This document shows, piece by piece, positions 1-39,822 of a stretch of 39,822 bases of DNA. The notes under the pieces are model-generated. The model made no database searches. It was given only the letters and a program-made list of their open reading frames with translations, and had not been told where the DNA came from. The position numbers and the translations under genes were made by a program. How positions within the stretch are numbered: position 1 is the first letter of the stretch; the number at the start of each line of letters is the position of its first letter. Source of the DNA: Candidatus Zapsychrus exili (lineage in GTDB: Bacteria > Omnitrophota > Gorgyraeia > Zapsychrales > Zapsychraceae); contig JAVCCJ010000057.1 in NCBI GenBank assembly GCA_030765585.1, positions 1 through 39,822 on the forward strand, read 5' to 3'.

Positions 1-184
1 CAAAATCAAGACCCATAATTCCGACACCCAAATAAGAGATAACAACAAGGGCAAAGAATACCGTTGCGCCTGTTAGCACAAAAATAAAAAAAGAAAATAA
101 AGAAGAAATTAATACAACATAGCAATTGTAAAGGAGAAAATTACCCTTAGACATCTTACTTGCTGCAATACCTATACGTTCCAT
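1..184 (-). CDS. Conserved membrane protein, N-terminal part only (runs off the left edge)
   Basis: An open frame runs leftward from an ATG at 184 to the window edge, giving about 61 residues with no stop. It begins MERIGIAASKMSKGN, and the remainder is strongly hydrophobic, enough for two membrane-spanning helices from about residue 16. I do not recognise a named family. The uninterrupted frame and the hydrophobic pattern after a polar N-terminus support a real inner-membrane protein. No clear Shine-Dalgarno is seen before the ATG. It lies downstream of the M48 protease gene on the same strand, about 74 bases away, and could be co-transcribed with it. The C-terminus lies outside the window. 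Confidence 0.5.
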   Translation of the reverse strand, partial: MERIGIAASKMSKGNFLLYNCYVVLISSLFSFFIFVLTGATVFFALVVISYLGVGIMGLDF

Positions 185-257
185 AACAAGCTTATTTTAT
201 CACTATTTTTCTAATGTTAAACTATAAAGAGAAATACTTTGTTTATCGCTTAAGAAA

Positions 258-1046
258 TTATTTATATCTACTTTTAACTACTTTCATTTCACTTCTAGCA
301 ACTTTTATCCTATCTTCAAGATACGGATGACTTCTTAATACCAAAAAACCCCTAAATCCTTTTGATTCTTTTAATAATATATCAAGAACCTCTACTATTG
401 CGCTTGGATTATACCCAGACAAATATAAATACTTAATACCGATTTTATCTGCCTCGTACTCATCTTTACGACTATATGCAGAAAAGATTATGTTTACAAC
501 AAAATCTGCCCCTAAGGAAGCTACTTGCTTTGTCATGTTTGACATTTGGACATTGTTAAAAATAAAGTCTCCGACAAAATCATACCCTAAAGATACCTGA
601 AACTTTTTAACAGTATGTCTTGCGGCGCAATGTGCTACTTCATGAGCTATGACAGATGCTATTTGATCATCCGTAGTTAATTTATCTATAATGCCAGTAT
701 TGACATAAATGTTACCGCCAGGCGTAGTAAACGCGTTTAATTCATCGTTATTTACTAAAAAGAAATTATATTTATAATCTTGTCTATCTGATACGAGGAC
801 AACTCTTTCGCCTATTTTTTGAAGTTTATCTAACTTTTCTTTATCTTTTGAAAACTTAAACTTCTTTTTTAGCTTATTATGGATATCTTCCCCCATCTTT
901 ACCTCTTCATAGGTAGATATTGCAATAAACTCTTTTTTTCCAGTTGCGGGGTTATAAAATGTAGTACAACCTGAAAACAGAAAAATAACAATTAGATTTA
1001 TAATAAAAATTCTTAACGGAGGATTAAAAGGAGTAGCTTTTTTCAT
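258..1046 (-). CDS. M48-family zinc metalloprotease, lipoprotein
   Basis: This is a probable envelope zinc protease of the M48 (HtpX/Oma1/BepA-like) family, 262 aa. A signal sequence (residues 11-26) ends in FSGC, so Cys27 is a likely lipidation site. The zinc motif HEVAH is at residues 135-139, and the third ligand is expected to be the Glu of the EYEAD segment near residue 198. A conserved stretch before the motif (NAFTTPGG, 104-111) is typical of periplasmic M48 proteases. There are no C-terminal TPR repeats, so it is a minimal single-domain form, unlike BepA. Its ATG overlaps the stop of the HD-domain gene in an ATGA, which implies translational coupling. The substrate is unknown; a role in outer-membrane protein quality control is an inference from family members. 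Confidence 0.88.
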   Translation of the reverse strand: MKKATPFNPPLRIFIINLIVIFLFSGCTTFYNPATGKKEFIAISTYEEVKMGEDIHNKLKKKFKFSKDKEKLDKLQKIGERVVLVSDRQDYKYNFFLVNNDELNAFTTPGGNIYVNTGIIDKLTTDDQIASVIAHEVAHCAARHTVKKFQVSLGYDFVGDFIFNNVQMSNMTKQVASLGADFVVNIIFSAYSRKDEYEADKIGIKYLYLSGYNPSAIVEVLDILLKESKGFRGFLVLRSHPYLEDRIKVARSEMKVVKSRYK

Positions 1047-1654
1047 CTTTCAAATTTAACAACATCTTCCCACCAACGACTACTATCCCACTTTTTTATT
1101 GTTTTCCAAAGTTTTTTAGCTGTCTTTGTCTCTAAATAATCTGGGGCTTTTTTAAAAAATTTCTCAGCTTTTTTATGTCCACTATCATAATATTCTTTTG
1201 CCTGTAGCAGACATTCTAGAATATCAGCATCTCTAGCAACTATGCTTTCATTCGTTTTTTGCGCATCATAATCATCACGAAAAGATATCATTTCTTTTTT
1301 AATGCCACCTTCTAGATCTTTAACCTGATCATCAAACACTTTTCTTTCTGCCTTCTTAAAATCAATATAATAATGCCCCATTTTATGCAAATCATTTATT
1401 CTTGCCTCATGAATATCATTAAAAAGCGCCATCATAACTGATTTATATGGATCAACTCCTTCTGCATGTGCAATATAATACGCCATAATTGCACACCTAG
1501 ATGAATGTTCAGAAACACTTTCAGGGTCCTTTATGCCAGCAACCCACCACCCGCTTCTTTTTACATGCTTAAGCAATCCCGCCTCAGCAAATAAATTTAC
1601 AGCGACTTCTTCTTTTGTCTTCTTATTGTTTATTTTTTTGTTTTGCGATTTCAT
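1043..1654 (-). CDS. HD-domain phosphohydrolase (YfbR/HDDC2-like)
   Basis: This looks like a small HD-superfamily phosphohydrolase of the YfbR/HDDC2 type, whose members act on 5'-nucleotides. From the Met at 1654 it is 203 aa. SEHS supplies the first His (residue 50) and VARDAD the distal Asp (about 142). The central HD pair is replaced by Asn-Asp (residues 79-80, in ALFNDIHEAR). The Asn replaces a usual metal-binding His, so activity may be altered. An earlier in-frame ATG at 1702 exists, but it would overlap rlmB by 80 bases and add sequence outside the conserved domain. The chosen start overlaps rlmB by 32 bases and has no good ribosome site, so the start is uncertain. The stop overlaps the protease start (ATGA). 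Confidence 0.75.
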   Translation of the reverse strand: MKSQNKKINNKKTKEEVAVNLFAEAGLLKHVKRSGWWVAGIKDPESVSEHSSRCAIMAYYIAHAEGVDPYKSVMMALFNDIHEARINDLHKMGHYYIDFKKAERKVFDDQVKDLEGGIKKEMISFRDDYDAQKTNESIVARDADILECLLQAKEYYDSGHKKAEKFFKKAPDYLETKTAKKLWKTIKKWDSSRWWEDVVKFER

Positions 1655-2348
1655 AACATAATATTGTTGTTGCATGTGCAACGTTAAAAGACAGCGTATC
1701 ATATTGCATAGGAATAAATACTTCTTGGTCTAAATATTTTTTTACGACATTTCTTATTCCTTTTTGCTCTGAGCCTATGACCACCCCTAAATGTTTTGGA
1801 AGCTCTATATCAAATAAAGACTCGCCCTCTCTACTTACTATTGTCCCTAAGATAGAAAACTTTTCATCTTTTGCTATCTTTATAGCATTCACCAAATTAG
1901 AAACCTTTGAAATGCCCACATAATTATCTGCGCCAGACGCTATTCTAAGAACCGTTTCTGTTACTTCAACAGAATCATGTTTAGGAATAACTATTGAAAA
2001 GTTTCCTAAACAAGCAGCGGTTCTTATAATGGCTCCTAAATTTTGTGGATCAGTTATCCCGTCTAAAAACAAAAGAGTCTTTTTTCTTTTTATAGAAATA
2101 TTAATTAGCTCAGAATAATCTACATAAGTATACTCATCAACATTAGCCAATACTCCTTGCGTGTTTTTATTTCTTGCAAGCTTCATCATTTTTGATGGCA
2201 TAATAGAAACTATCTGAATATTTCGCTGCCGAGCTTTCTTGTGAATAGCTGCAAGACCATTTTGTCCCTGCTCTAGAAATATTTTCCTAACACTTCCCGG
2301 ATTAAATCTTAAACGCTCCATTACTGAATTTTTACCATATAATCTCAT
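1623..2348 (-). CDS. rlmB: 23S rRNA (guanosine-2'-O-)-methyltransferase, RlmB/TrmH (SpoU) family
   Basis: SPOUT-class RNA 2'-O-methyltransferase of 241 aa, the usual length for RlmB, which methylates G2251 in the 23S rRNA P-loop using SAM. An N-terminal substrate-binding region (residues 1-75) precedes the knotted domain. SpoU motif 1 is DGITDPQNLGAIIRTA (96-111) with the catalytic Asn103 and Arg109. Motif 2 is IGSEQKGIR (191-199). Motif 3 is IPMQYDTLSFNVAHAT (212-227), slightly divergent from the usual SLNVSVA. The start ATG overlaps the stop of the preceding glycosyltransferase by four bases. RlmB versus another SpoU-family enzyme cannot be fully settled from sequence alone. Confidence 0.88.
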   Translation of the reverse strand: MRLYGKNSVMERLRFNPGSVRKIFLEQGQNGLAAIHKKARQRNIQIVSIMPSKMMKLARNKNTQGVLANVDEYTYVDYSELINISIKRKKTLLFLDGITDPQNLGAIIRTAACLGNFSIVIPKHDSVEVTETVLRIASGADNYVGISKVSNLVNAIKIAKDEKFSILGTIVSREGESLFDIELPKHLGVVIGSEQKGIRNVVKKYLDQEVFIPMQYDTLSFNVAHATTILCYEIAKQKNKQ

Positions 2349-3076
2349 TTTTTTATCCTAAACCCCAGTAAAAATACTGGTCTTAATATACTCCACCATC
2401 CGACGAAAGGCTTCATCTTTGTATAGCCTAATTCCTTAGGTGGGTAAAATTTTGTAACAGCCGCTTCCTTGTACTTATAGCCTAAAGCAATTGCTTTATA
2501 AATAAGATATGGTTCTAACTCATACTTATCAAGCCATGGCTGCTCTATGTCTATGTTATCATTATCAAAAATTGAAAGCCTAATAGCCCTAAACCCATTT
2601 GTTGTATCTGTAAGTTTTCTTCCCGCAAATAAAGACATCATTGCCGGATGCAACCTAGTTGCTATCTTTCTATAAAAAGGAATATTTCTTCCTGTGCCTT
2701 TTTCTGACTTATAGCGAGAACCTTGAACAAAATCACAACCATCATTTAAAATAGGATCTATAAGCTGCGAAATCTCATCAGGATTATCTTTATCATTTCC
2801 TGCCATAATTACTAAAACTTCGTAACCTTTTTCTTTTGCATACCTGATAGCTGTCTTAATAGCAGCCCCGACACCACTTCTTTTTTCATGCTTTATTGTG
2901 GTTACGCCTTGTTTAAGATAGCTTTCTATCACTTCTGTCGTGCCATCGTCCGACGCGTCATCAATTACCAAATAATCAACCACATCTCTTGATTTGCTTT
3001 TTAGAAATCTTTCAATAACATTTTTTAACTTAACATTTTCATTAAAAGCAACTGGACAAACTAGAACCTTATTCAT
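2345..3076 (-). CDS. Family 2 glycosyltransferase (dolichyl-phosphate mannose synthase-like)
   Basis: A cytoplasmic GT-A glycosyltransferase of about 243 aa. The N-terminal nucleotide-binding core includes VIDDASDDGT (near residues 37-46) and the AGNDKDNPDE stretch, which takes the place of the usual DxD-containing loop. QGSRY and TDTTNGFRA are the acceptor-side motifs seen in polyprenyl-phosphate sugar synthases. It has no convincing C-terminal transmembrane helices, so it probably acts at the membrane surface. I chose the ATG at 3076; an adjacent TTG at 3079 is also possible. It overlaps the acetyltransferase upstream by 8 bases and rlmB downstream by 4, so it is translated as part of a tight operon. 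The sugar donor is unknown. Confidence 0.83.
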   Translation of the reverse strand: MNKVLVCPVAFNENVKLKNVIERFLKSKSRDVVDYLVIDDASDDGTTEVIESYLKQGVTTIKHEKRSGVGAAIKTAIRYAKEKGYEVLVIMAGNDKDNPDEISQLIDPILNDGCDFVQGSRYKSEKGTGRNIPFYRKIATRLHPAMMSLFAGRKLTDTTNGFRAIRLSIFDNDNIDIEQPWLDKYELEPYLIYKAIALGYKYKEAAVTKFYPPKELGYTKMKPFVGWWSILRPVFLLGFRIKK

Positions 3077-3626
3077 CAATTTCTAACCCTTTTTCTTGTC
3101 TTTTATATTTTTTCTTACACTTGCAAGTCAAATTATCATCTAGTTTTCCGCCACAAAGACAAGCATATCCCTTAAACTTCGCAGGATTTCCAAATACTAA
3201 AGAATATGGCTCAACATCTTTTGTAACAACACTACCTGCGCCGACAAAAGCATGCTCCCCTACTGTTAATCCACAAAGCACAACAGCATTAGCACCTAAG
3301 CTTGCGCCTTCTTTTATTATTGTTTTCTCTAGTTTCCATCCATCTTCAAAATGACTACGAGGGTATCTGTCATTAATAAACGCTATGTTCGATCCTATAA
3401 AGGCGCTATCCTCAATCACTACTCCGTCAAAAATAGACACATTGTGTTTTATAGTTACTTTGTTACCCACAACAGCACCTTTTTCAACAAAAGATCCATC
3501 ACAAATATTACAATCCTCTCCTATAATAGCACCTGATTGTATATGCGTATTAGCCCACACTCTTGTGCCTTTACCTATTTGTGCTCCATCATCTACCAAT
3601 GCTTTTTCATGTTTAAAATAATCCAT
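3069..3626 (-). CDS. Left-handed beta-helix N-acetyltransferase (WbpD/WlbB-like)
   Basis: A hexapeptide-repeat acyltransferase of 185 aa. Imperfect hexapeptide turns run from about residue 12 to 150 (for example IGKGTRVW, IGEDCNI, VGNKVTI, LGANAVV, VGAGSVV). It ends with the GNPAK signature and a Cys-rich tail (CLCGGKL...CKC). That tail is typical of enzymes that N-acetylate UDP-2-acetamido-3-amino-2,3-dideoxy-glucuronate (WbpD in Pseudomonas, WlbB in Bordetella). The Gfo/Idh dehydrogenase upstream (4293-5306) and the second dehydrogenase plus DegT aminotransferase at 23249-25392 fit that pathway. Its ATG has a purine-rich AAAGGGAAG ribosome site. The exact substrate is inferred from family and context. 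Confidence 0.85.
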   Translation of the reverse strand: MDYFKHEKALVDDGAQIGKGTRVWANTHIQSGAIIGEDCNICDGSFVEKGAVVGNKVTIKHNVSIFDGVVIEDSAFIGSNIAFINDRYPRSHFEDGWKLEKTIIKEGASLGANAVVLCGLTVGEHAFVGAGSVVTKDVEPYSLVFGNPAKFKGYACLCGGKLDDNLTCKCKKKYKRQEKGLEIDE

Positions 3627-3734
3627 ACACTTCCCTTTATAATAAAAAATTTAATAATATATCTTAAATCTACATCCAAATTAAAATATATTTATTGACA
3701 ACTATGAGTTTATAGGGTATCCTTTAAATATCAC

Positions 3735-3788
3735 GATGGGCAGGCATGCTAAAGGTTCGTCCTTTAGATACTCTTGCCCTATTTTTTT
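3735..3788. terminator. Nested inverted repeat with a T-run on the plus side
   Basis: An inner stem CTAAAGG/CCTTTAG with a short TTCGT loop sits inside an outer GGGCA/TGCCC pairing. It is followed on the plus strand by ATTTTTTT, so it is shaped like an intrinsic terminator for plus-strand transcription, although both flanking genes are on the minus strand. On the minus strand it lies between the NYN gene and the acetyltransferase and has no U-run, so there it would be a structured leader about 110-160 nt before the acetyltransferase start. Its function is unresolved. Confidence 0.4.
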
Positions 3789-4281
3789 ACCTTTTTCCTA
3801 TCTTTCTTTCCAATTCATTAATATATAAAAAATATTTCCTATACTTTCTTAAAAGAGATGAATATTTCCTAGGATTAGGAATAAGCACATGACCCAATTT
3901 CTTTTTCTCTTCAAGATATTCAATTAAACAATAAAAATCACCATCACCAGATACTATCATTGCCTTATTATAGTCATCAAAGTGAATCATTGAATGCAAC
4001 ACTAATTCTGCATCAACATTTCCCTTTCTAAAAATTTTCCCATCTTTTTTAATTTCTAATGTTGGTTTAAAAATAACAATATACCCTGCCATCTGCAAAT
4101 ATGTATACAAAGATTCGTTTCCTGCCATGTATCCAATAAACAAAAACGCTTTTTTAATCTTATATTTATCTTTTAAATAAATATAAAAACGCTTAAAATC
4201 CAATGTCCATCCGCAGCCCTTAATGCCTAAATTAAGATTTTGACTATCTATAAAAACATAAGTATTATTTGTTTTATCCAT
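3787..4281 (-). CDS. NYN-domain (LabA/DUF88-like) predicted RNase
   Basis: A 164-aa single-domain NYN protein with a PIN-like fold. Acidic metal-site motifs are visible: FIDSQNL (Asp12, Asn15), GNVDAELV (Asp90) and VSGDGDF (Asp113, Asp115). These match the LabA/DUF88 group, whose members are predicted or shown metal-dependent ribonucleases. The C-terminal 25 residues are basic and could bind RNA. It stands between the Gfo/Idh dehydrogenase (12 bases upstream) and the acetyltransferase, so it shares a transcript with glycan genes although its role is probably unrelated. The target RNA is unknown. Confidence 0.82.
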   Translation of the reverse strand: MDKTNNTYVFIDSQNLNLGIKGCGWTLDFKRFYIYLKDKYKIKKAFLFIGYMAGNESLYTYLQMAGYIVIFKPTLEIKKDGKIFRKGNVDAELVLHSMIHFDDYNKAMIVSGDGDFYCLIEYLEEKKKLGHVLIPNPRKYSSLLRKYRKYFLYINELERKIGKR

Positions 4282-4292
4282 TTTCTATTTCC

Positions 4293-5306
4293 TTATAAAT
4301 CTACACAAACACCTTTATTTTCTATAGATTGCTGTATGGCACAAAGTGTCTTAACAACATCGGCTCCTTTTTGTGCATCTGATAAATCTGGGCTATCTCC
4401 ATTTTCAACACAATCGATAAAATACTTAGCCTGCGCTTTTAAAGGTTCATTAAAACCTATGTTAGGTATTGTAATGCTTCCCTCTTTTGATAGAAGTTGA
4501 AATTCGCCATATGTTTCGTAAAAAGTAGCTGTTCTCTCGGCATATTTATCATAAAGTTTGATAGGTCCGATATTGTCTAAATCATCCCATACAAGCATCT
4601 TCTTCTCACCTACAATTGTTATTTGCCTTACTTTCTTTGGATCAAGCCAACTTACGTGAATGTTAGCAAGTAAATTGTCAGGATATTCAAGTGTTGCAAA
4701 AGCTACATCCTCTAATGAATTCCCTAAACACTTCTGCCCGCGAGCTGACACATTTATAGGAGAATTATCAAATAGATAATTAAATATTGAAATATCATGC
4801 GGAGCTAAATCCCACAGTGCGTTTACATCATAACGGAATGGACCTAAATTTGTTCTAATAGCATAAGCTGAATGAATTTTTCCCAATTCACCTGACTCAA
4901 TATATTTCTTAATCCAAGTAATACCAGCATTAAAAACAAATATGTGACCGACCATAAGTACTTTGTTTTTTTCTTTAGCTAATTTATTAAGAACATGACA
5001 CTCATCCGAATCAAGAGTCAAAGGCTTCTCGCACAAAACATGCTTACCAGCCTCTAATGCTTCTTTAGTCAGTTTAAAATGTATATTTGTTGGAGCTGCG
5101 ATACAAACAGCATCTATATCAGCGTTATTTAAAATATCTTTATAATCAGTTGTTGCTATGATTTCAGGAAATATCCCCTTAATAATCGCAAGACGCTTTT
5201 CATCTAAGTCTGCGCACATCAAAGACTCTGAATTAGATAATTGAGAAAAAATTCTTACATGATTCGGTCCCCAATGGCCACATCCAATAATACCTACGTT
5301 AATCAA
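4293..5306 (-). CDS. Gfo/Idh/MocA-family NAD-dependent sugar dehydrogenase (WlbA/WbpB-like)
   Basis: A 337-aa oxidoreductase. The N-terminal Rossmann fold has GIIGCGHWG (residues 5-13), and CEKPLT (92-97) is the family signature with the catalytic Lys94. WDLAPHD (165-171) contributes the catalytic-pocket His. The WGPN and NLGPFRYD segments are typical of enzymes oxidising the 3-position of UDP-GlcNAc uronic acid (WlbA/WbpB). It starts with TTG at 5306, supported by an AGAGGTG ribosome site a few bases upstream. A paralogue of similar length lies at 24373-25392. It is first in its transcription unit, behind the promoter near 5360-5387. The substrate is inferred. Confidence 0.85.
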   Translation of the reverse strand: MINVGIIGCGHWGPNHVRIFSQLSNSESLMCADLDEKRLAIIKGIFPEIIATTDYKDILNNADIDAVCIAAPTNIHFKLTKEALEAGKHVLCEKPLTLDSDECHVLNKLAKEKNKVLMVGHIFVFNAGITWIKKYIESGELGKIHSAYAIRTNLGPFRYDVNALWDLAPHDISIFNYLFDNSPINVSARGQKCLGNSLEDVAFATLEYPDNLLANIHVSWLDPKKVRQITIVGEKKMLVWDDLDNIGPIKLYDKYAERTATFYETYGEFQLLSKEGSITIPNIGFNEPLKAQAKYFIDCVENGDSPDLSDAQKGADVVKTLCAIQQSIENKGVCVDL

Positions 5307-5359
5307 AGCAACACCTCTTTTCTATCAATATTTATTAATAACTAAATTAATATTAAAGT

Positions 5360-5387
5360 ATTATACTGTTTTAAAGGCATTTTGCAA
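5360..5387 (-). promoter_or_regulatory. Sigma70-type promoter for the Gfo/Idh-led operon
   Basis: On the minus strand TTGCAA (5387-5382) is followed after 16 bases by a perfect TATAAT (5365-5360), about 50 bases before the TTG start of the dehydrogenase. It is the best promoter-like match in the 236-base divergent region. Confidence 0.6.
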
Positions 5388-5542
5388 TGTAAAAGAGATT
5401 CGAGCTTACGGCTAATTCCTAAAGAGAACACACCTTAAAACCAAGGGCAAGCCTAGTATTAAGGATTTAGGTTGAATTTGTATTACTTTATAATAGAATA
5501 ACTTTAAGCAATCAATCCAACAAAACGACATTAATCTCAAAT

Positions 5543-5986
5543 ATGCTTAAGCTTTATAAAAAACTACTCTCCTCTTTTTCGCTTCCACAAATAGTACTTA
5601 CTATTGGTCTATGCATTGTTTTGATCTTAAATTGTATTGCAATAGGAAAAGACCTAAGCAAATACCAAAAAATAAAACCTATCTTAAAGAACCAATTTAT
5701 TGGATATATATCTTCATGATTAGAAAACATTCTAAAAGATACAAAGAAAATAGGATATTACACAGACAAAAATCTTAACGATCCAATAAATAACAAACAA
5801 CTATCACAAGCCCAGTTTGTCTTAGCGCCTACTATTATAGATGTGTCTAACCTTAATCATAAATATGTACTTTTTGATTGTTCCTCAAAAGAAGTCGCAT
5901 TTGACAAAATGAAAAAAATCAAAGCCAAGCCTTTTAAAAAGAATAAATTTGGAATAATACTAGCAGTAAGCTCGACTACCAAGTAA
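5543..5986 (+). pseudogene. Small membrane-anchored protein interrupted by an in-frame TGA
   Basis: A single plus-strand frame runs from ATG at 5543 to TAA at 5984-5986 (147 codons), interrupted only by TGA at 5717-5719 (codon 59). The first part has one membrane helix (about residues 16-34, LPQIVLTIGLCIVLIL). After the stop the frame continues as a soluble domain with plausible protein composition, including QFVLAPTIIDVSNLNHKYVLFD. It ends 16 bases before the membrane glycosyltransferase gene. I do not recognise a named family. Elsewhere in the window TGA clearly ends genes (several ATGA overlaps), so this is most likely a TGG-to-TGA nonsense change or a sequencing error. A functional split or readthrough cannot be excluded. 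Confidence 0.6.
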
Positions 5987-6002
5987 ACGACAAAAGAATC
6001 CT

Positions 6003-7346
6003 ATGACTTTTATATCAAGCCTAATACCATACATAATTTCATTTCTCGTCGGATATTTCTCGCTAAGATTTCTACTTAAAAATGAAATGAGCATACCTTC
6101 TTCTACTTTCATGTTTTTAAGCGCTGGCTTAGGTCTAGGCATAAGCTCCCAAATTACATTTCTAAGCTTCATCTTATTTAACAAATTAAATATCTATTTT
6201 GTTGTATCAACGAATATCCTAATATTGTCTCTTCTTATTTTAGATTTTGTAATCAATAAAAAAGAAATTATAAATCCTTTGAAGAGTCTAAAAAAAATGG
6301 ACTTCATTAAAGCGACAATATTTATTATTTTCTTATCTCCGGTAGTTTATATGTCGCATCTTTATCCTGAAGGTGGTTGGGATGCTTGGACAGTATGGAA
6401 CTTTAAATCTAAAACTCTGCTGCTGGGGTCGGAGAATTGGCAAAATATATTTGATCCTGTGCTATGGCGCACTAGCCCACATTATCCTTTATTCTTGCCA
6501 TTTATAAATGTATGGGGTTGGTCATTCACTAAAAATGCCCCACAAATAACACCAATATTAACATCAATAATATTTTCTATTATGCTGATTGGTCTTTTAT
6601 TTTCTACAATAAAAGAACTCGTCAGAACAGACTCTTACTTAATACCTGTTATATCGGTTCTCTCTTTGCCTGTATTTATAAAACTTTCTACAAGCCAATA
6701 TTCTGATTTGCTCGTAGGCTTCTACCTTCTTGCTATATTTTATTGTCTTATAATCGTTAAACTTAAAAACTGCAAAAATATTGCTCTTTTGGCTGGTATA
6801 TTTATAGGATTTTTGAGTTTCACTAAAAGTGAAGGATTTGTGACGAGCGCGATTATTCTATTATTATTTCTACCGTTTATATTCTTTAAAAATACTATTA
6901 AAGATAGAAAACAAGTAATAACCTATTTCTTCTTAGCTGCGGCAATATCTCTTATTCCTGCCATTATATTTAAAGTATTTTATGCTCCAGAAAATTTAAC
7001 TTTTATAAATGGGCTTATCTCGGCCAAGCATCCCGCAAGCTTTGAGAGGCTACAAGCCATTCTTTTCTTTTATTGCATAGAACCTGTAACCTTTAAATGG
7101 AATGGATTCTGGATAGTATTATTTCTAAGTATGCTACTTAGCCTAAAAAAATGTTTTGATTCCAACTTTATAATTATACCGTGTTTCCTCTTTATATATT
7201 TTCTAATACTTACTGCCTACTACCTAACAAACACACATTTTGCAATAGCCTGGTGGCTTAAGAACACTTTAACCCGAATTCTTTTTTCTGTGTTGCCTTC
7301 CATAGTCCTATGGGTGAACTTGTGTGTATTTGATAAACAAGAATAA
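6003..7346 (+). CDS. Polytopic membrane protein, GT-C (GT39/ArnT-like) glycosyltransferase candidate
   Basis: A 447-aa integral membrane protein with about 11 hydrophobic segments spread along its whole length. After the third helix a periplasm-facing loop carries GGWDAWTVWNFKSK (near residue 125-138), with an acidic residue in the position typical of the first extracytoplasmic loop of GT-C enzymes. These use lipid-linked sugar donors. A later WNGFW segment is also conserved-looking. It follows the TGA-interrupted ORF by 16 bases and is probably co-transcribed with it. No clear ribosome site precedes the ATG, so the start may be coupled to the upstream frame. Donor and acceptor cannot be told. 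Confidence 0.65.
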   Translation: MTFISSLIPYIISFLVGYFSLRFLLKNEMSIPSSTFMFLSAGLGLGISSQITFLSFILFNKLNIYFVVSTNILILSLLILDFVINKKEIINPLKSLKKMDFIKATIFIIFLSPVVYMSHLYPEGGWDAWTVWNFKSKTLLLGSENWQNIFDPVLWRTSPHYPLFLPFINVWGWSFTKNAPQITPILTSIIFSIMLIGLLFSTIKELVRTDSYLIPVISVLSLPVFIKLSTSQYSDLLVGFYLLAIFYCLIIVKLKNCKNIALLAGIFIGFLSFTKSEGFVTSAIILLLFLPFIFFKNTIKDRKQVITYFFLAAAISLIPAIIFKVFYAPENLTFINGLISAKHPASFERLQAILFFYCIEPVTFKWNGFWIVLFLSMLLSLKKCFDSNFIIIPCFLFIYFLILTAYYLTNTHFAIAWWLKNTLTRILFSVLPSIVLWVNLCVFDKQE

Positions 7347-7383
7347 AAAAACAAAATCTGACTCTGAGTGTCGGTAAAATAAA

Positions 7384-7400
7384 ATGAGGACAGTCCCCAT
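7384..7400 (-). terminator. Possible weak terminator of greA
   Basis: On the minus strand ATGGGGA and TCCTCAT can pair around a three-base loop, followed by the T-rich TTTATTTT. It lies about 30 bases after the greA stop. The stem is short, so this is a tentative call. Confidence 0.4.
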
Positions 7401-7427
7401 CTATTATTACCCAATTATTAAATATCT

Positions 7428-7904
7428 TTATTTAGGTCTTTCTATCTTTAAAACTTTATACTTCAAAGAACCTGCTGGACCATCAATTTCTATTTCTTCG
7501 CCTTTTGCGTGGCCCATCAAGCCTGCGCCAACAGGAGACCTCATAGATAACTTATTCTCCTCATGACTTGCTTCCTCAGGAGACACCATCATATACTTAA
7601 GCTTTTCATCAGTCTTTAAATCTTTTAGAGTTACAATTGCTCCAATATAGATTTTATCTGATGGAATATCTTGATCCTCAATAATAACCACACTACCTAA
7701 ATTATTTTCTGCTTCAGCTATTTGATAAACATTATGAGCTTGTGCTTCTTTTGCAGCATCGTATTCTGCATTCTCAGAAATATCGCCTTGCAGTCTTGCC
7801 TCTTCGATTGCTCTTGATATCTTAATGCGATCTTTTCTAAGCTTTTCTAACTCATCACTTAACTTTTTATAACCAGCTCTTGTTAAATAAACTTCATCAG
7901 CCAT
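7428..7904 (-). CDS. greA: Transcription elongation factor GreA
   Basis: A 158-aa protein of standard GreA length. The N-terminal coiled coil (residues 5-75) has the basic and acidic tip region RLQGDISENAEYDAAKE (38-54), with Asp41 and Glu44 at the positions that reach into the RNA polymerase secondary channel. The C-terminal FKBP-like domain includes MRSPVGAGLMGHAKGEEIEI. GreA rescues backtracked polymerase by stimulating cleavage of the transcript. AAAGGAG precedes the ATG. A terminator-shaped hairpin sits in its leader just before that ribosome site (see 7924-7964). It is separated from the large upstream operon by a strong terminator. Confidence 0.96.
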   Translation of the reverse strand: MADEVYLTRAGYKKLSDELEKLRKDRIKISRAIEEARLQGDISENAEYDAAKEAQAHNVYQIAEAENNLGSVVIIEDQDIPSDKIYIGAIVTLKDLKTDEKLKYMMVSPEEASHEENKLSMRSPVGAGLMGHAKGEEIEIDGPAGSLKYKVLKIERPK

Positions 7905-7923
7905 TTTTATTCTCCTTTAAAAC

Positions 7924-7964
7924 AAAAAAATAGGTTTTTTAAATTAAAATACAATAAAAACCTA
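7924..7964 (-). promoter_or_regulatory. Terminator-like hairpin in the greA leader
   Basis: On the minus strand TAGGTTTTT (7964-7956) and AAAAACCTA (7939-7931) form a nine-base stem with a 16-base loop, directly followed by seven U residues (7930-7924). Only a few bases later comes the AAAGGAG ribosome site of greA. This has the form of an intrinsic terminator inside the leader, hence possible attenuation. In E. coli the greA leader also gives short terminated RNAs (GraL). The stem is AT-rich and its efficiency is uncertain. Confidence 0.5.
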
Positions 7965-8024
7965 AGTAATCTGTATTTAATCTGTGCAATCAGCATTGAA
8001 ACAATAAACTTATGAAATCCCGAT

Positions 8025-8067
8025 GCAAAAAAATTAGGGACAAACACCTTTGGGTGCGTGCCCCTAA
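8025..8067 (-). terminator. Strong intrinsic terminator of the trxA-to-PC4 operon
   Basis: On the minus strand a stem of about 15 pairs with one mismatch starts TTAGGGGCACGCACC, turns at CAAA and returns to end in CCCTAA. It is followed by seven U residues. It begins 16 bases after the stop of the PC4-like gene, and no other minus-strand gene lies between. Confidence 0.88.
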
Positions 8068-8082
8068 ATAATTTAAATATAA

Positions 8083-8316
8083 TTACATACTTTCAGATGC
8101 TTTTGCGATAAGTGGCGATACTTCAGTCACTTCATCTTTAGTCATACGTCCTAACTTTGCAAATCTCCATTCGCCTTCTTGGTTTCTGTTTTCTCTAGAA
8201 AGCTGAAGTTTTTTAGGTCCATCATTATAGGAAAAGACTCCTACTGTAACTCTTGTGTCTTCGAACTCTTTTGATTCTTTAAAAGATGCAACATCTAGTG
8301 TTTGATCATACGGCAT
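8083..8316 (-). CDS. Bacterial PC4-like (YdbC-type) DNA-binding protein
   Basis: A 77-aa protein resembling the bacterial PC4/Sub1-like proteins (transcriptional coactivator p15 family; YdbC). These form small dimers that bind single-stranded DNA through a curved beta-sheet. Visible features are the beta-strand-rich core VTVGVFSYNDGPKKLQLSRE (residues 23-42), the typical EWRFAKLGRMTKDE segment and a C-terminal helix. An AAAGGAG ribosome site precedes the ATG. It is the last gene of the long operon before the terminator at 8034-8067 and follows the nucleoid protein gene ybaB. A general role in transcription or DNA handling is inferred from family. Confidence 0.8.
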   Translation of the reverse strand: MPYDQTLDVASFKESKEFEDTRVTVGVFSYNDGPKKLQLSRENRNQEGEWRFAKLGRMTKDEVTEVSPLIAKASESM

Positions 8317-8371
8317 AAAACTTACTCCTTTCGATTTCTATCCCTTAAAATATTGGGATTCTTATTCCAAA

Positions 8372-8662
8372 TTATAAACCAGGAAACCCTGGTAACATTC
8401 CCTTCATTTCAGAAGCTGCTAAACTTTGAGACGCTTTTATTGCTGCATTTAAGCTTTTAAGTATGCTGTCCTGTAAATTCTTTTTATTTTCTATAGTAAT
8501 AAGACTATCATCAATTTCTATAGATTTAAAACATTGTGAACCATTTATAGTTATTTTAACTCCAGAAACCTCATTTACATCTGCATCTGTAACATCTAGC
8601 TTGCGCTTGATCTGATCAGCCTGCTTTTTCATTTCCATCAATTGTTTCATTTTGTCAAACAT
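8372..8662 (-). CDS. ybaB: YbaB/EbfC-family nucleoid-associated protein
   Basis: A 96-aa protein of the normal YbaB/EbfC size. These proteins form tweezer-like homodimers that bind DNA and compact the nucleoid. The N-terminal helix MFDKMKQLMEMKKQADQIKR, a central beta-sheet with VSGVKITINGSQCFKSIEID, and the C-terminal helix ending in MKGMLPGFPGL are all family hallmarks. A GGGAG ribosome site lies before the ATG. In many bacteria ybaB sits beside dnaX and recR; here it is between yggT and the PC4-like gene instead. Confidence 0.92.
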   Translation of the reverse strand: MFDKMKQLMEMKKQADQIKRKLDVTDADVNEVSGVKITINGSQCFKSIEIDDSLITIENKKNLQDSILKSLNAAIKASQSLAASEMKGMLPGFPGL

Positions 8663-8788
8663 TAAGCATTCTCCCTAAAAATATTCTTTAATCTTTTTGT
8701 TCAGCAATCTTATACTTTTGGCTTAGATTTTGCAAGAGTTAATTTAAATGAGTGTATAATTTACGAAGCGAAGCGAACATAAGTTATA

Positions 8789-8825
8789 ATCCCGAATTTA
8801 TTCCATACCCAACATATTTCGGGAT
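8789..8825. repeat. Palindromic repeat downstream of yggT
   Basis: ATCCCGAA (8789-8796) and TTCGGGAT (8818-8825) form a perfect inverted repeat. The left part, with about 10 bases before it, is closely related to a copy on the opposite strand at 22187-22210 (shared core TAAGTTATAA followed by CCGAATTTAT). No U-run follows on either strand. It looks like a dispersed REP-like element rather than a terminator. Confidence 0.5.
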
Positions 8826-8833
8826 CTCAACAT

Positions 8834-9127
8834 TTATCTTAGCCTTAACCCAATATCCATAAGTGTTGTTACCAAAAACGCCCTTAAGAAAATAATTGCA
8901 AGAAAAGCAAGAATAGGCGATATATCTATACCCATAGGAGGCAAAACTTTTCTTATTCGCTGCAACACAGGATCAGTCATTCTATAAAGAAACTGTACTA
9001 TAGCATTGTATGGATCAGGATTAACCCAGCTAATCAACACACGTATAAGAATAAGCCAATAATATACAGTTAATATAACATCAACTATTTTTGCTACTGC
9101 TATAAAAAGGTTACTAAATATAAACAT
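8834..9127 (-). CDS. yggT: YggT-family inner-membrane protein
   Basis: A 97-aa membrane protein with two hydrophobic helices and the family pattern LILIRVLISWVNPDPYNAIVQFLYRMTDPVLQRIRKVLPP. This is the conserved YggT (CcmB/YlmG-related) core, with SWV.PDP and DP.L...R motifs. Family members are inner-membrane proteins linked to envelope growth, osmotic tolerance and cell division (YlmG in Gram-positives). It follows mlaD by 15 bases, so it is co-transcribed with the lipid transport genes. The precise function is not known. Confidence 0.88.
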   Translation of the reverse strand: MFIFSNLFIAVAKIVDVILTVYYWLILIRVLISWVNPDPYNAIVQFLYRMTDPVLQRIRKVLPPMGIDISPILAFLAIIFLRAFLVTTLMDIGLRLR

Positions 9128-9142
9128 ATGTTTTTCCTTTCG

Positions 9143-9814
9143 CTAGAAAACTTTAAACAAATTGCCATCAATTATTCTTTGCTCTATTCTATCTAATAAT
9201 CGTTTGGTTTTCTTTGTTATATAACTTAACTCTCCTAATATAACATTTACTCCCTCCGATGTCTTGACCAGAGACTTTGCGGTGTCTTCTAAGGCAACTG
9301 ACAAATCCTTAAAATTAATTTTACTTAACTCGTCAGATGTTTTGGTAAAAGATTCTGCAGCCTCAGAGAAAACTTCTGCCAAATCTTGAACATCCATGGG
9401 CTCTTCTCCCATAATTGGCTCATCTAAATCTAAAGGCTTGCCTTGACCGTCTACATCAATTACAACCAACTTTTCTCCTAATATTCCATCGGTCACAATA
9501 ACAAACCTAGCACTTTTGTCTAATTGATTTCTATATTCCGAGAAAATGCTAAGAGCAACTTTTACTCTTTTCCCTTTGTATTCTTCTTTTAAAAAATTAA
9601 TATGATTGACTGACCCAACAAAAACGCCAGCCAGTCTAACTGGTGCACCCTCAATCAAACCTCCTACATCACCAAACAATACCTCTACTTTAAACTTTGG
9701 CTTTATAAGACCTTGATTTTCTCCAATTGTAAAAATCACAGTAAGAATCAAGAAAAGTCCAAGTATAAAAAACATTCCCGTAAAAAACGCCTTATTAGAT
9801 CTTCTTTGTCTCAT
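9143..9814 (-). CDS. mlaD: MlaD-type MCE-domain lipid transport protein
   Basis: A 223-aa substrate-binding subunit of an Mla-type phospholipid transporter. One N-terminal membrane helix (about residues 10-29) anchors it in the inner membrane. The MCE domain (about 38-120) contains FGDVGGLIEGAPVRLAGVFVG, the typical core, and GILGEKLVVID. The remaining C-terminal 90 residues are helical, with repeated Ser/Thr/Lys/Leu heptad character, and may form the hydrophobic tunnel helices of the MlaD hexamer. It follows mlaF by 24 bases. No mlaC, mlaA or mlaB gene is in the window. Confidence 0.9.
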   Translation of the reverse strand: MRQRRSNKAFFTGMFFILGLFLILTVIFTIGENQGLIKPKFKVEVLFGDVGGLIEGAPVRLAGVFVGSVNHINFLKEEYKGKRVKVALSIFSEYRNQLDKSARFVIVTDGILGEKLVVIDVDGQGKPLDLDEPIMGEEPMDVQDLAEVFSEAAESFTKTSDELSKINFKDLSVALEDTAKSLVKTSEGVNVILGELSYITKKTKRLLDRIEQRIIDGNLFKVF

Positions 9815-9838
9815 ATTATTACCTCAACATTTCCTTAT

Positions 9839-10555
9839 TTAACTAATAAACTCCTGAACAAATTTATTGTCTGAACTTTCAATTGATTCTTTTGAACCAA
9901 TAGCAGCTATTTTACCATTTTTTATTAAAATCAACCTATCTGCAATACGAAAAGAATTTTTAATGTCGTGCGATGTTATCACGCAAGCGCAATCTAATCT
10001 CTTCACTATACTTCTTATCAAATCTGAAATATCTCTGCTTCTAATAGGGTCTAATCCACTCGTGGGTTCGTCACAAAACAATATCTTTGAATCAAGAATA
10101 ATAGCACGTGCTAAACCAACGCGTTTTTTCATTCCTCCGCTTAATTCAGATGGATATTTCTTTTCAATACCCTCTAAATCAACCATTTTTAAAATACTAG
10201 ATATCTTATTTTTTATAGTCTCATTATCTAGCGAAGTATGTTCAACAAGAGGAAAAGCTAGGTTCTCAAAAACATTCATAAAATCATACAAAGCGCCTTC
10301 TTGAAAAAGATATCCTATATTTTTTCTTACCTTTAAAAGCCTCTTCTCAGATAATTTTGTTATATCTATATTATCTATATAAACACTTCCGCTATCAGGA
10401 GTAATTAGACCTATCAAATGTTTTAAAAGAACACTTTTTCCTACCCCACTCTCACCTAAGATTACAACAATTTCTCCCTTGCTAACATCAAAACTTATAT
10501 CGTCTAAAACAGTTTGATCTAAAAATCTCTTAGATAAGTTTGAAACCTTTATCAT
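9839..10555 (-). CDS. mlaF: MlaF-type ABC transporter ATPase
   Basis: A 238-aa ATPase subunit of the Mla lipid transporter. Walker A is GESGVGKSV (residues 34-42). The Q-loop FQEGALYDFMNVFEN is characteristic of MlaF/MKL ATPases. The ABC signature is LSGGMKKRVGLARA (138-151), and the Walker B/D-loop is ILFCDEPTSGLDP (158-170). H-loop TSHD lies near residue 195. It couples ATP hydrolysis to phospholipid movement between MlaE and MlaD. It sits between an unknown lipoprotein gene and mlaD. Confidence 0.94.
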   Translation of the reverse strand: MIKVSNLSKRFLDQTVLDDISFDVSKGEIVVILGESGVGKSVLLKHLIGLITPDSGSVYIDNIDITKLSEKRLLKVRKNIGYLFQEGALYDFMNVFENLAFPLVEHTSLDNETIKNKISSILKMVDLEGIEKKYPSELSGGMKKRVGLARAIILDSKILFCDEPTSGLDPIRSRDISDLIRSIVKRLDCACVITSHDIKNSFRIADRLILIKNGKIAAIGSKESIESSDNKFVQEFIS

Positions 10556-10588
10556 TATTCTTCTCTTTCTTATCGTCTAAAAAATCTT

Positions 10589-10930
10589 TTAAGGTTGCGA
10601 AGCTTTTTCAAAAAAACGAAATTTATTCTTTCCAAATTTTGTATATAGACGACTATATGGACGGACATCAGTTTTATCTGCAAAGAATTGCACACCATTA
10701 TAAACGCCCAAAATATAAACTTCAGAATCAAGCAGGCTTTCAGTACCATCATAAGGAAACCACAACTCATCTTCAAACTCAATAGGATCGCCATTTATTA
10801 TCCATACGGCTTCAGAATTTGGAACATCATAACTTTGAAATTTGCCAAAATTTCCTTTTGTGCTTTGGCACCCGACAATGAAAACTAAACAAAAAATAAT
10901 AATTATTTTCTTAAATATATTTATATGCAA
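10589..10930 (-). CDS. Unknown small lipoprotein inside the mla operon
   Basis: A 113-aa protein that I do not recognise. Residues 1-20 form a signal sequence, and IVGC (Cys21) fits a lipobox, so it is probably a lipid-anchored envelope protein. The mature part (about 92 aa) is rich in aromatic and acidic residues with a beta-strand look (EAVWIINGDPIEF, ELWFPYDG). It starts with TTG at 10930, with GGAG seven bases upstream; the nearby ATG at the ribosome site is in another frame and stops at once. Its position between mlaE and mlaF, with no mlaC or mlaB present, suggests an accessory role in lipid transport; that is inference only. Confidence 0.72.
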   Translation of the reverse strand: MHINIFKKIIIIFCLVFIVGCQSTKGNFGKFQSYDVPNSEAVWIINGDPIEFEDELWFPYDGTESLLDSEVYILGVYNGVQFFADKTDVRPYSRLYTKFGKNKFRFFEKASQP

Positions 10931-10945
10931 AACATATCTCCTTCG

Positions 10946-11716
10946 CTATTGCCAAATAGTTAAAATAATTTTTGTTAAAAGAGCATTAGATAAAATTACA
11001 AAGATAATAGAAAAAGCAACGGCTCTTGTTGTAAATTTGCCTACTCCCGAAGAACCTCCTCTAGTAAAAAATCCTTGATAGCAACAAATCCATCCGATTA
11101 AAACAGAAAAGAAAAATACCTTAGCAAAACCACTTAAGAAATCTACATAACGAATGGAATTGATAGTATGACTCATATACGAAAATCCTGGGATATTTGC
11201 CTCATATACACCAATAAAATATCCACCAAATATTCCAACGACCTCTGAAATAATTGTTAAAATCGGAAGAACAAGAAAACATGCAATAAATTTTGGAGTA
11301 ACTAAATACTCCATTGGATCGACGCCTAATGTTCTAGTCGCTAATATCTGATCATTTACATTCATCGCACCTAACTCTGCCGCAATACGTGCACCAGCCT
11401 TAGCAGAGAAAATAATTGCAGTAAATACTGGGCTCATTTCACGTAGCAATGATAAAGCAACTAATTGTGCAATATACTCTTTTGCCCCTAATCTAGAGAG
11501 GACAACATAACCCTGCAAAGCAAGAACAGCACCTGATGCAAAAGAAGTAAGAATGATAATTATTACAGACTGCAGGCCTTGCTCGTAACTTTCTCTGACA
11601 ACCTCTTTAAAGCGAATTCGTCCGCTTGCAATATTTCCGAGAATCTCTCCTAAAAAACAAAGAGCGCGCCCTATTTTAGAAATAAACTCAACAATAGGAC
11701 TTTCAGGCTGCCTCAT
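10946..11716 (-). CDS. mlaE: MlaE-type ABC transporter permease
   Basis: A 256-aa membrane permease of the Mla/MKL family. About five to six hydrophobic helices follow an N-terminal amphipathic stretch. Diagnostic motifs include LREMSPVFTAIIFSAKAGARIAAELGAMNVNDQ, where EMSP and AGR-like residues match MlaE, and ATRTLGVDPMEYLVTPK. With MlaF it forms the inner-membrane core that moves phospholipid to or from MlaD. It is preceded closely (12 bases) by the YacP/Rae1-like gene. Confidence 0.93.
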   Translation of the reverse strand: MRQPESPIVEFISKIGRALCFLGEILGNIASGRIRFKEVVRESYEQGLQSVIIIILTSFASGAVLALQGYVVLSRLGAKEYIAQLVALSLLREMSPVFTAIIFSAKAGARIAAELGAMNVNDQILATRTLGVDPMEYLVTPKFIACFLVLPILTIISEVVGIFGGYFIGVYEANIPGFSYMSHTINSIRYVDFLSGFAKVFFFSVLIGWICCYQGFFTRGGSSGVGKFTTRAVAFSIIFVILSNALLTKIILTIWQ

Positions 11717-11728
11717 TATTATTCTCCA

Positions 11729-12217
11729 CTATTCATCCAACCAAATTCGTTCTAATTCAGAATTGATTTTAAACTCTACTTCCTTAGATATATTCTTTGA
11801 CTTCTCTTTATTGTTTTGAACTTTCCCTCTATCTTTAGATAAACTTTTGTTACTTCTCAAAAACTCGCTTACTTTCATTACTTTTGCACCAAGCGCGCTA
11901 ACATAATGTTGAATATCTCTATCATCTGTAACAACTACAATATTTTTCTTAAGACTTGACTCTTCTACTATTTTCTTTATCTTGTCATCTGCAGATATGC
12001 TAGACGGAAACACGACCTGAATATCTGTTTCTCTTCTGCTGCTAATACCACTCTTGCCATCAAAAATAATAGTTACATTATTTCTTGTGCTACCGCAAGG
12101 GCGTTTTGTTCTTATAAAATTAACTAAATTATTTCTCTGATCTTCAAGGCTATCTTTCGCAGAAAAATGCATTTGATTAGTTATATTATATCCGTCTAGA
12201 AGAAATTGTAGTGACAC
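11729..12217 (-). CDS. NYN-domain endoribonuclease-like protein (YacP/Rae1 family)
   Basis: A 162-aa protein with the YacP-type NYN domain, related to Bacillus Rae1, a ribosome-associated mRNA endonuclease. FLLDGYNI (residues 5-12) carries the first catalytic Asp. VTIIFDGKSG (near 48-57) and VVVTDDRDIQHYV (93-105) are the other acidic segments. The C-terminal 45 residues are highly charged and probably flexible. It starts with GTG at 12217 behind a GGAGG ribosome site. It lies in the same operon as the Mla genes and the flippase-like gene. Confidence 0.82.
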   Translation of the reverse strand: MSLQFLLDGYNITNQMHFSAKDSLEDQRNNLVNFIRTKRPCGSTRNNVTIIFDGKSGISSRRETDIQVVFPSSISADDKIKKIVEESSLKKNIVVVTDDRDIQHYVSALGAKVMKVSEFLRSNKSLSKDRGKVQNNKEKSKNISKEVEFKINSELERIWLDE

Positions 12218-12259
12218 GAGAAAATTACCTCCAATAATTTAGAATAGTTTCGAAGTACT

Positions 12260-13216
12260 CTAAGAGTCTTTCTTAAAGCTTCCTAGGGCATAAATGATTC
12301 CACCTATAATACCAACAATTACCATAAACAAAAAGTTGACCAAAGAGATACTTACGGCTATTCCCGACTCGACACCAATCTTAGCAAACAAGAAAGCAGC
12401 TCCTGCCTCTCTTGCTCCAAGCCCACCAATAGAAGGCAATGCTCCGGCTACGCAAATCAAAGGAACAAATATAAGAAAATAAATAATGTTTATATCTTGG
12501 TGCAAAGCCTTTGCTGTTAAATAAAAGGTAAAAGAAAAAATTACCTGACAAAGGCAAGAAAGCGCAATGGCCTTCCACCCTTCTCTTTTTTTATTCTTAA
12601 GCAAAGCGATATCGTAATGTAATTCCATAAGATTATTCTTTATCTTTGGAAATTTATTAAATATCTTACAAGCAAAAGAATAAGCTCTTTCATTAAATAA
12701 AACCGTTATAAATCCAAAAAATACAATACCTAATATAACTATAGGAAATAAAAGTGTTTTGTCGTCAATAACATTATACCCTAAAGTAAATGCGGTAATG
12801 GCAACCAAAACAATTGCAATAAAACCGCTTAAACGATCAAGTAAAACAGATGCAACAACCGTTGGTTTTTTATCACTGTTTTTGCAGAGTCCTATTATTT
12901 TTATAAGGTCTCCTCCAATGGCGCTCGGAAGAAAAAGGTTCCCAAATAATCCTGCAAGAAAATATCTCGTAACACTTGATAATTTCACCGACAAATCAAG
13001 CGCTCTAATATAAATTACCCACCTATAAAGTAGAAATACATTTATAAATAAAAAGACTATGCCTGCATATAATATATAAATCATATTAGCTGACTTAATA
13101 ACATTTATTGTGCCTTCGATATCTATTTGCTTAAACAAATAAAATAAAAGTAAAGCACTGCACGCAATGCGCATAAAAAAAGATAAAACATTTTTTGTTT
13201 TTTCACCCAGCTGCAT
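12260..13216 (-). CDS. Flippase-like/lysylphosphatidylglycerol synthase TM-domain protein (UPF0104)
   Basis: A polytopic membrane protein of about 318 aa with 7-8 helices. It matches the lysylphosphatidylglycerol synthase transmembrane-region family (MprF N-terminal flippase domain). The motifs FLAGLFGNLFLPSAIGGDLIKIIGL and SVLLDRLSGF, and the later GALPSIGGLGAREAGAAFLF, are family hallmarks. The C-terminal synthase domain of MprF is absent. I chose the ATG at 13216 because a GGAG ribosome site sits 7 bases upstream; an earlier start at 13270 would lie within repeat sequence. It may move a lipid or lipid-linked sugar across the inner membrane; the substrate is unknown. Confidence 0.82.
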   Translation of the reverse strand: MQLGEKTKNVLSFFMRIACSALLLFYLFKQIDIEGTINVIKSANMIYILYAGIVFLFINVFLLYRWVIYIRALDLSVKLSSVTRYFLAGLFGNLFLPSAIGGDLIKIIGLCKNSDKKPTVVASVLLDRLSGFIAIVLVAITAFTLGYNVIDDKTLLFPIVILGIVFFGFITVLFNERAYSFACKIFNKFPKIKNNLMELHYDIALLKNKKREGWKAIALSCLCQVIFSFTFYLTAKALHQDINIIYFLIFVPLICVAGALPSIGGLGAREAGAAFLFAKIGVESGIAVSISLVNFLFMVIVGIIGGIIYALGSFKKDS

Positions 13217-13225
13217 AAAATATCT

Positions 13226-13312
13226 CCATGTTTTATAAGTAACCAGTTGCCAGCTAACAGTGGCAAGCAAAGAACATTACACTAGTTACTTGTTACTGAT
13301 TGCTGTTAAATA
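13226..13312. repeat. Degenerate heptamer-type repeat between lipA and the flippase-like gene
   Basis: On the minus strand the units AGTAACA, AGTAACT and AGTGTAA follow one another at the lipA stop codon. Further on there is an inverted pair TTGCCA/TGGCAA around 13243-13263. This resembles the heptanucleotide arrays at 23202-23276. The last residues and the stop of lipA lie inside the repeat. Confidence 0.5.
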
Positions 13313-14176
13313 AGATTCTTCTGCCATAAAAGAGCTCCTTACCAAGGGTCCGCTTACAACAGACTTAAATCCCATCCTCAATCCTTCTTCTCTGTACAAA
13401 TCAAATTCTTCTGGCGAAACAAAACGATTAACCCTTACGTGTCTTTCTGTCTTGCTTGGCGCGAGATATTGTCCAATAGATAAAATATCGCAACCAACAC
13501 CTAGCAAATCTTTCAGCAAACTAAAGACTTCATCCTGAGTTTCACCCAGCCCAACCATAAAACTAGACTTAACAGAATAGTCAGAAGATGCTTCTTTCAA
13601 AGCTCTTAAAACATCTAGTGAGCGATGATATTCTGCTTGTGACCTAACGCTCGAAAATATTCTTTCTACGGTTTCTATATTGTGTCCAATAACATCTGCC
13701 TGTGTTTTTGACACCACCTCTAAACTTGTCTTGTTGCCAAGAAAGTCCGGAATTAATATCTCCACTTTAGCCTCTGGCAAAAGAGATTTAATTGCCAACA
13801 CTGTTCTCTTAAACTGGCTAGCACCTCCGTCATCAAGATCATCCCTTGTCACAGACGTTACAACAACGTACGACAGCTTTAATCTCTTAGATGCTAATGC
13901 AACATTATTAGGTTCATCTAAATCAATAGGTAACGGCTCACCTGAAACAACTCCGCAAAATCTGCAACAACGACTGCAAACATCTCCTAAAATCATAAAA
14001 GTAGCTGTGCCACGCTCCCAGCAATTTCCTGAGTTTGGACAACTAGCGCTCTTGCAAACGGTGTTAATGTTTAAATCTTTTAAAATATCATCAACCCAAT
14101 CAATCTTGGATTTCTTAGGAATTCTTTGCTTAAACCAACTTGGTAGGACTAAATTGTCTAAATTACCTAAAGACAC
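13286..14176 (-). CDS. lipA: Lipoyl synthase LipA
   Basis: A 296-aa radical SAM enzyme that inserts two sulfur atoms into protein-bound octanoyl groups to make lipoamide. The N-terminal auxiliary cluster Cys residues 41, 46 and 52 (in CKSASCPNSGNCWERG) and the radical SAM Cys residues 67, 71 and 74 (in CSRCCRFC) are both present. The C-terminal GPLVRSSFMAE has the conserved RSS element that provides the auxiliary cluster Ser ligand. It starts with GTG directly after the def stop. No lipB is seen nearby. The C-terminal residues AISNK come from a short repeat sequence, so the natural end has probably shifted slightly. Confidence 0.95.
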   Translation of the reverse strand: MSLGNLDNLVLPSWFKQRIPKKSKIDWVDDILKDLNINTVCKSASCPNSGNCWERGTATFMILGDVCSRCCRFCGVVSGEPLPIDLDEPNNVALASKRLKLSYVVVTSVTRDDLDDGGASQFKRTVLAIKSLLPEAKVEILIPDFLGNKTSLEVVSKTQADVIGHNIETVERIFSSVRSQAEYHRSLDVLRALKEASSDYSVKSSFMVGLGETQDEVFSLLKDLLGVGCDILSIGQYLAPSKTERHVRVNRFVSPEEFDLYREEGLRMGFKSVVSGPLVRSSFMAEESYLTAISNK

Positions 14177-14680
14177 TTAAGACTTTACCTTTTTATGAAT
14201 AGCATTAAGCTGTTCTTTAAATTTTATTTCTTCTTCTTTTGTAGCGTAATCAACAATGAGTTTGCCGTCCAAATGGTCTAGTTCGTGCATAAATGCTCTT
14301 GCCAAAAGATCATCAAAACTTTTCTGCAAAACCTCTGAAGACAAATCTAAATATTTAACAAGAATTTTCTTAGGGCGAGTTATATTAATTTCTACACCCG
14401 GAACGCTTAAACATCCCTCTTCAAGACATTCTGATCCAGTTGCTTTTATCATCTCAGGATTAATAAACACAAGAGGTCCGTCTCCAATATCAATAACAAA
14501 GATTCGTTTATTAATTCCAATTTGAGACGCAGCTAGCCCAACACCACCCTCGTTGTACATAGTTTCTATCATTAAACTAACGAGTATGCGCTCAGAAGGG
14601 CCAATCTCATCTACTGCAGTAGATTTTACTCTTAGGCAAGGATCTCCATCAAGCCTGACTTTTAATTTTGTTTTTGTCAT
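14177..14680 (-). CDS. def: Peptide deformylase
   Basis: A 167-aa metal-dependent deformylase that removes the formyl group from nascent protein N-termini. All three motifs are intact: GGVGLAASQ (residues 45-53, catalytic Gln53), EGCLSVPG (88-95, metal ligand Cys90) and HELDHLDGK (132-140, with His132 and His136 as ligands and Glu133 as the general base). This is the functional copy in the window; the other, at 33059-33514, has a stop at its active-site Gln. The gene overlaps panD upstream by 32 bases, and lipA begins on the base after its stop. Confidence 0.95.
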   Translation of the reverse strand: MTKTKLKVRLDGDPCLRVKSTAVDEIGPSERILVSLMIETMYNEGGVGLAASQIGINKRIFVIDIGDGPLVFINPEMIKATGSECLEEGCLSVPGVEINITRPKKILVKYLDLSSEVLQKSFDDLLARAFMHELDHLDGKLIVDYATKEEEIKFKEQLNAIHKKVKS

Positions 14681-15005
14681 CTAAATGAATAATTTTAGGT
14701 TTAATATCAACAGCCTCTTTTGGGTCAACTAAACAATAACTTAAGATTATAATTTGATCTCCAACAAGACCTTGACGTGCGGCAGGACCGTTAAGACAGA
14801 TCTGACCTGACCCTGACTTACCGGCAATTGTATAAGTTTGGAATCTGTTTCCATTATTTATATTTAAAACTTCTACTTTTTCTCCTGGGATTATTCCAAC
14901 TGCGGCAAGCAAAGTCTCGTCGACAGTTATGCTTCCTTCGTAAAGAAGTTCTGACTCTGTTATAAACCCATGAGCTATTTTTGATTTACAAAATTGTATT
15001 AACAT
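14649..15005 (-). CDS. panD: Aspartate 1-decarboxylase (pyruvoyl enzyme)
   Basis: A 118-aa proenzyme that cleaves itself to form a pyruvoyl group and converts aspartate to beta-alanine for pantothenate and CoA synthesis. The self-cleavage site Gly24-Ser25 in LYEGSIT is in the same position as in E. coli, Lys9 in CKSKIAHG is conserved, and LNGPAARQGLVGDQIII with YCLVDP completes the family pattern. It follows trxA by 31 bases, and its end overlaps def. No panB or panC is in the window. Confidence 0.94.
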   Translation of the reverse strand: MLIQFCKSKIAHGFITESELLYEGSITVDETLLAAVGIIPGEKVEVLNINNGNRFQTYTIAGKSGSGQICLNGPAARQGLVGDQIIILSYCLVDPKEAVDIKPKIIHLDDKNKIKSQA

Positions 15006-15036
15006 AATATGTATCTCTTTTTATTAACTTCCTTGA

Positions 15037-15357
15037 TTACAAAATTGTATTTATCTTGTCAATAAGCTGATCTTTGGATACAGCTCCAACTACTTGGTCT
15101 ACAGGAACCCCACCTTTAAAAATAATAAGCGTAGGTATAGACATTACATTAAAATTAGATGCTAGACCTTGTGCATCATCAATATTTATTTTTGCAACCT
15201 TTGCTTTTCCTTCTAATTCGACAGATACCTCTTCAATTATAGGACTGATCATTTTGCACGGTCCGCACCATTCTGCCCAAAAATCTACCAATACAGGTAA
15301 ATCTGATTTAACTATCTCTGCTTCAAAATTTGCATCTGTTACGTGTACTACCGCCAT
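15037..15357 (-). CDS. trxA: Thioredoxin
   Basis: A 106-aa thioredoxin of normal length. The redox site WCGPC is at residues 30-34, preceded by VDFWAE. The cis-proline loop MSIPTLIIFKGG is also present. It is a general cytoplasmic disulfide reductant. A GGAGG ribosome site precedes the ATG. It is the first gene of the long operon, behind a near-consensus promoter at 15420-15448. Confidence 0.95.
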   Translation of the reverse strand: MAVVHVTDANFEAEIVKSDLPVLVDFWAEWCGPCKMISPIIEEVSVELEGKAKVAKINIDDAQGLASNFNVMSIPTLIIFKGGVPVDQVVGAVSKDQLIDKINTIL

Positions 15358-15419
15358 AAAGCCTCCTTATTAAAAACATATTTATGGTTTGTTAATCAAG
15401 CTTGAATGTTTGTGGGGGT

Positions 15420-15448
15420 ATTATATATATAGTCTTCTTTTATATCAA
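15420..15448 (-). promoter_or_regulatory. Near-consensus sigma70 promoter for the trxA operon
   Basis: On the minus strand TTGATA (15448-15443), 17 bases, then TATAAT (15425-15420). The leader is about 60 bases and includes the self-complementary TCAAGCTTGA. It drives trxA and probably all following genes to the terminator at 8034-8067. Confidence 0.75.
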
Positions 15449-15473
15449 GTAAGATTTTATTTTAAACAATTTG

Positions 15474-16688
15474 TCAATATTGGCGCCAAAGGGTTGGCAT
15501 TCCGCCCAAATCTCCTAGAAATATGTTACGAGATAGCCCAACTACCATATAAATTAAAAACAAAATATAAAGAAAATAAATAATCCTATAAAGATATATA
15601 TTAATATTTTTTAATTTTTGTATGCCATCAATAGTTAAGTACAAAACAACTGGTGCAAAAAATAATGAAGTCCTTGGCACAGTAAAAGGATATTTCTTTA
15701 AAACACCCAATATAAACAATTCAATAAAAAGAACAAAACCAATTGTCTTGACCGACTTTAAATAATAATCTTCTCTTTTAATGTTTGTAAAAAAGCTATG
15801 AAACAGATTAACAAAACCTATCACAACAAAACATCTTACAACAGACTTTATGTACCTTGGCTTCTCAGCAAAGAATCTTGAGAAAAGATTGCTTATCCCC
15901 TCTCCAAAACTTGAAAGAAACGCTCGTGCGGATTTAAAGGAAACAAAATAATCTCCCCATCCGCTTGTAAGCACGGCTGTGTCACGCAACCTCATATCAA
16001 AGAAATAGGAGGTTAAAAACACGACTATAAAAGATGCCAAATATATAAAAACAAATTTGACATTATCTTTATCCTTCTTGCTGTCGAGAACCAAATTATA
16101 AAGTGGAATCATCATAAACATAAAAGAAGGATATGAAAACAATCCTAAAAACGGCAAGAGTATTAAACACGCAACATAGCGGATTTTGTCATGTTTAATA
16201 TTGTCCTGATTATACAAAAACAATAAATACACCGCCGCAACCAAAACATCTAGAGAATACTGCTTTAATTCTGCCGAATAATATATAAGAAGTCCTGACG
16301 CTGCCCACGACAATGTAAATATAAAACGCTCTCTGATATCTTTTATCTCGTTCTTCGCTATTTTCTGCCAAGCAAAGAATGCTAAAAGCATAAAAACAAA
16401 AGATAAAAACCGTAAAGACAAAAGATGATACCCGAAGGGACTAGAGACTTTTTGTATAACAAATAAATAGGCCCTCGGAAAAACCTGAAATGACTTTAGC
16501 GGAACACTAAAAACTTCTTTTGTACTTAAAGATTTTACATTATCAAATATGCAGGCCTCATCATTCCATAAAGGTCTTTGATTAAAATAATGCGTAAAGC
16601 AAAGAAGCGCATACAAGCCTATCGCACACAAAATACAAACAGACAGGAATTTCTTAGATCCAATAGTTTTAAATAATCGTTTTATCAT
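15474..16688 (-). CDS. Polytopic membrane glycosyltransferase-like protein (GT-C/PMT type)
   Basis: A protein of about 404 aa with roughly 9-10 membrane helices. The first periplasmic loop carries RPLWNDEA, an acidic motif typical of GT39/GT83-like GT-C enzymes that use polyprenyl-phosphate sugars, and a later AELKQYSLDVLVA resembles the second conserved loop. The ATG at 16688 was chosen because GGAGGAG lies just upstream; an in-frame ATG nine codons earlier has no such site. It is the first of the surface-glycan genes and is divergent from the glycosyltransferase at 16911. Substrate unknown. Confidence 0.7.
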   Translation of the reverse strand: MIKRLFKTIGSKKFLSVCILCAIGLYALLCFTHYFNQRPLWNDEACIFDNVKSLSTKEVFSVPLKSFQVFPRAYLFVIQKVSSPFGYHLLSLRFLSFVFMLLAFFAWQKIAKNEIKDIRERFIFTLSWAASGLLIYYSAELKQYSLDVLVAAVYLLFLYNQDNIKHDKIRYVACLILLPFLGLFSYPSFMFMMIPLYNLVLDSKKDKDNVKFVFIYLASFIVVFLTSYFFDMRLRDTAVLTSGWGDYFVSFKSARAFLSSFGEGISNLFSRFFAEKPRYIKSVVRCFVVIGFVNLFHSFFTNIKREDYYLKSVKTIGFVLFIELFILGVLKKYPFTVPRTSLFFAPVVLYLTIDGIQKLKNINIYLYRIIYFLYILFLIYMVVGLSRNIFLGDLGGMPTLWRQY

Positions 16689-16794
16689 ATCTCCTCCATT
16701 ATATCTTATTATCAAATTCTAGGTAATTTACGCACACTTAACAAGTAAAAAGTTGACTTTAGAGGGCCCTTCCTATTTAAGCTAGTAAATATAT

Positions 16795-16822
16795 TGTAAA
16801 TTAACAAAATACAACTAAAATA
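16795..16822 (+). promoter_or_regulatory. Promoter-like sequence for the plus-strand glycosyltransferase
   Basis: TTGTAA (16795-16800), 16 bases, then TAAAAT (16817-16822), about 90 bases before the ATG at 16911. A further TTGACT at 16753 could serve an upstream promoter. AT-rich surroundings lower confidence. Confidence 0.4.
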
Positions 16823-16862
16823 TAAATATATCAAAAAAATTAAGGAATGACCCTATAATCGG

Positions 16863-16895
16863 GTTCTTTCTTTTATAAATTAATTAAGAAAGAAC
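16863..16895. repeat. Perfect 10-bp inverted repeat in the leader of the GT4-like gene
   Basis: GTTCTTTCTT (16863-16872) and AAGAAAGAAC (16886-16895) are exact complements separated by 13 AT-rich bases, ending 15 bases before the ATG. No U-run follows on either strand. It could be an RNA hairpin that covers the start region or a protein-binding operator. Confidence 0.6.
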
Positions 16896-16910
16896 TAAAA
16901 TTAATATCAT

Positions 16911-17855
16911 ATGAAAATCCTACACATTGGAGACATAGCCTTTATTTCATACTCTTTATGCCAAGAGCTACAATCACGCGGCATTGAGACTACTCTTCTA
17001 TCAAAGAAAAAGCTAGATTTCAATCAAACAAAAAACAAAAACTGGATACTATCCTCTAAAAATAAAATAGATGAGCTTAAACTGTGCAACGTAGACTTAA
17101 AGACTTTTGATGTAATACACAGCCACTATCTTCTTAATTTAGGATCAATCGCGCTCGCCGTTCAAAACCCCAAAAAACCTATTATATTACATGCTCACGG
17201 ATGCGACACCAGACCCATCTCTTTTATACACAAGCTTGTTCAGCGATTTGTAGCATCTAAAGCAAAGGTCCTTTTGTACAGCACTCCAGACTTAAAAAAG
17301 AATATGGAGTGGTTTAAGGGAGAGAAAATATACCTGCCTAACCCAATAGATATTCCCTCTGATAAACCAGAGACAAAAAAACATAAGAACAAAATATTAA
17401 TATTTACAACACTCTATAAAATAAAAGAAATTGAGAAAATATTCTTAGAAGTAGAAAATCTAAACTTTAACTTTGACATAATAGATGATGGCCCTGACGC
17501 CGACTATTATAAAGGTATAGCCCCCGCGAACATAAGCTTCATTAAGCCTTTTAAGAAAGACGACGTAAACCAAGAGCTCTTAAAATACCAACTTATTATA
17601 GGTGGAAGTCAAGACGGCACTATAAGAGTATGCGAACTAGAGTCTATGGCGCTAGGCATACCAACTCTTTTTCCATTTGCTTACAATGATAGCTACGCAG
17701 AACCCCTTCCCATGCCAGAAACAAATGAAGAAAATATTTTAAAATGTTTTGGAGATTACGATCTCGGAGAGAAACAAAAAATATGGGTTTCTAAATACCA
17801 TGCTACTGAAATATCCGTCAATAAACTTCTTAATATCTATTCTAAATATCAATAA
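16911..17855 (+). CDS. Glycosyltransferase, GT-B fold (GT4-like)
   Basis: A 314-aa cytoplasmic glycosyltransferase with a GT-B look. The N-terminal domain has VIHSHYLLNLGSIALA and ILHAHGCDTRP (near residues 63-103). The C-terminal nucleotide-sugar domain has GGSQDGTIRVCELESMALGIPTLFP, the E(x7)E-type region of GT4 enzymes. It is shorter than typical GT4 proteins (about 370 aa). The codon use is like the neighbours. It is the only plus-strand gene in the glycan block and may be a separately controlled addition. Donor and acceptor sugars unknown. Confidence 0.75.
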   Translation: MKILHIGDIAFISYSLCQELQSRGIETTLLSKKKLDFNQTKNKNWILSSKNKIDELKLCNVDLKTFDVIHSHYLLNLGSIALAVQNPKKPIILHAHGCDTRPISFIHKLVQRFVASKAKVLLYSTPDLKKNMEWFKGEKIYLPNPIDIPSDKPETKKHKNKILIFTTLYKIKEIEKIFLEVENLNFNFDIIDDGPDADYYKGIAPANISFIKPFKKDDVNQELLKYQLIIGGSQDGTIRVCELESMALGIPTLFPFAYNDSYAEPLPMPETNEENILKCFGDYDLGEKQKIWVSKYHATEISVNKLLNIYSKYQ

Positions 17856-17860
17856 ACCAC

Positions 17861-17883
17861 AAACCAACACCCGGTGTTGGTTT
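17861..17883. terminator. Short perfect hairpin between convergent genes
   Basis: AAACCAACAC (17861-17870) and GTGTTGGTTT (17874-17883) are exact complements around a three-base loop. It lies between the converging genes ending at 17855 and 17894 and could stop transcription from both sides. The following sequence is only weakly U-rich on either strand. Confidence 0.5.
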
Positions 17884-17893
17884 AGGTGTTGGC

Positions 17894-18952
17894 TTACTGA
17901 TTCACCACACAATCTTTTTTTGATTTAAGCACAATCAAGTCTAGAACATCTTTAACTAAAATAACATCCATACATTGTCCTACACGAAATTTTGTAATTT
18001 TTTCGCAAGGATTGTTTCCAGGATAACAAGGAGCACAATCGAGTGATGTCTCAGAACGCAAAACATTTTCTTTATGATAATATGGATAAATATAATCGCT
18101 ATGTGTTGCGCCATACAAACTAATAGACTGACGCCCGCTACAACTAGCTAAGTGCAAAAGTCCAGTATCAGACCCAACAACAACATGGCAACACAAAATT
18201 AGATCCAACGCTTGTCTTAATGTAACATCGTCGATAATTGTTATTTTAGGCGAAAGATTTTTGATTACAAAAGATGCAAATGAATCATTGCAACTCTTGC
18301 TAAAGCTAACTATTCTTAATCCATGCTTATCTGTTAACTCTTCTGCCAATTCATTCCACTTATTAACAGGCCAATTTTTCAAGGGCCAAGCAGCAGCAGG
18401 TATAATCCCGATAATTTTCTCTGTTGACTCTATCCCTTTAGATTTCAGAAAGTCAATTGAATAAAATTCGTTATTCTTTTTATACGTATAAAAAGAATAT
18501 TTCTCTGCAACAGGTATTGCTTTGGAGCGCAAAAAATCTAAATATATAGATGCAATATGCCTCGACTCTTTAACGATTTTATTCCTTGTCAAATAATTCT
18601 GTATGCTCCAAATAGACGTCACCCCTAAAAAAACATACATAAGCGTACTCTTAAGCACCACAACAAGATCAAATCTTTCTTTTATCAGTTTAAAAATAAG
18701 AAACGTTCTAAAAAACTTTTCGTTCTTTCTTACCTTATCCATAGTTATTACATCATCTACCCCTGCACACGCTTGGACAATATCACGAGCTCTAATAGAA
18801 GTTAAAAATGTAATTTTTGCATTAGGAAATTTCTCACGAAGAGGCTGTAAAAACATAAGGTCATAACAAACATCTCCGATGTTAGAATGACCCAAAATTA
18901 AAATCTTCTTATATTCTTTTTGCTTTTTCTTTTTAATCCAACTAAATTGCAT
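17894..18952 (-). CDS. Family 9 glycosyltransferase (heptosyltransferase-like)
   Basis: A 352-aa GT9 enzyme related to WaaF/WaaC and RfaF-type ADP-heptose transferases of the lipopolysaccharide core. The N-terminal KILILGHSNIGDVCYDLMFLQPLREKFP matches the family start (xxGDxxxxxPxxxxLK pattern). The C-terminal VVGSDTGLLHLASCSGRQSISLYGATHSDYIYPY has the GSDTGLxHLA donor-binding motif. Near the end CAPCYPGNNPCE adds a Cys cluster often seen in GT9 proteins. It overlaps no neighbour but is 22 bases from asnB. The acceptor is unknown. Confidence 0.87.
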   Translation of the reverse strand: MQFSWIKKKKQKEYKKILILGHSNIGDVCYDLMFLQPLREKFPNAKITFLTSIRARDIVQACAGVDDVITMDKVRKNEKFFRTFLIFKLIKERFDLVVVLKSTLMYVFLGVTSIWSIQNYLTRNKIVKESRHIASIYLDFLRSKAIPVAEKYSFYTYKKNNEFYSIDFLKSKGIESTEKIIGIIPAAAWPLKNWPVNKWNELAEELTDKHGLRIVSFSKSCNDSFASFVIKNLSPKITIIDDVTLRQALDLILCCHVVVGSDTGLLHLASCSGRQSISLYGATHSDYIYPYYHKENVLRSETSLDCAPCYPGNNPCEKITKFRVGQCMDVILVKDVLDLIVLKSKKDCVVNQ

Positions 18953-18973
18953 ACATTCCTAATCTCTTTCTCA

Positions 18974-20794
18974 TTAATTTAAAAATACTTTCTTCCATTT
19001 TGACAGCTGTATCAACTTCCATCTATCACCTGCATTAGTGCAATGAAACTTATTTCTCTTAAATATTTCCGGCAATGCATCTGACAAATCTTCATAACTA
19101 TCAACCGCTAACTTTTGCCAACTCTTTTGCTTCATCCAAGCATCTTGAGGAGCATCAAATCCAACCTTATCTTTTCTGTTTAATATCTCAGATATCGTAT
19201 ATTTTCCCAAAGCCTTCTTCTGTAGATATTTTGTCTCACCTTTACTTATCTTAAGTTTCTCAGACACGCCTAATACATACTCAATCAGACGATGATCAAG
19301 ATAAGGCACTCGCGCCTCCACGGAGAATGCCATAGAATTCTTGTCTTCAGAATTAAGCAAATGTTCTAATTTATATTGAAAATGTTGCGCAAGGCTTGCA
19401 TTTAAATTATCAGCTTCCATAAATTTATTAAAAACTATACTCCTATCAACATGATAATCAAAAAACTCTTTGTTTAAATATTGTGAGCTACTAAGAAGCG
19501 CGTATTTCTTAAGCGTTCTTGGAAGAAGCTTATAAAGCAAAGCCTGATATGACTTAACGTTTTGCTTTCTTACAATAAGACTAACAAAACCATTCATAAA
19601 TTCTTTATATTGTTTTCTTTTAAGTAAACCATACAAATAAAATCCATGTAAATATTGATAGCCTGCAAAGTTCTCATCTCCGCCCTGTCCGTCTAAAAGA
19701 ACAGTCACTCCCTCTTCTTTAGCTTTCTTCATAACTTCATACTGCGCATAATAAGATGCAGAAAGACATGGCTCATCTTGAGCGTACACAAACTTATCTA
19801 AGGATTCAAACGCAGCATCAAGCCTCGGCAATATCTTATAATTCTTAAAATCATAAGTTTTTCCCAAAGCCTCTATAAAGGAACTCTCGTCTTTTAAAAA
19901 TCCAGGAAAACTCGCAGTAAATGTAGAGTAGTTTTCATCAATTAATTTATGCTGAGATAAAATACCTAAGATAATTGATGAATCTAATCCTCCACTTAAA
20001 CAAGACCCGACAGTAACATCGCTTCTTAACCTAAGCTTTACAGAAGAAACCAATATCTCCTCAATGTCCTTTAAAATCTGCTCTTGTGATTCATTATTTT
20101 GATTACTAACAAATTCCTCTGGACTCCACCATTTTGTTAAATTAAGCCCATCCTTATCAAAAACACCATAATGCCCTTTTGGAACTTTCTTAATCTCATT
20201 TAAAAATGTTTCATCATATAAATTTGTTCTGTTAAAAACAAAATAATCAAACACTACCTGTTTATTAAGAGAGCTTTTCAAATCTGGAATCGCACGAAAA
20301 GATTTTATCTCAGAGGCAAAATATAACTTTGAACGAGAACAAATATAATACAAAGGCTTAATTCCCACTCTATCTCTTGCTAAAAAGAGCGAGTCTTGAT
20401 CCTTATCATAAATCGCAAAGGCAAACATTCCATTTAGCTTAGACAAACAATCCTTACCATAGGCTTGATAACACTTTAGGAGCACCTCGGTATCTGTCTT
20501 AGTTCTAAACTCTACGCCTTTTTGTTTTAGCTCTTCTCTTAGCTCGATATAATTATAAATCTCTCCATTAAATACAAGGCTATATCTTCCGTCGGAAGAA
20601 CAAAAAGGCTGATGGCCATCTTTAGATAAATCGATTATCGACAATCTTCTGTGGCCTAAAACACACTTTTCTGAAATATACATTCCCTCATCATCAGGAC
20701 CACGATGCCTTTGTATAAAGTTCATAGACTTAACTATGTCAATCTCAGACTTTTTAATATTTTTATTATTGAATATACCTGATATTCCGCACAT
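18974..20794 (-). CDS. asnB: Asparagine synthetase B-like glutamine amidotransferase
   Basis: A 606-aa class II glutamine amidotransferase. Cys2 in MCGISGIF is the nucleophile after Met removal. RGPDDEG and FNGEIYNY are glutaminase-domain motifs. The synthetase domain has the PP-loop SCLSGGLDSSII (near residue 263-274) and LDGQGGDENFAGY. In glycan clusters such enzymes often amidate uronic acid sugars (as WbpS) instead of making asparagine, and that is possible here given the uronic acid pathway genes nearby. Which role applies cannot be read from sequence. It is preceded by a palindromic repeat region. Confidence 0.87.
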   Translation of the reverse strand: MCGISGIFNNKNIKKSEIDIVKSMNFIQRHRGPDDEGMYISEKCVLGHRRLSIIDLSKDGHQPFCSSDGRYSLVFNGEIYNYIELREELKQKGVEFRTKTDTEVLLKCYQAYGKDCLSKLNGMFAFAIYDKDQDSLFLARDRVGIKPLYYICSRSKLYFASEIKSFRAIPDLKSSLNKQVVFDYFVFNRTNLYDETFLNEIKKVPKGHYGVFDKDGLNLTKWWSPEEFVSNQNNESQEQILKDIEEILVSSVKLRLRSDVTVGSCLSGGLDSSIILGILSQHKLIDENYSTFTASFPGFLKDESSFIEALGKTYDFKNYKILPRLDAAFESLDKFVYAQDEPCLSASYYAQYEVMKKAKEEGVTVLLDGQGGDENFAGYQYLHGFYLYGLLKRKQYKEFMNGFVSLIVRKQNVKSYQALLYKLLPRTLKKYALLSSSQYLNKEFFDYHVDRSIVFNKFMEADNLNASLAQHFQYKLEHLLNSEDKNSMAFSVEARVPYLDHRLIEYVLGVSEKLKISKGETKYLQKKALGKYTISEILNRKDKVGFDAPQDAWMKQKSWQKLAVDSYEDLSDALPEIFKRNKFHCTNAGDRWKLIQLSKWKKVFLN

Positions 20795-20832
20795 AAGTGT
20801 TCTTCTCTTTTTAAAAAACTCGAAATCTACAT

Positions 20833-20937
20833 TGTCATTGCGAACGAGGCATTAGCCGAGTGTGGCAATCTCATACAGATGCAACCTTATCATTATATAT
20901 GGGATTGCCACGTCATGTCGCTCCTCGCAATGACAAA
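20833..20937. repeat. Large palindromic (REP/MITE-like) element before asnB
   Basis: The left arm (about 20833-20871, starting TTGTCATTGCGAACGAGGC) and the right arm (about 20901-20937) are imperfect inverted copies. Both carry the core GTCATTGCGA and end inward at GTGGCAATC. The arms enclose about 30 bases. No gene lies within. Such palindromes with GTCATTGCGA ends recur in many genomes as non-autonomous repeats. Confidence 0.75.
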
Positions 20938-20942
20938 CTACC

Positions 20943-22025
20943 TTAATTTTTTACAGTATAGTATTTTATAACTTCAGTAATAAAACTAGCTACATCAATT
21001 GTTTCAACCAATAGGATTTTCTTTTTATTTCTCCACTGGCTTTTAAGATTGTCATTCTTTAAAAGCTCATCTATCTTGCTAAGAAGCTCTTGGGGCTTTG
21101 AAGGGCTTATGTCAAATAAGAGCCCATACATATCTTCTAACTTCTTAAACACACTATGTATTCCAACAAAATCATTAAACCTAATTGCAGGCGTTCCTAA
21201 AATTGCAGCCTCGAGCGTCATTGTCTGGCTGTCTCCAATGAAAAGATCTGCGAAACTTAAAACATGAAAAATATCTTTTGGATTAACATTCAATCTATAC
21301 TGCTCAAATTCCTCTAGTAATGGCCTTTCTGAGGTGATAAAAACCTTTCCATAACCTTTTAACTTATCAATAATTTGCCTAGCAAGATCGTCGCTGATTC
21401 CCTTTTTACCCTTATCATGACTTGCAGAAAACTCGACTAAGCGCAATACAAAATATCTTGTCCCTTCAGGATTAAATTGTTCAACTATTTGTTTATCAGG
21501 AGTAAAGTATCTCGGATGCAAATAAGCTAGCTCATGGTAGCCTTCATATGTTATTTTTTTATTTTTCCATAACTTTAAATCGCAACAATTAGGAATTATA
21601 ACTTTTGTAGCAAAAGGATAAGTAATATAGTTCTCAGGGGTCGCAACCGTATCATCTTCACAAACATATAAAGAAGGTATTCCCATAACTGCCCCTACAT
21701 GGACAATGCTTCTTTCTGAACCTATCATTAAATCAGCTTTATTCTTTTTTAAATACTTAAATAAACGAAACCATGTCTTAATTAAATATACTGCTAGTGC
21801 TAAATAATGCGGCATTCGTTTGCTTCGTCTACCTTCAGGAAATATATTTGTATATTCCCATCCTTCCTCTAAAAGCAAATCTTCTAAAATATCTTTCTTG
21901 ACAATAACAATAGAGATATCATATTTTTGTCTTTTTAGATTAATTATTACGTTTTTGAAAAGATGATAATGCGCAGGATGGTTTAGAAAAAATAATATTT
22001 TTTTTGTGGGGGGATTCATTTCCAT
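20943..22025 (-). CDS. DUF354-family protein (GT-B glycosyltransferase-like)
   Basis: A protein of about 360 aa of the DUF354 type. KKILFFLNHPAHYHLFKNVI near the N-terminus is the family opening, and LMIGSERSIVHVGAVMGIPSLYVCEDDTVATPEN and FIGDSQTMTLEAAILGTPAIRFNDF form the two Rossmann-like domains of a UDP-GlcNAc epimerase/glycosyltransferase fold. I chose the ATG at 22025 (or 22019). The open frame extends up to 22145, but that extra 40 residues is translated repeat DNA (see 22041-22140) and not family sequence. The gene sits in the glycan cluster. The reaction is unknown. Confidence 0.75.
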   Translation of the reverse strand: MEMNPPTKKILFFLNHPAHYHLFKNVIINLKRQKYDISIVIVKKDILEDLLLEEGWEYTNIFPEGRRSKRMPHYLALAVYLIKTWFRLFKYLKKNKADLMIGSERSIVHVGAVMGIPSLYVCEDDTVATPENYITYPFATKVIIPNCCDLKLWKNKKITYEGYHELAYLHPRYFTPDKQIVEQFNPEGTRYFVLRLVEFSASHDKGKKGISDDLARQIIDKLKGYGKVFITSERPLLEEFEQYRLNVNPKDIFHVLSFADLFIGDSQTMTLEAAILGTPAIRFNDFVGIHSVFKKLEDMYGLLFDISPSKPQELLSKIDELLKNDNLKSQWRNKKKILLVETIDVASFITEVIKYYTVKN

Positions 22026-22040
22026 ATTTATATATTCTGT

Positions 22041-22233
22041 CATTCCGGTTTGCGCAACAATACCGGAATCTCCTAACAGATCCCTTGTCCGTAAAGGGAC
22101 GTAATCCCAACGAAACTTTACGTGCCTTCGCAGGGATAAATTCAAATACTAAATCTAGATCTCGACATTCACTTTATGAAGTCGGGATAAATTCGGACTT
22201 ATAACTTACACTTCTTTTAGTCGCGTAAGTTAT
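22041..22233. repeat. Cluster of dispersed palindromic repeats
   Basis: Three elements lie in tandem. First, ATTCCGGT (22042-22049) pairs with ACCGGAAT (22062-22069). Second, 22078-22137 is an inverted copy of the repeat at 27669-27726 (shared CCCTGCGAAGGCACGTAAAG and ACGTCCCTTTACGG). Third, 22187-22233 holds ATAACTTAC (22201-22209) and GTAAGTTAT (22225-22233) plus the element shared with 8779-8802. The repeats fill the gap between the GT2 gene and the DUF354-like gene. Confidence 0.7.
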
Positions 22234-22237
22234 GTCC

Positions 22238-23182
22238 TCATTTACTTACTTCCATGTCAAACCACATTCCAAACAACAAAAACTGTAAGCCTGTAATGAC
22301 CATCATCGCACATAGTATTGATTTAGGCCCTGTTGCGCCACCAGCGAAATATTCTAAATACAACAAGTTAAATCCTAAAATCATTCCTAGCGGAAATAAA
22401 ATCATCCCTAGAAAATAAAAGAACACTAGAGGATGAAAATCCATATAAACATATTTAAAAAACATACGCCAAAAGAATCCTTTAATAAGCATAGGAGACA
22501 CTCTTAATGCATATCTAAAACCTTTTATCTGAGATTGTCTTTCGCCTTTTAAATAGATTGGAGCGCGAGGAACGTCACGAACGCGCAGACCATATGCATT
22601 GAGTCTTATAAGAAAATCCATTGGATATCCATATCTTTTCCAGGCTTTGTCCCAATCGATTATATCTATCGCTCTTTTGGTAATAGCTGTATATCCGTCG
22701 ACAACATCCATAATCTTGTAATATCCAGATGCGATCTTGGTTAATGCTGTAATAATAATGTTGCCAAAAATTCTTATCCTAGGCATCTTTTCTCTGGTCT
22801 TTTCCCAAAAGAAAAATCTATTGCCCTTTACATAGTCAGCTTGTTTATCAATAAGCGGATCTAGAAAACCATTGATCTCATCTAAAGACATTTGAGAATC
22901 TCCGCCAATAACAACAGAAATATCATATCCTTCTTTAGATGCCTTTAAATATCCTGTTATAATTGCCTGCCCTGGGCCCTGATTCTTATCATGCTTGATA
23001 AGTTCGATACGGCTATCACGCTCTGCAAGCTCTTTTACAACAGATACCATATTATCCTTGCTTGCATCATCTACTACATAGACCTTGTCGACTATATCTG
23101 GAATATTTTCCAATGTAGGCTTAATAAGTTTTTGCTCATTATAAGCCGGAATAACAACTGCTATTTTATTATCTCTATACAT
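22238..23182 (-). CDS. Family 2 glycosyltransferase with C-terminal membrane helices
   Basis: A 314-aa GT2 enzyme of the dolichyl/undecaprenyl-phosphate sugar synthase type. The GT-A core has IAVVIPAYNEQKLI, VVDDASKDN, GPGQAIITG, VVIGGDSQMS (in the DxD position) and VDGYTAITKRAID. The last 70 residues form two membrane helices (FHPLVFFYFLGMILFPLGMIL and the segment ending in LLFGMWFDME). Such enzymes load a sugar onto a polyprenyl phosphate for GT-C enzymes like those encoded at 15474, 6003 and 25507. The sugar is unknown. Confidence 0.85.
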   Translation of the reverse strand: MYRDNKIAVVIPAYNEQKLIKPTLENIPDIVDKVYVVDDASKDNMVSVVKELAERDSRIELIKHDKNQGPGQAIITGYLKASKEGYDISVVIGGDSQMSLDEINGFLDPLIDKQADYVKGNRFFFWEKTREKMPRIRIFGNIIITALTKIASGYYKIMDVVDGYTAITKRAIDIIDWDKAWKRYGYPMDFLIRLNAYGLRVRDVPRAPIYLKGERQSQIKGFRYALRVSPMLIKGFFWRMFFKYVYMDFHPLVFFYFLGMILFPLGMILGFNLLYLEYFAGGATGPKSILCAMMVITGLQFLLFGMWFDMEVSK

Positions 23183-23201
23183 AATTAATTTTTATTAAAT
23201 A

Positions 23202-23276
23202 CTAGGTTCTAGATACTAGATACTCGATAAAAACTTAAACAATATCATCTAGCATCTAGCATCGAGCATCGAGCAT
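23202..23276. repeat. Two heptanucleotide tandem arrays (CTAGNNN type)
   Basis: Array 1 (23202-23229) has four 7-base units: CTAGGTT, CTAGATA, CTAGATA, CTCGATA. Array 2 (23249-23276) has four: CTAGCAT twice, then CGAGCAT twice, ending CCAG. They are 19 bases apart. Array 2 encodes the last residues and the TAG stop of the DegT aminotransferase. They resemble the short tandemly repeated (STRR) heptamers known from cyanobacteria. Confidence 0.8.
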
Positions 23277-24376
23277 CCAGTTTTTGCCTCTTGTTTTAAT
23301 ACATCAACTATTTTTTCTATTTCCTCGTCTTCTAATTCTGCAAACATAGGAAGAGATAAAATCTGTTCGCTATATTCTTCTGTCAAAGGAAAGTCTCCTT
23401 TTTTATATCCTAAGTTCGCATAAACATCTTGAAAATGAATTGGGATAGGATAATGTATACCAGACTCAATTCCAGCTTCAGACAACTTCTCTCTTAACTC
23501 ATCACGATTACTCACCCTCACAATATAAAGATGATAAACATGATCTGCATTGTCTGCTTCAAAAGGAGTAACGATACCAGAATCTTTTAGTAACTCATTA
23601 TATTTCGCAGCATTTTTTTGTCTATTTTTAGTCCACTCTGGAAGATGTTTTAATTTCACATTTAAAATAGCAGCCTGTATTTCATCCATTCTATAATTAT
23701 AACCATTCATATCATGTCTGTATTTATCTATTCGCCCATGATTAGCCAGCTTCCTCATTTTATTAGCAAGCTCTTCATTGTTGGTTATAACCATTCCAGC
23801 GTCGCCATAAGCTCCTAAATTTTTTCCAGGATAAAAACTAAAGCAAACTATATCGCCAAACTTTCCAATAGGCTGTCCTTTATATTCTGACATATGTCCT
23901 TGAGCTGCATCAAAAATAACTTTCAAGTTATACTTTTTAGCAAGATTCATAATCGCATCAATATCACAAGGCTGTCCATATAAATGAACAGGCATAAGCA
24001 CCTTAGTCTTATCTGTTATCGCCGCTTCTATTTTACTGACATCAATATTGTATGTCTTAGCATCTATATCAACTAAGCGTATAGTCGCCTTTGTTTGCGC
24101 TATAGCTTCTGTTGTTGCGATAAACGTATTTGCGACAGTGATAACCTCGTCACCCTCTTTGACGCCTAAAGCCTCGAGCGCTAAATGAAGCGCTGTTGTG
24201 CCGCTACTAGCCGCTATTCCAAACTTAGCTCCTGAAATGCTAGAAAAATCTTCTTCTAGCTTTTTAACACGAGCTCCACTTATAAATGATGCATTATCAA
24301 GGCAATCTGCTATCGCCGTATCGATTTCTTCTTTTATTGAAAGGTATTGTCTTTTAAGGTCTACGAACTTAATCAT
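23249..24376 (-). CDS. DegT/DnrJ/EryC1/StrS-family PLP aminotransferase (WbpE/WlbC-like)
   Basis: A 375-aa sugar aminotransferase. SSGTTALHLAL (residues 58-68) binds the PLP phosphate, FDAAQGH (155-161) carries Asp156, and SFYPGKNLGAYGDAG (180-194) has the PLP Lys185. NYRMDEIQAAIL (dimer region) is also present. In context it would aminate the 3-keto sugar made by the adjacent Gfo/Idh dehydrogenase, giving the substrate of the acetyltransferase at 3069-3626. It overlaps that dehydrogenase by an ATGA. The C-terminal nine residues (GCSMLDARC) are translated heptamer repeat, so the original stop has been replaced. Confidence 0.9.
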   Translation of the reverse strand: MIKFVDLKRQYLSIKEEIDTAIADCLDNASFISGARVKKLEEDFSSISGAKFGIAASSGTTALHLALEALGVKEGDEVITVANTFIATTEAIAQTKATIRLVDIDAKTYNIDVSKIEAAITDKTKVLMPVHLYGQPCDIDAIMNLAKKYNLKVIFDAAQGHMSEYKGQPIGKFGDIVCFSFYPGKNLGAYGDAGMVITNNEELANKMRKLANHGRIDKYRHDMNGYNYRMDEIQAAILNVKLKHLPEWTKNRQKNAAKYNELLKDSGIVTPFEADNADHVYHLYIVRVSNRDELREKLSEAGIESGIHYPIPIHFQDVYANLGYKKGDFPLTEEYSEQILSLPMFAELEDEEIEKIVDVLKQEAKTGCSMLDARC

Positions 24377-25392
24377 AATTTTATATTCTCCCCATTTCTC
24401 TTCATTGATTCTTGCGCTGCTTCTAGAATCTTTACCACTTTAAGACCATCTTCACCATTAGTCAGAGGCTCTTTATTATTATTTATACAATCCACAAAAT
24501 GATTACATTCTTCTTTTAAGGGCTCTACAAAATCAATCTTAGGAAATGTCACATCCCCTGCAGACTTAATTAATTGATATTTTCCAAAATCATCAAATGG
24601 CCCTAGCGAATCAGAAATATTTTGTTTCTTTATACCCTTATCATAAATCTGTATTTTTGAATCTGCCATATCGTCATATATTATCATTTTCTCGCTTCCA
24701 ACCACTGTCATCTTTCTTACCTTACTTGGATCAAGCCAGCTGACCTGAATATGCGCAACAATGTCCCCAGGAAAATGCATAACAACAAAAGAAATATCTT
24801 CAATACCCTTTTGGATAAAATCATAACCGCGAGCAGACACCATAGTTGGCATACTGCCTATTAAATAAAGCAAAATAGATATGTCATGTGGTGCCAAATT
24901 CCATAGAACATTTATATCTTTTCTTACTATTCCAAAATTAAGTCTTCTTGAATAAAAGTAATATGGTTTTCCTACTGTGCCCTTTTCTATCTGTCTTTTA
25001 AGTTCTTGTACTGCTCCATTATACTCAAATGTGTGTCCTACCATTAATTTGCAATTGTTCTTTTTAGATAAGGCAACAAGCTCCTCTGCCTCTTTGGTGC
25101 TCATGGCAAGCGGCTTTTCCACTAAAACATGTTTTTTATTCTCAATTACCTGTTTTGCAAGGCTGTAATGTGTGGATGCGGGAGTTGCGATAACAATTGC
25201 ATCTATATCATCGCAGAACAAATCCTTATGATCTTTAGTTGTTTTTATATCAGGATACTTTTTATTGATATAACTTATACGGGAGTCATCGAGTTCTGAG
25301 ACTTGTTTGACCACACAGTCTCTACAATCCGACAAATTTCTTAAAAGATTCGGCCCCCAGTAACCACAGCCAATTATACCAATATTAATCAT
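24373..25392 (-). CDS. Gfo/Idh/MocA-family sugar dehydrogenase (WlbA/WbpB-like), second copy
   Basis: A 339-aa paralogue of the protein at 4293-5306. Both start MIN(V/I)GIIGCG.WGPN and share EKPL, W(D/N)LAPHDIS and SWLDP.KVR motifs, with many identical positions throughout. GIIGCGYWG (5-13) binds NAD, and EKPLA contains the catalytic Lys. It is translationally coupled to the DegT aminotransferase (ATGA overlap), the usual pairing for making 3-amino sugars. It likely oxidises C3 of a UDP-N-acetylhexosaminuronic acid. It is the first gene of a short unit whose upstream region (25393-25506) shows no clear promoter. Confidence 0.88.
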   Translation of the reverse strand: MINIGIIGCGYWGPNLLRNLSDCRDCVVKQVSELDDSRISYINKKYPDIKTTKDHKDLFCDDIDAIVIATPASTHYSLAKQVIENKKHVLVEKPLAMSTKEAEELVALSKKNNCKLMVGHTFEYNGAVQELKRQIEKGTVGKPYYFYSRRLNFGIVRKDINVLWNLAPHDISILLYLIGSMPTMVSARGYDFIQKGIEDISFVVMHFPGDIVAHIQVSWLDPSKVRKMTVVGSEKMIIYDDMADSKIQIYDKGIKKQNISDSLGPFDDFGKYQLIKSAGDVTFPKIDFVEPLKEECNHFVDCINNNKEPLTNGEDGLKVVKILEAAQESMKRNGENIKL

Positions 25393-25506
25393 AGGAAAAT
25401 GTTGAATTGAATTAAATCGAATTAAATCTTGAGGATATTAAGATATCATCAATTTCTATATATTAAAAGTATTTTTTTTAACTTAATTAAGTATTAGTAT
25501 TAATAC

Positions 25507-27636
25507 TTATCTATCTATTTTATCTTTTATTTGCTTCAATAACTTGGGATCAATCTTTGCGCCATACATTTTTGCAGATTTTACATTAGATAGGGTCTCT
25601 TCATAGCGATTAGCCATAGCAAATAAATTTGCCATTTTTATATAAACCTCAGGCAAATAAGGAAACAAGACTACAGCTTTGTTATAACTGGCAAAAGCAC
25701 TATTTAAGTCACCGCTATTAATGTATAAATCGCCCAAACTAATAAAATAATTATAAAAATATGATCTTGCCTTAAAATTAGTAATGTAACTTATGGCAAA
25801 TTTATTTATCTCCCCTATTCTACCTTCATCAGTTATTAGCTTAGCGTTATCTTGCTCTTTAGATATAACTGCTATCACTTCATCAGTATTCGCTCCAAAA
25901 ACACCTGCTCTTCCCTTTTTGCAAATAGCTTCGTTTTCTTTAGAATAATAAATATTTCTATCAGCTTGCTGCCAGAATGGATACGACAACCATCTGCAAT
26001 GATTATATTCTTCTAAATATCTCTGAGTTCCTATTATATGTTTATCTAGCTTAATAAAGCGAACCGCAACCCCTACAATATGCAAACAAAACAAGCTTAA
26101 AACAATTACCTTAAACCATGTCTTTACTTTTTGCCCCTGCATAAAGTTTGCACCATTTAGCTCTGTAAATAAAAGGTGTGCAGCGCTAAGAATATAAAAA
26201 CAAATCGCATAAATAGAATACCAATGATGTATTTCTGTATACCTCATAGAGGACGCAAAACTAAAACAAAGTCCGACAAAAAGCAAGAATAGCGAGAATA
26301 GATATCTCTTTTTCTCTTTCGTTTTCTTTACTAAAAGCCGCCACATTGACACCATTAAAACAACTAGCTCGACGATAAATAAATTGAAAATAAATACTGG
26401 AACCGACTTTAATTCTTTATATATTTCAATAAAATTATTAAGCGCCAATACCTTGTTCTTCATAATTCCGGTAAAATAAAAATTTGAAAATGTTGCATAA
26501 ACAAAGTTTTGCGTATTATTTAAATATCCCTTAAACGATGCCGCCGCTGGAATACAAACAAGATATATAGATACAATTCCGCCTAATATCAATAAATTAA
26601 TAAACAATACTAGCGAATAAAGTTTTGCAACCAGACCGCTTTTCTTTATCTTGCACAAAACAAAGAAAACAACTGACGCAACAAGCAACGATATTAAAAT
26701 AGTCAAAGGAATAGTGATAAAGCTATCCCTCAAAGGTGCTGGGCCATAAAGCCAAGAATATATATACCTAGACATCTTCGGTATATACGCATAATCAACA
26801 TGGTCTGGTCTTCTGACAGACCACCAAGGGAATATAAGAATGTTTAAAATTGAAACAAAAAGGCAAGGAAACAAACTCTTAGTGCTTCGTTCACTATCAC
26901 TTTTTATATCATTTGAGGAAAATAGATAATAAAACATAAAGAGAATATAGAAGAAAATCGCAGGAGCTATTTGAACCTTTGAAAAGATAGACAGCCCAAA
27001 GAAACATCCACTAAAAATAAAGAATCTAAAATATTTAAGAACTGATAATTTGTTTTTTTGTAAAAAACTAAAGGTAAAATAAAAGGCAATAAAAAAGAAT
27101 AGCAGACTTAATGTCTCAGGCCTTACAACAGACACATGATAAATAACACGTTCTGATGTAATCAATATAAACGTCCACATAAAGCCAAACAACTTGCTTT
27201 TAGTTAAGCGATAAAATACGCCGTACATAAGAATGGAAAATAAAATTGCAATAAAAAACGCGCCCATACGACAAATATACGTTGCTCGCTCTACTATATT
27301 TAAGACATCTCTTATGCTTGTTGCATCCTTTAGATGTAATAATTGTTTATAATCACTGTTTACTGTTGCTGCTACCTTCATTGCAAAGCCATAAATGTTG
27401 TAATGAGTAATAGCGGGATAAAAAACGTGCGTGGCAGGATCTCCGTCATTGATTAACGAAGCTGATTCGACAGCAAATACAGAATCAATATCATTGCCAA
27501 ATCTAAAATACCAAGGATAAGAAGAGTTTCCTACTCCTTTAAAAAAATACCAGGAAACCCAAAGGCATATAATAACAATGGCTACTGTATGTAAGAAAGT
27601 TTTTTTATGTAGTGGAAGGTTTTTGAAAAGTTTCAT
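25507..27636 (-). CDS. Large membrane glycosyltransferase-like protein with C-terminal TPR
   Basis: A 709-aa protein. The first 500 residues hold about 11-12 membrane helices, with an extracytoplasmic loop after the first helix (FRFGNDIDSVFAVESASLINDGDP) carrying acidic residues as in GT-C/PMT enzymes. Residues about 520-640 form a soluble domain, and the last 75 residues resemble two TPR units (LGDLYINSGDLNSAFASYNKAVVLFP and the following IKMANLFAMANRYEETLS segment). This layout, GT-C membrane domain plus periplasmic TPR, recurs among predicted O-glycosyl or glycan transferases. Substrate unknown. A repeat-rich gap precedes its start. Confidence 0.7.
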   Translation of the reverse strand: MKLFKNLPLHKKTFLHTVAIVIICLWVSWYFFKGVGNSSYPWYFRFGNDIDSVFAVESASLINDGDPATHVFYPAITHYNIYGFAMKVAATVNSDYKQLLHLKDATSIRDVLNIVERATYICRMGAFFIAILFSILMYGVFYRLTKSKLFGFMWTFILITSERVIYHVSVVRPETLSLLFFFIAFYFTFSFLQKNKLSVLKYFRFFIFSGCFFGLSIFSKVQIAPAIFFYILFMFYYLFSSNDIKSDSERSTKSLFPCLFVSILNILIFPWWSVRRPDHVDYAYIPKMSRYIYSWLYGPAPLRDSFITIPLTILISLLVASVVFFVLCKIKKSGLVAKLYSLVLFINLLILGGIVSIYLVCIPAAASFKGYLNNTQNFVYATFSNFYFTGIMKNKVLALNNFIEIYKELKSVPVFIFNLFIVELVVLMVSMWRLLVKKTKEKKRYLFSLFLLFVGLCFSFASSMRYTEIHHWYSIYAICFYILSAAHLLFTELNGANFMQGQKVKTWFKVIVLSLFCLHIVGVAVRFIKLDKHIIGTQRYLEEYNHCRWLSYPFWQQADRNIYYSKENEAICKKGRAGVFGANTDEVIAVISKEQDNAKLITDEGRIGEINKFAISYITNFKARSYFYNYFISLGDLYINSGDLNSAFASYNKAVVLFPYLPEVYIKMANLFAMANRYEETLSNVKSAKMYGAKIDPKLLKQIKDKIDR

Positions 27637-27641
27637 AAAGA

Positions 27642-27805
27642 TTTGTCATCCCTGCGACTTTTTTGTCATCCCTGCGAAGGCACGTAAAGTCCCGTTGAGA
27701 CCACGTCCCTTTACGGGCAGGGATCTCCGCTTTTAAGAACTACTACTTCGCAATTGTTTAAGAGATTACTGTCTCCGCTTGACAGCTTCACAGGAATGAC
27801 AGCAT
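27642..27805. repeat. Dispersed repeat region between the YchF-like and GT genes
   Basis: GTCATCCCTGCGA occurs twice (27645-27657 and 27665-27677). The stretch 27669-27726 is a second copy, in opposite orientation, of the repeat at 22078-22137. Further on, CTGTC (from 27769) and GACAG (27781-27785) give a small inverted repeat, and 27795-27801 reads GAATGAC. No open frame of note is found in the 188-base gap. Confidence 0.7.
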
Positions 27806-27824
27806 GCTTGTACTCTACCTCTCA

Positions 27825-28901
27825 TTAAACATTAAAACGTATAAACATTATGTCACCATCTTCTACGATATAATCTTTTCCTTTTAACATCCATTTGCCA
27901 GCTTCTTTTAATTCAGGCTCGCCGCCAAGTTCAAACAAATCATTGCACTTAAATATCTCTGCACGAATAAACCCTCGCTCCATATCAGAATGAATTGACC
28001 CCGCAGCCTTTGGCGCAGAAGAACCTTTACGAGTTGTCCATTGATGAACCTCTGTTTCTCCAACAGTGAAGAAAGAAATCAAACCTAATGCGTCAAAATA
28101 AAGTGAGCTTAGCCTATTTAAAGCAGATTCTTCAATATTTAAATCTTTTAAGAATTCTTCTCTTTCTTGTGTCTCTAACAATGCAAGCTCTGCTTCTATC
28201 TTTGCTGATATCTGCATTACTTTTACATTGTAATCAGAATATTTTTCTTCTACATTTTTTATCAAAGATTGATCTGAGAGCTTATCATCTGCAACATTTA
28301 AAACCACCAACACAGTCTTTCTAGTCATAAAGTTGTATGTAGACATAATCTTTTTATCTTCGTCTGATATATCAAGATTAGTTAGCGGAAGGTTTTTATC
28401 AAGCAAGTCTTTCATTAAAAGAAGAATCTCTTTCTCTTTAACTTGAATGTTTGAAGCAACACCTTTTTTTGTATCAAGGTCTATGTTCTCAATTCGTTTT
28501 TCAACCAGCATAAGATCTCTTAGAATAAGCTCTGTAAAAACATTCTCAATATCTCTTAAAGCATCCACGCTTCCCTCTTCATGAAAAACAGACTCATCTT
28601 CAAATGCGCGAACGATGTGACACAATGCATCACACTTTTCTAAGCTTTTTGCAAATTCTCCGCTTGATACTGTTTCTTTATCAAACTTAGGGAGCAAGAC
28701 TACATCAATTTTTGCAGGGGATTCTTTGGCAGGTTTATACATATCGACCAATCTATCAAAACGATTATCTCTTACGAGCGCAGACCCTTGCTTAATATCT
28801 TGCCCGGAAGAATATCCTTCGTCGGATAAATTTTGTCCTGTTAATATTTCAAATAAAGTTTTTTTGCCAACTTGTGGAAGGCCAATTATTCCTATTTTCA
28901 T
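27825..28901 (-). CDS. YchF/Obg-type GTPase paralogue (DUF933 C-terminal domain)
   Basis: A protein of about 358 aa related to the ribosome-associated P-loop NTPase YchF/OLA1. The G1 loop reads GLPQVGKKTLFE (residues 7-18), with Lys14 where Ser or Thr normally binds Mg. A coiled-coil segment follows, then VVLNVADD in place of NKxD/NxxE. The C-terminal DUF933/TGS domain is clear (HQWTTRKGSSAPKAAGSIHSDMERGF and the ending EDGDIMFIRFNV). The ATG at 28901 was chosen because the longer frame to 28934 begins inside a terminator hairpin, and AGAAGAG lies just upstream of 28901. It is more divergent than usual YchF and could have changed nucleotide preference or lost hydrolysis. Confidence 0.82.
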   Translation of the reverse strand: MKIGIIGLPQVGKKTLFEILTGQNLSDEGYSSGQDIKQGSALVRDNRFDRLVDMYKPAKESPAKIDVVLLPKFDKETVSSGEFAKSLEKCDALCHIVRAFEDESVFHEEGSVDALRDIENVFTELILRDLMLVEKRIENIDLDTKKGVASNIQVKEKEILLLMKDLLDKNLPLTNLDISDEDKKIMSTYNFMTRKTVLVVLNVADDKLSDQSLIKNVEEKYSDYNVKVMQISAKIEAELALLETQEREEFLKDLNIEESALNRLSSLYFDALGLISFFTVGETEVHQWTTRKGSSAPKAAGSIHSDMERGFIRAEIFKCNDLFELGGEPELKEAGKWMLKGKDYIVEDGDIMFIRFNV

Positions 28902-28917
28902 CATCTCTTCTCTTTCT

Positions 28918-28946
28918 AAAAAACCCTTCTGCATTTTGCTGAAGGG
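28918..28946 (-). terminator. Intrinsic terminator after the two-CW gene, directly before the YchF-like start
   Basis: On the minus strand CCCTTC-A-GCA (28946-28937) pairs with TGC-A-GAAGGG (28933-28924) around a three-base loop. One A:A mismatch interrupts the stem, which is followed by six U residues (28923-28918). It lies 29 bases after the two-CW stop and 17 bases before the YchF-like ATG. Confidence 0.8.
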
Positions 28947-28975
28947 CTAAATTATATATAATAAATTAAAACTTC

Positions 28976-29332
28976 CTAAATATCTTTTCCTTTATCTTGC
29001 TCTGCTTCGTTTGATTGTTCTCTTCCTAATTTCTTTAACGCTTCATTTAAAAATGAAAACTTACTATCCTCTTGTTCTTGAACATACTCATAAAACTCAC
29101 ACTTAATACAATTAAATAACTTCTTTGAGAATATACCTTGTTTTTCTCCTCCACAAAATGTTCCAGCAACAACCCAACAACATCTTCCAGCATTCTTTCC
29201 GTTATTGATACCTTCTACGCTTTCTTCAGATGCAGCCGGACAAACTCCAAGACTTTCAGTCTTATCTCCACCCGGTTCTCTTCCACATTTCTTAAATTCC
29301 CAACAATTCTTTTTATCGCTTTTATCTTCCAT
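28976..29332 (-). CDS. Two-CW-domain cysteine-rich protein
   Basis: A 118-aa protein with the two-CW pattern: CWEFKKCGREPGG, LGVCPAAS, GRCCWVVAGTFCGGEKQG and NCIKCEFYEYV. The regular Cys residues suggest metal or Fe-S binding or redox sensing. Family members are found mainly in anaerobes, often next to signalling or sulfur genes; the exact role is unknown. The ATG at 29332 has GGAAGG six bases upstream; the GTG at 29347 is in frame but lacks such a site. The acidic C-terminal tail (about residues 90-118) is predicted flexible. A terminator follows. Confidence 0.72.
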   Translation of the reverse strand: MEDKSDKKNCWEFKKCGREPGGDKTESLGVCPAASEESVEGINNGKNAGRCCWVVAGTFCGGEKQGIFSKKLFNCIKCEFYEYVQEQEDSKFSFLNEALKKLGREQSNEAEQDKGKDI

Positions 29333-29353
29333 ATGCCGGCCTTCCACAAACCT

Positions 29354-29413
29354 CTAAGATTTTAATTCTGCTATTGTTTTCTTTAACTCTTCTAGTCTTT
29401 TTGAGTCTTCCAT
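29354..29413 (-). CDS. Possible 19-residue peptide upstream of the two-CW gene
   Basis: ATG at 29413 to TAG at 29354 encodes MEDSKRLEELKKTIAELKS, an amphipathic helix-like sequence. It lies 21 bases before the two-CW start, on the same strand. There is no strong ribosome site (AGGA about 13 bases upstream). It may be a real small protein, a leader peptide, or chance. Confidence 0.3.
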   Translation of the reverse strand: MEDSKRLEELKKTIAELKS

Positions 29414-29530
29414 AATTAAATAATCCTAAAAATGTTTTAAACGTTTTAAATTATAACTAAGAAATTTTGGCAGGACTTACTTAGAAGGTTATTCTAGTAT
29501 AAATATTTATATTAGTAAATAACATTATTA

Positions 29531-29622
29531 GGATGATAAAACGCTTAGCATTGAAATGCCAAACATTTATATTGCACTCTTAAGCGTTACCGCTTCATTT
29601 AGAAACACTAAGCGTTTCATCT
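29531..29622. repeat. MITE-like element with inverted ends
   Basis: AAACGCTTAG (29539-29548) and CTAAGCGTTT (29608-29617) are exact inverted repeats, and the match extends outward imperfectly through GATG/CATC. The inside includes ATTGAAATGCCAAACATTT, closely related to a stretch at 38577-38603. About 92 bases long, non-coding. Confidence 0.55.
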
Positions 29623-29648
29623 TGTCCCTATATGGTAGGGACGCACCA

Positions 29649-29672
29649 CCTACTTTTTTTAAAAAAAGTAGG
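29649..29672. repeat. Perfect 24-base palindrome
   Basis: CCTACTTTTTTT (29649-29660) is followed directly by its exact complement (29661-29672). It has no loop as DNA. It could act as a bidirectional terminator (it has T-runs on both strands inside the stem) or be part of a dispersed repeat. Confidence 0.7.
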
Positions 29673-29730
29673 CAAAAACCTTACAACGGCGTTTAACATC
29701 CAAAACAAAAACTTTTATGCTGTTTGGTAG

Positions 29731-29751
29731 GGGAGGGGCTTGTCCCCTCCC
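29731..29751. repeat. GC-rich REP-like hairpin
   Basis: GGGAGGGG (29731-29738) and CCCCTCCC (29744-29751) form an exact eight-base stem around CTTGT. It is much more GC-rich than its surroundings and has no U-run after it, which fits a REP-type element. Confidence 0.6.
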
Positions 29752-29833
29752 GAATAAGATTATAAATTAATATTTATAACGGGCTGCAGATTTTTGATGA
29801 GATTTATTGAAATATTATCAATCATAAGAAAAA

Positions 29834-30022
29834 TTATTTTTGCTTCCTTTTCGTACTCCTCAAACCTTTTCTAGAATTATATTTTAAGCAATCTTTTAAA
29901 TCATATGGATTCCCTGGTGCTTGAGATTTAGTAAAAATACATATAGGACAATTGTGTTCACCACAAGGACCAATAGGGACAAAACTTGCTTTCTTTTTAT
30001 TTTTCTGCGAATCTTGGTTCAT
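29834..30022 (-). CDS. Small basic protein with four Cys, function unknown
   Basis: A 62-aa protein I do not recognise. Cys20, Cys25, Cys28 and Cys45 are in PCGEHNCPICIFTKSQ and LKDCLKY, a spacing that could bind Zn or an Fe-S cluster. Both ends are Lys/Arg/Gln-rich. A good ribosome site (AAGGAG) precedes the ATG. It is the last gene of the metal-sulfur cassette on the same strand, about 90 bases after the CoA-binding gene, and may work with it. Real coding is supported by the ribosome site and the ordered Cys pattern. Confidence 0.6.
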   Translation of the reverse strand: MNQDSQKNKKKASFVPIGPCGEHNCPICIFTKSQAPGNPYDLKDCLKYNSRKGLRSTKRKQK

Positions 30023-30115
30023 TTTTACTCCTTACTGGCAATCTTAATTCACTTAAATAATATACAAAATCATTCCCCATTATGACTTTTTCACCTTTAA
30101 CCAATAGTGACATTT

Positions 30116-30475
30116 TTAAAACTGACCTGTTTTTAACATAACTAGGGTACAGGCATTAACTGTTTCAATGCCCTCTTCTTTCGCCTTATTCTCTAAATTA
30201 AAATTTTCCGCTCCGGGATTAAAAATAATCCTTTTAGGTTTCTTGGCAATAAGATCATCTCGAATCAAATTTGATATAGCAGCGTTAACATACAAAGTGA
30301 CTATATCAATGGACTCCGCAATTTCTTTAATTGAATCATAGACTTTAATTCCTTCAATATCCTTAATTTTCTTATGAATAGGATAAACCTCATGCCCCTT
30401 TTCTTTTAAAAACATCACGGCTTTATAAGAATAGCGATGTACTTTGTTTGATGCTCCCACAACTACTACTTTCAT
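30116..30475 (-). CDS. CoA-binding domain protein (YccU-like)
   Basis: A 119-aa single Rossmann-type CoA-binding domain (CoA_binding_2). VVVGASNKVHRYSYKAVMFLKEKGHEVYPIHKK (residues 3-35) is the nucleotide-binding start, and FNPGAEN and CTLVML near the C-terminus are family motifs. Family members bind CoA but have no established reaction; in other genomes they can regulate or assist acyl-CoA metabolism. It follows the BioB fusion by 13 bases, in the same unit. A link to biotin or pimeloyl-type thioesters is possible but speculative. Confidence 0.85.
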   Translation of the reverse strand: MKVVVVGASNKVHRYSYKAVMFLKEKGHEVYPIHKKIKDIEGIKVYDSIKEIAESIDIVTLYVNAAISNLIRDDLIAKKPKRIIFNPGAENFNLENKAKEEGIETVNACTLVMLKTGQF

Positions 30476-30488
30476 TTTTAAAACCCCT

Positions 30489-31895
30489 TTATCTTTTTAA
30501 CCAATAATCGGCAATAGATTTATAAAGCGTGCTTACAGCCAATATCGCACAATGGCAATGATCTTTTGGCAAATATCTTAATTCCTTAATAATTTTTCCT
30601 GGCGATATTTGCAAAACTTCTTGGATAGTCTTACCAAATGCTAAATGAGACGTCATTGTCCCACAGGCATATGTAAAAAAACAACCTCTTGTATAAAACT
30701 TAATGTCCTTAATGACATCTTCATTAATTGTAAGATAAAATTCCATTTCGTCTCCGCAAGGTCCTTTAATATGCGCTGACCCGTCTGGGTCATTCATTCT
30801 TCCAATATATTTCTTTTGAGTTATAGATCTTATAATGTGTTGAGGTATTTCATTATTATTTTGTGCTCTAACTGTCTGCAAATGCTTTTCTTTTTCAATC
30901 AACTCGTCTAACGAAAAATCAGAAACTATAGAGAATCCTGCATTTTTAATCATTTTATACGTTTCTAATCTAGACTCTCCTCTCGTATTTAAATACCCAT
31001 TAATGAATAATGAATTCGCTGGATAAAGTGCCAAAGACTGCATTTCTTTTAAATAAACTTCTCGACCTGCGGCTAAACGTATTTCCGAGTCAGGATTCAT
31101 CAATCTAAACAGACAAAGCACTCTTAAGCAATATTCAGGAGATAAGTCTAATTTTACTTCTAAAGACACTCCTTTGTTAGGTAAATAAAAATTAATAGGA
31201 ATAGACTCAACCTTTAACTTTCTTGTAGAACAGACCATATCATAAATATCATCTGCCGTTTCTCCCATACCAATAATAACGCCAGAACATACGTGTAAAT
31301 TTGCATTATGAGCTTCTTTTAAAGTTTTAACTCTATCTTCATAATTATGCGTACTACAAATATCAGAATAATAACGACTTGAAGTATTTAAATTATGATT
31401 CAATCTATCAAGCCCTGCTTCTTTTAAAATTTGAGCTTTTTCTTTATCCAAAAAACCATGAGAAACGCAAACCTGAATAGAATAAGTTGACTTAATTCTT
31501 TGAATCAATTCAGCTAAATAACGTGCCCGCTCTAACGACATTGAACGTCCGGAGAAAACCATACAATATCTATGCGCTCCACCTTCATAGGCCTGCTTAG
31601 CTTCAGCCATAATTTGTTCATCAGACTTCATGGAATATTCATTTATTTGAGTATCCGCCTCTGCTGATTGAACACAATATTTGCAATCTTCTGTGCACTG
31701 TCCATTTTGCACATTATTAATAACATGAATAGTTACTTCTCTACCAAAATATTTCTTACGAACCTCATAAGCCGTATTAAGCAATGGCAACAATTCAATC
31801 TCCTTAGAAGATAAGATAACATGAGCGTCTTTCCTTGATAAAGGCTCATTTAACAATCTCTGTTCTATTAAGTGAGAGTAAAATTCATTATTCAT
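30489..31895 (-). CDS. bioB: Biotin synthase fused to an IscU/NifU-N-type Fe-S scaffold domain
   Basis: A 468-aa protein; ordinary BioB is about 320-350 aa. Residues 1-345 form a BioB-like radical SAM domain: CTEDCKYC (Cys67, 71, 74) binds the SAM cluster. Cys111, Cys143 and Cys203, plus Arg273 in IRLAAGRE, match the auxiliary cluster ligands of E. coli BioB (Cys97, 128, 188, Arg260). Residues about 365-468 match IscU/NifU-N. GPCGDEM (Cys380, Asp382), YTRGCFF (Cys405) and HCHCAIL (His448, Cys449) correspond to IscU Cys37, Asp39, Cys63, His105 and Cys106. The scaffold could rebuild the auxiliary [2Fe-2S] cluster that BioB uses up as sulfur source. No other biotin genes are near. A DsrE-like gene lies one base upstream. 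Confidence 0.9.
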   Translation of the reverse strand: MNNEFYSHLIEQRLLNEPLSRKDAHVILSSKEIELLPLLNTAYEVRKKYFGREVTIHVINNVQNGQCTEDCKYCVQSAEADTQINEYSMKSDEQIMAEAKQAYEGGAHRYCMVFSGRSMSLERARYLAELIQRIKSTYSIQVCVSHGFLDKEKAQILKEAGLDRLNHNLNTSSRYYSDICSTHNYEDRVKTLKEAHNANLHVCSGVIIGMGETADDIYDMVCSTRKLKVESIPINFYLPNKGVSLEVKLDLSPEYCLRVLCLFRLMNPDSEIRLAAGREVYLKEMQSLALYPANSLFINGYLNTRGESRLETYKMIKNAGFSIVSDFSLDELIEKEKHLQTVRAQNNNEIPQHIIRSITQKKYIGRMNDPDGSAHIKGPCGDEMEFYLTINEDVIKDIKFYTRGCFFTYACGTMTSHLAFGKTIQEVLQISPGKIIKELRYLPKDHCHCAILAVSTLYKSIADYWLKR

Positions 31896-31896
31896 A

Positions 31897-32295
31897 TTAA
31901 AATGTCACCAGTTTATCGCTTTCTTTAGTAATATCATACATATCCTTCATCGTTGAAATTGGGCACATTTCCGTTTCAGCTATATTTCTAGTTGCCCTCA
32001 CGGGAATTAGGGCATCTTCTGGCCCTGACTGGGTGGAAGCCCTGATTTCAGATTCTTCCTGTTCGCGAGATTTAATACAGCTACCACAAGCAAGAATCGC
32101 TCCCCCATCTTTCATAAATTTCTCTGCCTGTTGAACCGTATTAAACTTATCTGTACTTATTTTTTGATATTCAACACCTTTGCCCATAAAAAAAATTTTT
32201 ACCTCATCTTTTTGAGATAGGCAAAAATTCGCATAACGAAGAGCATTCCAGCTTGTTTCAACATCATTGCTTGAAATCACAACTCCTATTTTCAT
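31897..32295 (-). CDS. DsrE-family sulfur-relay protein with an in-frame repeat insertion
   Basis: A 132-aa DsrE/DsrF-like protein. The N-terminal MKIGVVISSNDVETSWNALR and FFMGKGVEYQ fit the family, and ILACGSCIKSR carries the likely active Cys (Cys70, Cys73), with CPISTMKDMY (Cys111) following. Residues about 83-106 are an extra 24 aa encoded by a 72-bp insertion with a TTTCAG direct repeat at its edges (31974-31979 and 32046-32051). Without it the protein would be 108 aa, the normal size. It sits directly before the BioB-IscU gene (1-base gap), so persulfide transfer to that protein is plausible but inferred. GGAG precedes the ATG. Confidence 0.85.
   Translation of the reverse strand: MKIGVVISSNDVETSWNALRYANFCLSQKDEVKIFFMGKGVEYQKISTDKFNTVQQAEKFMKDGGAILACGSCIKSREQEESEIRASTQSGPEDALIPVRATRNIAETEMCPISTMKDMYDITKESDKLVTF
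31974..32051. mobile_element. 72-bp palindromic element inserted in frame in the DsrE-like gene
   Basis: The stretch between two TTTCAG copies is 72 bases (24 codons), is about half G+C in an AT-rich gene, and holds several AGGGC/GCCCT inverted pairs. It adds a segment reading ALIPVRATRN to the protein and keeps the frame. This fits a short palindromic repeat inserted with a 6-base target duplication. Confidence 0.65.
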
Positions 32296-32318
32296 TTCTT
32301 TTTACTCCTTTATATATT

Positions 32319-33032
32319 TTATACAGTTATTACTTGCCCTGCTTTCATATCAAGAAAATTATCTCTATACTTTTCCTTAAAAATATTTTCTGCATCTATT
32401 CCGCTACAATGAGTTGCGCCTACCTTGTTGACTTTTAATTTTACAAATTCTTCAACAATCTGCTTAATTTCTTTATTTGAATGATTCTTCAAATGAAATC
32501 CTCCCAAAACAGCATAAAATTTCTTGATGCTTAACTGCGACTTAACTTTTTCAAGTATTTTAATAATCCCAGGATGAGCACAACCAGTAATAACTGAAAA
32601 TCCTTTTTCTGTCTTAACAATTAAAGATTGTTCTGATATGTTTTTGCCTTTATAGGTTCCAACAATCTCTCCGCTAGAATAAACCCCTATATTAACTCGC
32701 ATAAAATGAGTAACTTCTTTTAATTTTGCTGAAGACTCTAATATTTTGCGCTTAAAAACAGATCCAAATCCAGAAGATGAAAAAACATTTATATCTGAAG
32801 TTTTTGCAAGGATATCCCATAATCCACCTGGATGATCCCAATGATCATGTGAAATTACAATATCTTCAATAAGTGAAATATCGATTTCTAATTTATTAAT
32901 ATTATTCAGCAAATAATCACCTTTCCCTCCTGTATCAAATATAATTCGATTATCAATTAAAAATGACAATCCCCAACCAGCAGATAAATCTTTTCGTATA
33001 CTTTCACTATTAAATAATACCTTAACATCCAT
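32319..33032 (-). CDS. Metallo-beta-lactamase-fold protein (MptA/RFA-P synthase-like group)
   Basis: A 237-aa MBL-fold hydrolase. The metal motif is HDHWDH (residues 62-67), followed by GCAHPG and ATHCSG for the later ligands. The overall pattern (FDTGGKGDYLLNNI, VLGGFHL) matches the archaeal-type MBL group often annotated as 7,8-dihydropterin-6-methyl-4-(ribofuranosyl)aminobenzene phosphate synthase. That annotation rarely reflects proven function. It is the gene between the interrupted def copy and the DsrE-like gene in the cassette. In an anaerobe it could be a hydrolase or redox-linked enzyme; the substrate is unknown. Confidence 0.82.
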   Translation of the reverse strand: MDVKVLFNSESIRKDLSAGWGLSFLIDNRIIFDTGGKGDYLLNNINKLEIDISLIEDIVISHDHWDHPGGLWDILAKTSDINVFSSSGFGSVFKRKILESSAKLKEVTHFMRVNIGVYSSGEIVGTYKGKNISEQSLIVKTEKGFSVITGCAHPGIIKILEKVKSQLSIKKFYAVLGGFHLKNHSNKEIKQIVEEFVKLKVNKVGATHCSGIDAENIFKEKYRDNFLDMKAGQVITV

Positions 33033-33058
33033 CGTCTATTTTCCTTTTGTTTCTGTTG

Positions 33059-33514
33059 TTATATAATATTCTCAATAATATTAGAATGATCTATTATTAA
33101 CTTACCATTTAAATGATCCACTTCATGCTGAATTACTTTTGCCAATAAACCGTTAGTCTTTAATTCAATTTTTTCATTGTTTTCATCAAACCCGATAACA
33201 ACTATTTCAAACGGTCGCTCAACCTCAACTTCTATACCCGGAAGACTCAAACATCTTTCTTTCATCTTATCAATATATTTTTTATTAATAATTTCTGGGT
33301 TAGCTATCTTCATTGCGCCTTCTCCAATGTCTGCAACAATTAATTGCTTAAGAATCCCTACCTAAGGAGCGACTAGCCCAATGCCTTTACAATGATGCAT
33401 TGTAGAAACCATATCATTTAAGATTTTTACATCATCCGTAGTTACTTTTTCTAATGGCATACATTTCTGTTCTAAAACTTTATCTGGAAATATTCTGATA
33501 TCAAATAAACTCAT
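33059..33514 (-). pseudogene. Second peptide deformylase, TAG at the catalytic Gln codon
   Basis: One frame from ATG at 33514 to the stop at 33059 encodes a deformylase of 150 codons, broken only by TAG at 33364-33362 (codon 51). The first motif reads GIGLVAP then the stop then VG, so TAG replaces the Gln of GxGLAAxQ. Motif 2 is ERCLSLPG (normally EGCLS) with the Cys ligand, and motif 3 is HEVDHLNGK with both His and Glu. The remaining 100 codons are free of stops. The part after the stop could start at an internal ATG (33313) as an 84-aa fragment. The gene starts 2 bases after the DUF89 gene. The gene may be recently inactivated, misread, or suppressed; see findings. Confidence 0.8.
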
Positions 33515-33516
33515 AT

Positions 33517-34377
33517 CTAAACCCTTTTTAAAACAATATCACCTAATTCTACCCCAGCATATTTAGCAATTACTGGACACTTTGCCCTAAATAAAAAATA
33601 TATATTTTCTTTCTCTTGACTCAATGCCTCATAATTTCCCTGCCCCTTGCTAATAATCAAATCTGCATCTTTATAAACTTTCAAGAATTCTTTAGAACAA
33701 TATTTTAAAACTGTTCCAGGAGCATCAACTCCACTTGACATAATTTTAGTTCTTTTATCAAGCCCGCATTCTTGAGCATCCTCAATAAGAGCATCGTTGA
33801 GAACCGGCTTATCCCTTACAGCAAGAATAATAGCTTTATCTTCAGGAATTTCTTCTATAAAAACCCTGTCAAAAACAATTTCACCAGCATTGTCTGCTAA
33901 ATATAAAATTTTCTTAGCATCCTTTAATTCATATTTAAACTTCTCATAATCAAAAATAGTTTTGTTAATATGAGCAAAATCGTTTGTAAATAATTTTTCA
34001 AGTTCCTCTTCAATATTCAAACTATTATTAGCCGCATAATCAATAACATTACCTGCAATAGCAATTTCAACTGCCGTTAAAAGTTTTTCCTCAGAAGACC
34101 AAACTTCTTCTTTAAGTCTTGGGTACAAAGCTAGCGCCTTACGATTACTCTCTTTTTTAATACTTTTATAGATATCTTTATTCCCGTATCTTCTCTCCAT
34201 AACTTTATGAATTATGCGAGACATTTCAGGAGGCGAACATTCTAATGAAATCTTTGGAATAATCTGAGAAATCTCATTAAGTATCTCTTTATGAATAATT
34301 TCATTGTCGTCAACAAGCCGTGCCATTTCAAGCGCACTTTTTATAAAACAAGGTATACAATCTAAATACGTTCTCAT
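33517..34377 (-). CDS. DUF89 (ARMT1/AF1104-like) family protein
   Basis: A protein of about 286 aa of the DUF89 family, metal-dependent phosphatases acting on damaged phosphometabolites in characterised members. The prokaryotic type has an N-terminal CxxC (Cys7, Cys10 in MRTYLDCIPCF), and the catalytic region includes LADNAGEIVFD (the DN/AGE metal motif), VRDKPVLND and SKGQGNYEAL. The ATG at 34377 overlaps the upstream ATPase stop in an ATGA; the longer frame to 34392 is less likely. Its presence between two ferredoxin ATPases and the deformylase copy suggests a linked metabolic repair role, but no substrate is known. Confidence 0.83.
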   Translation of the reverse strand: MRTYLDCIPCFIKSALEMARLVDDNEIIHKEILNEISQIIPKISLECSPPEMSRIIHKVMERRYGNKDIYKSIKKESNRKALALYPRLKEEVWSSEEKLLTAVEIAIAGNVIDYAANNSLNIEEELEKLFTNDFAHINKTIFDYEKFKYELKDAKKILYLADNAGEIVFDRVFIEEIPEDKAIILAVRDKPVLNDALIEDAQECGLDKRTKIMSSGVDAPGTVLKYCSKEFLKVYKDADLIISKGQGNYEALSQEKENIYFLFRAKCPVIAKYAGVELGDIVLKRV

Positions 34378-35222
34378 AATAATTCTTTCCAAATATTATT
34401 TATTAATCCATCATACTTGCCGTTTGCATGTTCTAATATTGTCTTGCCTTGTACCATTGCTTCTACAACCGTCTTATCAAAAGGGATTTTGCCTACAACA
34501 GAAATATTGTTTTCTGCACAATATTTTTCAATTTGTTCAGTCATCCCTAAATTTAAAGTATATTTATTAACAACAAGCTTAACTGGAACTTTAAAATGTT
34601 GAGCAACTTCAATAACACGTTTCGCATCATGTAACCCAGATAAGGTTGGCTCAGTAACAACCAAAGTGCAACTAACCCCCGACAAAGAAGCAATAACTGG
34701 ACATCCAATTCCTGGCGGACCATCAATTATTACATATTCACAATTTTGTTTTTCTGCTAATTCCTTAGCTTGTTGTCTGACAAGCGAAACTAACTTCCCC
34801 GAATTCTCTTCAGCTATTCCAAGCCTCGCATGAACAAACGATCCGAACCGGGTATCAGATATATACCATTCGCCTGACTCATTTTCCTGCATCTCTATTG
34901 CTTGTGCAGGGCAAACATGACTACAAAATGAACACCCCTCACACGCAATAGGATCTACGATAAATTCATCAGAAATTGCTTTATATCGGCACAATTCAAT
35001 GCATCTTCTACATTGAGCACACTTATCTTTATCAATAACCGCAGTCTTTCCGCTTCTAAACTCATTTTTCTCTTTTACTGTAGGAGACAATAAAAGATGT
35101 AGATCTGCTGCGTCAACATCACAATCAACCATCACTTTATTCTTTACCAAAGCGGCAAACGCACCAGTTAAAATGGTCTTTCCTGTTCCACCTTTTCCAC
35201 TAATAATTAAAATTTGTTTCAT
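34374..35222 (-). CDS. MinD/Mrp-type ATPase with inserted ferredoxin domain (copy 2)
   Basis: A 282-aa P-loop ATPase. The deviant Walker A is SGKGGTGKT (residues 8-16), the switch region has VDCDVDAAD, and IDGPPGIGCPV is the later ATPase motif. A two-cluster ferredoxin insert lies between the two: Cys68, 71, 74, 78 (CAQCRRCIELC) and Cys94, 97, 100, 104 (CEGCSFCSHVC). This is the MinD-superfamily type with an inserted ferredoxin seen in archaea and anaerobes, including the Orp ATPases of Desulfovibrio. It overlaps the upstream copy by four bases (ATGA). Role: likely ATP-driven handling of an Fe-S or mixed metal cluster. Confidence 0.9.
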   Translation of the reverse strand: MKQILIISGKGGTGKTILTGAFAALVKNKVMVDCDVDAADLHLLLSPTVKEKNEFRSGKTAVIDKDKCAQCRRCIELCRYKAISDEFIVDPIACEGCSFCSHVCPAQAIEMQENESGEWYISDTRFGSFVHARLGIAEENSGKLVSLVRQQAKELAEKQNCEYVIIDGPPGIGCPVIASLSGVSCTLVVTEPTLSGLHDAKRVIEVAQHFKVPVKLVVNKYTLNLGMTEQIEKYCAENNISVVGKIPFDKTVVEAMVQGKTILEHANGKYDGLINNIWKELL

Positions 35223-36079
35223 GTTTTTACCTGAACTTGCTTTTTAATTTCATCAAAAAGACTTATAAACTTAGTTTTATACTCTGGAAATAATTCAACT
35301 ATAGACTCTCCCTTTGAATAACTTTTGGCAATCTCTTCGCTAAAAGGAATCTTCATTAATACTGGAATATTTTCTTCATTGCAATAATTCTCAGTTTTAT
35401 CATCGCCTAAATCACATCGATTTATCACAACACCAAAAAGAATATCTAATTTACGCATAGCTTCAACTGCTAATTGAAGATCATTTAGACCAAATGGTGT
35501 TGGCTCTGTCACAAGAACACAAAAGTCAGTTCCTCCAACAGCAGTAATAACGGGGCATGATGTCCCTGGCGGCACGTCAATAATAACCGTTCTTGTTGGA
35601 TTAATGTGCTGTTTAACTTGACGTATAACTGGCGGAGCCATTGCCTCACCGATATTTAATTTTCCATGAACAAATTGAATATTATCTTTTTCACCAAACT
35701 CTATAATGCCAATTTCCCTATTCATTTCTGTAATAGCGCCCTGTGGACACAAATACTGACACGCTCCGCATCCGTGACAAAAATTAGGAAAAAGCAAAAT
35801 ATTACCTTTACTTTTGTCTGTTTGAGGAATTACGGCAATAGCATTATATTCACATACCTCACGACATTTACCGCAATATGTACATTTTTCTTTATCGATA
35901 ACAGGGACTGGAATAAATGCATTCTTTTTCTCAACTATGACAGGGTTTAAAAACAAAGCAGCATTAGGTTCCTCAACATCGCAGTCCATCAGCTGAACAT
36001 TACTTAATGACAAAGCTAAGTTTACAGCTATAGTTGTTTTTCCTGTTCCACCTTTTCCGCTAGCTACAGAAAGTATCAT
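35219..36079 (-). CDS. MinD/Mrp-type ATPase with inserted ferredoxin domain (copy 1)
   Basis: A 286-aa paralogue of the neighbouring copy. Walker A is SGKGGTGKTT (residues 7-16), the switch segment is MDCDVEEPNA, and IDVPPGTSCPV follows the insert. The ferredoxin insert has Cys66, 69, 72, 76 (CTYCGKCREVC) and Cys101, 104, 107, 111 (CHGCGACQYLC), enough for two [4Fe-4S] clusters. The two copies are adjacent and coupled, so they may form a heterodimer, as proposed for Orp3/Orp4-like pairs. They stand directly after a methyltransferase and two NifX-like proteins. Confidence 0.9.
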   Translation of the reverse strand: MILSVASGKGGTGKTTIAVNLALSLSNVQLMDCDVEEPNAALFLNPVIVEKKNAFIPVPVIDKEKCTYCGKCREVCEYNAIAVIPQTDKSKGNILLFPNFCHGCGACQYLCPQGAITEMNREIGIIEFGEKDNIQFVHGKLNIGEAMAPPVIRQVKQHINPTRTVIIDVPPGTSCPVITAVGGTDFCVLVTEPTPFGLNDLQLAVEAMRKLDILFGVVINRCDLGDDKTENYCNEENIPVLMKIPFSEEIAKSYSKGESIVELFPEYKTKFISLFDEIKKQVQVKT

Positions 36080-36091
36080 TATCTAATTACC

Positions 36092-36694
36092 TCATTTACG
36101 TATTATTATTAATTCCTGACACTTTGAACTAAATTTCTCTACTTGATATCCCTTGACCGTTATATACTCCACTACCTCATTTAGAGTACAATGACCTGAG
36201 CTGTGATCTCTTCCTTCACTTTTGTGCAACTCCTTAATAATTTTAAAACCCTCTTTATTAAAATCGCTTATAACAATCTTTCCATTTAAAGCAATAACTC
36301 TTAAGAATTCATCAATAACTTTTAGCGGTTGACTTAAATGATGAATTAAATTAATGCCAAAAGAAACATCGAAACTGGCATCAGCAAAGTGTAAATGTTG
36401 AGCATCAGCAACAACAAAGTTTACTTTATCTAATAATCCCAAATACTGAATATTCATTTTGGCAAACTTTTGCTCCTCTTCAGATATATCTACTGTAGTA
36501 AATTGATATCCACTTTTCACTAAAGCAACTGCAAAATGCCCCTTTCCAGTGCCAAGTTCTAGTATTCTTCCTTCAATCGGTTGAACATTTTTAATTATAA
36601 AATATCTTTCCTCATCAATATCATATCCAAAACTTTTAAATAATTTTATTCTGGCACAATACTGTTGATGGTTTTCTAAAATGTTTTTATCCAT
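36092..36694 (-). CDS. SAM-dependent class I methyltransferase
   Basis: A 200-aa class I methyltransferase. ILELGTGKGHFAVAL (motif I) and TTVDIS (motif II) bind SAM, VADAQHLHFADASFDVSFGINLIHHL is motif III/IV-like, and the rest completes a Rossmann fold. The substrate is unknown; UbiE-like and Cys-protein methyltransferases look similar. Start codons at 36697 and 36694 are adjacent; the second has a better-spaced GAGG. It lies between the NifX-like genes and the ferredoxin ATPases. Similar methyltransferases accompany NifX/MTH1175-like genes in anaerobes. Confidence 0.85.
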   Translation of the reverse strand: MDKNILENHQQYCARIKLFKSFGYDIDEERYFIIKNVQPIEGRILELGTGKGHFAVALVKSGYQFTTVDISEEEQKFAKMNIQYLGLLDKVNFVVADAQHLHFADASFDVSFGINLIHHLSQPLKVIDEFLRVIALNGKIVISDFNKEGFKIIKELHKSEGRDHSSGHCTLNEVVEYITVKGYQVEKFSSKCQELIIIRK

Positions 36695-36769
36695 CATTAC
36701 CTCGTAATTATTAAACCAAATTTTAAATAATTAATCACATCGCGCAAAATTTATTGCCCATAAGATGCT

Positions 36770-37135
36770 CTAAATTAAACCTGATTTTTCTTCAGCATTT
36801 GGACCCTTTGTTGATTTAAACTCCCCGTTATTAAAACTATCTAAGGCTTCTTTAACAGTTCCTCGAACATCAAGGATAACTTCAATCCCTGCTGATTCTA
36901 AAGTCTGAGATGCATTAGGCCCAACTTTTCCAGTAAGTAGAGTTTTTATTTGTTTTTCAGCCACAAGTTGTCCTGACTGAACACCAACGCCTCCCATACC
37001 ATTCACATTTTGATTTTGAACTGCTTCAAATTGAGAAGTATCAGTATCAACAAAAATAAAATACTGACAACGACCAAAACGCTGATCCACCTTAGAATCT
37101 AAATTATTTCCTTCAGATGTTATACAGATATTCAT
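36770..37135 (-). CDS. NifX/MTH1175-like (dinitrogenase Fe-Mo cofactor family) protein, copy 2
   Basis: A 121-aa single-domain protein of the NifX/NifB-C/VnfX family (COG1433). MNICITSEGNNLDSKVDQRFGRCQYFIFVD is the typical opening, and GGVGVQSGQ and TGKVGPNASQ match the ribonuclease H-like fold that binds metal-sulfur clusters. No nitrogenase genes are in the window, so it should not be read as nitrogen fixation. The Desulfovibrio orange protein (ORP), a Mo/Cu-sulfur cluster protein, belongs to this family. It overlaps copy 1 by four bases (ATGA). Confidence 0.9.
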   Translation of the reverse strand: MNICITSEGNNLDSKVDQRFGRCQYFIFVDTDTSQFEAVQNQNVNGMGGVGVQSGQLVAEKQIKTLLTGKVGPNASQTLESAGIEVILDVRGTVKEALDSFNNGEFKSTKGPNAEEKSGLI

Positions 37136-37545
37136 TTTTCACCTCCATCATGTTCGCAAACCTCTTCATTTGGATGATCGCAAACTGTTTTATCCAAACC
37201 ATAGCCTTTGCCACCGCCTGGCTTACAAAAACTTTCTCCACCTTTTAAAGTCCCTTCTTCTAACTTCCTTATAACATCACTTATTTTTCCTTCTATACCA
37301 ACAATAGTTTCCATTCCGTATTCTTGAAAAAATCCGGTAGCGCGCATCCCCATGCCCCCAGTAATGATGCATTGTGCGCCTTTTTCGTTTAAAAATCCTG
37401 GAATAAGTCCTGGCTGATGTCCTGGGTTTTCAATGATATCTTGTTTTATTACTTTTCCATCTTCAATATCAACAATCGTAAAGGATGGACATCTACCAAA
37501 ATGAGCAGATACATAGTCATTGTCTGTTGAAATAGCAACTTTCAA
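37132..37545 (-). CDS. NifX/MTH1175-like protein with Cys/His tail, copy 1
   Basis: A 137-aa member of the same family as its neighbour: MKVAISTDNDYVSAHFGRCPSFTIVDIEDG, GHQPGLIPGFLNEKGAQCIITGGMGMRA. The C-terminal 33 residues add a Gly-rich stretch and CDHPNEEVCEHD, which could bind metal. It starts with TTG at 37545 behind GGAGG six bases upstream. A 13-bp perfect hairpin (37568-37604) precedes it. As a pair the two proteins could carry or hand over a cluster to the ferredoxin ATPases. Confidence 0.88.
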   Translation of the reverse strand: MKVAISTDNDYVSAHFGRCPSFTIVDIEDGKVIKQDIIENPGHQPGLIPGFLNEKGAQCIITGGMGMRATGFFQEYGMETIVGIEGKISDVIRKLEEGTLKGGESFCKPGGGKGYGLDKTVCDHPNEEVCEHDGGEK

Positions 37546-37567
37546 AATTAACCTCCAAATTTATAAT

Positions 37568-37604
37568 TTGATGGGAGTAGAAATCTAAAACCTACTCCCA
37601 TCAA
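37568..37604. promoter_or_regulatory. 13-bp perfect hairpin between DUF5320 and the first NifX-like gene
   Basis: TTGATGGGAGTAG (37568-37580) and CTACTCCCATCAA (37592-37604) are exact complements around 11 bases. On the minus strand it is followed by ATTATAAATTT, so as a terminator it is weak; on the plus strand TTTTT follows closely. It ends 22 bases before the TTG start. It may set the ratio of DUF5320 to downstream genes by partial termination or mRNA processing. Confidence 0.6.
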
Positions 37605-37629
37605 TCGTTTTTATTATTCATTTATTTTC

Positions 37630-37959
37630 TTAAGCTACAGAAGAATCATTAGGTTCTAACTCTTTAATCCTAGCGTTAATTATTTTAATCTCATTCTGCA
37701 TTGAAGAAGATTGCGTTTTTAACAACTTTGTTTCTTCTTGCGATGAGAGCGTAGGACTATAAATATTAGAATTTATCCAACGAAACCCCATGCCACACCC
37801 AATACCTCTTCGGAAACCTCTACTGCCACTACCTCTGGCAACGCTCCGACCTGATAAAATATTAGAATAACCTGCCGCTGAAAATCCAGAGCAATATCCT
37901 GCCCTACGACCTGTAATTGAACCCATTCCTATAGGCCCAGTTCTATCTCCACCTGGCAT
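37630..37959 (-). CDS. DUF5320-family small protein
   Basis: A 109-aa protein of the DUF5320 type. The N-terminal MPGGDRTGPIGMGSITGRRAGYCSGF is the family hallmark, a Gly/Arg-rich stretch follows, and the last 40 residues form a coiled coil (SSQEETKLLKTQSSSMQNEIKIINARIKEL). Family members usually lie beside MTH1175-like and ferredoxin-ATPase genes; function unknown. The ATG at 37959 has an excellent GGAGG ribosome site. The open frame continues up to 38049 but that part overlaps fur and a Fur box. It is the first gene downstream of fur. Confidence 0.82.
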   Translation of the reverse strand: MPGGDRTGPIGMGSITGRRAGYCSGFSAAGYSNILSGRSVARGSGSRGFRRGIGCGMGFRWINSNIYSPTLSSQEETKLLKTQSSSMQNEIKIINARIKELEPNDSSVA

Positions 37960-37985
37960 TTCGCACCTCCTTTCCTTAATGTTAA

Positions 37986-38000
37986 TGACAACCATTATCA
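37986..38000 (-). promoter_or_regulatory. Fur-box-like operator before DUF5320 and the metal-sulfur genes
   Basis: The 15 bases TGACAACCATTATCA fit the 7-1-7 Fur pattern TGATAATNATTATCA with two mismatches, in a longer palindrome TTAATGA...TCATTAA. It lies about 27 bases before the DUF5320 start and just after the fur stop, so the downstream genes may have their own iron-regulated promoter. Confidence 0.6.
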
Positions 38001-38017
38001 TTAAATAATAAAAAAAT

Positions 38018-38488
38018 TTATTTTGTACTACATTTTTTGCAAATACCAAAAAACTGAATTAAATGGTCCGTAATGTTAAACTCATACTTTTTAGATAATC
38101 CATCTTCCGTATTTTTTAAGAACTTAACTTCATCTTTCATAAAATCAGAATAATCAATAACCTTATAACACTTTTTGCAAACTAAATGATGATGATGGCC
38201 CTTTCCACTATAATTGTCAGAAAGCTCATATTTAGATCTTCCCTCTCCAAAGTCAAACTTGACGACCATTCCCATATTTACAAGCATTTCTAAATTTCTA
38301 TATACGGTAGTCAATCCAATATTTGGATAAAATTTATGCACAGCCAAATAAATATCTTCGGCGCTTAAATGCTCCTGTGTATTTCCAAGAACATCAAGTA
38401 TCGCTTCTCTCGGCTTTGTCATTCGATAGCCACAACACTTAAATTTTCCGTGCATCCATCGTGGTCCTGCTCCATCCTTGTTTGGCAT
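38018..38488 (-). CDS. fur: Fur-family metal-dependent repressor
   Basis: A 156-aa Fur-family regulator. The winged-helix DNA-binding domain (about residues 20-95) includes LSAEDIYLAVHKFYPNIGLTTVYRNLEML. The metal and dimer region has GHHHHLVCKKC (His98-101, Cys104, Cys107) and a second CxxC (Cys150, Cys153) for structural zinc. Sequence cannot fully separate Fur from PerR or Zur, but the operator at its own promoter (38501-38515) fits the Fur consensus best. AGGAG precedes the ATG. It heads the metal-sulfur cassette, pointing to iron control of these genes. Confidence 0.93.
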   Translation of the reverse strand: MPNKDGAGPRWMHGKFKCCGYRMTKPREAILDVLGNTQEHLSAEDIYLAVHKFYPNIGLTTVYRNLEMLVNMGMVVKFDFGEGRSKYELSDNYSGKGHHHHLVCKKCYKVIDYSDFMKDEVKFLKNTEDGLSKKYEFNITDHLIQFFGICKKCSTK

Positions 38489-38500
38489 ATTTTCTCCTAT

Positions 38501-38515
38501 TGATAATGATTGTCA
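38501..38515 (-). promoter_or_regulatory. Fur box at the fur promoter
   Basis: TGATAATGATTGTCA matches the 7-1-7 Fur consensus TGATAATNATTATCA with one mismatch. It sits just downstream of the -10 element (38522-38527), over the likely transcription start, an arrangement suited to autorepression. Confidence 0.78.
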
Positions 38516-38521
38516 TTAACA

Positions 38522-38550
38522 AATATATACTCTAAAATACAATCTGTCAA
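38522..38550 (-). promoter_or_regulatory. Consensus sigma70 promoter of fur
   Basis: On the minus strand TTGACA (38550-38545) is exact, followed by 17 bases and TATATT (38527-38522). It is one of the two strongest promoter matches in the window. Confidence 0.78.
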
Positions 38551-38562
38551 GATATTTGTTTT

Positions 38563-38605
38563 GGATGCTAAGTTCTATTGTAAATGCCAAGCATTTCATA
38601 TTGTT
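38563..38605. repeat. Partial copy of the repeat at 29531-29574
   Basis: GGATG followed by ATTGTAAATGCCAAGCATTT and CATATTG matches the order of motifs in the MITE-like element at 29531-29574 with few differences. AAATGC and GCATTT can pair around three bases. It lies between purC and the fur promoter. Confidence 0.45.
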
Positions 38606-38629
38606 CTTTGAAGGGGAAAACTGAAGAAT

Positions 38630-39520
38630 TTAAATATCTTTTCCTGTTATCAATTTGAAAGCTGAATGATATTTATCATATGTCTTTTTAACAATTTCAT
38701 CAGGTAAATCTGGACCAGGATAAGTTTTATCCCAATCTAAAATCAACAAATAGTCACGAACATATTGTTTGTCAAAACTTGGCTGAGATTGACCTGGCGC
38801 ATACTGGTCTTTCGGCCAAAAACGAGACGAATCAGGAGTTAATACTTCATCAATTAAAATAATCTTACCCTCAAACCAACCAAATTCAAATTTTGTATCT
38901 GCTATAATGATACCTTTTGTCTCTGCATACTGGGCTGCCTTTTCGTAAATAGCTATACTAGTATCCCTTAAAAAAGATGCTGTTTCTTCTCCAATTTCAT
39001 TTAGCATATAATCGTAAGAGACATTCATGTCATGCCCTTCTTCTTCTTTTGTTGCAGGAGTAAAAATAGTGTTCGGCAATTTATCTGACTCACATAACCC
39101 TTCAGGTAATTTTTCTCCACATACTGTTTGACTTTCTTTATACTCTGCCCACCCAGAACCAGACAAATAACCTCTAACTACACATTCAAACGCTAGGGGT
39201 TGAGCCTTTTTTGTTAGCATACAGCGACCCTTCAATGCCTCTTTAGCCACCAACAATTCTTGAGGAAACTCATCCACGTTCGCTGTAATTAAATGATTAG
39301 GAATTATATCTTTGATAAAATCAAACCAATATTCAGATAACTTTGTTAGAATTGTTCCCTTTTGTGGAATGGCTGTAGGCAAAACAACATCAAAACAAGA
39401 TATTCTATCAGATGCCACCATAAGCAACTTATCTTGATATTCGTAAATTTCACGAACTTTACCTCTTCGAGAAAATTTTAAATTAGGTATATTTTTAATT
39501 TGATCAGCTAAATCTGTCAT
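38630..39520 (-). CDS. purC: Phosphoribosylaminoimidazole-succinocarboxamide synthase (SAICAR synthetase)
   Basis: A 296-aa enzyme of de novo purine synthesis that joins CAIR and aspartate using ATP. Motifs: RRGKVREIYEYQDKLLMVASDRISCFDVVLP near the N-terminus (nucleotide binding), CVVRGYLSGSGWAEYKES, DTKFEFGWFEGKIILIDEVLTPDSSRFWP. The length matches the yeast/Gram-negative long type. A good ribosome site AAAGGAG precedes the ATG. It has its own promoter upstream (39549-39576). No other pur genes are in the window. Confidence 0.95.
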   Translation of the reverse strand: MTDLADQIKNIPNLKFSRRGKVREIYEYQDKLLMVASDRISCFDVVLPTAIPQKGTILTKLSEYWFDFIKDIIPNHLITANVDEFPQELLVAKEALKGRCMLTKKAQPLAFECVVRGYLSGSGWAEYKESQTVCGEKLPEGLCESDKLPNTIFTPATKEEEGHDMNVSYDYMLNEIGEETASFLRDTSIAIYEKAAQYAETKGIIIADTKFEFGWFEGKIILIDEVLTPDSSRFWPKDQYAPGQSQPSFDKQYVRDYLLILDWDKTYPGPDLPDEIVKKTYDKYHSAFKLITGKDI

Positions 39521-39548
39521 TAAAGACTCCTTTCGTATTTACTTAAGC

Positions 39549-39576
39549 AATATACAACTTTTTAACAGCATTACAA
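39549..39576 (-). promoter_or_regulatory. Sigma70-like promoter of purC
   Basis: On the minus strand TTGTAA (39576-39571), 16 bases, TATATT (39554-39549), about 28 bases before the purC ATG. Confidence 0.55.
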
Positions 39577-39599
39577 TATCTTTAATCTTTTTTTTATCT

Positions 39600-39763
39600 A
39601 TCTGTGGGGACGTTCTGGCTATTTACTGGCAGGCCTTTTGCCTTGCTTTTAAGGACACTTCTGCCACAACCCTATTAATTGCAACAATTTATCTAAAAAC
39701 GTGTAAGTTCAAGCCTCTAGCGCAACACTTTACCTGTTATAATAACGGGGAAAGGAGTTGCTT
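39600..39763 (+). mobile_element. Probable left end of the IS30-family element
   Basis: No gene lies between the purC promoter and the transposase start. Somewhere here should be the left terminal repeat of the insertion sequence; the change in character near TGTGGGGACGTTCTGG (about 39602) is a candidate boundary. Without the right end the terminal repeats cannot be confirmed. Confidence 0.35.
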
Positions 39764-39822
39764 ATGGCTAAATATACTAGATTAACTTTTATTGAGCGTG
39801 AAGAAATCAGCCGACAATTAGC
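39764..39822 (+). CDS. IS30-family transposase, N-terminal start (runs off the right edge)
   Basis: ATG at 39764 with AAAGGAG seven bases upstream opens a frame to the window end. The 19 complete residues visible (MAKYTRLTFIEREEISRQL) match the beginning of IS30-family transposases, whose N-terminal helix-turn-helix usually reads RLTxxEREEI. A TATAAT at 39738-39743 may serve as its -10 element. Only the start of the gene is in the window, so intactness cannot be judged. Confidence 0.7.
   Translation, partial: MAKYTRLTFIEREEISRQL

Follow-up and report, generated by a model that had tools for sequence, protein, structure and literature searches.

It has long been asked how biotin synthase (BioB) recovers the sulfur that it burns from its own cluster, and in some studies the purified enzyme has been reported at less than one turnover per monomer. 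A gene of Candidatus Zapsychrus exili gives this question a concrete form, as the original prediction for it was a BioB fused to its own Fe-S scaffold, which would repair the cluster in place. The gene lies in a stretch of 39,822 nucleotides (the window), which is contig C53 of the source genome (G000; 2.04 Mb, 129 contigs), whose close relatives are Candidatus Omnitrophota MAGs. It is a single, uninterrupted ATG-to-stop reading frame of 468 aa (30489-31895, minus strand). Pfam places Radical_SAM at residues 66-220, BATS at 233-321 and NifU_N at 354-467, all well over their cut-offs, and the predicted architecture of a BioB followed by an IscU/NifU-N domain is thus borne out by the reading frame, Pfam and NCBIfam. 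The BioB domain (radical SAM plus BATS) spans residues 1 to ~325 (30921..31895, minus), as assigned by TIGR00433, PF04055, PF06968 and Foldseek, and the IscU/NifU_N-like scaffold domain spans residues ~349-468 (30492..30851, minus), as assigned by PF01592, an alignment with 62 relatives, a tree and Foldseek. In the AF2 model, both domains are well folded (mean pLDDT 91.8), with a pTM of 0.74 that is too low to fix their mutual placement; another run gave a pTM of 0.61, again with good domains. Across the junction (residues 326-348; 30852..30920, minus), the C-terminal helix of BioB (residues 329-346) runs directly into the N-terminus of the scaffold, with a pLDDT of ~65 for residues 341-360.

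The N-terminal domain matches the NCBIfam bioB equivalog TIGR00433 over its full length (residues 18-321) with 361 bits against a cut-off of 225, whereas it scores 72.7 against the HydE cut-off of 254.6 and likewise does not reach the PylB cut-off. The top Foldseek matches of this part of the model are 8vdw, 8vcw and 1r30, the biotin synthases of V. parvula, B. obeum and E. coli, respectively. The roles of the cluster ligands and substrate asparagines in E. coli BioB are established. Part of them is restated in PMC11099021. The original prediction held that all ligands of both clusters are present, and the alignment to E. coli BioB agrees: the motif C67-x3-C71-x2-C74 (31674..31697, minus) corresponds to the SAM-cluster cysteines C53/C57/C60, the type I auxiliary ligands C97/C128/C188/R260 are found as C111/C143/C203/R273, and the desthiobiotin-contacting asparagines N153/N222 as N168/N235. 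A set of 23 housekeeping BioBs of the order has 85 invariant positions; the fused domain keeps all of them, the same number as a housekeeping BioB left out of the set. By this measure, the fused domain would still be a biotin synthase, which makes the suggested alternative of a different thio-compound as product less likely.

Close inspection of the auxiliary site revealed a mixture of ligand types. Cys180 of the fused domain occurs in all BioBs of the order and in the V. parvula and B. obeum enzymes, whose structures (8vdw and 8vcw) we take to be type II biotin synthases, and is absent from the E. coli enzyme. The position of C111, equivalent to C97 in E. coli, is Ser in 8vdw and 8vcw and Cys in the BioBs of the order. 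The fold, the SAM cluster and the substrate asparagines are common to the type I enzyme (1r30), the type II enzymes and the fused domain, whereas Omnitrophota BioBs, fused or free, carry the C97 equivalent of type I and the C180 of 8vdw and 8vcw together. Two order-specific cysteines, C256 and C261, are also seen in housekeeping Omnitrophota BioBs (e.g., L088:3024-4067 and L114:6577-7692). The C97 equivalent and C180, plus C256 and C261, possibly represent a third auxiliary-cluster arrangement in anaerobes. Because the site mixes type I and type II features, the cluster that it holds cannot be read from sequence, nor can a sacrificial [2Fe-2S] cluster with one turnover be assumed. The premise of a one-turnover enzyme is thus uncertain, as C180 is added to an otherwise E. 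coli-type ligand set.

The C-terminal domain matches PF01592 with 71.3 bits (gathering score 22), and in Foldseek it retrieves IscU structures with a TM of ~0.8-0.9 on the target. The scaffold Cys, Asp and His residues had been predicted to be kept, with C380, C405 and C449 as the cysteines, and this was correct: in the alignment with 62 relatives, C380, D382 and C405 are invariant and H448 and C449 nearly so. The domain is under the NCBIfam equivalog cut-offs for NifU_clost (78.6 vs 187.9), IscU (49.9 vs 192.4) and SufU (41.9 vs 92.5). It carries an extra cysteine, C411, as well as CGDEMEFYL where IscU has CGDVMKLQI, and the HscA-recognition motif is missing, with LPKDHCHC in place of LPPVKIHC. 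Its relatives are free-standing proteins of ~110-145 residues with 50-64% identity, found in Omnitrophota, WOR-1/Saganbacteria, Elusimicrobiota, Lentisphaerota, Verrucomicrobiota, Coatesbacteria and further lineages, among them the cultured species Oligosphaera ethanolica. In the tree, these proteins are set apart from IscU/NifU on a long branch with full support, and the fusion scaffolds group with the free-standing protein of G004, a genome of the same family (support 100/92). The genome's housekeeping NifU, paired with NifS on contig C48, shares the NifU_N fold and the three Cys, Asp and His residues with the fused domain, whereas the latter is only ~34% identical to housekeeping IscU/NifU and differs in its own clade, C411, CGDEMEFYL and the loss of LPPVK. 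Recruitment of the housekeeping scaffold into the fusion is ruled out by the distance between the two in the tree. Judged by motifs and phylogeny, the domain is a distinct IscU-like subfamily, and the family marked by CGDEMEFYL and C411, which is undescribed in the literature searchable here, is a core member of a widespread gene cluster resembling the ORP/MrpORP system. The scaffold is thus not BioB's own, as had been proposed: its nearest relatives are free-standing members of such clusters, mostly without BioB. Neither the source genome nor the second genome with a complete fusion (G017, below) has a free copy, so the fused domain presumably serves the rest of the cluster too, acting on a further target.

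The fusion is not confined to one assembly. A complete copy, 73% identical over residues 1-467, was found in G017 (JAIORP010000001), and its presence there in the same gene context rules out an assembly join or frameshift in the source genome. Two genomes of a third genus carry truncated copies at contig edges, consisting of residues 1-228 beside DsrE in G018 and the last 31 residues in G001. In the BioB tree, the fused domains are united in a single clade (support 100/100) that spans three genera. Between the two complete copies, dN/dS is ~0.145-0.15 in the BioB domain and ~0.10 in the scaffold domain (dS ~1.2), and a single gap occurs in 468 columns, none within the junction, whose length is unchanged. 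Both domains are under purifying selection. The search for the architecture and its spread also showed it to be rare, with complete fusions in 2 of 81 genomes of the order and 2 of 384 of the phylum, and no further one was found in a pattern-based search of ~85,000 species genomes and the 384 phylum genomes. Several candidates were rejected. Matches in G309, G061 and G039 that apparently extend upstream are free-standing scaffolds, the middle of an 841-aa reading frame with radical SAM and NifU_N (L065) is out-of-frame GC-rich sequence, and long scaffold reading frames in L060 and L063 contain no second domain. No description of a BioB-NifU/IscU fusion was found in the open literature, where absence is no proof.

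The neighbours of the fusion were examined, and same-strand genes were counted around 59 loci of the free-standing scaffold family. In the window, the cluster runs on the minus strand from a Fur-type regulator (38488) to the fusion, with genes mostly overlapping or closely spaced. The regulator at its head (38018..38488), named by sequence and conserved position, is present in 21 of the 59 loci and is followed by a DUF5320 protein (37630..38049; PF17253; 23 loci), NifX/ORP-type protein 1 (37132..37545; PF02579; 31), NifX/ORP-type protein 2 (36770..37135; PF02579; 37) and a SAM methyltransferase (36092..36697; NCBIfam; 25). The next two genes, MinD1 (35219..36079; 42 loci) and MinD2 (34374..35222; 44), encode MinD/Mrp-type ATPases with an inserted 4Fe-4S ferredoxin, ORP-complex-like by Pfam and NCBIfam. 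An ARMT1-like damage-control phosphatase (33517..34392; PF01937; 28), a metallo-beta-lactamase-fold protein (32319..33032; PF00753; 39) and a DsrE-like protein (31897..32295; PF02635; 7) complete the upstream part. A gap of 1 bp separates DsrE from the fusion downstream of it, and the predicted gene context, with DsrE and the ferredoxin ATPases in the same run, is confirmed. A CoA-binding (Rossmann) protein is encoded 13 bp downstream (30116..30475, minus; PF13380). A small radical SAM protein (35 loci), Mrp (20), a CoA-disulfide-reductase-like flavoprotein (17), methanogenesis marker 8 (8) and a HydG-like protein (6) were also counted. The ORP-like cluster is found in many anaerobic phyla, mostly without BioB.

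The cluster has the pair of ferredoxin-inserted MinD ATPases and the NifX/ORP proteins of the ORP type. NifX/ORP-type protein 1 matches the C-terminal half of MrpORP (NF041136, 92.6 bits, model positions 265-360), and the Mrp half is encoded separately, on contig C15, in the source genome; an intact two-domain MrpORP is absent, and the two halves are separate genes. Mrp directly follows the fusion in G017 and the truncated copy in G001 (382 and 365 bits to MrpORP, respectively). MrpORP of Desulfovibrio has been shown to carry Fe-S clusters to the ORP complex (PMC6345978). That system and the cluster described here have ferredoxin-bearing MinD ATPases, NifX/ORP-type proteins and an Mrp/NBP35 Fe-S carrier in common. 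In contrast to Desulfovibrio, a 280-aa Mrp and a separate NifX-type protein apparently take the place of MrpORP here, and the cluster has an additional IscU-like scaffold, metallo-beta-lactamase-fold protein, ARMT1, DUF5320, Fur and, here, BioB.

Some genes around the fusion show further features. A peptide deformylase gene (33059-33540, minus) has an in-frame TAG at 33362-33364, at the glutamine position of a conserved motif (GLVAP*VGIL), and a deformylase remnant is also found upstream of the fusion in G017; this gene looks like a decaying member of the cluster. The DsrE gene contains an in-frame insertion of 78 bp (26 aa; 31969-32046, minus) that is missing from six related DsrE proteins; it is single-copy in the genome, so a repeated element was rejected. 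The G017 DsrE gene is broken into frames. Downstream of the fusion, a 62-aa Cys-containing protein without a Pfam match (29834-30022, minus) has relatives in G001 (L085), and G004 (L086) gives a partial match. Among the free-standing scaffold loci (L025-L078, L108 and L117), methanogenesis marker 8, HydG and DUF5981 are found in some genomes; the HydG of G213 (L117:10822-12315) scores 450 bits against a cut-off of 312 and lies between MinD2 and a flavoprotein within an ORP-like cluster.

No bio gene other than the fusion is present in the window's cluster, in keeping with the original prediction as far as the window goes. Genome-wide it does not hold, as a full pathway and another BioB are encoded on contigs C98 and C64. 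In one run, C98 carries BirA, BioF, a BioH-like esterase, a BioC-like methyltransferase and a BioD-BioA fusion; BioF, BioA, the BirA ligase domain and BioD are over their cut-offs, and BioC (164 vs 185) and BioH (158 vs 207) are slightly under. The separate BioB on C64 is 53% identical to the fused one. Its neighbourhood, a thioredoxin-reductase-like gene and an opposite-strand gene of ~600 aa, recurs around BioB in G001, G018, G022 and G025 and is partly conserved in G045 and G017. The full pathway and a separate, syntenic housekeeping BioB identify the fused BioB as a second copy, and the fusion thus joins a BioB paralog to a scaffold of the cluster. Housekeeping BioBs of the order are also found outside the bio operon, so pathway linkage is no strict requirement in this family.

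Unfused BioB paralogs occur within the same type of cluster in G022 and G045, with the housekeeping BioB elsewhere, so the link between BioB and the cluster takes more than one form. In G022, the cluster BioB keeps all 85 invariant positions and lies ~8 kb from an unfused scaffold. The cluster BioB of G045 (L083:8693-9649) is still over the BioB cut-off and keeps 67 of the 85 positions, with the equivalents of C97 and R260 replaced by Gly and Cys, which makes it a candidate for changed function. These losses hint that a cluster BioB can drift to another role. When the fusions and the G022 paralog are constrained to group together, the resulting tree is rejected only by a narrow margin (p-AU 0.0485); BioB may therefore have entered the cluster more than once, and separate recruitments are possible on this phylogenetic evidence.

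In the explanation that we consider best, and which we put forward tentatively, at somewhat less than an even chance, an anaerobic Fe-S delivery cluster of the ORP/MrpORP-like type took in a duplicate BioB that is still equipped for catalysis, and this BioB became fused end to end with the cluster's dedicated scaffold, which would rebuild the auxiliary cluster in place. In the proposed mechanism, the fusion would form biotin from desthiobiotin by means of its radical SAM [4Fe-4S] cluster and an auxiliary cluster that is sacrificed. On C380/D382/C405/H448/C449, the tethered scaffold would assemble a cluster with iron and sulfur from the cell, the sulfur coming from DsrE or from NifS encoded elsewhere, and the ferredoxin-MinD and Mrp ATPases would be its electron- and ATP-dependent partners. 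The cluster would then be handed to C111/C143/C203(/C180)/R273, so that the auxiliary cluster is both built and renewed on the spot. The Fur regulator probably controls the fusion, which would make it a second biotin synthase for particular conditions, alongside the housekeeping BioB, while the scaffold presumably continues to serve its neighbours. The retention of all 85 invariant positions, both desthiobiotin asparagines and all scaffold ligands speaks for capture and repair, as do the low dN/dS of both domains (0.10-0.15) with one gap, the single fusion clade in three genera, the unfused BioBs in the clusters of G022 and G045, and the Mrp carrier gene next to two of the copies. Against it stand the biotin pathway that the genome already has, with its own BioB, and the window's cluster devoid of other bio genes; the scaffold family is widespread in clusters without BioB, which implies that its primary client is something else. 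The fusion is also rare, the combination of C111 and C180 leaves the auxiliary cluster type ambiguous, the pTM of 0.74 leaves domain placement undecided, and the G045 paralog hints that cluster-linked BioBs change function.

That last observation is also the starting point for a reading in which the BioB domain acts on a target other than desthiobiotin, for example by sulfur insertion or extraction on a scaffold-borne metallocluster, like the radical SAM enzymes HydE and NifB-type in the assembly of cofactors. Redundancy with the housekeeping BioB, the cofactor-assembly-like genes of the cluster (NifX, MinD, methanogenesis marker 8 and a true HydG in G213) and the loss of auxiliary ligands and 18 of 85 invariant positions in G045 would fit such a role, but the fused domain has lost none of these positions, keeps both asparagines, and has a full BioB equivalog score while falling under the HydE and PylB cut-offs; we regard a new function as unlikely. 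Mere co-expression, with the scaffold serving the cluster's target, the BioB copy making biotin under cluster regulation and the tether mattering little, is somewhat easier to entertain, though still rather unlikely. Since G000 and G017 have the scaffold in no form other than the fusion, it must serve the cluster; the cluster is common without BioB, and in G022 the two proteins are encoded ~8 kb apart. However, BioB is an Fe-S consumer, and its joining to the scaffold rather than to another neighbour would be a pointed coincidence; the short junction has also kept its length over a dS of ~1.2. A chance fusion without maintained function, now on its way out, would agree with the erosion of neighbours (the deformylase stop and the broken DsrE of G017), but is very improbable given a dN/dS of 0.10-0.15 at that synonymous distance and ligands kept in two genera. 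An artefact of frameshift or mis-assembly is hardly credible: contig edges cut off two of the four copies, but the whole fusion is found in frame, with the same genes around it, in two assemblies that are independent of each other.

The fusion, together with the unfused BioB and scaffold of sister genomes, offers a natural test of whether BioB becomes truly catalytic when a scaffold is close by. A further lead is a conserved IscU-like family that holds a central place in a widespread anaerobic ORP-like metal-cofactor cluster, including that of Oligosphaera ethanolica. A broader proposal, which we think improbable, is that this family and the ORP/Mrp-like cluster form an undescribed anaerobic machine that makes and renews special, possibly sacrificial or heterometallic, clusters in client enzymes, and that the fusion freezes the complex for transfer between scaffold and client in a single chain, yielding a naturally multi-turnover BioB.

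In-place cluster repair remains plausible in light of two precedents. The auxiliary cluster of lipoyl synthase (LipA), sacrificed as a sulfur donor, is restored by the carrier NfuA/NFU1. The fusion would work in a similar manner, whereas LipA and its carrier are separate proteins, Nfu does not have the IscU-type fold, and the product is lipoyl rather than biotin. The closer precedent is the BsaP-dependent BioB of mycobacteria together with the natural BioB-BsaP fusion of Pseudonocardia (PMC11099021). A BioB with a cluster-supplying partner is thus a known idea; the partner family and its gene-cluster origin are undescribed in the literature searchable here. No BsaP domain was recognized in our fusion, whose C-terminal domain is NifU_N by profile and fold, a comparison that did not include the BsaP sequence itself. 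In both fusions, a biotin synthase is permanently joined to a cysteine-bearing partner thought to act at the auxiliary cluster (PMC11099021). In contrast, BsaP is a small protein reported without a known structural relative, and the partner described here is an IscU/NifU_N scaffold; BsaP-dependent BioBs are without the C128 equivalent, whereas the fused BioB has it.
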